Shown: one piece after another, positions 1 to 41,519 of the stretch | Position numbering within the stretch: the first letter of the stretch is position 1 | Layout: every line of letters begins with the position of its first letter | Assembly: GCA_903885605.1 (NCBI GenBank) | Contig: CAISJD010000117.1 | Location: 1-41,519, forward strand | From: an uncultured Chthonomonas sp. | GTDB lineage: Bacteria > Armatimonadota > Chthonomonadetes > Chthonomonadales > CAJBBX01 | DNA length: 41,519 bases | Direction of reading: 5' to 3' | Notes under the pieces: model-generated | Told to the model about the DNA's origin: nothing | What the model saw: the letters and a program-made list of their open reading frames with translations, nothing else | Databases searched by the model: none | Translations under genes and position numbers: made by a program

Positions 1-1530
1 GCCGGCGGCATCGACCGCGATGGCTGCGCCCAGGTCATCGCCTGAACCGCCCAGGTAGGTGCCATACTCCAGCGCGGCGCCGTCCGGGTTCAGTTTCAAA
101 ACAAAGATATCCATAGAGTCTATCAGCCATGTGTACCCTGTGACGTAGGCCGCGCCGGCGGCGTCTACGGCGATGCCCGCGCTGCCGGCATAGCTCGCGG
201 TACCCACGAAGGTGCTGTAGGCCAGGGCCGTACCGGTAGGATTCACCTTGGTAACGAAGGCGTCCCCCTCGCCGTTGTATGAGGGGTCGAAGGCGCCCGG
301 CGTGGTTGGGAAGTCGCTGCTCATCGTGACGCCCGTGATGTAGGCAGCGCCTGCGGCGTCCACGGCGATGGACATGGCGTAGTTGTCGACCGAGCCGCCG
401 AAGAGGGTGCTGTACTCCAGCGCGGAGCCTTCCGCCGTGAGTTTGGTGGCAACCACGTCACGGTCGCCGCCGTTGCGCGAGGTGTCGTAGGCGCCGGCGG
501 TGGTGGGATAGTCGCTGGAACGCGTGTATCCCGCGATGTAGGCAGCTCCGGCGCTGTCGACGGCGACGGCGAACGCCTCGTCGTGCTGGGCGCCACCCAG
601 GTACGTGCTGTAGATCAGCGCAGAGCCGGCGGGGTTTAACTTGGTGACAAAGGCGTCGACGATGCCGCTGTTGCCCGTGCGATAGCCGCTATCGGTCGTG
701 GGGAAGTTGGTCGATATGACGCCCCCGGCAAGATAGGCGGAGCCGGCGGCGTCAACTGCAACCGCGCGAGCCTGGTCGTCGTTGCTGCCGCCCAGGTAGG
801 TGCTGTACTCGAGCGTGGGATCGACGACCAGGGGGCGCGAGGCGTCATACCCGGCAACCTGGAAGGCCACCGTATTGCGCTCAAGCGTGAACGCGCAGGC
901 CACCTGCCGCCGCATGCCGCCGACGGTCTGGTAGGCATAGGGTCGGTTGAGGGTGACGTCGCCGCACGCCGTGGAGGCGATGACCTTGCCGCCCTCGCTC
1001 CGCAGGGAGCGGGCGCCCGAGACGGCCACGCGAATCTGCCGCGGATCGGCGCCGGGCTTCACCACGAAGTCGTATTCCAGGGCCTGGCCCTTGCCGGCGT
1101 AGTAGACGAGGTCGATGCCCTTGTAGACGCCCGTGAACCGGACCCCCGAGTAGGTGGGAACCCTCGTGCGCCAGGCCGTGGGGTCCTTGCCGATGAGGTA
1201 GTTGACGACGCCGGGCAGCTTGCGCACGCCCTGGGCAACGGAAGCAGGGCCGGCGCCCTGCAGGCGCATCCGGAGCGTGGCGGCCTTACCCTTGCCGCGC
1301 AGGGCGAGGACGGCCTCGGTCCGCGTCAAGAAGAGGGCGCCCTGCCGGGTGCGGGCCACGAACTGCACCTGCTTGGGCCAGTGGCCCGTGTTCCGCTCAA
1401 AGCTCAGAGGGAGGGCGGATGGCCCCACGCGAGAGGGCAATGGCGCGGGCGAGGCCGGAGCGCCGGAAGCCATGGCGCCCAGCCCCACCGCAACGCTCAG
1501 CACAAGACGAGCGCTCAGTGAACCGAACAT
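1..1530 (-). CDS. SBBP-repeat beta-propeller surface protein (3' end outside window)
   Basis: The leftward frame is open from an ATG at 1530 to the window edge (510 codons, no stop). AAGGAG lies 7 nt before the ATG. The N-terminus has a hydrophobic leader (about residues 5-25, ending near ASGAPASP), so export is expected. Residues of about 40-235 form the conserved head module of SBBP proteins (LPLSFERNTG, VPTYSGVRFTGVY, GIDLVYY, STACGDVTLNRPYAYQ, LVVDPTLEYSTYLGG). After that come SBBP repeats of about 50-60 residues with the pattern AVAVDAAGSAYLAG...TNFPTT...DAFVTKLNP, which build a beta-propeller. The family is exported; its ligand is usually unknown. It is a clear paralog of the gene starting at 40143, which points the other way. 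The family assignment is certain, the function is not known. Confidence 0.93.
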   Translation of the reverse strand, partial: MFGSLSARLVLSVAVGLGAMASGAPASPAPLPSRVGPSALPLSFERNTGHWPKQVQFVARTRQGALFLTRTEAVLALRGKGKAATLRMRLQGAGPASVAQGVRKLPGVVNYLIGKDPTAWRTRVPTYSGVRFTGVYKGIDLVYYAGKGQALEYDFVVKPGADPRQIRVAVSGARSLRSEGGKVIASTACGDVTLNRPYAYQTVGGMRRQVACAFTLERNTVAFQVAGYDASRPLVVDPTLEYSTYLGGSNDDQARAVAVDAAGSAYLAGGVISTNFPTTDSGYRTGNSGIVDAFVTKLNPAGSALIYSTYLGGAQHDEAFAVAVDSAGAAYIAGYTRSSDYPTTAGAYDTSRNGGDRDVVATKLTAEGSALEYSTLFGGSVDNYAMSIAVDAAGAAYITGVTMSSDFPTTPGAFDPSYNGEGDAFVTKVNPTGTALAYSTFVGTASYAGSAGIAVDAAGAAYVTGYTWLIDSMDIFVLKLNPDGAALEYGTYLGGSGDDLGAAIAVDAAG

Positions 1531-1766
1531 ACTTCTACTCCTTCTAGTAATCAGTGTATAGGTATCAACCGTGGTTGCCGGGTGCGCGCACCGCAGATCG
1601 GCGGGCAGGCGCAGGGCGCAACGCACACGAAAAAGAGAAGCGATCCAGGCGTCTTTGATACTTTGATGCGGCACTTGCCGGCTGACCAGCCCCCGGCCCC
1701 GGGGCAACGGGCGTCGCCATGGCCGGCCGCGTGCCGAGGCCGAGTGGGCACGCCGCCCGGAAGGGC

Positions 1767-3197
1767 CTACATGCGGAGGCATTCAGCCTTCCGTCCTACT
1801 TCGGCTACCAGCGCCTGGATGTGGGCGATCTCGATGGCGGGGTTGAGGAGGACGATGCGGAGCCAGCGGCGGCCGTTGACCATGGCCGAGGAGAGGTAGA
1901 AGCGCCCGTCGGCGAGGATGGCGTTGCGGACGCTGATCTGCAGCGCGTCGTCGCCCTCCACGCGGAAGCAGAGGATGCAGCTCTCCGGCCGCACGGCGCA
2001 TTCGAAGCCCGCCGTGGCGCTGATCAGGTCGTGTGCCGCCAGCGCCAGGTCGCACTGCCGGTCGACGTAGTCGCCCATGGCCTCCTCGCCCAGCGCGCCC
2101 AGCGCCATGAAGGCGCGGAGGCCCAGCCCCGCCTTGGTGCATTCGAACGAGCGCCGGCCGAAGTCGACGCCCGGCTGGTCCTTGTCGTGGAAGAGGTAGC
2201 TGGCCTCCTGCTGGAAGGCGCGGTCCAGCGTCCGGTGGTCGCGCACCAGCACGGCGGCGCAGAGGATGGGCGCCTGCATCATCTTGTGCGCGTCCCAGAC
2301 CAGCGAATCGGCCAGTTGGACGCCCTCGAAGAGGCTCCGCCGCCTGGGCGAGAGGAGCGCCCCGGCGCCGTGCGCGCCGTCGACGTGGAGCCAGATGCCG
2401 GCCTCGCGGCAGAAGGCGGCGACCTCGGCCAGCGGGTCGTAGATGCCCACAGCCGTGCTGCACATGTTCGCCACCAGCGCGAAGGGACGCTTGCCGGCGT
2501 CGCGCAGGCGGGCCAGGGCGGCGGGCAGGCGGTCGGCGACGATGGCGCCGCGCACGTCCACCTCCAGCTCGGAGACCCCCTTGCGGCCGATGCCCAGGAT
2601 GCCCGCGGCACGGCTCACGGAGTAGTGTGCGCCGGCAGGAGCCATGAGCGCCAGGTCGGCGGGCGCCCCCTCGTCCCAGGCCTCGGGTGCGGCGTGGTTG
2701 CGGGCGGCGATGAGCGCGGTGAGGTTGGCCAGCGAGCCGCCGTGGGTCAGCACGCCGCCGCCGCAGGGCTCGCCCTCGACCGCCATGCCGGGGTTGGCCG
2801 GTGCGGGGGTCCAGCCCACCTTCTCGAGCATCCAGTTCACCATGAAGAACTCGATGGCGCTGGAGGCGGGGCCCATCTCATAGATGCTCATGGCGTTGTT
2901 GGTGACGCCGTCCAGCAGGCCCGCCATGGAGCCCACGAGGTTGGGCGCGGAGACCTGGTGCGCCATGTAGGTGGGGCTGTGCAGGGCCGTGCTGTGGTGC
3001 AGGTAGCGCTCCGTGAAGGCCGTCAGCGCCTCGCCGCCGAGCCCGCCCTCGCGCACCCAGCGCTCCAGCCCCAGCTCGTCGATCAGTGCGCCGAGCGGCT
3101 CCTGCCGGATGACGGGCCGCGCCTGCGCCCGCGACTCCGCCACGAAGCGATCGAGCGGACCCACGACGGCGTCCAGAGACCTCATCAGGCTATCCAT
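1767..3197 (-). CDS. PLP-dependent group II amino-acid decarboxylase family protein
   Basis: This is a 476-aa cytoplasmic enzyme of the pyridoxal-phosphate-dependent group II decarboxylase fold (aromatic amino acid, glutamate and diaminobutyrate decarboxylases). Visible motifs are THGGSLANLTAL (151-162, phosphate and substrate region), HVDGAHG (271-277, with Asp273 contacting the pyridine nitrogen) and DAHKMM (302-307), where Lys305 should form the Schiff base. The length matches the family. The ATG at 3197 is supported by AGGAGG at 3208-3213, 10 nt upstream. The gene stands alone, divergent from the ATPase gene at 3368. The substrate cannot be read from the sequence; 2,4-diaminobutyrate, glutamate or an aromatic amino acid are all possible. 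The long plus-strand frame covering the same region is a codon-composition shadow. Confidence 0.92.
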   Translation of the reverse strand: MDSLMRSLDAVVGPLDRFVAESRAQARPVIRQEPLGALIDELGLERWVREGGLGGEALTAFTERYLHHSTALHSPTYMAHQVSAPNLVGSMAGLLDGVTNNAMSIYEMGPASSAIEFFMVNWMLEKVGWTPAPANPGMAVEGEPCGGGVLTHGGSLANLTALIAARNHAAPEAWDEGAPADLALMAPAGAHYSVSRAAGILGIGRKGVSELEVDVRGAIVADRLPAALARLRDAGKRPFALVANMCSTAVGIYDPLAEVAAFCREAGIWLHVDGAHGAGALLSPRRRSLFEGVQLADSLVWDAHKMMQAPILCAAVLVRDHRTLDRAFQQEASYLFHDKDQPGVDFGRRSFECTKAGLGLRAFMALGALGEEAMGDYVDRQCDLALAAHDLISATAGFECAVRPESCILCFRVEGDDALQISVRNAILADGRFYLSSAMVNGRRWLRIVLLNPAIEIAHIQALVAEVGRKAECLRM

Positions 3198-3309
3198 TCA
3201 GTCTGCGCCTCCTGTCAGACGGCGGACCGCGGACCGCCGCGCCGCCCCGACATAACGATGATACGGCCATGAAGAAGGCGATGTCACCTGCCGGGTGTCG
3301 GCCATTGTG

Positions 3310-3336
3310 TATTCATCCCTCGCGGAGGGATGAATA
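3310..3336. promoter_or_regulatory. Perfect 12-bp inverted repeat upstream of the ATPase gene
   Basis: Arms at 3310-3321 (TATTCATCCCTC) and 3325-3336 (GAGGGATGAATA) are perfectly complementary around a 3-nt GCG centre. It lies 31 bp before the ATPase start codon and 112 bp from the divergent decarboxylase start. It is more AT-rich than its surroundings. It could be an operator for a dimeric regulator, a hairpin at the 5' end of the ATPase mRNA, or an end of a mobile element. No T-run follows, so it is not a typical terminator. Confidence 0.6.
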
Positions 3337-3367
3337 TGCGGTAGACTATCCCTGACAGGAGGATGCT

Positions 3368-4681
3368 ATGGTGCGTGATGCCCTGCGGGCCCTGCTTGCC
3401 GAGGCGGTTGCCGCCCAGCCGCCGTCGTTCACCCGCCGCGATGTGCGCCTGCCCGATGTTCCGGGCAAGGCCTTCGCCGTCATCGGTATGCGTCGGTCCG
3501 GCAAGACCACCTTCCTCTGGCAGTGCCTGACCGACCGGCTTGCCCAGGGGGCGCCGCGCGAGAGCTTGTTGCTCCTCACCCTGGACGACGACCGTATCTC
3601 CGGGATCAACGCGGCTGACCTGTCGTGGCTACTGGAGGAGTACTTCCGGCTCTACCCGGCCGTCCGCGCCGGGCATACGGCCACCCTCTTCCTGGATGAG
3701 GTGCAGGTGGCGCTTGGTTGGGAGCAGTTCACGCGCCGCCTCATCGACTCGGAGCGTGTATCGCTCTTCCTGTCCGGGTCGTCGTCAAAGCTCCTCAGCC
3801 GCGAGGTGGCCACCAGCATGCGCGGTCGTGCGCTCGAGGTCCTGGTGCATCCATTCAGCTTCCGCGAGGCGCTACGCCATCAGGGCGGGGAACCGACCGT
3901 TCCGTGGGCCACCCTCCCGCCCGTCGAAAGGTCGCGGCTGGACCACGCCCTGCGCCGATACCTGGAGGCAGGGGGCTTCCCGGAGGCCCAGGGCGTGCCG
4001 GACCGTGACCGCGCGCAGCTACTCAGGGGCTATGTGGACATCGTGGTCCTGCGCGATGTCATCGAGCGGCACCAGGTCACGAACACCGCTGCCCTGCGCG
4101 CCCTGCAGCGGCAGCTTCTGGCGGCGCCGACCAGGACGGTCAGCGTGCAGAAGCTGAGCGACGCCGTGCGATCGGCCGCCATCGCCGTCTCCAAGGACAC
4201 CGTCCACGACTACCTGACGCACCTTGAGGATGCCTTCCCGTTCAGGCTCGTGCCCATCTACACTGAGTCGGAACGCCGCAGGCAGGTAAACCCGCGTAAG
4301 TGCTACCCCGTGGACCCGGGGCTCATCGCCGCCTACGAGCGCCCGGGACGGCCCAACACCGGCCTGGCGTTGGAGACCGCCGTGATGCTTGAGATGGAGC
4401 GGCGTGGCTGGGATCTGGGCTATGTGCGGACCACATCGGGCCATGAGGTGGACTTCATGGCGCAGCGCTATGGCGACAAGCCGCTACTGATCCAGGTTGC
4501 ATCCCAGGTGGACGACGGCCAGACGCTGACCCGCGAGGTCCGCTCGCTCCGCGAAGCCACGGATGAGTACCCGGAGGCACGGCCCTTGCTGGTGACCCTC
4601 GACGCCTCGCCGCCGTCCGAGCCGCTACCAGCGGGCGCGGAGTGGCGGCCGGCCGCGCAGTTTCTCCTTGAGGAGGCATAG
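3368..4681 (+). CDS. AAA_14/DUF4143 family ATPase
   Basis: This is a 437-aa ATPase of the AAA_14 plus DUF4143 family, common in archaea and bacteria, often horizontally acquired, with no settled function. The Walker A motif is GMRRSGKTT (40-48, Lys46). Walker B is TLFLDEVQ (Asp110, Glu111), followed by a sensor-like LFLSGSSSKLLS. The C-terminal half carries the DUF4143 signature, including LETAVMLEMERRGWDLGYVRTTSGHEVDFMA, which resembles a PD-(D/E)XK nuclease-fold core. AGGAGG at 3357-3362 lies 5 nt before the ATG. Immediately after the stop begins a decayed copy of the 3' end of the CBM9 gene (4685-4825), and a VapBC-like pair follows, so this gene belongs to an accessory patch. A membrane or defence role is speculation. 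Confidence 0.9.
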   Translation: MVRDALRALLAEAVAAQPPSFTRRDVRLPDVPGKAFAVIGMRRSGKTTFLWQCLTDRLAQGAPRESLLLLTLDDDRISGINAADLSWLLEEYFRLYPAVRAGHTATLFLDEVQVALGWEQFTRRLIDSERVSLFLSGSSSKLLSREVATSMRGRALEVLVHPFSFREALRHQGGEPTVPWATLPPVERSRLDHALRRYLEAGGFPEAQGVPDRDRAQLLRGYVDIVVLRDVIERHQVTNTAALRALQRQLLAAPTRTVSVQKLSDAVRSAAIAVSKDTVHDYLTHLEDAFPFRLVPIYTESERRRQVNPRKCYPVDPGLIAAYERPGRPNTGLALETAVMLEMERRGWDLGYVRTTSGHEVDFMAQRYGDKPLLIQVASQVDDGQTLTREVRSLREATDEYPEARPLLVTLDASPPSEPLPAGAEWRPAAQFLLEEA

Positions 4682-4684
4682 CCT

Positions 4685-4825
4685 TCGCCGCGCGCCGGGC
4701 CGGCTCGCCGCGCACTGCCGAGGGGCGTGTGGGTGTCGTAGACGCCGTGCGGGGTCCAGCACCAGGCGGCTTGCGCCTGCTTGTCGGCCACGTCGAGGAG
4801 GTGGAAGCGGCCGAGGAGGAGGCGC
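4685..4825 (-). pseudogene. Decayed second copy of the 3' end of the CBM9-like gene
   Basis: This 141-bp stretch matches 5504-5679, the last part of the CBM9-like gene plus about 28 bp beyond its stop, with a handful of substitutions and a deletion of about 35 bp that removes the original stop region. In the minus frame it still encodes LLDVADKQAQAAWCWTPHG, against V in place of the first A after KQ in the intact gene. The other differences are also coding-compatible (M to T, Q to H, F to L). It has no start and is not a gene. It begins 3 bp after the ATPase stop and ends 6 bp before the PIN toxin stop codon, so the toxin/antitoxin pair sits precisely between the two copies. Confidence 0.85.
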
Positions 4826-4831
4826 GGCTGA

Positions 4832-5233
4832 TCAGGGCGCCGCGAGCGCGTCGTTGGTCACGAAAAGGCCGCAGCCGCTGAGCATGGCCGTTGCCGCGTG
4901 GATAGCGTCCGGCGCCCTGAGCGGTGGAATGGCGGCTCGCAACCGTGCGGCCTCGCGCAGCACGTCCCGCGTTACCGGCAGCAGAAGCGTGTTGGGGCGG
5001 CTCCAGAGCCCCTCGCGGTCGCGCTCCAGAGCCGCATCGGCGGCGCGCATCGGACCGACGAGGGTCTCCAGCAAGGTCAGTTCGCTGCTCACAACCGTTA
5101 CGGCGTTCGCCGCGGCGGCGGACCAGAGCGGCATACAGGCAGGACCGTACCTCGGGTGCCGGTCCACGGTGTAGATGACTATCTGCGCATCAACATAGAC
5201 AAGACCCTCGCTCGGAACGCTCAGCGATCCCAC
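4832..5233 (-). CDS. PIN-domain ribonuclease toxin (VapC-like)
   Basis: This is a 133-aa PIN-domain protein, the expected size for a VapC toxin, which cleaves RNA using Mg2+ or Mn2+ held by acidic residues. Visible acidic motifs are VYVDAQIVIYTVDRHP near the N-terminus, ELTLLETL in the middle, PPLRAPDAIHAA and FVTNDALAA near the C-terminus. I chose the GTG at 5233 because it overlaps the end of the antitoxin gene (stop 5221) and is preceded by GAGGAGAGG at about 5 nt spacing. A longer frame reaches ATG 5275 but would lie inside the antitoxin. Translational coupling to the antitoxin is likely. The TGA lies 6 bp from a duplicated fragment of the neighbouring gene. Confidence 0.88.
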   Translation of the reverse strand: MGSLSVPSEGLVYVDAQIVIYTVDRHPRYGPACMPLWSAAAANAVTVVSSELTLLETLVGPMRAADAALERDREGLWSRPNTLLLPVTRDVLREAARLRAAIPPLRAPDAIHAATAMLSGCGLFVTNDALAAP

Positions 5234-5475
5234 GAGAGCCTCTCCTCGGTCAGTTCGCGCATGATTGCGTCCCACTCGGCCGACGTATGTCGGTCCTTGG
5301 GCAGTGACTCGATGTAGTCGAGGACGCTGGGCGCGTTTGCGGGCGCCGACGGAGCGCTGAGCGGATCGCGGAGAACGATCAGCTCAACGACCGAGCCCTC
5401 CGGCAGTTCCGGAGTGGTCACTTCGATCCGGCTTCCCGGGAGCACCGTAGCGGTGCGTCTGAGTGCAACCACCAT
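5221..5475 (-). CDS. VapB-like antitoxin (AF2212/DUF104-like)
   Basis: This 84-aa protein has a short beta-rich N-terminal DNA-binding-like part (VLPGSRIEVTTPELPEGSVV) and a C-terminal tail (SLPKDRHTSAEWDAIMREL ending in ERLSWDR). That tail is typical of the toxin-wrapping region of VapB antitoxins of the AF2212-like kind. The ATG at 5475 has AGGAGG at 5485-5490, 9 nt upstream. A longer frame upstream would read through the neighbouring gene and is rejected. The gene overlaps the PIN toxin by 13 bp, the classic antitoxin-first order. The pair is probably autoregulated from a promoter just upstream (TATACT at 5497-5502). Confidence 0.85.
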   Translation of the reverse strand: MVVALRRTATVLPGSRIEVTTPELPEGSVVELIVLRDPLSAPSAPANAPSVLDYIESLPKDRHTSAEWDAIMRELTEERLSWDR

Positions 5476-5496
5476 TTCGGCTTCCCTCCTGAGGGC

Positions 5497-5502
5497 AGTA
5501 TA
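5497..5502 (-). promoter_or_regulatory. Candidate -10 box of the VapBC-like operon
   Basis: On the minus strand this reads TATACT, a close match to TATAAT, 21 bp before the antitoxin ATG and next to its AGGAGG. It falls exactly at the border of the duplicated block that starts at 5504. No convincing -35 hexamer was seen in the GC-rich sequence upstream. Confidence 0.4.
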
Positions 5503-5531
5503 CTCGCCGCGCGCCGGGCGGGCTCGCCGCC

Positions 5532-6353
5532 TCAGCCTACGACCTCCCCGCTGAACCGGACGGGCGTGAAGCGGTGGGGCATGTGGGTGTCGTAGACGCC
5601 GTGCGGGGTCCAGCACCAGGCGGCTTGCACCTGCTTGTCGGCCACGTCGAGGAGCTGGAAGCGGCCGAGGAAGAGGCGCCAGACGTCGCCTACGCTGGGC
5701 GGCACGGGGCGGCCTCCGGCGATGAGCTCCATGCCCGCCCAGGGGAGCGCCACATGGGCGGTCCAGCCCTTGCTGCGGACGGTGCGGTCGTTCAGCGCGC
5801 CGTCGATGTGCGTGGCCGCCTGCAGGCCGGGCAGGTCCCAGTCGCGGAAGGCCCATCGGGTACCGCGCGGGTGGGTTCCCTCCCAGAAGCTCTCGGGCTT
5901 GCGGTCGTAGTCGCCGCCGAAGCTGTAGGCGCCGGGACCGAGCGGGTCGAGCCCGGCGGCGGCGAAGCGGGGATCGCGGCGGAAGGCGTCGCGCCAGACG
6001 AAGAGCACCTCGTACACCGTGCCGCGGGCGTTCATCTCGAACTCGTAGTAGCAGTCGCCGCCGTCGATGAAGACCTCCACATCGTTCTCGCGGAAGATGA
6101 TGGAGTCGCGCTCGGTGAACTGCGCCTCGGGGAAGGGCTCCTGCACCCAGAAGCCGACGTGGAGGTGCGTGTCGTCCCAGAGCAGCGCCGCCTGGGTCTC
6201 CAGGATGGCGGGCTTGCCGGTGGCCATGTCCACGAAGCAGGGCGACCGCGGCGCGGCGGACCAGTGCGGCGAGGAGAGGCTGCCGTCCAGCGGCAGCGGC
6301 CCGGAAGCGCGGAGGGCGGTGTAGGGGGTCGGCTCGGCGATGGCTTCGGTCAC
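5532..6353 (-). CDS. CBM9-like carbohydrate-binding domain protein
   Basis: This 273-aa protein resembles the carbohydrate-binding module 9 (PF06452-like) fold. The features are PLDGSLSSPHWSAAP (domain start), AALLWDDTHLHVGFWVQEP, a calcium/ligand-type stretch FRENDVEVFIDGGDCYYEFE, and a C-terminal WRLFLGRFQLLD...WCWTPHGVYDTHMP. Such domains occur in xylan and glucan-processing proteins and as stand-alone proteins. No signal peptide is visible. The GTG at 6353 overlaps the stop of the NIF3-like gene (GTGA), which argues for translational coupling; upstream in-frame starts lie inside that gene. The last 49 codons and the sequence after the stop are duplicated at 4685-4825. The duplication boundary leaves this copy intact. 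Confidence 0.82.
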   Translation of the reverse strand: MTEAIAEPTPYTALRASGPLPLDGSLSSPHWSAAPRSPCFVDMATGKPAILETQAALLWDDTHLHVGFWVQEPFPEAQFTERDSIIFRENDVEVFIDGGDCYYEFEMNARGTVYEVLFVWRDAFRRDPRFAAAGLDPLGPGAYSFGGDYDRKPESFWEGTHPRGTRWAFRDWDLPGLQAATHIDGALNDRTVRSKGWTAHVALPWAGMELIAGGRPVPPSVGDVWRLFLGRFQLLDVADKQVQAAWCWTPHGVYDTHMPHRFTPVRFSGEVVG

Positions 6354-7273
6354 GGGAGGCGCCTTTCGGATGGGAGCGGGCGGGCCTGGCGGCGGCCCAT
6401 CACGGTCCAGGTCTTCGGATGCTCGCATAGGAAGATGAACTCCACGCCGGCGAAGGTGGCCGCCAGGTGGTCGCGCAGGGCGCGGAGGCCCGGTATCTCG
6501 GAGCTGCCGTGCTCCACGGTGATGATGCCCACGCCCATCTCGGCCAGGCGCTCCCGGCACGACCAGTAGGAGGCGCCGTCGTAGCACATGATGAGGGCGT
6601 CGGCGCCCTTCTCCACCATCTCCTGGTCGGGCACCACGCAGCCGACGCCCAGGGCCGGGCGGCGGACCTTCATGCGCGGGTCGCCGATGACCTGCACGCT
6701 CTCCTCGCCCAGCGGCCGGATGCGGTCGGCCACGCGCTGGGCGAAGTCGCGGAGGGTCGTCTCGGGGATGTCGCAGGCAGCGTGCCAGCGCTTGTCGGAG
6801 CCCTCGGCGGCGCGTTTGTCGAGGCCCAGATAGCGCGCCCAGGCGTCGCGGATGCCGATCTCGGGCCAGTTGTCCCAGGTGTCATGCGCCCGGAGGATGA
6901 CGAGGCCGCTCTCGCGGAGCAGGCGGCTCTTCTCGCGGCCGGGACCGCGGTCGCGCCACTGCTGCTCCGGGGCGGCGTGCTCCCAGAAGGTGGGTTCGTG
7001 CGTCACGAGCAGGTCGCATCCGCCGGCGATGGCGGCTCGGATGTCGCTGACCGACGGGTACCAGCAGACGGCGGCCTTGCGCACCGGGCGGTCGGGGTCG
7101 CCCGCCTTGACGGTATCCACCGTGCGCGCGGGATCGACCCACGGGCTGTTACGGAGCAGGTAGTCGCGGATGTCGGTGGTGGTCGTCGCCATAGGTGCGG
7201 CCTCCAGGGGCGCGGCCAGCAGGGCCACCGCCGCCAGCGCATCGCGCCGTGTCAGTTCGTGGGCCGAAGCCAC
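6350..7273 (-). CDS. NIF3-like dinuclear metal protein with possible Tat leader
   Basis: This 307-aa protein belongs to the NIF3/DUF34 (YbgI) family, a widespread fold that binds two metal ions and is of uncertain biochemical role. Metal-site motifs are DLLVTHEPTFWEH (about 87-99), RAHDTWDN in the middle and a C-terminal VEHGSSEIPG, where the H-x3-E pair is typical. From the GTG at 7273 the N-terminus reads HELTRRDALAAVALLAAP, like a twin-arginine export signal. NIF3 proteins are normally cytoplasmic. An alternative ATG at 7192 has GGAGG 8 nt upstream and would give an ordinary cytoplasmic protein. The choice of start therefore decides the location. The gene ends with a GTGA overlap into the CBM9 gene. 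Confidence 0.85.
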   Translation of the reverse strand: MASAHELTRRDALAAVALLAAPLEAAPMATTTTDIRDYLLRNSPWVDPARTVDTVKAGDPDRPVRKAAVCWYPSVSDIRAAIAGGCDLLVTHEPTFWEHAAPEQQWRDRGPGREKSRLLRESGLVILRAHDTWDNWPEIGIRDAWARYLGLDKRAAEGSDKRWHAACDIPETTLRDFAQRVADRIRPLGEESVQVIGDPRMKVRRPALGVGCVVPDQEMVEKGADALIMCYDGASYWSCRERLAEMGVGIITVEHGSSEIPGLRALRDHLAATFAGVEFIFLCEHPKTWTVMGRRQARPLPSERRLP

Positions 7274-7276
7274 GCC

Positions 7277-7468
7277 TCAGGGCCTGCGGGGCGGTTTGGC
7301 ATCCGGATCGGTGTCGCGCCTGGCGGGTTCGGCAGGCTTTGGCGGCTCCGGGACGGCGTCGGGAACCGTCGGCACGCCCCAGCGGTCGTAGATGGCCTCC
7401 ACGGCCTGGCGCAGGTCTCGCTTACCGATGATACCGCCCGGGCCGAGCGGCGTAGCTGGACGCTTCAT
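7277..7468 (-). CDS. Small proline-rich hypothetical protein
   Basis: This 63-aa protein has an ATG at 7468 preceded by GGAGGT at 6 nt spacing, and ends 3 bp before the NIF3-like GTG start, so it looks like a genuine operon member. The N-terminal half (GPGGIIGKRDLRQAVEAIYD) could be one helix. The C-terminal half is rich in Pro, Asp and Arg and probably disordered. No signal peptide or membrane segment is present. I do not recognise a family. Confidence 0.6.
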   Translation of the reverse strand: MKRPATPLGPGGIIGKRDLRQAVEAIYDRWGVPTVPDAVPEPPKPAEPARRDTDPDAKPPRRP

Positions 7469-7480
7469 GTCGCACCTCCA

Positions 7481-7499
7481 CTCCTGTTACGCACAGGAG
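7481..7499 (-). promoter_or_regulatory. Hairpin in the 5' leader of the 63-aa gene
   Basis: CTCCTGT at 7481-7487 and ACAGGAG at 7493-7499 form a 7-bp stem with a 5-nt loop. It lies just upstream of the ribosome binding site of the 63-aa gene on the minus strand and itself contains an AGGAG. It could modulate initiation or end the upstream transcript; there is no T-run. Confidence 0.3.
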
Positions 7500-7536
7500 C
7501 CCCGCCCGGTGTCACGCGGGTCCTGGCCGAAGGGGC

Positions 7537-8946
7537 TCACGGCCTCTGCGCCGGCGCGCCGAGGACGGGGTAGCTCCTACCGTCGGGCCAGAACCTGCCG
7601 GCCACGAGGTCGCCGGGGTCTTCCTGGCCGGTAGGGCGGCGCTGAGGCGTCCCGCCGTCGTCGCGCCGGTCCGGCCCGAGGCTGTAGAGCAGGAAGCCGC
7701 CGGCCGTGCGCCGGTACCGGAGCGGCGTGCCGGGGCCGGCGGCGAACGGGTCGTCCAGCATGCGGCCCATGCTTGTGGGAGCGAGGTCCGCGAGGGATGC
7801 CGGGAAGGCGCCGTGGTCGGCCCGGTAGAGGCCGAGGGCGATCTGCGTTCGGACCAGCGCCGACATGGAGCGCGCCGAGGCATCCAACATGCAGAGGCGA
7901 TCGTGGATGACCTCCTCGGCGCCGGACATGGCGGCAAGCCGGGAGGGCTTCACGCGGACACTTGCGGGCCCCGGCGATGCGAACGCCCGGGCCACCGCCT
8001 CGTGGTACCGCTGGTCCTCAAGCAGGAGCGCCCGCCGGTCGGCCAGCATCAGCCGGGCGGCCTCCAGCGCCCACGAGGCGCGCTCGCGGAACGATGGACC
8101 CGCCTGCTCGTCGAACGGGTTTGCCGGCTCAAGCAGGATCGGCCGGATCGCCACAGCGGCGTAGGCGGCGCGGCACCTCGCCGGCAGGGAGCCTCGGTCC
8201 AGTTCGCGGAGGGCGTCCTCCTGAAGCGATAGGCTCGCCCACCCCTCTTCGCGCATCACGTCCACCGTCGCCACGCGCTTGGCCTCGATCGCGTCCCAGC
8301 GCCGGGCGGCGTGCCGGAGGTCGGCGGCGGACATGCGGGGAGGCATGTCGGCGAACTGCCGGAGCGCGATGGCCTGGATGGCCTGCCCGACGAGCCAGGC
8401 GATGAGTGAGCCGTGCTGCACCATGACGCCCATCTCCACGCCGTCCAGGGCCCGATCCGCGGCCTCGCGCGGCCTCCCGCTCGCCATGAGATACCGGGAG
8501 TCGCCCGCCATGGTCCGGGCCATCTCACGGAACCGGGCGTAGGCGGGGAGCGGGCCGGCGCCGGCGAGCCCGCGCTTGGGCGGCTCCAGATAGGGCGTGG
8601 CGAGGGCCGCCCGCAGGGCCCGGAGCGCCGGCTCCGCGTCGCGATGTGCGGCGGCATAGGTGGCGTAGGTCTCGACGGCAGGCGACCAGTTGGGCATGGA
8701 GTTGGGGAAGAAGTGGCGTCTCCCCTCGAGCTTGGCGGCGGCCGCTCGGAACTGGCCGTAGGCGTTCGGCGAAGGCAGGGCGGGCCTCGGGATGTTCAGC
8801 GGCGGCGTCCGGCGGTTCGCCTCCAGCCTCCAGCCGACCGCGGCCGCCAGCGCCAGGAGTGCAACTCCAGGCACAGCGCCGAACCAGAGCCTGCGTCGCC
8901 TCTGCTTGCGAAGAGCATTGGACAGCGCCGATCCGTCAGCATCCAT
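7537..8946 (-). CDS. Membrane-anchored protein with pseudopilin-like C-terminal segment
   Basis: This 469-aa protein starts with a basic stretch (RKQRRRR) and one transmembrane helix (about residues 21-40), so most of it should face outward. The middle is alpha-helical without a recognised domain. The C-terminus carries a segment seen in many type II secretion pseudopilin-like (GspG-related) proteins of planctomycetes and armatimonads: YRADHGAFPASLADLAP, DPFAAGPGTPLRYRR, GGFLLYSLGPDRRDDGG. The ATG at 8946 has GGAGGT 6 nt upstream. It lacks the N-terminal prepilin cleavage motif, so it is probably not a pilin. The GGCCA array lies directly upstream of its start. Function unknown. Confidence 0.75.
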   Translation of the reverse strand: MDADGSALSNALRKQRRRRLWFGAVPGVALLALAAAVGWRLEANRRTPPLNIPRPALPSPNAYGQFRAAAAKLEGRRHFFPNSMPNWSPAVETYATYAAAHRDAEPALRALRAALATPYLEPPKRGLAGAGPLPAYARFREMARTMAGDSRYLMASGRPREAADRALDGVEMGVMVQHGSLIAWLVGQAIQAIALRQFADMPPRMSAADLRHAARRWDAIEAKRVATVDVMREEGWASLSLQEDALRELDRGSLPARCRAAYAAVAIRPILLEPANPFDEQAGPSFRERASWALEAARLMLADRRALLLEDQRYHEAVARAFASPGPASVRVKPSRLAAMSGAEEVIHDRLCMLDASARSMSALVRTQIALGLYRADHGAFPASLADLAPTSMGRMLDDPFAAGPGTPLRYRRTAGGFLLYSLGPDRRDDGGTPQRRPTGQEDPGDLVAGRFWPDGRSYPVLGAPAQRP

Positions 8947-9002
8947 GGTTCACCTCCGCCGCCGGGCAGCGGGACAAGTTCACGCCGATGCGCTCAGTGA
9001 CC

Positions 9003-9197
9003 GATCAAACTCCGGCCATCTTCGGCCAAACTCCGGCCAAACTCCGGCCATCTTCGGCCAGACTCCGGCCATCTTCGGCCATCTTCGGCCAGACTCCGGC
9101 CATCTTCGGCCATCTTCGGCCATCTTCGGCCAAACTCCGGCCATCTTCGGCCAAACTCCGGCCAGCAATCGACCAAAAGGCGGCCAAAAGGCGGCCA
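9003..9197. repeat. Helically phased GGCCA repeat array
   Basis: GGCCA occurs at 9014, 9024, 9035, 9046, 9056, 9067, 9077, 9087, 9098, 9108, 9118, 9128, 9139, 9149 and 9160, then GACCA at 9171, and GGCCA at 9182 and 9193; a related GATCA is at 9003. The steps are only 10 or 11 bp and average 10.5 bp, the DNA helical repeat. The units alternate between a 10-mer (CGGCCATCTT) and an 11-mer (CGGCCAAACTC or CGGCCAGACTC). The array fills almost all of the intergenic space between two leftward genes. It is open in several frames, but this is a by-product of the repeat. It may be a bent or protein-decorated DNA segment, or simply a minisatellite. Confidence 0.9.
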
Positions 9198-9204
9198 AGG
9201 TGGT

Positions 9205-10557
9205 CTAGCTCGCCTCCGGAAGAGGCGTGTAACGAACGCCTGACGTGCGGCCAGATCGCTGCAGGTGCCCTGACACCACCATCGCCGCCAGTTCCCGCCG
9301 CGCCTGGCGGTCAGAGGCGCCGAGCAACTCACGGTACTCCGCCGGCGAAATCGATCCGTGCTCATGCACATGGTCCAGCGCCTTACGTTGCCGATCACTG
9401 AGTGTTCCGGCGTGACTGGCGCCGGCCGACGCCGGTTGCGAGTCTGCCGACTGGAACCTGACTATGAACGTGCCCATCTCGTAGCGGAACTCCGGTTGCG
9501 GCAAGCCACGGTCCGCGCATGCGCGAAGGATGCGCAGGGTGCCGGTTCCCCATTGCTCAATGAGCCCCGCCCGATGGAAGGCCTCGGCGAGCCTGCGGTT
9601 GCGCGGCCGAGACGGATGCATGCCGTACAGGCTCTCGATGGTAACGTCATACGGTAGCGAGCCGGGGTTCCAGACTTCCAGTCGCTCGCGGTAGATGCGG
9701 ACCTGCACATGACCGGAACTCGTGTAGTCGCGATGGACTATGGCGTTGACGATGGCTTCTCGAACAGCCGCCTCCGGGTACTCCGGTATCTCTTCCCGCT
9801 CCGGCCGTCCGGTGATGCGGATCGCCTTGCGGGTGTTGCGGGCTACGAACGCCAGCGCCTGCCTCAACTGGGTTAGGACGGGCGCCTCGATCGTCTGCTC
9901 GTCCAGGAAGTCCACACCCACGTCGTCCCGGAAGAAGCCGCACTGCATCTGCGATCCTGCCGGCAGCCTTGATCCTTCGGCGAACAGGAGCGCGGCTGCA
10001 TTGCAGAGCTTGCCGTCGGTGAGCTGAAGCCGAAGGTTGTCCATCACGAGTTCCGTCGGGGTCGTGAGAGACCGCTGCGCCCGACTCAGGTAGTCCTCCA
10101 CCGCGTTCCGACTCAGGTGGTCGACGAGGAGACCATCACATGGATGCGCGTCCCATGTGTGACCCGTGGTGGCTTCCACCAGCCGGAGCATCTCGGCGCG
10201 CGACAGCGACTGGTTCGTCCGTCCGACGCGCTTATAGGGCTTCCCGAACGCCCAGACGGGTTTGATGGGGCTCTCTTCCGCGCGGACGGTGACGAGCAGC
10301 GGCCCATCGTCTTCAACCGAGATCGACGGAAAGACCGGCGGGTCCGTGTTGCGCCGGATGTCGTTGGCCAGGTTCTCCAGCGTGTTGGCTCCGATCGAGA
10401 CCCCGACGCGCCTGCCCTGCGGGGTGATCCCGAAACGGACGGCGCCGCCGGTCGAAGTCGAGAACGCGGCAAGAGCGACGGCCGCGTCCTTCCACTCGCT
10501 CAAGGATGCCTTGTTCTCGTTGTGCTCATCTTCCGCCCAGATCACTGTCTCATCCAT
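9205..10557 (-). CDS. AlbA_2 (Schlafen-type) domain ATP-binding putative regulator
   Basis: This 450-aa protein has the three-part build of bacterial divergent AAA_4/AlbA_2 proteins. The N-terminal AlbA_2/Schlafen-like domain covers about 1-130 (ENKASLSEWKDAAVALAAFS, GGAVRFGI). A GHKL-type ATP-binding region related to HATPase_c_4 covers about 260-360 (AAVREAIVNAIVHRDYTS, VRIYRERLEVWNPGSLP, GLIEQWGTGTLRIL). A C-terminal winged-helix region covers about 390-450 (LSDRQRKALDHVHEHGSIS, ASDRQARREL). The family is often annotated as an RNA-binding or RecG-related transcriptional regulator, and some members lie in defence islands. The start at 10557 has only a weak AAGGAA about 12 nt upstream. It is flanked by the phased array at its 3' end and a decayed gene end upstream. 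Confidence 0.85.
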   Translation of the reverse strand: MDETVIWAEDEHNENKASLSEWKDAAVALAAFSTSTGGAVRFGITPQGRRVGVSIGANTLENLANDIRRNTDPPVFPSISVEDDGPLLVTVRAEESPIKPVWAFGKPYKRVGRTNQSLSRAEMLRLVEATTGHTWDAHPCDGLLVDHLSRNAVEDYLSRAQRSLTTPTELVMDNLRLQLTDGKLCNAAALLFAEGSRLPAGSQMQCGFFRDDVGVDFLDEQTIEAPVLTQLRQALAFVARNTRKAIRITGRPEREEIPEYPEAAVREAIVNAIVHRDYTSSGHVQVRIYRERLEVWNPGSLPYDVTIESLYGMHPSRPRNRRLAEAFHRAGLIEQWGTGTLRILRACADRGLPQPEFRYEMGTFIVRFQSADSQPASAGASHAGTLSDRQRKALDHVHEHGSISPAEYRELLGASDRQARRELAAMVVSGHLQRSGRTSGVRYTPLPEAS

Positions 10558-11061
10558 GCCGTCGTCCGTTCCTTCGTGGAGGCCTGCGCGGCCAAGCCCG
10601 CGGGCTCGCCCGTCCGATGTGGGAGGTTCGCCCCCCCAAGCCCGGTCGCCGCGTCCGGCGCTTCAATGGCCTGTGTCTGGATTGTAGTCTATGTTGCGCT
10701 CTCCTTCACTCAGGGCCTTCAGTGCGGCGGAGACCTGGGCGGCGGTGATGTCGCAGTCGAGCAGCGGCGCCGGGGCCAGATCGCATCGACCAGGCCCAGC
10801 CCCTCCACCACGGGCGTGGTGTTCACCACGTCGCCGATATGGTCCATGATAGTGACCAGGATGCCCTTCGGCGGCGGGTTCACCGGAGCGGACCCTCGTC
10901 GGAGCGTCGGCGGCCGTATGACGACGGCGATGCCCTGTGCCTACCCATGCGGGACTCCTGATCGGCAGCCACAGGCCAGAGAGTACCTCCGCCGGGGCAT
11001 CGCGCCGGCGTAAGGTTTGGCCGGCCGTCCGCTTCCGGAACCCGTGAGTGAGCCACACCCA
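10558..11061. other. Gap of about 500 bp with decayed sequence
   Basis: No intact gene was found between the AlbA_2 gene and the lipoprotein gene. The part at 10663-10850 looks like the end of a broken leftward gene (listed separately). The stretch at 10675-10715 has less GC and codon use unlike the neighbours, which suggests foreign origin. The rest shows no recognisable feature; a promoter for the rightward gene at 11062 must lie here but no clear hexamers were seen. Confidence 0.6.
10663..10850 (-). pseudogene. Remnant of the 3' end of an unidentified leftward gene, frameshifted
   Basis: On the minus strand one frame reads KGILVTIMDHIGDVVNTTP followed by VVEGLGLVDA. After a shift near 10777 another frame continues DLAPAPLLDCDITAAQ, then ALKALSEGERNIDYNPDTGH and a stop at 10663. 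Together this looks like one protein C-terminus broken by a single-base indel. There is no start codon or ribosome binding site. I do not recognise the family; a resemblance of the first part to glycosyltransferase family 9 N-termini is too weak to use. By position it resembles the other 3'-end fragments next to accessory genes in this window. Confidence 0.4.
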
Positions 11062-13098
11062 ATGAGACCGCGCCTCGCGCCGCTCCTGATCTGCGCCGTA
11101 CTGATCGCCGCCGCCGGCTGTCGGCGGAGCGCACCCATACGCCTGACCGCGAAGATCGTGGTCATGGGTCCCATCCGCGACTTCAACGTGGTCGGACGCA
11201 AGCACCCGATGTACGGGTTTGGGACCTATGTCCTCGGCGGACCCGTCGTGTGCCGCATCGAGGCTCCGCCCCGCACCCGCCTCCGCGTCTTCGCGGGCGT
11301 CATGAACCCCGATGCCGACGCTCCCGGCCGCCGCGTCCTGGATGTCCTGGTGCAGGGCCGGCGCGTGATGACCTTCGAACCCTTCAACCGGGCGCGGGGC
11401 GAGCCGAGCGGGTTCATCGTCGCGGGCGAGACGGACGCTGCGGGGGTGCTCACCGTGGCCGTGCAGGCCGCGGCCGCGGCCCGGAACCATGACCCCATGG
11501 TCTGCGGCTTCCTCGTCTATCCCGGCGACCAGCGGCTGCGCGTCGACCAGATCGTGGCCGGAGGCGGACCGGAGCCGATCGCCACGCTCCTGCCGCGCGA
11601 CGAGGCCCGGCGGCGCCTGAGGGAGCGCGGGATGTACTTCACCCCCCGGCCCCGCCCGGCGATGCCGCCGCCCGACTTCGCCCGTGCGCGGAGCCGCCTG
11701 CCCGCGCCGATCTACGACGAGCGCCCGGACTTCGTCGAGTGCTACTGGAAGGCGTGGGAGATGGCCTTCCGGCATTGGCGCAAGCCCGCGCCCGGTAGCC
11801 CGTTCGTCGCCGACTTCATCGACGAGGGCTTCAACGAGAGCCTGTTCCTCTTCGACACCGCCTTCGTGACCATGTTCAGCAGCTACGGCCGCCCCTGCGC
11901 GCCGGGCATCGAGGCGCTGGATAACTTCTACGTCACGCAGATGGAGGACGGCGAGATCGTGCGGCAGGTGTCCGAGGCGAAGGGCCTGCCTGTGCTGCTC
12001 GCGGAGCCGGGCAGCGCGGCCAGCCTCAACCATCCCATCGCGGGATGGGCCGAGCGCGAGGCGTACCGGTTCACGGGAGACCGCGAGCGCCTGAAACGCG
12101 TCTTCGAGCCGCTGCGGCGGTACTACGAAGCGTTCGCCAAGGTGCGCGACGCGGGGTCGGGCCTGTACATCGCCTCGTTCGCGAGCATGGACAACTCGCC
12201 CCGGGTGCCCAGGCTATGGTGCGGGGTGGATACCAGCGCCGAGGTGGCCATGCTCGCCCGCGACCTCGCCTGGATGGCCGGCAAGCTGGGCCGGAAGTCC
12301 GAGAGCGCCCGGTACACGCGCGAGGCGGAACGCATCGGCGACCTGATCAACCGGGCCATGTGGGACGAGAGGAGCGGCTTCTACTACGACCTCGGCGCGG
12401 GTTCGAAGCGCCTCGGCGTCAAGACCGTGGCGGGCTTCTGGCCCCTCCTGGCCGGGGTCGCAGACCAGCGCCGGGCGGCCCGGCTCGTGCGGCATCTGAC
12501 CGACCCGAAGGAGTTCCGGCGCCGCCATAGGGTCCCAAGCCTCGCAGCCGACGATCCCGCCTTCAGCCCCACGGGCTCGCACTGGTGCGGCGGCGTCTGG
12601 TCGCCGATGAACACCATGGTCATCCGCGGCCTCGAACGCACCGGGCGCCCTGACCTGGCCCGCGCCATCGCCCTCAACCACCTGGATCAGGTGACGGCCG
12701 TCTGCCGGCGCACCGGGACGCTCTGGGAGTACTACGCGCCGGACCTCGTGGCGCACGGCTCGTATCCCAGGCGCAAGCAACTGCCGCCGAAGCGCGATTT
12801 CGTGGGATGGACCGGGCTGGCGCCGATCATGTACCTCATCGAGTACGCCATCGGCATCCGGCCCGATGCGGCAGCCAACACGGTCACCTGGTCGGTCAGC
12901 AGCCCGCAACGCGTGGGTATCTCGCGGCTCTGGTTCGGCGGAACCACCGCCGGCATGGTCTGCGAGGCGGCTCGGCCAAGCGGCAGGCGCAGGCTCCGCG
13001 TCGAAGCCGACCACCCGTTCCGCCTGGTCGTCACATGGCGGGGCCGAACCACCCGGCTGCGCGTCCCGGCCGGGCGAGAGGTCAGCCGCCTGCTGTGA
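11062..13098 (+). CDS. Lipoprotein alpha-toroid glycosidase (GH63-like)
   Basis: This 678-aa protein begins with a lipoprotein signal (residues 1-19, lipobox AAAGC), so it should be exported and lipid-anchored. After a beta-rich region (about 25-190) comes an (alpha/alpha)6-toroid resembling GH63/trehalase-type and glucosylglycerate-hydrolase-type enzymes. Motifs are FNESLFLFDTAFVTMF, RLWCGVDTSAEVAMLARDLA, GGVWSPMNTMVIRG, GTLWEYYAPD and DFVGWTGLAPIMYLIEYAIG. Such enzymes cleave alpha-glycosidic bonds by inversion; the substrate is not evident. A longer frame opens at a TTG near 11017, but the ATG at 11062 gives a clean lipoprotein signal and is preferred despite a weak ribosome site. It converges on the sensor kinase gene with only 24 bp between stops. 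Confidence 0.82.
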   Translation: MRPRLAPLLICAVLIAAAGCRRSAPIRLTAKIVVMGPIRDFNVVGRKHPMYGFGTYVLGGPVVCRIEAPPRTRLRVFAGVMNPDADAPGRRVLDVLVQGRRVMTFEPFNRARGEPSGFIVAGETDAAGVLTVAVQAAAAARNHDPMVCGFLVYPGDQRLRVDQIVAGGGPEPIATLLPRDEARRRLRERGMYFTPRPRPAMPPPDFARARSRLPAPIYDERPDFVECYWKAWEMAFRHWRKPAPGSPFVADFIDEGFNESLFLFDTAFVTMFSSYGRPCAPGIEALDNFYVTQMEDGEIVRQVSEAKGLPVLLAEPGSAASLNHPIAGWAEREAYRFTGDRERLKRVFEPLRRYYEAFAKVRDAGSGLYIASFASMDNSPRVPRLWCGVDTSAEVAMLARDLAWMAGKLGRKSESARYTREAERIGDLINRAMWDERSGFYYDLGAGSKRLGVKTVAGFWPLLAGVADQRRAARLVRHLTDPKEFRRRHRVPSLAADDPAFSPTGSHWCGGVWSPMNTMVIRGLERTGRPDLARAIALNHLDQVTAVCRRTGTLWEYYAPDLVAHGSYPRRKQLPPKRDFVGWTGLAPIMYLIEYAIGIRPDAAANTVTWSVSSPQRVGISRLWFGGTTAGMVCEAARPSGRRRLRVEADHPFRLVVTWRGRTTRLRVPAGREVSRLL

Positions 13099-13122
13099 GC
13101 CGGAGCGCTCCGCAGAGCCGGA

Positions 13123-16100
13123 CTACGCGGTACCGGGGCCTGCCAGCATCGCCAGGGCCTCGTCGAACCGCAGGTGGGTCACCGCCTCCCGGAGATCGGC
13201 GGCCTGGCCGTCGCCCAGAAGCCTATGGAGGCCCGCGTCCAGCTGGTCGAAGAGGGTCAGCGCCTCCATGTCATGCTTCTGGAGGGCCTGCCGCAGCTCC
13301 GCGAGCTTCTCGGGCGTCGGCTCGACCGCCTCGCCTGAGGAGGCGCGCCGGTCGGCGCCGGCCAGGGAGATCGCCGCCGCCAGCTCAGCCATCATCCGTT
13401 CGAGGCCGCCGAGCGGCTGTTCCAGGTCGGGTTCATCCCGCAGCGCAGCGGCCTCCAGCGCGGCGGCTGACGCGGCGATCCCATCGGCTCCCATGATGGC
13501 CGCGCTGCCCTTCAGGGTGTGCATGAGGCGGGCCGCCGCCTTGATGTCGCCTCCGGCCAGCCGGCGGCGGGCCCTCTCAGCCACATCGTGGAACTCCGCG
13601 GCGAAGAGGCGCACCAGGCGATCAAGGACGGTTCGGTTGCCGCCCGCGCTGCGCCACAGCCTGGCGGGATCGATGCCGGGTAGCTCGGGAAGCGCCTCCG
13701 GGTCGGCTTCAGGCGCCTCGGGCGCCTCGGCGCCGGCGACCTCAGGCAACCCCAGGCAGGACCGGACCTGTGACACCAACAGGTCGATGTCAACCGGCTT
13801 GGCCAGGACCGCGTTGACGCCGACGCCCAGGGCGGCCGCGCGTTCGGCGTCCAGGACCGCCGCCGTGAGGGCGATCACCGGCAGGTCGGTGAGGTGCAGG
13901 TCCTTCCGCATGCGCCGCGTCGCCGTGATGCCGTCCACCTCCGGCATGTGCAGGTCCATGAGCACGGCGTCATAGCGGCCAGGACCGGCGCGGAGGGCCT
14001 CCAGCGCCTCCAGCCCGTTGGCGCAGTGGTCCGCTGTGGCTCCCTCCAGCTGAAGCATAGAGAGGGCCACGTCGCGGCTGACGGCGCTGTCGTCGGCCAC
14101 CAGCAGGTGTAGCCCTCTCAGGCGTGGGCCTCGCGCCGCGGACCCGGGGCGTTCGGCCGCCGGGACGGCCGCCGGAGCCAGATCAAAGAGCGCCTCGAAC
14201 CGGAAGCAACTGCCGTGGCCCAACCGGCTCTCGGCCGTCAGTCGGCCGCCCATCGCCTCGGCCAGGCGCCGGCTGATGCTCAGGCCCAGGCCCGTGCCGC
14301 CGTACCTCCGCGTGATGTCGACATCGGCCTGCAGGAACGGCTCGAAGAGGTTCTCCAGACCCTCGGCGGCGATCCCGATGCCCGAGTCGATCACCTCGAT
14401 ACAGAGCGAAACGGCGCCCGGTCCGGCGGGATCACAGGCGGCGGCCAGCCGCACGAAGCCGGTCTCGGTGAACTTCACGGCGTTGCCCACGAGGTTGAGC
14501 AGGATCTGCTCGACCCGCAGCTCGTCGCCTATCAGGGCCGGCAGCGGCTCAGCCGGCAGGTCCAGCCTCATCTCAAGACCCTTGGCCCGGGCATCGGCCC
14601 CCATCAGGCTGGCGACACGGCCGAGCACGGCGGCCGGGTCGAAGGGCCGCGCCTCGAGCCGCATCTTGCCTGCCTCGATCTTGGAGTGGTCCAGCAGGTC
14701 GTTGAGCAGGGCGGTGAGCGTGCGGCCGGACGACTGGATCCTCGTCACCAGGGAGCGCTGTTCGGCGTCCTCCGTCTGGTGCAGCAGCACCTGCGCCAGG
14801 CCCAGCACGCCGTTCAGCGGGGTGCGGATCTCGTGGCTCATGTGTGCCAGGAACCGGCTCTTGGCGGCGTTGGCGGCCTCGGCGTCCCTGCGCGCCTCCC
14901 GCAGTTCGTGCTCGTAGCGCCGTCGCTCGGTGGTGTCCCGGGCGATGCCCTGCACGGCCACCAGCTCGTTGTCGGGGCCATACCGGCCCGACGCGGTGAC
15001 CTCCAGCCAGAGGGTGGAGCCGTCCTTGCAGGTGACCTCCAGCTCCACGCGGACGACATGGGGCGACCCCGGGGAGGCCGATGCGGTCAGGAACCCCGCC
15101 AGTTCCGCTCGCGCAAGCGCGGCCGACGCCGGCGTGAGCGCCTCATCCAGGGTCTGCGCCACGGCCTCCTCCGTGGTGTAGCCGCGCAGGCGCTCCGCCG
15201 AGGGGCTCGAGTAGGTGAAGCGCCCCGACGGGTCCATGGTGAAGATGATGTCGGTGGCGTTCTCGGCCAGCAGCCGGTACTGCTCCTCGCTGCGGCGGAG
15301 CTCCTCCTCCAGACGCTTGCGCTCGCTGATATCGCGGGAGACGACGAGCATGCCGATGTGGCGCCCCTGGTCGTTGACCATGCACGAGGCGCTCAGGTCC
15401 GCCCAGACGTAGGAGCCGTCCTTGCGCGTCTGGCGGCAGTCCATGCGGAAGGTGGGCAGCGCGGTCCCGGCCTGTATGGCCGCCCCGACCGCCGCCATGC
15501 CCGCCCGCGCCTGGGCGGCATCCTCCGGCGCGAGGACCATATCGACGGTCTGCGCCATGGCCTCCTCCGGCGTGAAGCCGCGGAAGCGCTCGACGGAGGG
15601 GCTGATGTAGAGGGCGGCCCCGTTGGTGTCCGTCATGGTGATGACGTCGGCGGAGTTGTCCGCCAGCAGCCGGTACTGCTCCTCGCGGCGGCGCAGCTCC
15701 TCCTCCAACCGCACCCGCTGCGTGACGTCGCGGGCCAGGGCTAGGAAGTGCGCCTCCGGTCCGGTCACGTCGCCCATGGCGGCGATGGAGAGCTCGAACC
15801 AGCTCCTGCCGTCGGGCAGGTCCAGCGCATAGACGGCGCCCTGGTGGGCCCCGGTCTCCGCGGCTTCCTCCACGGCGTCGGTGATGATCGCGGCCGCATC
15901 GGGCGGAAGCACCTCGGACACATGCCTGCCGACGAACTCATCCGGCTGGGCATAGAGCTTGCTGCTGAGGGGCGAGTAGCAGCCACTGATGGCTCCGTGC
16001 CGGTCGACCACGAACATGAGGTCGGGGACGGCATCCACGATGGCTTCCAGCCGCTCCTTCGTGGCCTTGAGCTCCTCGGCGGTCCGGGCCGCGTCGGTGA

Positions 16101-17499
16101 TATCGACGAAGGAGGCGATCAGCAAGTCGTCCAGCACGGCTCCGCTGATGGAGACCAGCAGCTCGGCGCCGTCCCGGCCGACGATGCGATGCTCCGCGGG
16201 CGGCACGAGACCGTCGCCCTGGGCGGCCCGGGCCACCGCGGCGGACCACCAGTCGAGGGCCGTCCTGCGCGCCGCCTCGTCGGGGATGGACTGCTCCATG
16301 GCCGACCGGAGGGTCGGCGCCTCGGCCTCGGTGAAGCCGAAGACCCGGCGGTACCGCTGGTTCACGAACAAGGTTTCGGCGTCGGGTGATCGTGAGATGC
16401 CCGCCACGGCCGTGGGCAGGTTGTCCAGGATACGGCGCAGGCGTTGCGTGTCGGCCCGGGCCCGCTCCTCAAGGACGACCTGCACGGTATGCGCCTGCCG
16501 CTCATGGAGTAGGAAGGCCCCGGTGGCCGCCGCGAGCATGGCCAGGAGGCCTGCCAATCCGATGCCCAGCGAGATGGGCAGGGCGGCGCCGGTGACCTCC
16601 GATCGGTCCATCTTGGCTCCCAGGAACCAGTCGGTGCCCTCGACGGCGTGCCCGACCGACACGACCGGCCGGCCGCGGTAGTCCAAGGCATCGCCCAGAC
16701 CGGCGTTGGAGTAGCCGGCCTCCACGAACCTGGCGGCGCCCAGGCGGTTGCCCTTGATGGGAGCCCGGAACCGCATGGCCGAGCCGGGCCGGAAGCGGAG
16801 ATCGGTAAGGAAGAGGACGGTGTCGCCCTCCCGGCGGCAGAGCACCGTCTCAGCCGTCTGTGATGGGATGGGCCACGTGCGCACGATGGTGAAGAGGGAC
16901 CGGGCAGGGTCGGAGCGCATCACCAACACGAGCGCGCGTCTGCCGTGCGAAGCCCGGAGCGGAACCACGAAGTCGACCCAAGCCCGCCCGGCGCCGTCCA
17001 GATAGGGCCCGGCCTGCGTCACGGCGCCGGTTCCCCGGGCGCGCATGGCCGCCCCGCGGAGCGGAGGCGCCACATCGGGCACGGTGTGCGACATCGTCCA
17101 GACGGGCTTCAGGCCGGGGTCCAGGAGCAGGGCGTCGTCCCAGCAGTGGTGGTCCAGGGAGAGCGTCAGGCGGCGCTCCAACTCGGAGCCGGCGGCCGCG
17201 CCGGAGCCCGCCACCACCATCCCGGCGGCATCGGCCACGGCCGCGCGGGCCTGCTTCTGCAGCGCGTCGTTGCGCCGCTCGGCCACCCACTCCTCGACCT
17301 GGGTCGCCCGCATCTGGGCGATGGCGCCGAGCGAGTCGATACCGCGCTGGTACTCGTTCCGCCATGTCCCCCAGATGGCCGCCCCGGCCATGGCCGCGAT
17401 GCTCAGGCAGATGATGGCCAGAGGCGTCAGAAGCGCCCGGCGATCCGAACGCTTCCGGGCTTCAGGCGGCGGCGGGGCTTGGGCGGCGGCAGGCGTCAT
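13123..17499 (-). CDS. Hybrid sensor histidine kinase with multiple PAS domains, REC and HPt
   Basis: This 1458-aa membrane sensor has transmembrane helices at about 22-45 and 305-331 that bracket a periplasmic sensing domain. Four PAS-type domains span about 350-860. They are joined by repeated [14 protein letters not shown] linkers, which suggests internal PAS duplication. The dimerisation/phosphoacceptor domain carries [16 protein letters not shown] (His near 889). The ATPase N-box is [15 protein letters not shown], with glycine-rich [11 protein letters not shown] receiver domain follows ([11 protein letters not shown], Asp near 1181), and an HPt domain ([13 protein letters not shown], His near 1328) completes an unorthodox phosphorelay. 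The start lies 12 bp after the upstream kinase gene's stop, so the two are probably cotranscribed. The output partner is not in the window. Confidence 0.95.
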
Positions 17500-17511
17500 T
17501 GGTCACCCCAC

Positions 17512-19479
17512 TCAGGATCGGCGCGCCCCCAGTGAACGGAGCAGGGCGTCGCGCAGTTCGGCTCTTTTGAAAGGCTTGGCCAGGTAGACATCCGGCCATT
17601 CGGCGTGCTCGCCCGACATGACCTCGGCCTGATCGTAGCCGCTGATGAGGACGGCGGGCAGCCCCGGCGCCAGCTTGCGGATTTGGGCCAGCGTCTCCCA
17701 GCCATCCATGCGGGGCATGGAGACATCGCTGACGAGGCAGCGGACGCCCGCCGGATGTGCGCGGTAGGCCTCCAGGGCCTCGACGCCGTCGCCGGCCTCC
17801 ACGACGGTGTAGCCCAGCCGCCTGAGGACCGCCCGGGTGGAGATGCGGAACGCGGGTTCGTCGTCCACCAGCAGCACGACGCCGCCCTCCTCCGCCGCCG
17901 GGGCCTCCTGGGCCGCGGGCCGCGGCGGGGCCTCCTCGGAGAGGGGCAGCAGCAGATGGAAGCGGCTTCCGTGGCCCGGCCGGCTCTCCACCGTGACGCC
18001 GCCGCCGTGCCCTCGGGCGATACCGGCGACCGTTGAGAGGCCGAGCCCGCGACCGGTGAACTTGGTGGTGAAGAAGGGATCGAACACCTTCTCAAGGTCG
18101 GTCTCGGCGATGCCGGCGCCCTCGTCGGCCACCTCGATGCAGGCGTACCGGCGCGCCTCGGGCTGCCAGACCGAAGGGGCGCGGTGAGGCCCCACGGCCT
18201 CCGGCCCGCACTCTGCCACGCGGAGGCGAACCGTGCCGCCCCCGTCGCCGACGGCCTCGGCGGCGTTCGTCACCAGTTGCGCGATGGCCTGCTCAAGCTG
18301 CTCGGTGTTGGCCCGAACCTGCGGCCCGGCCTCGGGAAGCTCCAGGTCGATGCGGACGGCCTCCGGTATGCGCGCCCGGATGCCCGGCAGGATCATCCTG
18401 CATGCCTGGGACAGGTCCATGGGGTCCATGTGCCCGGGGGTCTGGCCGACGTAGGTGAGAAGCGTCGCCGAGAGCCTGGCGGCGCGATCGGCGGCGGCCA
18501 TGGCGGCGCTCAGCTCCTGCCGCGCGGGAACGTCCTCGGGCAGGCCGTCCTGCAGCAGCTCCAGGTTGGAGAGAAGGGCGCCGAGCAGGTTGTTGTAGAG
18601 GTGGGCGATGGCCCCGGCCATGCGGTTCAGCCCGTCGGCCTTCTGCACCTGCAGGTCGCGGGCGGCCCTGGCCTCGCGCTCGACGGCCGCCTGGTGGCGG
18701 TCCGTGACATCGCGCCACGTGACGCTCAGCGCCTTACCGGAGCGGGAGGCTCGGACGTCGAACCGGCGCGCGCAACCCGGGCGGCCACACGGGCAGGGGA
18801 TGTCATCCATCCGGGCCGGTTGCCCGCTCTCGATGGCGGCGATCAACGCGGCCAGGAGGTCCGTCCCGACGAGGTGCGGGGCCACGGAGAGGAGGCGCCG
18901 GCCGGGCAGGTCCGTCGCAGCGGAGGAGAAGTCCACCGCCGCGCCCGCGTTGGCGTAGCGGAAGGCCAGGTCGGTCACCGCGCCGAAGTCGTCGCGCACG
19001 GCCTCGAACACGACGTGGGGGTCGAGGAGCGAATCCAGCGTGGCGGCCAGCCGGCTCCGCTCCTCCTCGGCGGCCGCGCGCGCTCCGGCCTCACGGAGGA
19101 AGAGCTCCCGGAGCCGAAGCTGCAGGTCCACTCGCGCACGGACCACGGGCGGGTTGAAGGGCTTGGTGATGAAGTCGACGGCGCCGGCCTCCAGCGCGCG
19201 GACCTCGGCGGCAGGCTCGGAGGCGGCGGTGACGAAGATGACGGCGGTATCCGGGCGAGCGGCACGGAGCGCCCGGCATAGCTCGTAGCCGTCCATCTCG
19301 GGCATCGTGGCATCCAGGAGCGCCAGGTCGAAGTCCACTCCGTCCGCAAGCCGGAGGGCGTCGCGGCCGGAGAGCGCGAACCGGACGCGCCCCATGCCCT
19401 CCACGGCGGCGTGCAGCGCGTGAATAGCCGCCGCGTCATCATCAACAATCAGGATTGCCGGCTCACGCTCCACGGTCAT
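17512..19479 (-). CDS. REC-PAS-histidine kinase-REC signalling protein
   Basis: This 655-aa soluble protein has an N-terminal receiver (acidic pocket VDDD at 13-15, phospho-acceptor Asp56 in LLDATMP, Lys in ITKPF). A helical linker and PAS-like domain (about 135-270) follow; this contains a cysteine cluster CPCGRPGC. The kinase core has an H-box variant IAHLYNNLLGALL where DFNN is usual, an N-box-like LVTNAAEAV, and GRGLGLSTVAGI. A C-terminal receiver has Asp585 in VSDVSMPRMDG. With receivers at both ends it can take and pass phosphate, probably to or from the membrane kinase encoded immediately downstream. A weak GGAG lies 10 nt before the ATG at 19479. No transmembrane segment is seen. Confidence 0.93.
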   Translation of the reverse strand: MTVEREPAILIVDDDAAAIHALHAAVEGMGRVRFALSGRDALRLADGVDFDLALLDATMPEMDGYELCRALRAARPDTAVIFVTAASEPAAEVRALEAGAVDFITKPFNPPVVRARVDLQLRLRELFLREAGARAAAEEERSRLAATLDSLLDPHVVFEAVRDDFGAVTDLAFRYANAGAAVDFSSAATDLPGRRLLSVAPHLVGTDLLAALIAAIESGQPARMDDIPCPCGRPGCARRFDVRASRSGKALSVTWRDVTDRHQAAVEREARAARDLQVQKADGLNRMAGAIAHLYNNLLGALLSNLELLQDGLPEDVPARQELSAAMAAADRAARLSATLLTYVGQTPGHMDPMDLSQACRMILPGIRARIPEAVRIDLELPEAGPQVRANTEQLEQAIAQLVTNAAEAVGDGGGTVRLRVAECGPEAVGPHRAPSVWQPEARRYACIEVADEGAGIAETDLEKVFDPFFTTKFTGRGLGLSTVAGIARGHGGGVTVESRPGHGSRFHLLLPLSEEAPPRPAAQEAPAAEEGGVVLLVDDEPAFRISTRAVLRRLGYTVVEAGDGVEALEAYRAHPAGVRCLVSDVSMPRMDGWETLAQIRKLAPGLPAVLISGYDQAEVMSGEHAEWPDVYLAKPFKRAELRDALLRSLGARRS

Positions 19480-19569
19480 ATCGGCATCGCTCCATCGGCA
19501 GCGGCTTGGGCGCCCCGGGCCTGGACCATCGGGGACGACAGCCCTATACTATACGGTACAGAGCGTGGA

Positions 19570-19727
19570 TCACCGTATGGGCCCTTTGTAGACCGCCTCC
19601 TCCCAGCTTTTTGTGCCCACCACGGGCAGGTAAGGCGCGAAGACCTCGGCCTGCCGGGGCGTGCCGGCGGCCTGGAAGACGTACCAGATGGGCTTCTTGC
19701 CCCATCCGTCGCCGGGCTCGTCGACGA
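19570..19727 (-). pseudogene. Second copy of the 3' end of the DUF5722 gene
   Basis: Positions 19583-19727 align without gaps to 20416-20560, the last codons of the DUF5722 gene, with 6 mismatches in 145 bp. All six fall in the stop-proximal 55 bp, and the rest is identical. The minus frame still encodes VDEPGDGWGKKPIWYVFQ through SWEEAVYKGPIR and its own TGA stop at 19570. The upstream gene body is absent, replaced at 19728 by the promoter of the Panacea gene. It is therefore a gene end without a gene. Confidence 0.9.
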
Positions 19728-19740
19728 CGACCGGTGGGCG

Positions 19741-19746
19741 TATAAT
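19741..19746 (+). promoter_or_regulatory. Candidate -10 box of the Panacea gene
   Basis: TATAAT is a perfect consensus hexamer, 28 bp before the GTG start and 13 bp after the duplicated 3' end stops. A -35 is not obvious (TCGTCG at 17 bp spacing or TCGACG at 14 bp). Because transcription would start near 19753, the in-frame ATG at 19745 is probably not used. Confidence 0.5.
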
Positions 19747-19774
19747 GGACGCGAGGCGTCCGGAGGTGAACCGA

Positions 19775-20329
19775 GTGTACCAACAACGCAAGACCATAGA
19801 GGCGGCGGCTTACCTGCTGGCCAAGCTCGGCGGGGAGATGCCCTATATCAAGCTGATCAAGCTACTCTATCTGGCCGACCGTGAGCAGGTGAAGCGGCGC
19901 GGCAGGACCCTGTCGGGCGATACGCACTGGTCCCTGCCCTACGGCCCGGTGCTCGAGCATGCCCTGAACTGCATCAAGGGCAATGACCCGGCCTGGTTCG
20001 AGTACATCAGGACCGACGTCGATGCCAAGGTCACCTGGCTGGTCGCGCAACCCGAACTGAGTGCGATGTCACAGTCCGACACCGAAGTGCTGGACGACAC
20101 CGTCGCCTGCTTCGGCCATCTCCACTGGAAGGAGCTGGTCGACTACACGCACACGCTGCCGGAGTGGAGGGAGCCGCGCGCAGGGAGTCGACGCCGCATC
20201 TACCTTCAGGACATAGCCGCGGCGGTCGGGCACTCACCGGCCGAGGTCGACCTGCTGGTCGCCGCCGAGAGCGAGCGGACCTCCATTCAGCCTCTACTCG
20301 ACCACCTGCGGCTGACCGGCCATGCTTAG
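19775..20329 (+). CDS. Panacea-domain (DUF4065/SocA-like) antitoxin, solo
   Basis: This 184-aa protein carries the Panacea (formerly DUF4065) fold: YIKLIKLLYLADREQ near the N-terminus, then SGDTHWSLPYGPVLEHAL with the family's G-P-V turn, and a helical C-terminus (DIAAAVGHSPAEVDLLVAA). Panacea proteins act as antitoxins for many unrelated toxins; SocA of Caulobacter is the founding example and works as a proteolytic adaptor. GGAGGTGA at 19762-19769 lies 5 nt before the GTG at 19775. The upstream in-frame ATG (19745) overlaps the -10 box. No toxin gene adjoins it, which is unusual. It lies between two copies of the DUF5722 3' end. Confidence 0.85.
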   Translation: MYQQRKTIEAAAYLLAKLGGEMPYIKLIKLLYLADREQVKRRGRTLSGDTHWSLPYGPVLEHALNCIKGNDPAWFEYIRTDVDAKVTWLVAQPELSAMSQSDTEVLDDTVACFGHLHWKELVDYTHTLPEWREPRAGSRRRIYLQDIAAAVGHSPAEVDLLVAAESERTSIQPLLDHLRLTGHA

Positions 20330-20363
20330 GGCGGGAGAACTTTTTACAGGTCCATACCCGCCC
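20329..20363 (+). terminator. Hairpin after the Panacea gene
   Basis: GGGCGGG at 20329-20335 pairs with CCCGCCC at 20357-20363 around a 21-nt loop that contains a run of five T. The stem starts at the last base of the Panacea stop codon. It lacks a T-run after the stem, so efficient factor-independent termination is uncertain. Confidence 0.3.
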
Positions 20364-20402
20364 GGCAGCGGCAAGCCCTGACTGGACCACAGAGGTTCCG
20401 AC

Positions 20403-22523
20403 CTACCGGATCGCTCCTTTGTAGACCGCCTCCTCCCAGCTTCTCATGCCCACAACAGGCAGGTAAGGAGCGAAGACCTCGGCCTGCCGGGGCGTGCCGG
20501 CGGCCTGGAAGACGTACCAGATGGGCTTCTTGCCCCATCCGTCGCCGGGCTCGTCGACGAACTTGCGGAGCCCGATCCGGAGGCCGAACTCGGCGCGGTT
20601 GTCCAGCCACGCATGGTACTGGAACGCCTCGATGGCGCTGAGCCGCTCCAGCTTGGTCCAGGTGTAGGCCATGCCCGCCGCCTGCTCGGCCAGCGACTTC
20701 TCCGAGTAGTCCGGCGAGTTCAGGCCCTGCTCGGTGCAGTGGATCGTGCGCTGCACCTTGCCGAGGTACTTGTTCTCCGGCCGCTCGGCCCACGCCTGCA
20801 GCACCTCCATGTTGCGGAAGGTGATCTTGGGCGTGTCGAGCGCGAAGGTGGTGTGGCCGTCCTCCCAGGTGCGCGGCACGAGGAGCGAGTCCGGGTAGGG
20901 GTGATGCGCCAGCGCCCAGTCGAAATCGCCCTCCTGCCTGCAGTAGGAGTTGAGCAGCTCCAGCAGGCGCTTGCCTGTGTAGAAGCGCGGCTCGGGAGTG
21001 TAGTTCCAGTGGTGCTCCAGCGAGATGAAGGCCTGGGCGTGGGGGTCGTACTGCCGCGCGATGAGGTGCGCCAGCCGCATGGAGCGGTGGTAGAGGTCCA
21101 TGTAGAGCGTGTCGGTCTTGTCGCCGGCGTTGGTCCAGATCCACCCGGCATTGATCTCGTTGTGCAGGATCCAGTGGTGGATGCGCCCGCGGCCCGGCTC
21201 GCCCCGGCTGTATCGGCGCGCCAGGTACTCGAGCCCGGCGGCGTAGGCTCGGAGGCCCTCGGGGCTGTCCATGTTCGGCATGACGAAGATGCCCGATGGA
21301 TGGGCGTCGGGGTGGGCGGTCAGCTGCGACCAGCTCCCCCTGGGCGCGTTGTAGCCGTGGGCCAGCAGGATGATGGCGGAGACCACGATATGGCGCTTCG
21401 AGGTCTCGGCCAGCGCCTCGTCAATCCGCTTGACCTCGGCATCACTAATGTAATAGGTCGTGCCGTCGTAGGCGAAGGGGCTGCGGCCGGGCGCGGGCAT
21501 GGTGTCGATGAGCCCGTTCAGCAGGATGTTGATGGTGACGGCGGAGATGTCGAGGTCGTCCAGGTCGCTGACGATGGAGCCCCACGGGCCGAAGCCGCCC
21601 AGGCCCTTCTTGCCGCGCGGCCGCTCCTCCGGTGGGTTGCCGGCCGCCTGGACCCGGTCCGGGTAGCGCGCCGAGGAGACCAGCTCAAGCCCCGCGCCGG
21701 AGCGCCGCACCACGGCCCACCGCGAGGTCAGGCGGTCGCGGGCGCCGTCGCGCCGGGCCACGCGCAGCGAGAAGCTCTTGCCGGCGGGGATCCGCACCAG
21801 CGTGGGCGCGTTGCGGAGGGCCGTCACATCCTGCCAGAGCGGCGCCTCGGCCAGGAAGAGCGGCCCGCGCGCCGTGCCCACCTTCCCGCGGATGGCGATG
21901 CGATCGGCGCCCACGGCCACCTCGGTCACGGAGGCGCTGAACTTGCGGCGCAGGTAGGCCGCCATGCGGGCATCGCGCGCGGCGAGCTCGGCCTTGCGTG
22001 CGACCTCCCGGGCGGCCATCTCCAGCTCGCGGGCGTTGGGCTCGCGCAGGTGGATGTTGCGGATGCGGATGAGCTTGCCGGGTTGCGCGCCGGGATCGAT
22101 GCGCAGGCCGTCCCACTTGCCGCCGGTGCGGTCCAGCGCGGCCTTGATATCGATGGAGTGCGACGTCCAGCCCTCGGCCAGCGAGAGCCCCTGGCCGGTG
22201 ACGCTGTGCTCCTGGTCCAGCGGCGGGTAAACGTAGACCTCCAGCACGTCGGTGCCCTGCGGCGCGGCGTACTCGAAGGCGAGCACATGCTGCCCCGGCG
22301 TCGGCTTGCCGCCGGTGGCCTTCAGGAAGAGGTAGGGGTCCGAGCCGGTGGTGACGATCTCGAACGAGCCGTCGCCCAGGTCCTTCAGCGTGGCATCGTG
22401 GATTTGGGCGGTGGTGGGCACGTAGGTAGCGCCCTGTCCCGCCGCCGCCCCGGCCGCGACGAGCAAGCAGACCACCGAAGCCAAGCAGACCCATCCACCC
22501 AGCAGAGAGCCAGAAGCGATCAC
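20403..22523 (-). CDS. DUF5722 family secreted TIM-barrel glycosidase-like protein
   Basis: This 706-aa protein has an N-terminal signal peptide (about residues 8-29). A beta-sandwich region follows (about 30-170), then a DUF5722 domain that resembles GH39/GH5-type TIM barrels. Possible catalytic acids are the Glu in WILHNEINAGW (acid/base position) and the Glu in CTEQGLNSPDY (nucleophile position), both in motifs like clan A glycosidases. WALAHHPYPDSL and HAWLDNRAEFGLRIGL are also conserved in appearance. The GTG at 22523 has GGAGGT 7 nt upstream. The substrate is unknown, but the neighbours point to complex glycans. The last codons are duplicated at 19570-19727 beyond the Panacea gene. Confidence 0.85.
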   Translation of the reverse strand: MIASGSLLGGWVCLASVVCLLVAAGAAAGQGATYVPTTAQIHDATLKDLGDGSFEIVTTGSDPYLFLKATGGKPTPGQHVLAFEYAAPQGTDVLEVYVYPPLDQEHSVTGQGLSLAEGWTSHSIDIKAALDRTGGKWDGLRIDPGAQPGKLIRIRNIHLREPNARELEMAAREVARKAELAARDARMAAYLRRKFSASVTEVAVGADRIAIRGKVGTARGPLFLAEAPLWQDVTALRNAPTLVRIPAGKSFSLRVARRDGARDRLTSRWAVVRRSGAGLELVSSARYPDRVQAAGNPPEERPRGKKGLGGFGPWGSIVSDLDDLDISAVTINILLNGLIDTMPAPGRSPFAYDGTTYYISDAEVKRIDEALAETSKRHIVVSAIILLAHGYNAPRGSWSQLTAHPDAHPSGIFVMPNMDSPEGLRAYAAGLEYLARRYSRGEPGRGRIHHWILHNEINAGWIWTNAGDKTDTLYMDLYHRSMRLAHLIARQYDPHAQAFISLEHHWNYTPEPRFYTGKRLLELLNSYCRQEGDFDWALAHHPYPDSLLVPRTWEDGHTTFALDTPKITFRNMEVLQAWAERPENKYLGKVQRTIHCTEQGLNSPDYSEKSLAEQAAGMAYTWTKLERLSAIEAFQYHAWLDNRAEFGLRIGLRKFVDEPGDGWGKKPIWYVFQAAGTPRQAEVFAPYLPVVGMRSWEEAVYKGAIR

Positions 22524-22603
22524 GCCCGCACCTCCCGCGCCGGGGCCTCCAGGCCCTCAAGCGCCACCCGCCTACGCCCGCAGTTCGACGCGGACGGGGA
22601 GGA

Positions 22604-22718
22604 TACCTGCCGGGCGAGCCGGTCAAGCGAAAGACCCTGGCCGACCTAGCGGCGAGCGAGTACGCCGGCATGTGGGCCGACCGCGACGACATCAGCGACA
22701 GCGCCGAGTTCGCTCGCT
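22604..22718 (+). pseudogene. Relic of a VapB-type antitoxin C-terminus
   Basis: The plus frame reads YLPGEPVKRKTLADLAASEY then AGMWADRDDISDSAEFAR, which has the look of the C-terminal half of VapB-like antitoxins (a Leu-Ala-rich helix, then MWADRDD and a final FAR). There is no start codon with a ribosome site and the usual tail is lost where it runs into the 3' end of the convergent gene (stop at 22719). It is a fragment, in a 195-bp intergenic region with nothing else recognised. Confidence 0.5.
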
Positions 22719-24077
22719 CTACCTCCGTCGCAGCAGTAGGGCCCAATCGCGGAGGCCGGACGGCCGCACAATCGTGAGGCGCCCGTTCGCGGACCGTGGT
22801 TCGACGAGATGTGTTCGGCCTGTGATTGGGTCGTAGACCGTGGCGGACCACCGGCCGGTCAGGCCCTCGGGAGCCTCGATTGACGCCACGGTCGCCGCCG
22901 CGTAGGCGGCCAACTCCGATGGGCCGCGACGCCATAGCACGCCGGACCGGCCCTCGGAGGGGATGGGCGCCAGCTCGTCCAGCTTACGGACGATCCGGTT
23001 GAGGAAGCGCGAGCAGAGGCCGACGTAGGTGCGGCCCAGGTCGTCAGAGGGACGCACACCGTGCCTGGCCGCCGCCGTCGGGTCCCATGAGGCGACGTTG
23101 GGCTCCCTGGCGTCGTTGTGCAGCAAGTAGTGCGTGCCGCGCATGGCGCGTGACCAGACCTCCGTGCGCACGTCGTCGTGGCCGTAGGGCTCGCCTTCGG
23201 TCTTGATGGCCGGGGTGTTGCCTGGCGGCGGCACGTCGGGGTTGGCCACGCGCAACCCGCCGAGGCCGGTGCGGTCGGCCCAGAGGCAGCCTCGCGAAGT
23301 GAAGAAGCGGCGCCAGTGGGCCTCCGCGGCGGCGGCCTGGGTGTTCAGGTAGGACCACTCGTCCCGGTAGTCATACCAGACGTTGCCCAGCGCCTGCGTC
23401 TCTCCGATCAGCTTCAGGCAGTAGCGCTCCCAGTGCCACTGGGCCTTGCGGCTCGCGTGCCACTCCTCGCTCCAGGCGTCGGCCTGGATCTCCTGCTCGT
23501 CGGCCGGCCGCACGATGTCCGCCGACCGCGCCGCGAACCCGCCGCAGTCCCGGTTGAAGGGGTGGACCTGCCATCCCGGTCCCGGCCCGCCCTCCTTCGC
23601 CCAGCCGAAGAGGACCGTGATGCCCACGAGCATGTCCCGCTCACGGGCCATGCGGCAGAGCGCACGCAGGCGCGGCCAGTAGTGGCGCTCGGGGTCGGAG
23701 CCCTCGTCAAAGCGCATCAGGTCCCACGTGCCATCGGATCGACGCACCCAGGGAAGCAGCGGCGGAGCCGAACCGAGCCTCCAGTCGTCCGGTCGCGGCC
23801 CCGTGAAGGCCCACACATGAACGGTGGAGTGGCCCTCCTTCCGGCACCGGTCAAGCCATGCGCGCAGGTCCAGCCGACCATTCATCGGTGCAACCTGTGT
23901 GGCGCTGTCTCCCAGGAGCATCAGGTTCCGGCCGCGCCAGGTAACGCATCGCCCCGACGCGCTCACAACAGGACCTGCCGCCACCTGCGCCGTTGCGACC
24001 CCCAGGACCATCACCGCGGACGCACGCCGCAGGTTCGTCACGATCCTTCGCCGTACCGGTCGCCGCTCTCCACTCAT
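22719..24077 (-). CDS. Secreted cellulase-like TIM-barrel protein
   Basis: This 452-aa protein has an N-terminus with arginine pairs and a hydrophobic stretch (RRIVTNLRRASAVMVLGVA), a plausible export signal. After that the start of a GH5/DUF4038-like barrel is visible: RGRNLMLLGDSATQVAP, LRAWLDRCRKEGHSTVHVWA, RLRALCRMARERDMLVGITV, NVWYDYRDEWSY (NxxxDxxDE-type position of acid/base) and TEVWSRAMRGTHYLLHND. The C-terminus (about 370-452) is beta-rich (WSATVYDPITGRTHLVEP), like the small sandwich domain after such barrels. The ATG at 24077 overlaps the fucosidase stop (ATGA), so the two are translationally coupled. The exact family and substrate are not certain. Confidence 0.72.
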   Translation of the reverse strand: MSGERRPVRRRIVTNLRRASAVMVLGVATAQVAAGPVVSASGRCVTWRGRNLMLLGDSATQVAPMNGRLDLRAWLDRCRKEGHSTVHVWAFTGPRPDDWRLGSAPPLLPWVRRSDGTWDLMRFDEGSDPERHYWPRLRALCRMARERDMLVGITVLFGWAKEGGPGPGWQVHPFNRDCGGFAARSADIVRPADEQEIQADAWSEEWHASRKAQWHWERYCLKLIGETQALGNVWYDYRDEWSYLNTQAAAAEAHWRRFFTSRGCLWADRTGLGGLRVANPDVPPPGNTPAIKTEGEPYGHDDVRTEVWSRAMRGTHYLLHNDAREPNVASWDPTAAARHGVRPSDDLGRTYVGLCSRFLNRIVRKLDELAPIPSEGRSGVLWRRGPSELAAYAAATVASIEAPEGLTGRWSATVYDPITGRTHLVEPRSANGRLTIVRPSGLRDWALLLRRR

Positions 24078-25438
24078 CGCTTCGCGCTCCCAGCCGGGGC
24101 CGGCGGGTAGATGCGGAACTCCTCTATGGTGGGGACCTCGGAGGCCTTCAGGATGTTCAGGCGCACGCGCCGCGTCCGGACGGGCGGGAAGTCGAAGCTC
24201 CGCTCGCCGCCCAGCGCATCGCCGGTGACCACCGCGCGCCAGGCGCCGGCTTCCTCCACCTCGATGGCGAACTGCTGCGTGCGCCGGTAGCCGATCTCCA
24301 TCACCACGGCGCGGCCGATCTCCATCTCGCGCCCCAGATCCACCTGCAGCCGGCCGCTCCGGGCGTCGGCCGCGGCTCCCCACCGGGTGCTCTCGTCGCC
24401 GTCGAAGGCCATGGCGGCCTCGTAGCCGGGGTCCGGCCAGACGCTGGAGGCCGACGCCGCCTTGCGCTCGGAGATCGGCGGCGCCTCGGGCTTCGGCGGG
24501 TTGCGGATCATCGCGCCCACCCGGCGCAGCGTCTCCACGTCGACCTTGCGCAGGAGGCCGGCGGGATCGGGCCCCACGTCCAGCGAGAAGATGTTGCCGT
24601 GCTTCACGCCTGCCGCGTAGTCGCGGTAGAGCCGCTCGGCGGGGAGGCAGAGCTCGTCGTGCATGGGCAGCGAGTAGAACCACATGGCCCCGCCCTGGTG
24701 CGGCGGCAGGATGGGGTAGGTGAACTCGGCGATGCGGTACGGGGAGCCCTTCGGGAGCGGGCCGGGCCGGGCCATCTCGCCGGCGCGCAGGTCGCCTCCG
24801 CCGCCGTTGAAGCCCACGAAGCAGCCCGGCTGGAACCGCTTCACCCAGGCCATGACCTCCTCGTGCGTGGTTCCGGGATGGCCGGCGGCGCAGTCCATCC
24901 AGAAGAACTCGATGGGCCCGTACCGGGTGCATAGCTCGCGCAGCTGCTCCCGCTGCATCTCGGGGTTGTGACCCGTGCCGCCGCCCAGCCCGTCCTTCGC
25001 GCCGGGCCAGGTCCAGTCGCCCTCGGAGAAGTAGAGGGCCAGCTTGATACCGTACTTCCTGCAGGAGGCGCGGAGCTTCGCCAGCACGTCGACACCCAGC
25101 GGCGAGCGGGTCACCTTGCGCTCGGTGGTCTGCGTGTCCCAAAGGCAGAAGCCGTCATGGTGCTTTGCCAGGAAGAGGATGTAGCCCATGCCGGCCTCTT
25201 TGGCCGTCCGAGCCCACTGGTCGGTGTCGCATCCCGTGGCGCGGAAGAAGGAGGCATCCTGCACTCCGGGTGTCCACTCCGTGCCGGAGAAGGTGCTGAA
25301 CGACCAGCAGATGAACATCCCCCAGCGCAGCGACCGCAGCTCCCGCACGCGCCGATCCGGTCCCTTGGCCTGCGCCGCCGCGCATGCCGCCACAAGCCAG
25401 GCCGCCGCAAGCAGCCATCCGAGGCGACGAAGTCCCAT
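24074..25438 (-). CDS. GH29-type alpha-L-fucosidase with F5/8C domain
   Basis: This 454-aa exported enzyme has a signal peptide (residues about 4-24). The GH29 barrel shows FICWSFSTFSGTEWTPG, FLAKHHDGFCLWDTQTTERK, ALYFSEGDWTWP and GPIEFFWMDCAAGH, where the Asp of FWMD is the expected nucleophile. Retaining GH29 enzymes remove terminal alpha-L-fucose. A C-terminal F5/8 type C (CBM32-like) domain (about 325-445) has AMAFDGDESTRWGA and RRVRLNILKASEVPTIEEF. The ATG at 25438 has GAGGGG 8 nt upstream; a GTG at 25447 is in frame with AGGAG at short spacing and is the alternative. It is coupled to the next gene by ATGA overlap. Confidence 0.9.
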   Translation of the reverse strand: MGLRRLGWLLAAAWLVAACAAAQAKGPDRRVRELRSLRWGMFICWSFSTFSGTEWTPGVQDASFFRATGCDTDQWARTAKEAGMGYILFLAKHHDGFCLWDTQTTERKVTRSPLGVDVLAKLRASCRKYGIKLALYFSEGDWTWPGAKDGLGGGTGHNPEMQREQLRELCTRYGPIEFFWMDCAAGHPGTTHEEVMAWVKRFQPGCFVGFNGGGGDLRAGEMARPGPLPKGSPYRIAEFTYPILPPHQGGAMWFYSLPMHDELCLPAERLYRDYAAGVKHGNIFSLDVGPDPAGLLRKVDVETLRRVGAMIRNPPKPEAPPISERKAASASSVWPDPGYEAAMAFDGDESTRWGAAADARSGRLQVDLGREMEIGRAVVMEIGYRRTQQFAIEVEEAGAWRAVVTGDALGGERSFDFPPVRTRRVRLNILKASEVPTIEEFRIYPPAPAGSAKR

Positions 25439-25477
25439 GCCGCTCACCCCTCTCCTGTGCGTTACCCGATCGACCTG

Positions 25478-25512
25478 GCCGACCCCGCCGCCGATGGGCC
25501 GGCGGGGTCGGC
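25478..25512. terminator. Strong 13-bp GC hairpin after the acetylesterase gene
   Basis: Arms at 25478-25490 and 25500-25512 (GCCGACCCCGCCG and its complement) are perfectly paired around a 9-nt loop. It lies 18 bp beyond the acetylesterase stop and 40 bp before the fucosidase start on the same strand. There is no T-run on either side. It could slow transcription, or protect the 3' end of a processed mRNA and set a ratio between the two enzymes. Confidence 0.5.
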
Positions 25513-25529
25513 GCCTGTTGCTCCGGCGG

Positions 25530-27737
25530 CTACTGCCGGGGCAGCACCAGCACGCGGAGGCGCTTGGTCAGGTAGGTGCCCGCGTTGGCCGCGAAGGTCC
25601 AGTCCAGCTCCTTGGCCTGGCGAGTGCCGATGCCCAGGTCGGCGCCGGAGCCCGACTTCCAGTTGTTGATGGCGAAGAGCGTCTGCTTGGCGTCGTGGTT
25701 ATGCACCTGCATGCAGCCGTACCCGTCGGTGGGCTCCACGGGCTCGTCGCCGAAGTCCCAATCCGCCCCCGAGGCGTTCGGCACGCTGGCGTTGTTGGGC
25801 GGGCCGTAGTTGTGGGGCCAGAACTCGATGTTCCCGCCCTTGAGCCCGGCGCCGTTCACGATCGACTTCACGTTGGATAGCACGTTCATGTTGGTCACGT
25901 TCTGCTGGAACTTGGCGCCGGAGGCCGGCGTGGGGATGCCCACCTTGCCGAGCTCCTGGCTGAAGGCGTCCATGGAGACGTAGAGGTACTGCGTGGCGCC
26001 GTCCTGGCCGGTCAGCTCCAGGAAGTAGGCGACGCGGGCGATGGGGCCCTGGAGGGCCTTCCGGTTGTCGACGTCGTAGCGGATATCGGAGGCCATCTTG
26101 CCCAGGTCGAGGTCATAGAGGAGCTTGTACTGCTTGGCCTCGGGCACGTTGATGGCCAGGAGGTCGCGCTTGGGCACGTCGCCGGCGCGGAACGAGTTGG
26201 CGGGGAGGCCGGCGCCGTTGCTCAGGTTCGGCTCCGCCAGCATATGCCAGGCGAACCGCACGGCCACGGGGCTCTTCACCTCCGGCGAGGAGAGGAGCAC
26301 GGAGGAGCCGTCGATGACGGCCTCGGCCTTCACGAAGCCGCCCTCTTCCTTGTCGATGATCTCGAACCAGCTGATCGGCTTGCCGTCGCGGCTCTTGAGG
26401 CCCGCTGCGTTGTCAAAGGTGACGCGGAGCTTGGCGCCCTCGGCGGCCATGGTCTTGAAGGTGGGGCCCATGTGGACGACTTCGGACTTGCCGTAGGTCC
26501 TGGCCAGGGCCCAGAACGCGAGCCGCTTGCCCACGTCCTGCTTGTTCTTGGGATGGATGTCGGCCAGGTCGCCGATATCGTTGATGACGGCCATGCCGGT
26601 GTTGGGGATGGCCTGCGCGGCGGTCTGGGCCTCCCAGAACTCGGGCTCGGTGGCCGGGTTGTTGCCGTAGTTGTAGGGCGCGACCTGGACAAAGTAGAAG
26701 GGGAAGTCGCCCTGGCCCCAGACCTTGCGCCAGCCGCCGATGAGGGCCTTCATGCGCTCGGTGTAGAGCTTGCCCTCGCCCAGGTTGGACTCGCCCTGGT
26801 ACCAGATCGCTCCGCGGATGCCGAAGGGGCGGATCGGGTTGACCATGCCGTTGTAGAGCGCGGTGGCGTGTTGCACGTTGCTGGGCGGCATCAGCTCGGC
26901 GGGGAAGGTGGGCATGGCGGGGGCCGTTTGGCCGGCCGCCATGGCCTTGCGCGTTCCGGCGAGCCAGGCTTCGGTGTCGCTGATCACCTTGGCCAGCTGC
27001 TGCTTGTGCGCGGCGGTGCGCGGATCGGCGAGCAGCACGCGGTCGTAGTCGCCCTTCAGGGCGGGCACGGCGGCGAAGCCCTCGGGCGGGGTCCAGGTCT
27101 GGATCACGGTGCCGCCCCAGGTGGCGTCGATGAGGCCGACCGGCACCGAGAGTGTGCGCTGCAGCTCGCGGCCGAAGTAGTAGGCCACGCCGGAGAAGCC
27201 GCCCCAGCCGTCCTCAGCGATGGTCCTGGGCGTGCAGGCCTTCCATGCGCCCTCCATGTCGGCCATCGGCTGTGGCGTGAAGCGGTTGGGCACCAGGAGG
27301 AGGCGGATCTGCGGGTTCGCCGCCGCGGCGATCTCCTGCTGCGGGTTGGTACACATGCCGATGCCCTGCTCCATGTTGGACTGGCCGGAGCAGAGCCATA
27401 CCTCGCCGACCAGCACGTCCTCGAGCTTGATGACGCTGGATCCGCTGACGGTCATGGTGTGCGGGCCGCCGGCCTTCAGGGCGGGCAGCGTGGCCTTCCA
27501 CTCGCCCTTGGCGTTGGCCTGGGCCCTGGCGGTCTCGCCGGCGACCTGCACGGTGACGGTCTCGCCGGCGTTGGCCCATCCCCAAACGGGCAGGGGTATC
27601 TGGCGCTGCAGCACCATGTGCGACGCGAAGACCCTGGGCAGCCGCACTTCGGCGGCGCAGGGGTTGGCGGCGGTCAGGCCGAAGATCAGCGCGGCCAGCG
27701 CCCCGCCGCGGGCGGCGGCGTCTCTCATTCCAAGCAT
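25530..27737 (-). CDS. Sialate O-acetylesterase (SASA) with extra C-terminal domain
   Basis: This 735-aa enzyme has an N-terminal signal peptide (about 8-29). A beta-rich domain (about 30-105) precedes the SGNH/SASA hydrolase core. The core has GEVWLCSGQSNMEQG (nucleophile Ser120), PVGLIDATWGGTVIQTW and GAIWYQGESNLGEG. The family removes acetyl esters from sialic acid or other sugars. The usual protein ends near 500-520 residues. Here about 215 extra residues form a beta-rich domain (YLYVSMDAFSQELGK, NIEFWPHNYGPPN, YGCMQVHNHDAKQTLFAINN). I have the impression of seeing this domain in other planctomycete and verrucomicrobial hydrolases but cannot name it. AAGGA lies 9 nt before the ATG. It probably acts with the fucosidase on decorated glycans. 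Confidence 0.9.
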   Translation of the reverse strand: MLGMRDAAARGGALAALIFGLTAANPCAAEVRLPRVFASHMVLQRQIPLPVWGWANAGETVTVQVAGETARAQANAKGEWKATLPALKAGGPHTMTVSGSSVIKLEDVLVGEVWLCSGQSNMEQGIGMCTNPQQEIAAAANPQIRLLLVPNRFTPQPMADMEGAWKACTPRTIAEDGWGGFSGVAYYFGRELQRTLSVPVGLIDATWGGTVIQTWTPPEGFAAVPALKGDYDRVLLADPRTAAHKQQLAKVISDTEAWLAGTRKAMAAGQTAPAMPTFPAELMPPSNVQHATALYNGMVNPIRPFGIRGAIWYQGESNLGEGKLYTERMKALIGGWRKVWGQGDFPFYFVQVAPYNYGNNPATEPEFWEAQTAAQAIPNTGMAVINDIGDLADIHPKNKQDVGKRLAFWALARTYGKSEVVHMGPTFKTMAAEGAKLRVTFDNAAGLKSRDGKPISWFEIIDKEEGGFVKAEAVIDGSSVLLSSPEVKSPVAVRFAWHMLAEPNLSNGAGLPANSFRAGDVPKRDLLAINVPEAKQYKLLYDLDLGKMASDIRYDVDNRKALQGPIARVAYFLELTGQDGATQYLYVSMDAFSQELGKVGIPTPASGAKFQQNVTNMNVLSNVKSIVNGAGLKGGNIEFWPHNYGPPNNASVPNASGADWDFGDEPVEPTDGYGCMQVHNHDAKQTLFAINNWKSGSGADLGIGTRQAKELDWTFAANAGTYLTKRLRVLVLPRQ

Positions 27738-27952
27738 TGGGTGATCCTTTCACGCAGGGAGGCGAGGCGAGGCCCCACCATGCGCACATTCATCAAACCG
27801 AGGGTCATATCCTTCCTGAGCGCAACGCCGCGCCCTTGTGGGCAGGATAACCCGCGCGCGCTCGCGAAACTAGGCGACGAACTGCTCGGCGCCCGCGCCG
27901 GGCGACCTGATGCTGAACTACGAACCAGCCTAACACCGGTCGGGAGGCCCTG

Positions 27953-29890
27953 ATGCGAATACGAGCGATGCACCTGACACTGGCCGCTGCGGCGGCCGCC
28001 CTGGCGCTGCTGGCGGCGCCGCAGCTCCCGTTGGGGCGATCCCCGCAGGCGGCGCAGGCCGCCGGCGAGCCGGTCTACCATTCGGCGGATGATGTGGCCT
28101 GGTCGCCTGACGGCAAGCGGCTGGCAGTGTCAGACCGCACCGCCGGCGCCGTGGTGATCATGGACCCGGCCACCGGCGCCGTCGTTCGCCGCGTCGCGGT
28201 GACGACCCCGGCGGGCATCGCCTGGTCCGGCGCGTCCATCTGGGTGGCTGAAAACGCCGCCGGCCGCCTGGCGCAGATCGACGCCGCACGGGGCGCGGTG
28301 GTGCGCCGCACGGCCGTGGGCGCCGGCCCGGAGACCGTGGCCGTCTGCGCCGCGAAGGGCATCGTCCTCGCCGCCAACTGCCACTCCCGCGATGTCTCCG
28401 TGGTCTCCATGGCCACGGGCACGCAGACGGCGCGCATCGCCACCGGCGGGCGGCCCTTCGGCGTCGATGTCAGCCGCGACGGCTCCACCGCCGTGGCGGG
28501 CTACCTCACCGCCGCCGGCGACGCCCGTGACCCGCAGAACGCCGCCTCGGCCTGCATCATCGACCTTCGCAGCGGCAAGGTGGCCAAGACCATCCGCCTC
28601 GTGGCCGGTTCCACCAACCTGCGGCACATCCGCATCTCGAAGGACGGCAAGTGGGCCTACATCGCCCACACGCTGGGCCGCTTCAACCTGCCCACCACGC
28701 AGCTCGACCGGGGCTGGGTCAACACCAACGCCTTTACCATCCTGGACCTGCAGAAGCGCTCGCTCTACGTGGCTCTGCTGCTGGACCATCCCATGGAGGG
28801 CGCAGCCGACCCATGGGGCATCGGCCTCTCGCCCGACGGTTCGACGGCCTTCGTCTCGCTCTCCGGCGCACGGCAGATCGCTCGCCTCGAACTGGCGAAG
28901 CTCCACAAGTACACCGCCGGCGATATCCCCGCCGACAGCCCGCTGATCAAGGTCTCCGAGGAGTGGGCCGTCACCGCGCGCAACCTCTGGGCCGATATTA
29001 AGAAGGACCCGAAGCAGCGCGCCGAGCTGGCGAACGACCTCTCCGCCCTCTACGTGGCCGAGGCGCTTGAGCGCAAGGAGTACCCCGGCGACGGTCCGCA
29101 CGGCGTGGCCGTATCGCCCGACGGCAAGAGCGTAGCCGTGGCGACCTACTTCGCGGGCACGGTGGGACTGCTGGACCCGGCCACCGGCGCCTGCCGCAAG
29201 ACGCTCAGCCTGGGCAAGCAGCCCGTCGAGACCGCCGCGCGGCGCGGCGAGCGCTACTTCTCCGACGGAACCCTCTGCTTCCAGCACTGGCTCAGCTGCC
29301 TGACGTGCCACCCCGAGACCCGCGCCGACGGCCTCAACTGGGACCTCCTGAACGACGGCATCGGCAACCCGAAGAACACCCGGTCGTTAATCAACTCCTA
29401 CCGGATGCACCCGCTCATGTGGCACGGCGTCCGCGAGAGCATGGAGATGGCCTCCAAGGCCGGCTTCCGCGCGATCCTGTTCCGCGAGCCGGAGAAGGGC
29501 GAAGTCGAGTCGGTGCAGGCCTACCTCCGTTCGTTGCGCCCGCTGCCGTCGCCGTACCTCGTCGGCGGTAAGCTGTCCGCGGCGGCCCAGAAGGGCAAGG
29601 CGCTCTTCAACAGCCCCCGCACCCGCTGCGGCTCCTGCCATACGGGCCCGCTCCTTGCCGACCAGAAGCGGTACGACGTGGGCACCCGTGGGGAACTGGA
29701 CCAGGACGGCCTCTTCAGCAGCCCCAAGCTCTTCGAGCTCTGGCGCACGGCTCCCTTCATGCATGACGGCCGCGCCACGAACTTGCGGCAGGTGCTGACC
29801 GTCTTCAACAAGGGTGACAAGCACGGCCTGACGTCCAATCTCTCCAAGGCCGAGATCACCGCGCTGGAGGCCTACCTGCTTTCGCTGTAG
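27953..29890 (+). CDS. YVTN-type beta-propeller / dihaem cytochrome c peroxidase-like protein
   Basis: This 645-aa exported protein has a signal peptide (about 5-35). Residues of about 40-430 form a YVTN/NHL-like beta-propeller with repeats such as DDVAWSPDGKRLAVSD, GHPFGVDVSRDG-like blades and HGVAVSPDGKSVAVATY. The C-terminal third is cytochrome-c-like, with two haem-attachment sites: CLTCH (449-453) and CGSCH (559-563). FMHDGRATNLRQVL may give a distal Met, as in MauG and cytochrome c peroxidases. GGAGG lies 5 nt before the ATG. The next gene (29914) encodes another dihaem protein, so electron transfer between them in the periplasm is plausible. The substrate is unknown. Confidence 0.9.
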   Translation: MRIRAMHLTLAAAAAALALLAAPQLPLGRSPQAAQAAGEPVYHSADDVAWSPDGKRLAVSDRTAGAVVIMDPATGAVVRRVAVTTPAGIAWSGASIWVAENAAGRLAQIDAARGAVVRRTAVGAGPETVAVCAAKGIVLAANCHSRDVSVVSMATGTQTARIATGGRPFGVDVSRDGSTAVAGYLTAAGDARDPQNAASACIIDLRSGKVAKTIRLVAGSTNLRHIRISKDGKWAYIAHTLGRFNLPTTQLDRGWVNTNAFTILDLQKRSLYVALLLDHPMEGAADPWGIGLSPDGSTAFVSLSGARQIARLELAKLHKYTAGDIPADSPLIKVSEEWAVTARNLWADIKKDPKQRAELANDLSALYVAEALERKEYPGDGPHGVAVSPDGKSVAVATYFAGTVGLLDPATGACRKTLSLGKQPVETAARRGERYFSDGTLCFQHWLSCLTCHPETRADGLNWDLLNDGIGNPKNTRSLINSYRMHPLMWHGVRESMEMASKAGFRAILFREPEKGEVESVQAYLRSLRPLPSPYLVGGKLSAAAQKGKALFNSPRTRCGSCHTGPLLADQKRYDVGTRGELDQDGLFSSPKLFELWRTAPFMHDGRATNLRQVLTVFNKGDKHGLTSNLSKAEITALEAYLLSL

Positions 29891-29913
29891 GCGCGCCTAC
29901 GAAAGGAACCTCG

Positions 29914-32721
29914 ATGCCATTACCAGGTTCGGTCCGCTGGCTCGTTCTGGCCGCCACGGTGGCGTTGGGTGGCTTCGCGCTACGCGGGCCGTCCAGCGCC
30001 GTTGAGCAGGGCTTCGCCCAGCAGGTAGAGGATGACTGGCTCACCCAGGATCGCCTCCGCGGCGACCCGATGACCGTCGTCACGCCCGCCCTGGACGCCG
30101 CCGGCGCCGTGGACGGAGTGAAAGACGGCAAGTGGGGCTTCCATACGGGCCCTGAGGCAGACCCCTGGTGGCAGGTGGACCTGGGGGCGCCCACGGCCCT
30201 GGGCCGCGCCCTCCTCTACAACCGGTGCGAAACGCCGGACCGGACCACCGCCCTGCGCCTCCTGCTCTCCGATGACGGCCAGGCCTGGACCGAGGCCTAC
30301 CGCCACAACGGCGCCCTCTTCTACGGCTTCACCGACGGCAAGCCCCTGGCCGTGGACCTCACGGGCAAGACGGCGCGCTACCTTCGCCTCCAGCAGCCCG
30401 GCAGCTTCCTGAACCTCGACGAGGTGGAGGTCTACGCCGCCGCCGATCCGGCGCGGAACGTGGCCCTCGGCCGCCCATGCACCCAGTCCAGCCTCAGCCA
30501 GTGGTCGGTGGCGCATTCCGCGCCCCGAGCCGGCAACATGCCGATGGCCCTGGTCGTCCGCCGCGGGCGCGCCCTCTGCACCGACCTTGCGGGCATGGGC
30601 GTCAACGTGCGGCCCTACCTGGCCGAGATACGCGCCGCCGAGGCCGCCTTCAGGGCGCCGGGCGCCGACCGCAAGGCCGCCTACCTGCGCGCCCGATGGG
30701 CGGTCCGCCGGGCCGCGCTGGCCAATCCGCTGCTCGGCTTCGACCGGATCGTCTTCGTGAAGCGGAAGCTGGGCACCTTCAGCCACATGTCGGACCAGAA
30801 CTACGGCTGGTGGTCGCGGCCCGGCGGCGGCATCTGCCTGCTGGAGGGCTTCCGCACCGGCGCGCCGCGCGTGCGGACCCTCACCACCTCGCTGCCCGAG
30901 GGGAGCTGCCTGGACCCGGAGCTATCCGCCGACGGCAAGCGCGTCCTATTCGCCTGGTGCCGGTACCATCCGAACCTCTCCGCCACGGCTGACAAGACAG
31001 ACAAGGCACGGCTTCCCGAGGACGGCTTCTATCATCTATATGAGGTGAACATCGACGGCTCGGGCCTCCGCAAGCTGACCAGCGGCAAGCATGACGACTT
31101 CTCGGGCCGCTACCTGCCTGACGGCCGCGTGGCGTTCCTCTCCACGCGCCGGGGCAACACGCTGGCCGCGGGCTCGACGTGCGTCCCTGTGGGCGCCAAC
31201 AGCGAGAGCCCCGACGGCTACGTGCGGTGCGGCGGCGACAACTACCGTCCGGTGCCGGTCTACACGCTCCATGTGCTGGACAAGCAGCAGGCCACCGTTC
31301 GCGCCATTTCGCCCTTCGAGAGCTTCGAATGGACGCCCAGCGTGGCGCCCGACGGCCGCATCCTCTACGCCCGGTGGGACTACGTCGACCGAGACAACAT
31401 GCCCTACATGAAGCTCTGGTCGACTAACGCCGACGGAACCCAGGCGCAGGTGGTCTGGGGCAACTACACCACCCGGCCGCACTGCGCCTTCGAGGCGCGC
31501 GTCATCCCCGGCACCCGCAAGATCGTCTTCACGGCCTCGGCGCACCATGCCACCACCGGCGGCGCCATCGATATACTGGACCCGGGCCTGGGCGTCGACG
31601 GCCAGGAGCCGATCACGAACATCACGCCCGAGGTGGCCTACCCCGAGATCAGCGGCTGGCCCCGGCACTACTACTCCAGTCCCTGGCCCCTCTCCGACCG
31701 CTTCTTCCTGGTGGCCTGGAGCCGCGAGGGCCTGATGGGCCAGGGCGGAATGCCTCCCGAGGCGGGCATGGGCGTCTACCTGTACGACATCCACGGCAAC
31801 CTCGAGCTGCTCTACCGCGACCCGGGCATCTCCTCGCTGAGCCCGATCCCGGTGCGGCCCAGCCGGCCGGCGGCAGGGATCAGCGCCATGGTCGCCAAGC
31901 GGCCCACCGACGAAGGGGCCATGCTCATCAGCGACGTCTACCACGGCCTGACCGGCGTGCCGCGCGGGAGCATCAAGTCCGTGCGCGTGGTGGCCATGCC
32001 CACCAAGACGCAGCCGCACATGAACACGCCCACCATCGGCCAGACCTCCGACGACCCCGGCAAGTGCGTGCTGGGCACCGCGCCGGTGGAGGCCGACGGC
32101 TCGGCCCACTTCAGCCTGCCCGCCAACGTGCCGGTCTTCCTGCAGGCGCTGGACGATCAGGGCATGGCCGTGCAGACCATGCGGAGCCTCACCTACGTGC
32201 AGGCGGGCCGGACCGCCGCCTGCGGTGGATGCCACGAGCCGAGGACCCGCACCGCGCAGAACCTGCGTCCCCGCGCCGCGTCGCGCCCGCCGAGCCGCCT
32301 GACCCCCGGTCCCGAAGGCACCTGGCCCATGGACTACAGCCGCCTGGTGCAGCCTGTGATCGACGCCCGATGCGGCTCCTGCCACCAGCCCGGCGGCTCC
32401 GGCGCGAAGTTCGACCTGACGGCGGCGCGCTCCTACAGCTCGCTGGTGCAGTACGGCCGGCCGAGCCTGCGGGACGCCGTGACCTCGGCCTACCGCCGCG
32501 GCCGATCGCTGCCGGGCCAGGGAGCCGCCCAGACCAGCGCACTTCTGCAGTTCCTGGCCGGCGACGCGGCGCACCGGCGGCTGCTCGCAGACCCTGCCGA
32601 CCGCCGGCGCCTCATCGTCTGGATGGACACCTACGCTCAGCGCCAGGGGCACTTCAGCCCGGCGCAGGAGGAAGAGTTGAAAGCACTTAAGGCCCGATGG
32701 GCCGGGATCCCCCGGCCTTGA
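29914..32721 (+). CDS. HzsA-like multidomain dihaem protein with F5/8C domain
   Basis: This 935-aa exported protein has a hydrophobic N-terminal helix (about 8-25). An F5/8 type C-like domain covers about 55-180 (DPWWQVDLG, TARYLRLQQPGSFLNLDEVEVYA). Residues of about 270-680 form a propeller of WD40/TolB-like type (LDPELSADGKRVLFAWCR, FEWTPSVAPDGRILYARWDY). The C-terminus has two haem motifs: CGGCH (770-774) and CGSCH (820-824). This combination matches proteins annotated as hydrazine synthase alpha-subunit (HzsA)-related, which are common in planctomycetes outside anammox species. AAAGGAA precedes the ATG. No other anammox gene is present, so a hydrazine role is not implied. Its 3' end overlaps the Rid-like gene by 25 bp. 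Confidence 0.85.
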   Translation: MPLPGSVRWLVLAATVALGGFALRGPSSAVEQGFAQQVEDDWLTQDRLRGDPMTVVTPALDAAGAVDGVKDGKWGFHTGPEADPWWQVDLGAPTALGRALLYNRCETPDRTTALRLLLSDDGQAWTEAYRHNGALFYGFTDGKPLAVDLTGKTARYLRLQQPGSFLNLDEVEVYAAADPARNVALGRPCTQSSLSQWSVAHSAPRAGNMPMALVVRRGRALCTDLAGMGVNVRPYLAEIRAAEAAFRAPGADRKAAYLRARWAVRRAALANPLLGFDRIVFVKRKLGTFSHMSDQNYGWWSRPGGGICLLEGFRTGAPRVRTLTTSLPEGSCLDPELSADGKRVLFAWCRYHPNLSATADKTDKARLPEDGFYHLYEVNIDGSGLRKLTSGKHDDFSGRYLPDGRVAFLSTRRGNTLAAGSTCVPVGANSESPDGYVRCGGDNYRPVPVYTLHVLDKQQATVRAISPFESFEWTPSVAPDGRILYARWDYVDRDNMPYMKLWSTNADGTQAQVVWGNYTTRPHCAFEARVIPGTRKIVFTASAHHATTGGAIDILDPGLGVDGQEPITNITPEVAYPEISGWPRHYYSSPWPLSDRFFLVAWSREGLMGQGGMPPEAGMGVYLYDIHGNLELLYRDPGISSLSPIPVRPSRPAAGISAMVAKRPTDEGAMLISDVYHGLTGVPRGSIKSVRVVAMPTKTQPHMNTPTIGQTSDDPGKCVLGTAPVEADGSAHFSLPANVPVFLQALDDQGMAVQTMRSLTYVQAGRTAACGGCHEPRTRTAQNLRPRAASRPPSRLTPGPEGTWPMDYSRLVQPVIDARCGSCHQPGGSGAKFDLTAARSYSSLVQYGRPSLRDAVTSAYRRGRSLPGQGAAQTSALLQFLAGDAAHRRLLADPADRRRLIVWMDTYAQRQGHFSPAQEEELKALKARWAGIPRP

Positions 32722-33839
32722 CGGCGCGGATCACCCTGGACCGAGGCGAGTTCGCCGATACCGCGATCATACGGCACGAAGGCTGGACCGAGACGTACCT
32801 CACCCTCCGGGCGCTCCCCGGCGAGGACGGGCCTGCCCTGGCCCGGCGGCTGGCGGGCGCCTGCGCCACTGCCGGCGGCGCCGTGGCGGATGCCGCCCTC
32901 TTCGGCCGCAGGCAGGACGTGGATGCCGCCGCAGCGGCGCTGGACTGCGAGGTGGGCCCGCGTACCTGGCCCCTCATGGCGCTGGACGGCCACCCGCTGG
33001 ACGGCTCCGCCATGGCCGGCGCGCAGGCGCACCTCATCGACGGACTGGCCCTCACGCCCATCCTGCAAGGCGGCCGGCCCGTGGGCTCGCTCTACGCCGA
33101 CGACCGCGCGCGCTACGTCTCGCTGGCCGACGTGGGACCGGCGTCCGGCTCCGCTCCGGCCGGCGACCAGGTCACCTCCGCCCTGGCCGGCATCGAGGAG
33201 GCCCTCTCCGGCTCAGGCATGTCGTTTGGGAACGTCACCCGCACGTGGCTCTTCGTGGACCGCCTGCTCGAGTGCTACGACGACCTGAACCAGGCGCGCA
33301 ACCGGTTTTTCGCCGAGCGGCGCGTCTTCGACGGCCTCGTGCCGGCCAGCACCGGCATCGCAGGGGCCAACCCGCGAGGCGAGACCCTCGTCATGGCGGC
33401 CACCGCCGTGGATGCCCTGGACAGCCGCGTGACGCCCTTCCGCGTGGGCTCGCCGCTCCAGTGTTCCGCCCACGACTACGGCTCCAGCTTCAGCCGTGCC
33501 ATGGAGCTGACCGACGGCGTGGTGACCCGCCTGCAGGTCTCCGGCACGGCCAGCATCGCGCCCAGCGGGGTCACCGCCCACGTGGGCCGCAGCGTCGAGC
33601 AGGTGGACCTGACGATGCACGTGGTGGAGGCCATCCTCATCTCTCGCGGCATGAGCTTCGCCGACACGACCCGCGCGCTGATCTACGTGAAGCGTCCCGA
33701 GGACGCGCAGCTGCCGGAGCAGTGGCTCCGGGCCCAGGGCGTGGCCCCGCTGCCGGCGGTGACCATGGAGGCGGACGTCTGCCGCGACGACCTGCTGTTC
33801 GAGATCGAACTGGACGCCTGGGCCTCCGTGGACTGCTGA
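32697..33839 (+). CDS. Rid/YjgF-fold protein, chorismatase-like
   Basis: This 380-aa cytoplasmic protein ends in a domain like the Rid (YjgF/YER057c) fold: LQVSGTASIAPSGVTAHVGR, VVEAILISRGMSFADTTRAL, YVKRPEDAQLP. The SGTASI...HVG pattern also resembles chorismatases (FkbO/Hyg5), which share this fold. The middle (EEALSGSGMSFGNVTRTWLF) looks like another Rid-type half, so the protein may be an internal repeat. Rid proteins hydrolyse reactive enamine/imine intermediates; chorismatases hydrolyse chorismate. The start at 32697 lies inside the HzsA-like gene, with AAGG 4-5 nt upstream, so it is cotranscribed and probably coupled. Which activity it has cannot be decided here. Confidence 0.78.
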   Translation: MGRDPPALTARITLDRGEFADTAIIRHEGWTETYLTLRALPGEDGPALARRLAGACATAGGAVADAALFGRRQDVDAAAAALDCEVGPRTWPLMALDGHPLDGSAMAGAQAHLIDGLALTPILQGGRPVGSLYADDRARYVSLADVGPASGSAPAGDQVTSALAGIEEALSGSGMSFGNVTRTWLFVDRLLECYDDLNQARNRFFAERRVFDGLVPASTGIAGANPRGETLVMAATAVDALDSRVTPFRVGSPLQCSAHDYGSSFSRAMELTDGVVTRLQVSGTASIAPSGVTAHVGRSVEQVDLTMHVVEAILISRGMSFADTTRALIYVKRPEDAQLPEQWLRAQGVAPLPAVTMEADVCRDDLLFEIELDAWASVDC

Positions 33840-33841
33840 TG

Positions 33842-33858
33842 GGCCGCCACGAGCGGCC
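33842..33858. terminator. Short hairpin between Rid-like and glycosyltransferase genes
   Basis: GGCCGC at 33842-33847 and GCGGCC at 33853-33858 pair around a 5-nt loop directly after the Rid-like stop. No T-run follows. The next gene starts at 33937, and CATAAT at about 33870 could be its -10 box. Confidence 0.25.
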
Positions 33859-33936
33859 GCCGTTGCGGCATAATGGGCGAACGCCTCCGTCCGGGCGTCC
33901 GTAGACTGGGTAGGGGAGCACAGGCGACAGGCGGGC

Positions 33937-35040
33937 ATGCGAGTACTTCAGGTCATCTCAAGCACCAGAACGTCAGGGGCGGAGAAGCACATTGTGCTCC
34001 TCTCCGATGCCCTGCGCCTGCGCGGCCACGAAGTGCTGGCCGTCTGCCCCAAGGGAGGCTGGCTGCCCGCGCGGCTCCGCGAGGCGGGCGTGCCCACGAC
34101 CGAGGTTCCCATGCACGGCCTCACCGCGCCGCGGACCATCGGCGTGCTGCGGGGGTTGGCCCGTGAGATGTCCGCCGACCTGATCCACACGCACCTGACC
34201 CGCGCCACCTACATGGGCTTCTTCACGGGGGCCATGGAGCGCATCCCCGTGGTCTCCACCGTGCACGTCGCCACCCGCGACTTCGCCTACCGGTTCCTGC
34301 CCATGCGCAACCACTGGTACGTGGCCGTATCGGACTACCTGCGCCAGCGGCTGGTCGACCGAGGCGTGCCGCCGGACCATGTGGAGACGGTCTACAACGG
34401 CACCGACTTCGGCGGCGCATCCGCCGCGCCCCGCGTCGACGGCCTCTCCGTCCGAGCCGAGTTGGGCCTGCCTGCCGACGCCGCTCTGGTGGGCGAGTTC
34501 GGCCGCGTGGACGCCTTCAAGGGGCAGCACATCCTGGTGCAGGCGGCTCCGAGCATCGTCAGCCGTTGCCCGCAGGCCTACTTCATCTTCGTCGGCTATG
34601 CCGAGCCCTCCATCCAGCAGCGCCTCTGGGAGATGGCCTCCAGCGCCGGCGTGGCCGACCGGCTGCGGTTCACCGGCGTGCGCAACGACGTCCCACGCCT
34701 CATGCATGCCATGGACGTGATGACGCTGCCCTCCATCACCGAAGCCTGCAGCATGGCGATCATCGAGTCGATGGCCGTGGGCCGGCCCGTGGTGGCCACC
34801 CGCGCCGGCGGCAACGTGGAACTCATCGTGGAGGGCGAGACCGGGCGGCTTACCGAGCGCACGCCCGCGGCCCTGGCGCAGGCGATTTCGAGCCTGCTTG
34901 AGGACCCTGAAGAGCGGAGCCGCATGGGCGAGGCCGCCCGCTTGCGCGCCGACGAGCGGTTCACCGTGGGGGCCATGGCGACGGCCATGGAGCGGCTCTA
35001 CTCCCGCGTGACGGGCATCCCGGCGCCGGCGCCCGCCTGA
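33937..35040 (+). CDS. GT4-type glycosyltransferase
   Basis: This 367-aa enzyme has the GT-B fold of family GT4. The N-terminal acceptor domain starts MRVLQVISSTRTSGAEKHI. The donor domain has GEFGRVDAFKGQHILVQA, and the conserved E-x7-E motif is in ITEACSMAIIESMAVGRPVV, followed by the nucleotide-sugar-binding RAGGNVELI. Such enzymes transfer a sugar from an NDP-donor to lipid or polysaccharide acceptors at the inner face of the membrane. Spacing to the deacetylase is one base, so the two belong together in cell-surface glycan synthesis. Donor and acceptor are not predictable. Confidence 0.92.
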   Translation: MRVLQVISSTRTSGAEKHIVLLSDALRLRGHEVLAVCPKGGWLPARLREAGVPTTEVPMHGLTAPRTIGVLRGLAREMSADLIHTHLTRATYMGFFTGAMERIPVVSTVHVATRDFAYRFLPMRNHWYVAVSDYLRQRLVDRGVPPDHVETVYNGTDFGGASAAPRVDGLSVRAELGLPADAALVGEFGRVDAFKGQHILVQAAPSIVSRCPQAYFIFVGYAEPSIQQRLWEMASSAGVADRLRFTGVRNDVPRLMHAMDVMTLPSITEACSMAIIESMAVGRPVVATRAGGNVELIVEGETGRLTERTPAALAQAISSLLEDPEERSRMGEAARLRADERFTVGAMATAMERLYSRVTGIPAPAPA

Positions 35041-35041
35041 G

Positions 35042-35770
35042 ATGGCCGCGCCGAGGCGGGCGCCCGTGCTCATGTACCACAAGGTCGGCGAGCCCGTGGC
35101 CACGCGGGCCGACCGCTTCCTCAACGTCCCCACGCCCTCCTTCCGGCGGCAGATGCGCCTGCTGGCGCGCCTGGGCTTCCGCGCCGTCACCTTCGGCGAC
35201 CTGGCCGACGGGCTGGCGGGCCGCGCTGAGTTGCCCGCAAAGCCCGTCTGCATCACCTTCGACGACGGGTACTCGGGCGTCGCCACGCAGGCGGCCCCGG
35301 CGCTCCGGGAGCTGGGCTGGCCCGCCACGATCTTCGCGCCGACGGCCCACGTGGGACGCCGCAACGACTGGGACGCCGCCAACGGCAAGCCCGTGCTGCC
35401 GCTCCTGGGCTGGGACGAGCTCCGCGCGCTGCAGGGCGACGGCTGGGAGGTCGCCGGCCATACCCGAACCCACCCCCGCCTCGCCGACCTGCCGGACGAA
35501 CAGGCGCTCGAAGAGATGCGCGCCGGGCGCGAGGAGCTGGAGGAGCGCCTCTCGGCGACCGTGCGCACCTTCTGCTATCCTTATGGGAGCGCCAACGTGC
35601 GCACGCCTGAGCTGGCCAAAGAGGCCGGCTTTGTGGCCGCCTGCACGACGCACAGCGGATGGGCCGACGCCGCGCAGGATCCATTCCTCTTGCCGAGGGT
35701 CAAGGTGGCGTCGCGCGATGATGCGTGGGGGCTCTGCTATCGGCTCTTCATCCGGCCGAAGCTGGGCTGA
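35042..35770 (+). CDS. Polysaccharide deacetylase (CE4)
   Basis: This 242-aa enzyme has the NodB-homology domain of carbohydrate esterase family 4. VLMYHKVGEP is at the N-terminus, the catalytic-metal Asp pair is in CITFDDGYSGV (motif 1), the metal His pair is in AGHTRTHPRLA (motif 2), and FCYPYGSANVRTPELAKEAGF is motif 3. These metal-dependent enzymes remove N- or O-acetyl groups from polysaccharides. No clear signal peptide or membrane anchor is present, so it may act in the cytoplasm on a lipid-linked intermediate. The ATG lies 1 bp after the glycosyltransferase stop (TGAGATG), consistent with coupling. Confidence 0.92.
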   Translation: MAAPRRAPVLMYHKVGEPVATRADRFLNVPTPSFRRQMRLLARLGFRAVTFGDLADGLAGRAELPAKPVCITFDDGYSGVATQAAPALRELGWPATIFAPTAHVGRRNDWDAANGKPVLPLLGWDELRALQGDGWEVAGHTRTHPRLADLPDEQALEEMRAGREELEERLSATVRTFCYPYGSANVRTPELAKEAGFVAACTTHSGWADAAQDPFLLPRVKVASRDDAWGLCYRLFIRPKLG

Positions 35771-35798
35771 TCGCTTAGCGAAAGGACACAGTTCGAGC

Positions 35799-36587
35799 AT
35801 GCCGGCAGTTCCGACGGGCGTCACGAGTGCGATCGGGGCCAACCGCCACGTGCGCATGGCCGAGAGGCTCTGCGAGAGCGGAGACACCGCCGGTGCGCTG
35901 GTGAGCCTCAACAAGGCCCTCGAGCAGGGCGCCGACGCGTGCGAGTGCTACATCCGTATCGCCGGCGTCCACATGATGGTGGGCCACCTGGAGGACGCCG
36001 TCGCCGCCGCGCAGCAGGCCGTGGGCCTCAGCCCTCGCCGCCTGGCCGCCCGCGAGACCCTGGCCATCATGCTCACCGCCTCCATGGACTACGCCGCCGT
36101 GGTCGAGCAGTGCCGGGCCATGCTCCGCATCTCGCCCCGCAACCTGACCGCGCGCGACCTGTTGATGCAGGCCTACATGGCGCTGGGAATGCACTCCGAG
36201 GCCCTTGGCGTCGCCACGGACATGATCCGCATCGATCCCGTGTCGCCGCTCCTCCGCCTGAAGCGGGCCGTGGTCTACCTCGAAATGCGGCAGACCGCCA
36301 ACGCCTTTGATGACCTGCAGACGGTGGCCATGCAGGCCGACGAGCCCGACCTCCACGCCGTGGCCGAGAGCTACCTCCACACCCTGGATGACTTCCACCT
36401 GGAGTGCATCGAGGCGCTGGCCATGGATGACGCGCTCTTCCGCGCACAACTGGGCCAGGATCCCGAGGGCGCCATCGAGGCCCGGCAGCTTGCCTTGAGC
36501 CACGACGGCCGGCGGCGCCTGCACCTCTTCTGCGATCACCACCTGCCCATGCTGCCGCTGCCCGACCCCACGCGCAGCTACAACTGA
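35799..36587 (+). CDS. Tetratricopeptide-repeat protein
   Basis: This 262-aa protein is made of TPR-like helical hairpins. Visible repeats have the form MAERLCESGDTAGALVSLNK, MVGHLEDAVAAAQQAVGLSP, MDYAAVVEQCRAMLRISPRN and ALGMHSEALGVATDMIRIDP. The last 70 residues are less regular and end in HDGRRRLHLFCDHHLP. No signal peptide. The ATG at 35799 has AAAGGA 12 nt upstream; a longer frame from 35583 lies in the deacetylase gene and is rejected. It probably serves protein-protein contacts in the surface-glycan group, but the partner is unknown. Confidence 0.8.
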   Translation: MPAVPTGVTSAIGANRHVRMAERLCESGDTAGALVSLNKALEQGADACECYIRIAGVHMMVGHLEDAVAAAQQAVGLSPRRLAARETLAIMLTASMDYAAVVEQCRAMLRISPRNLTARDLLMQAYMALGMHSEALGVATDMIRIDPVSPLLRLKRAVVYLEMRQTANAFDDLQTVAMQADEPDLHAVAESYLHTLDDFHLECIEALAMDDALFRAQLGQDPEGAIEARQLALSHDGRRRLHLFCDHHLPMLPLPDPTRSYN

Positions 36588-36594
36588 CCCGGCC

Positions 36595-37461
36595 ATGCCC
36601 GCTCAAACCGGCCCCTCCAAGCGCCTGACCGACCTGCTCACGGACGCCCGCGCAGGCCGCGTGCTGGTCATGGGCATCCTCAACGTCACGCCGGACTCCT
36701 TCAGCGACGGGGGGCTCCACTTCGCCGCGGCCGCCGCCATGGAGGGCGCCCGCCGCATGGCCGCCGACGGCGCACATATCATCGATGTGGGCGGCGAGTC
36801 CACCCGTCCCGGAGCCCAGCAGCCCACCGAGGATGAGGAGCTGCGCCGCGTCGTGCCCGTGGTCCGAGCCATCGCCGAGGTCACCGAGACGCCCGTCTCC
36901 GTCGATACGCGCCGCGCCTCCGTGGCCGCGGCCGCGCTGGAGGCCGGCGCAGTCATGGTGAACGACGTGAGCGGCCTCTGCCACGATCCGGCCATGCTGC
37001 CGCTGGTCGCCCGGGCGGGCTGCCCCGTCTGCATCATGCACATGCGCGGTGAGCCGGCGGATATGCAGCGCGCCACGGGCTACTCCGACGTGGTGGCCGA
37101 GGTGCGCGCCTGGTTGCTGCAACGCGCCATGGTTGCCGAGGCGGCGGGCGTCGCGCCGGAGCGGATCATCCTGGACCCCGGCTTCGGCTTCGCCAAGACG
37201 CCCGAGCAGAACCTGGCCCTCGTGCGCCGCCTCCGCGAGATCGCCGACCTGGGCTACCCGGTCCTCATGGGCGCCTCGCGCAAGAGCACGCTCGGCCTCC
37301 TCCTCGGCGGGAGCCCGCCCGATCAGCGCCTGGAGGGCACCGCCGCCGTCAGCGCCATCGCCATCGCCAACGGGGCCTCCCTCATCCGGGTCCACGACGT
37401 GCGCTTCATGGCCCGAGTGGCGGCCGTGGCCCAGGCTGTGGCGACGAACGGCGCCGCCTGA
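36595..37461 (+). CDS. folP: Dihydropteroate synthase
   Basis: This 288-aa enzyme has the TIM-barrel signatures of dihydropteroate synthase. GILNVTPDSFSDGG (pterin pyrophosphate loop), DVGGESTRPGA, PVSVDTRRASVAAAALEAG, GAVMVNDVSG and ILDPGFGFAKTPEQNLALVR are in order, with GASRKSTLG carrying the Lys of the pterin site and IRVHDVRFMARV at the end. It joins p-aminobenzoate and 6-hydroxymethyl-dihydropterin pyrophosphate in folate synthesis in the cytoplasm. It starts 7 bp after the TPR gene. No other folate gene is nearby, so its place in the operon may reflect only cotranscription. Confidence 0.96.
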   Translation: MPAQTGPSKRLTDLLTDARAGRVLVMGILNVTPDSFSDGGLHFAAAAAMEGARRMAADGAHIIDVGGESTRPGAQQPTEDEELRRVVPVVRAIAEVTETPVSVDTRRASVAAAALEAGAVMVNDVSGLCHDPAMLPLVARAGCPVCIMHMRGEPADMQRATGYSDVVAEVRAWLLQRAMVAEAAGVAPERIILDPGFGFAKTPEQNLALVRRLREIADLGYPVLMGASRKSTLGLLLGGSPPDQRLEGTAAVSAIAIANGASLIRVHDVRFMARVAAVAQAVATNGAA

Positions 37462-37535
37462 TGGGGCCGTCGGTCGGACGCTTCAGACAAGCCGGACCGG
37501 TCGGACATGGCGGCCATGGCCGCGGGAGGTGCGCG

Positions 37536-37950
37536 ATGGGCTTCTTCGGGCAGGTCTTGGCTGCGGGGCTGCTGCCGGCTTGCGTGGCGGCCGGGGCCGC
37601 GCCCGGCGCGGTGGAGCTGAACCGGGCCTGGGCGCTGGGGGCCTTCGGGATGACGCCGCCGCCGGATCCCGGCGTCCATCGCGCCGTGGTCGTCTCCGAG
37701 GCCGCGCCGGGCGAGACCAAGCTGCGGCGATGCTCGGCGGGCGGACCCATGCGCCTGGGCGACAAGAGCTACGAGCACGGCCTCGGCGTCAACTCGCCCA
37801 GCGTCGTCCGCGTGGAGCTGGCACGGCCGGCGGAGCGCTTCGAGGCGCTGGTGGGCCTCGACCGCAACGTCGACGGCGCGCCGGCGTCGGTCCGCTTCCA
37901 CGTCCGCGTGGGCGGCAAGGCCATCCAGAGCACCGAGGTGCTGCGGCTCC
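37536..37950 (+). pseudogene. N-terminal part of a broken NPCBM alpha-galactosidase
   Basis: The ATG at 37536 has GGAGGT 5 nt upstream. A signal peptide (MGFFGQVLAAGLLPACVAAG) and an NPCBM carbohydrate-binding domain follow: ELNRAWALGAFGMTPPPDPG, RLGDKSYEHGLGVNSPSVV, FEALVGLDRNV, VRFHVRVGGKAIQSTEVL. Near 37950 the homology stops and phage sequence in the opposite orientation begins. The frame stays open by chance to 39044. The matching C-terminal part of a GH36/GH27-type enzyme reappears at about 39430-39845, so one gene was split by insertion. The catalytic barrel is missing and the gene must be non-functional as an alpha-galactosidase. Confidence 0.75.
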
Positions 37951-38474
37951 AGCGCGGCGCGCTTGTCGCCGTCGCTCATACCCATCGCCTTCCGGGCGGC
38001 CGCCAGGCTCTTCAGCGGAACGGCCAGCGTCCGGGGCTCGCAGGGCGTCGGCGTGAGGCTCATGTCGAGCCCCAGCGGCCACCGCTGAATGTGCCGGCTC
38101 TTCCCGTCGGCCTCGCGCTCCACCAGGTGAGCCGCGGTGCCGGAGCTCCATCCCAGCTTGCCCGCCTCTGCCAGCGCCATGATGTCCCGCTCGTACTCGC
38201 TCCGCATGGCGAGCTGTGCCTCGACCCAGACGCCCTCGGCCTTCACCTCCAGAGTCGCGGCGGGGTCCAGCACCTGCCGCACGCTCTCATCGAGGCGGTG
38301 GTCGTACCAGACCAGGCTCGTCTTGTGCGGCCCGAAGTCGGTCTGCGCGTCGAAGTAGTCCCGTGCAAGGTCCGGGTCCTCGGCCGTGCTGAAGAGCACG
38401 CCCCAGCCGCCGATCCGCCCGGCTCCAAGGCTCTTCGCCGCCGCCCCGCGCATCACCAGAATGTCGTCAAGCAT
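37951..38474 (-). pseudogene. Truncated phage prohead (HK97-type) protease
   Basis: The ATG at 38474 has GGAG 7 nt upstream and overlaps the end of the head protein gene. The protein matches caudovirus prohead protease: ARDYFDAQTDFGPHKTSLVW, YDHRLDESV (catalytic His position), AGKLGWSSGTAAHLVERE (catalytic Ser position) and WPLGLDMSLTPTPCEPRT. The match fades near 37951, at the junction with the broken alpha-galactosidase gene. The frame continues into antisense of that gene. The catalytic core is present but the C-terminus is lost; no downstream capsid gene exists here. Confidence 0.72.
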
Positions 38475-39165
38475 CTCGTGCTCCCTTCGGGCGATCCCCG
38501 TCCACCACCTCAAGCCGGCACAGGCAGTTCGTCAGGCAGTCCGTATCCCCGGCTCCGGGGAAGGTCGGCAGCGTCTCCGGCGTGTAGGGCCCATTCCGAG
38601 CCAGCTTCGGGCAGGTCGAGCAGTGGCGCTCCGAGGCGCCCTCCTCCAGCTTCCAGTGGATCACCGTCTCCGCCGGCAGGCTCAGCACCCACGCCTCGTG
38701 GAACGTGCCGCGCAGCCGGTCGGCGTACATGCCGGCCCGGCCCCGTATCCGCTCCGAGTCCAGCTGCGCCACCCGCTCCGCAACGATCTCGCCCAGCGTC
38801 GGCTCGTCGGCCGAGGGAGGCGCCGGCAGGTCATACTCGCCCGCCTCGACGGCGCCGGCGAACTTCTCCAGGAACGGCGCCTGCTCCTCGGCGACGGACT
38901 GGCCGAACGCCTCATCCAGGCTGTCCATCGGCTCCTCGCGCCCCGCCATGCGCCGCCCGAGGTACGCCGCGTGCGTGTGGCCCTCCACCAGGCGGACCAT
39001 GGATCGCTCGCTCCAGACCGGAACGCCCACAACGCCCAGCGTGAGCGACCCGCAGAGCAGGTCCAGCTCATGCCGCGTGCTGTCGATCAGCAGGGCCACC
39101 AGCGCCAACAGCGCCGCCCGCCGCGCCTCCTCGGCCCGATCTCGCTCAGTGACCGCTTCAGGCAT
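38467..39165 (-). CDS. Phage minor head / head-morphogenesis-like protein
   Basis: This 232-aa protein (from ATG 39165) ends in a cysteine-rich segment typical of phage Mu gpF-like/minor head proteins: HWKLEEGASERHCSTCPKLA, NGPYTPETLPTFPG, CLTNCLCRLEV. Its N-terminal half is helical (VAERVAQLDSERIRGRAGMY). It overlaps the upstream 46-aa frame (ATGCCTGA) and the downstream protease (8 bp), a compact phage arrangement. A GTG at 39210 in the same frame would extend it by 15 residues; I prefer 39165 because of the coupling. It is part of the ~1.5-kb phage fragment in the alpha-galactosidase gene, and is probably not expressed usefully there. Confidence 0.65.
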   Translation of the reverse strand: MPEAVTERDRAEEARRAALLALVALLIDSTRHELDLLCGSLTLGVVGVPVWSERSMVRLVEGHTHAAYLGRRMAGREEPMDSLDEAFGQSVAEEQAPFLEKFAGAVEAGEYDLPAPPSADEPTLGEIVAERVAQLDSERIRGRAGMYADRLRGTFHEAWVLSLPAETVIHWKLEEGASERHCSTCPKLARNGPYTPETLPTFPGAGDTDCLTNCLCRLEVVDGDRPKGARDA

Positions 39166-39298
39166 CTTGCGCCCCCGTCCGAAGCGCTGTATAATCGAGT
39201 TGAGTGACACGCCCCCATCTGCGGACGACTAAACGCAGGCCGCAGGTGCGTAGGCCTGGATCGGAGACAGAACCGCCCAGGTTCATCGTGTTACTCAT
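39158..39298 (-). CDS. 46-aa putative phage protein
   Basis: The ATG at 39298 overlaps the preceding frame's stop (ATGAGTAA) with AAGGA 3-4 nt upstream. The end overlaps the next start (ATGCCTGA). The peptide begins MSNTMNLGGSVSDPG and has no recognisable domain. The chain of overlaps suggests a real phage reading frame, but length and composition alone do not prove it. Confidence 0.35.
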   Translation of the reverse strand: MSNTMNLGGSVSDPGLRTCGLRLVVRRWGRVTQLDYTALRTGAQDA

Positions 39299-39430
39299 CG
39301 TCCTTCCATCCGGTCAGCAGCCATGTCTTCTTCTCCTGGTGTCGCCAGAGCGAGAGCACGGCAGTAAAGCCTCTGAACTTCACATTGACCCGCTGCCCGA
39401 CATCCATGTCATCTGGGTACGGATCGCCTG
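39291..39430 (-). pseudogene. C-terminal fragment of a phage protein (possible PBECR-type nuclease)
   Basis: On the minus strand an open frame ends DMDVGQRVNVKFRGF, LSLWRHQEKKTWLLTGWKDDE, stop at 39291. The ending resembles the last strands of phage Barnase-EndoU-ColicinE5/D-RelE-like (PBECR) domains of phage head proteins. The start is missing; upstream sequence is antisense to the alpha-galactosidase remnant. The identification is tentative. Confidence 0.4.
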
Positions 39431-39845
39431 CGGTACCTCTGGCGATGACGCGCACTATCACCCGCAGCAGCTGCGCCGGGCCATCGTCGAGGCCAAGCGG
39501 CTACGCAAGTACTTCGCCGGCGACTTCTACCCCCTCACCGAGGAGAGCTCCGACGAGCGCGCCTGGTGCATCCTGCAATACGACCGCCCCGAGCAGGGCG
39601 ACGGCATGGTCATTGCCTTCCGCCGCCCCAGGTCGCCCTACCCCGCCTTCGTGCTGGAAGAGCTACAGGGCATCGACCCCGCCGCCCGCTACCACGTCAC
39701 CTGGTCCACCGATTACACCCCCGGCAAGCCCCAACTGCTCACGGGCAAGCAACTCCAAGCCGCCCGCATCACCATCGACCAACGCCCCGGCAGCGTCGTG
39801 ATGGAGTACCGGAAGGTCGGGGCGAAAGCCGAAAGGGGAGAGTAG
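39430..39845 (+). pseudogene. C-terminal part of the broken alpha-galactosidase (GH36/27-like)
   Basis: The plus frame encodes the typical C-terminal part of alpha-galactosidases that carry NPCBM domains: AIVEAKRLRKYFAGDFYPLT, DERAWCILQYDRPEQGDGMV, IAFRRPRSPYPAFVLEELQG, IDPAARYHVTW and GSVVMEYRK. There is no start or ribosome site of its own; the frame is open upstream only into phage sequence. The N-terminal part of the same gene lies at 37536-37950, so about 1.5 kb of phage sequence replaced the catalytic middle. The stop at 39845 is intact, followed by a hairpin. Confidence 0.75.
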
Positions 39846-39846
39846 C

Positions 39847-39890
39847 AAGGGGCGTCAAGGGCCGCACGGCTTGGCCCTGTTGACGCCCTT
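39847..39890 (+). terminator. Hairpin after the alpha-galactosidase remnant
   Basis: AAGGGGCGTCAAGGGCC pairs with GGCCCTGTTGACGCCCTT apart from a single bulge and a two-base mismatch, giving a long GC-rich stem with a 7-9 nt loop. It begins right after the stop. No T-run follows, so it is terminator-like rather than a proven factor-independent terminator. Confidence 0.45.
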
Positions 39891-39977
39891 GACGACGGCT
39901 GCGTGCGGGACGCCGCTCGGGTTCGCCGTGGGCCTCATCTCGCCGCACGGCCGTCCGATGGCTTGCATTCCGGAGTA

Positions 39978-39992
39978 GATGTATGCTACATC
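39978..39992. promoter_or_regulatory. Palindrome upstream of the right SBBP gene
   Basis: GATGTA at 39978-39983 and TACATC at 39987-39992 form a perfect inverted repeat around TGC, in the only AT-rich stretch before the SBBP gene. This spacing suits a dimeric regulator; a promoter in the same stretch is likely but no clear -35/-10 pair was found. Confidence 0.35.
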
Positions 39993-40004
39993 AATGCACG
40001 GTGA

Positions 40005-40113
40005 GGGGCAGGTTCAGCCCCGTCGCGTCGCCATCCGTGACGGCGCGACATGGCCACCAGGAGGGCGATGCGCCGCTTGGTTTGGTTCGGCGTTTACCCC
40101 GGATTTGCGGGGT
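40005..40113 (+). promoter_or_regulatory. Possible structured 5' leader of the SBBP gene
   Basis: Four consecutive hairpins can be drawn: GGGGC/GCCCC (40005-40021), a 9-bp stem GTCGCGTCG/CGGCGCGAC (40022-40049, one G-T pair), GGCG/CGCC (40064-40074) and ACCCCG/CGGGGT (40096-40113). They lie between the AT-rich palindrome and the TTG start with its ribosome site. No known riboswitch consensus fits. High GC makes chance stems common, so this is a candidate only. Confidence 0.3.
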
Positions 40114-40142
40114 TCGCGATATTGCTTGGAAGGGAGAACCTG

Positions 40143-41519
40143 TTGGCAGCCAACTCACACCCGCAGCCGGGACGCTTCCCGGTGCGTAGCCTGGCCCTAT
40201 CGGCGCTCATAGCCGCGGCCGCGGCTGCGGTAGCCGCTCCGAGCGCGCCTGTGCGCCGCGCCTCGGTCCCGAACCTGCCCCTCACGTTCGAGAAGAACAC
40301 GGGGCGCTATCCCAAGGACGTTCGGTTCGTCGCCCGTTCGGGTCAGGGCACGCTCTTCTTGACCAGCCGCGAGGCCGTCCTGGCCCTCACCTCGGGCGAC
40401 AAGTCCACGGCGCTCCGGCTGAAGCTCGCGGGATCGAACCCCGGCGCGGCCGTCACCGGCCTGGACAAGCAGCCCGGCATCACCAACTACTTCATCGGCA
40501 ACGACCCGAAGAAATGGCACTCCCGCGTCCCCACCTACTCCCGCGTGAAGCTGGCGGGCGTCTACCCCGGCATCGACCTCGTCTACTACGGCGCCGGCAA
40601 GGGCCGCACGCTGGAGTATGACTTCGTCGTGAAGCCCGGCTCCGACGCGTCGCGCATCCGCATGGCCGTCTCCGGCGCGAAGTCGCTCCGCAGCGTGGGC
40701 GGCACGCTCGTCGCCTCCACGGCCTGCGGCGATGTGACGCTGAACCGCCCGTACGCCTACCAGACCATCAACGGCGTCCGCAAGCAGGTCGCCTGCTCCT
40801 TCACGCTGGAGCGCGGCACCGTCGCCTTCCAGATCGCGAAGTATGACGCGAGCCGCCCACTGGTCGTCGATCCCACGCTGGAGTACAGCACCCTCCTGGG
40901 AGGGTCGGGCTACGACTACGGCCGCGCGGTCGCTGTCGACGCACTCGGTTGCGCCTACGTCTACGGCCAGACCACTTCGACCAACTTCCCGACTACTGCC
41001 GGTGCGGCGCAGGCGGCGCATGCCGCCGGCACGAACGCCGACCTCTACGTCACCAAGTTCAACGCCGACGGGTCGGCCCTGCTCTTCAGCACCTTCCTCG
41101 GCGGAACCGGTGCGGATTATGGCTCGAAGATGGCGCTCGACGCCGCGGGTTGCGCCTATCTGACGGGCAGCACCTTCAGCTCCAATCTGCCGACCAGCGC
41201 CGACGCGTACGACAGGGTCCAGAACGACATGGACGGCTTTGTGATGAAGCTCAACGCGACGGGCTCCGTCCTGCTCTACGGCTCCTACCTCGGCGGCTCG
41301 AGCGTCGACGGGACTACCGGTATCGCCGTTGACGCCGCCGGCTGCGCCTACGTCGGCGGGTGGACCCTGTCAGCCGACTACCCGGTGACCCCCGGATCCA
41401 TCGCCAGCGCGCCTCCCGCCGGCAACTCGTGTGGGTTCGTCACCAAGATGAACGCGGCGGGCTCCGGCGTGGTCTACAGCACGCGCCTGGGCTCCAGTTA
41501 CAGCGACAATGTCGATGCC
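40143..41519 (+). CDS. SBBP-repeat beta-propeller surface protein (3' end outside window)
   Basis: The frame is open from a TTG at 40143 to the window edge (459 codons). GGGAG at 40132-40136 lies 6 nt before the TTG, which decides this start; a GTG at 40182 is the alternative. A signal peptide follows (FPVRSLALSALIAAAAAAVA). Residues of about 45-240 form the SBBP head module (LPLTFEKNTGRYPKD, GIDLVYYGAGKG, STACGDVTLNRPYAYQ, RPLVVDPTLEYST). SBBP repeats begin with DYGRAVAVDALGCAYVYG and recur every 50-60 residues. It is a paralog of the left-edge gene: protein motifs are nearly the same while wobble positions differ, so the duplication is old. Probably an exported surface protein. Confidence 0.93.
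   Translation, partial: MAANSHPQPGRFPVRSLALSALIAAAAAAVAAPSAPVRRASVPNLPLTFEKNTGRYPKDVRFVARSGQGTLFLTSREAVLALTSGDKSTALRLKLAGSNPGAAVTGLDKQPGITNYFIGNDPKKWHSRVPTYSRVKLAGVYPGIDLVYYGAGKGRTLEYDFVVKPGSDASRIRMAVSGAKSLRSVGGTLVASTACGDVTLNRPYAYQTINGVRKQVACSFTLERGTVAFQIAKYDASRPLVVDPTLEYSTLLGGSGYDYGRAVAVDALGCAYVYGQTTSTNFPTTAGAAQAAHAAGTNADLYVTKFNADGSALLFSTFLGGTGADYGSKMALDAAGCAYLTGSTFSSNLPTSADAYDRVQNDMDGFVMKLNATGSVLLYGSYLGGSSVDGTTGIAVDAAGCAYVGGWTLSADYPVTPGSIASAPPAGNSCGFVTKMNAAGSGVVYSTRLGSSYSDNVDA

Follow-up and report, generated by a model that had tools for sequence, protein, structure and literature searches.

According to the accessible text of PMC12839542, proteins in which a Schlafen RNase is joined to a minimal histidine-kinase ATPase and a winged helix-turn-helix (wHTH) domain occur in BREX and related defence loci. 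The protein described here has the same three-domain architecture and its homologues are also found in type I restriction operons, but in the part of its surroundings examined no recognised defence gene lies beside it (none of the window neighbours searched gave a defence-gene match), it carries a proline at the third acid of the Schlafen domain, and the repeat array that accompanies it is absent from the accessible description of the BREX-type proteins (PMC12839542). TrlG, an AlbA_2 and HATPase_c_4 protein of the Photorhabdus temperature-restriction locus with a measured phenotype (PMC7554251), has these two domains in common with our protein, but its plasmid relatives (L135 and L136), unlike the gene studied here, have neither a winged helix nor an array. 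The closest solved structure, in sequence (E=4.9e-11) as well as in fold (Z 25.5), is 3lmm from Corynebacterium diphtheriae, whose title names no DNA. Direct repeats placed beside the gene of their binder are characteristic of ParR/parC centromeres and Rep/iteron origins, and those in parC of R1 are 11 bp long. Our case differs in its proteins and in the location of the array, which is found in linker codons or past the stop codon and whose sequence varies along with an exchangeable winged helix. The TAACTGA heptamers of Beggiatoaceae are also short direct repeats, but they have a 7-bp period and occupy numerous loci in each genome, mostly 5' of start codons (PMC4679880). In the accessible published texts, bioRxiv preprints being outside the scope, we found no work combining AlbA_2, Schlafen and tandem repeats and no description of arrays with COG2865 or PF04326/PF13749 proteins.

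The array was analysed within a window of 41,519 nucleotides (the whole stretch of DNA considered) from an uncultured Chthonomonas sp., in which the following features are relevant:

9205 to 10557, minus strand: gene of a COG2865-like Schlafen AlbA_2 / GHKL-ATPase / winged-helix protein of 450 aa (Pfam PF04326, E=1.6e-8; PF13749, E=5.8e-24)
10204 to 10533, minus strand: Schlafen AlbA_2 domain, residues 9-118 (PF04326, above cut-off)
9454 to 9711, minus strand: HATPase_c_4 / GHKL-type ATPase domain (PF13749)
9208 to 9405, minus strand: C-terminal winged helix, residues 385-450, putative binder of the array (AlphaFold2 and structural matches)
9002 to 9197, minus strand: array of 19 CGGCCA-like sites, with core TGGCCG on the minus (coding) strand and a variable spacer of 4-5 bp
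7537 to 8946, minus strand: next downstream gene, encoding a membrane protein of 469 aa, with no Pfam, NCBIfam or PADLOC match

The AlphaFold2 model of the 450-aa protein has a mean pLDDT of 93, and its C-terminal winged helix (H388-400, H405-412, H416-428, E432-435 and E442-445) matches ArsR, MarR, CadC and Z-alpha structures with Z about 10 and an rmsd of 1.4-3 A over 60-75 residues, while the ATPase domain matches SpoIIAB (Z 10.3) and histidine-kinase ATPase domains. The E-x4-E-x-K signature of the AlbA_2 domain (E9, E14 and K16) is invariant in the 50 aligned homologues (50/50). At alignment position 46, 39 of these 50 have an aspartate, the third acid, which we take to be the SLFN active-site acid; since the window protein has P46 in its place, its predicted activity as a nuclease is uncertain.

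A preliminary description of this DNA had reported a GGCCA array with a spacing of about 10.5 bp, and this array is real and slightly longer than thought. On the plus strand the sites start at 9002, 9013, 9023, 9034, 9045, 9055, 9066, 9076, 9086, 9097, 9107, 9117, 9127, 9138, 9148, 9159, 9170, 9181 and 9192, so that all 18 steps are of 10 or 11 bp, with a mean of 10.56 bp. They read CGGCCA, or CGACCA/CGATCA in the outer units; GGCCA is exact in 17 of the 19, and the longest in-phase run is 15. The minus strand shows the following units:

TGGCCGAAGA: 10 bp, eight times
TGGCCGGAGTT/C: 11 bp, seven times
TGGCCGCCTTT: 11 bp, twice, adjoining the stop codon
TGGTCGATTGC and TGATCGGTCAC: degenerate units

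Positions 1, 2, 5 and 6 of the core are the same in 19/19 units, position 3 in 18 and position 4 in 17, and TGGCCG is nearly invariant even in the degenerate outer units, unlike the spacer positions 7-10, which are variable. Tandem Repeats Finder (TRF) scores the block at 167-233 with periods of 10, 21 and 31. The array was specific to this place: no GGCCA elsewhere in the window has a neighbour at 10 or 11 bp; three in-phase GGCCA occur once more in the 5.6-Mb genome, with unrelated spacers; and the pattern TGGCCGRAGN{1,3}TGGCCG has 14 matches in that genome, every one inside the array. A search of the 5.6-Mb genome for other copies, as had been suggested, thus found neither paired units nor other array DNA outside it, and the repeat was limited to its own array in the three genomes checked (3/3).

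The array belongs with the Schlafen/winged-helix gene and not with the membrane-protein gene to which it had originally been linked. It is indeed 5' of the latter, whose start codon at 8946 lies about 55 bp beyond it, but this link is only positional, as the array is directly 3' of the Schlafen gene, begins 7 bp past its stop codon TAG (9207-9205) and is entered by its transcription. No sigma-70-like promoter was found, no relatives of the downstream gene were found in viral contigs, and the array may or may not regulate it. In the same-genus genomes no close copy of the Schlafen gene was detected, one (G001) having only a distant tail-less homologue and the other (G002) none at threshold. Two loci without the winged helix, one from the window's own genome (L011, G000:C148) and one from the same-genus genome (L030, G001:C161), are followed directly by a gene that begins like a ParA-type ATPase (NNKGGVGKT). 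The window's genome also contains a 78-bp tandem repeat of 3.7 copies (L012:3570-3854) with an inverted repeat, AAGGGACTCACTT ... AAGTGAGTCCCTT, inside it. Elsewhere in the window, a 1458-aa hybrid histidine kinase with several PAS, receiver and Hpt domains is encoded at 13123-17499 on the minus strand, next to a further gene for a kinase with receiver domains (17512-19479).

We then compared the 3' parts of homologous genes from 150 related genomes, 80 genome contigs covering many bacterial and archaeal phyla, and three viral contigs, searching a zone that covers 360 bp on the 5' side of the stop codon and 200 bp on its 3' side for periods of 9-13 at a TRF score of at least 40, with 988 equal-size windows elsewhere in the same loci as controls. 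Most of these loci come from metagenome-assembled genomes, and tail-bearing queries served as the reference for ranking the homologues by similarity. An array was present in 84 of the 98 homologues bearing the winged-helix tail vs 32 of the 988 control windows, and at a TRF score of at least 50 in 73/98 vs 7/988 (Fisher p=5e-83, related sequences not being independent). The other 14 tail-bearing homologues had no array above threshold, and neither did any in the small set of ten tail-less homologues (0/10, p=5e-8). No TRF array was found in the phage and plasmid homologues with distant tails (Gordonia phage, Staphylococcus epidermidis and Aeromonas). The homologues lie mostly on genome contigs, often within type I restriction operons: the downstream neighbour is hsdR-type in about 10/43 and a Methylase_S (type I specificity) gene is upstream in 4/41, and on complete plasmids the gene is located between hsdS/KAP NTPase and hsdR, or before hsdM. 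Some other repeats were observed in the survey. A scan of the viral contigs for the CAAGTCACCCC pattern gave four loci, and in a Muribaculaceae genome CCCAATATGAGC is repeated 16 times past the stop codon (L124:5350-5545), among the longest arrays seen. Near the region of one tail-less homologue there is a 129-bp tandem repeat of 5.9 copies (L034:1-756). In five loci (L115, L119, L059, L047 and L103) a second array of another unit lies near the first, around the stop codon, as in L115 with ATGATACTAAAA in the linker and ATGAGCCCCAAA past the stop codon; such second arrays are possibly the remnant address of an earlier winged helix.

Two sites were occupied by the arrays of the homologues, either the codons of the linker joining ATPase domain and winged helix (in a few cases the extreme C-terminus) or the region across or just past the stop codon. 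All arrays above the threshold of 40 have a period of 10-12; with the period unrestricted, the base periods in the zone were 10 (8 arrays), 11 (23) and 12 (47), with 6 others that are mostly multiples, and those outside the zone in the same loci were scattered. The period depends on the site, since coding arrays have a period of 12 (44) or 11 (9) and never 10, while the 31 arrays at or after the stop codon have periods of 10 (8), 11 (16) and 12 (7) (Fisher p=9e-8). Of the multiples of three, 12 comes closest to one helical turn after 9, and it gives tetrapeptide repeats; VTPQ, VGEK and ETAN are repeated in frame in the linkers of many homologues. The nine coding arrays of 11 bp encode no repeated short peptide, which suggests that selection acts on the DNA and not on the peptide. 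Read most simply, the DNA array is what is maintained and the reading frame bends its period.

Variation in the array unit goes with variation in the winged helix, not with that in the remainder of the protein. Units are entirely different between distant homologues and common to pairs with similar winged helices: a match of 7 or 8 of the 8 bases was found in 7% of the pairs with unrelated tails vs about 75% of those with a tail similarity above 0.5. In partial Mantel tests with trimmed tails, the correlation over all arrays was 0.28 between unit and winged helix given the body of the protein (0/2000 permutations) and 0.02 between unit and body given the winged helix; the respective values were 0.35 and -0.02 for the linker arrays (between body and winged helix), and 0.23 and -0.06 when close relatives were removed. 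In the 33 arrays at or after the stop codon or at the extreme C-terminus they were 0.10 (36/2000) and 0.16 (0/2000), and it is in the at/after-stop class, with its weaker and mixed winged-helix signal, that the window's array falls. Moreover, because tail and array adjoin, joint transfer could add to the covariation.

Individual cases are in line with these tests. The bodies of two homologues, L015 and L045, are 92% identical, but their winged helices share only 47% identity and their arrays differ. L126, in turn, has a body 32% identical to that of L015, a winged helix 65% identical to that of L015 and the same unit, CAAGTCACCCCA; these apparent natural domain swaps agree with a unit that follows the winged helix. 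Two plasmid homologues from outside the set used for the statistics carry the unit of their winged-helix group: that of Deinococcus radiophilus (winged helix with IPDKPTSRLQKY) has CCCCCCAAGTCA three times, and that of Aliarcobacter cryaerophilus (IGGAKGGHWEI) has 2.8 copies of AAACTAGGGTAA. Against this pattern, the tail in the set that is nearest to that of the window protein (L018) goes with a different unit, the GGCC core alone being in common. The related proteins L021 and L092 have their unit in opposite orientations, and inverted copies occur within 150 bp downstream in 5 of 33 3' arrays vs 1 and 1 in the controls, which are small numbers; both observations are as duplex DNA would predict.

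Since repeat and DNA-binding tail vary in concert, the protein most likely docks on these repeats itself. We propose, with a probability of about 0.77, that the array, encoded in cis, consists of sites to which the C-terminal winged helix of the preceding gene's product binds. Several copies of the protein would bind adjacent sites about one helical turn apart and would thereby be arranged on approximately the same side of the double helix, at the gene that encodes them. This keeps from the preliminary description the action of the array at the DNA level with a spacing of about one helical turn and, between the curved and the protein-wrapped DNA that it had proposed, makes protein binding the most likely. 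The purpose of such docking is less certain. It could be autoregulatory, with a roadblock or repressing complex on the protein's own transcription unit. The unit was not enriched near gene starts (1 forward, 1 inverted and 1 control hit), so it is not the usual promoter operator where an ordinary autorepressor would bind; a roadblock or control of read-through within the operon fits better, as does docking of the protein at the gene that encodes it. Docking might also retain the Schlafen-type RNase in cis, to be freed by a defence signal. That such an effector would stay bound to its own gene until the cell is infected is an appealing but speculative model.

Among the other explanations, the one that survives best, although we consider it unlikely, is that the Schlafen/AlbA_2 domain or the winged helix binds its own transcript through repeats in the 3' UTR or the coding sequence. 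Every array is in the gene or directly downstream, within one transcript, and Schlafen AlbA_2 domains act on RNA (SLFN structures were among the structural matches), but the opposite orientations in related genes and the inverted copies speak against it, as do a period near one turn of B-DNA and a specificity that tracks the winged helix, mostly a DNA-binding fold, and not the AlbA_2 domain.

Very little remains, in our opinion, for intrinsically curved or nucleosome-like DNA, selected for an exact 10.5-bp phase and serving the promoter of the membrane-protein gene. The mean step over the 18 steps and the closeness of the array to the start codon at 8946 would agree with it. However, the runs of AAA claimed for every unit are found, as runs of at least three A, in 7 of 19 units, and A4 runs occur only twice in 197 bp (9175 and 9186), so that the array has no phased A-tracts and curvature by A-runs is not supported. 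Nor does the exact phase seem to be selected, since in homologous arrays periods of 11 and 12 (the latter mostly in coding sequence) are commoner than 10, an outcome that the preliminary description itself had named as speaking against a structural role, and the mixture of 10- and 11-mers that had been taken as a sign of such selection is made up of copies of two kinds of unit (TGGCCGAAGA and TGGCCGGAGTT/C) in no regular order, resembling the duplication of 10-, 21- and 31-bp blocks. Furthermore, no promoter was detected, and the arrays go with the Schlafen/winged-helix gene, often inside it, and not with the next gene.

An equally poor candidate is a centromere- or iteron-like site by which a mobile element would be partitioned or replicated. 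The arrangement of 10-12 bp direct repeats next to a binder's gene recalls ParR/parC and Rep/iteron systems, but no partition or replication gene was recognised beside the array in the window, and the location of the homologues, mostly on genome contigs and often in type I restriction operons, does not favour it. A role at the protein level, in which a repetitive flexible linker or tail (VTPQ, VGEK or ETAN) is what matters and the DNA repeat is a by-product, is a little weaker still. The in-frame tetrapeptides are common among homologues, but the 31 arrays at or after the stop codon, the window's among them, contradict it as a general explanation, and the nine 11-bp coding arrays and the unit that follows the winged helix also oppose it. 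Finally, a neutral slippage product or functionless dead repeat, for which the block-like order of the window's units could be invoked, is already contradicted by the same placement relative to one protein family across many phyla, the narrow period range, the conserved core and the covariation with the winged helix, and we give it almost no credit.

Returning to the row of binding sites for the winged helix, a wider and much more tentative extension, which we think possible but not probable, is a prokaryote-wide system of self-addressing. Schlafen-type effectors with an exchangeable winged helix, and the matching array encoded beside it, would dock on their own gene wherever they are transferred; docking would silence the effector in cis and sense the loss, transcription or damage of that DNA, and protein and address would evolve and move together. 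The family has a wide distribution and a connection with anti-phage defence. For almost all of its members the binding site would be readable from the gene itself, giving a directly testable handle. The many pairs of winged helix and cognate site could serve to derive recognition rules, and a DNA array placed in coding sequence would account for the tetrapeptide repeats in the proteins as its side effect.
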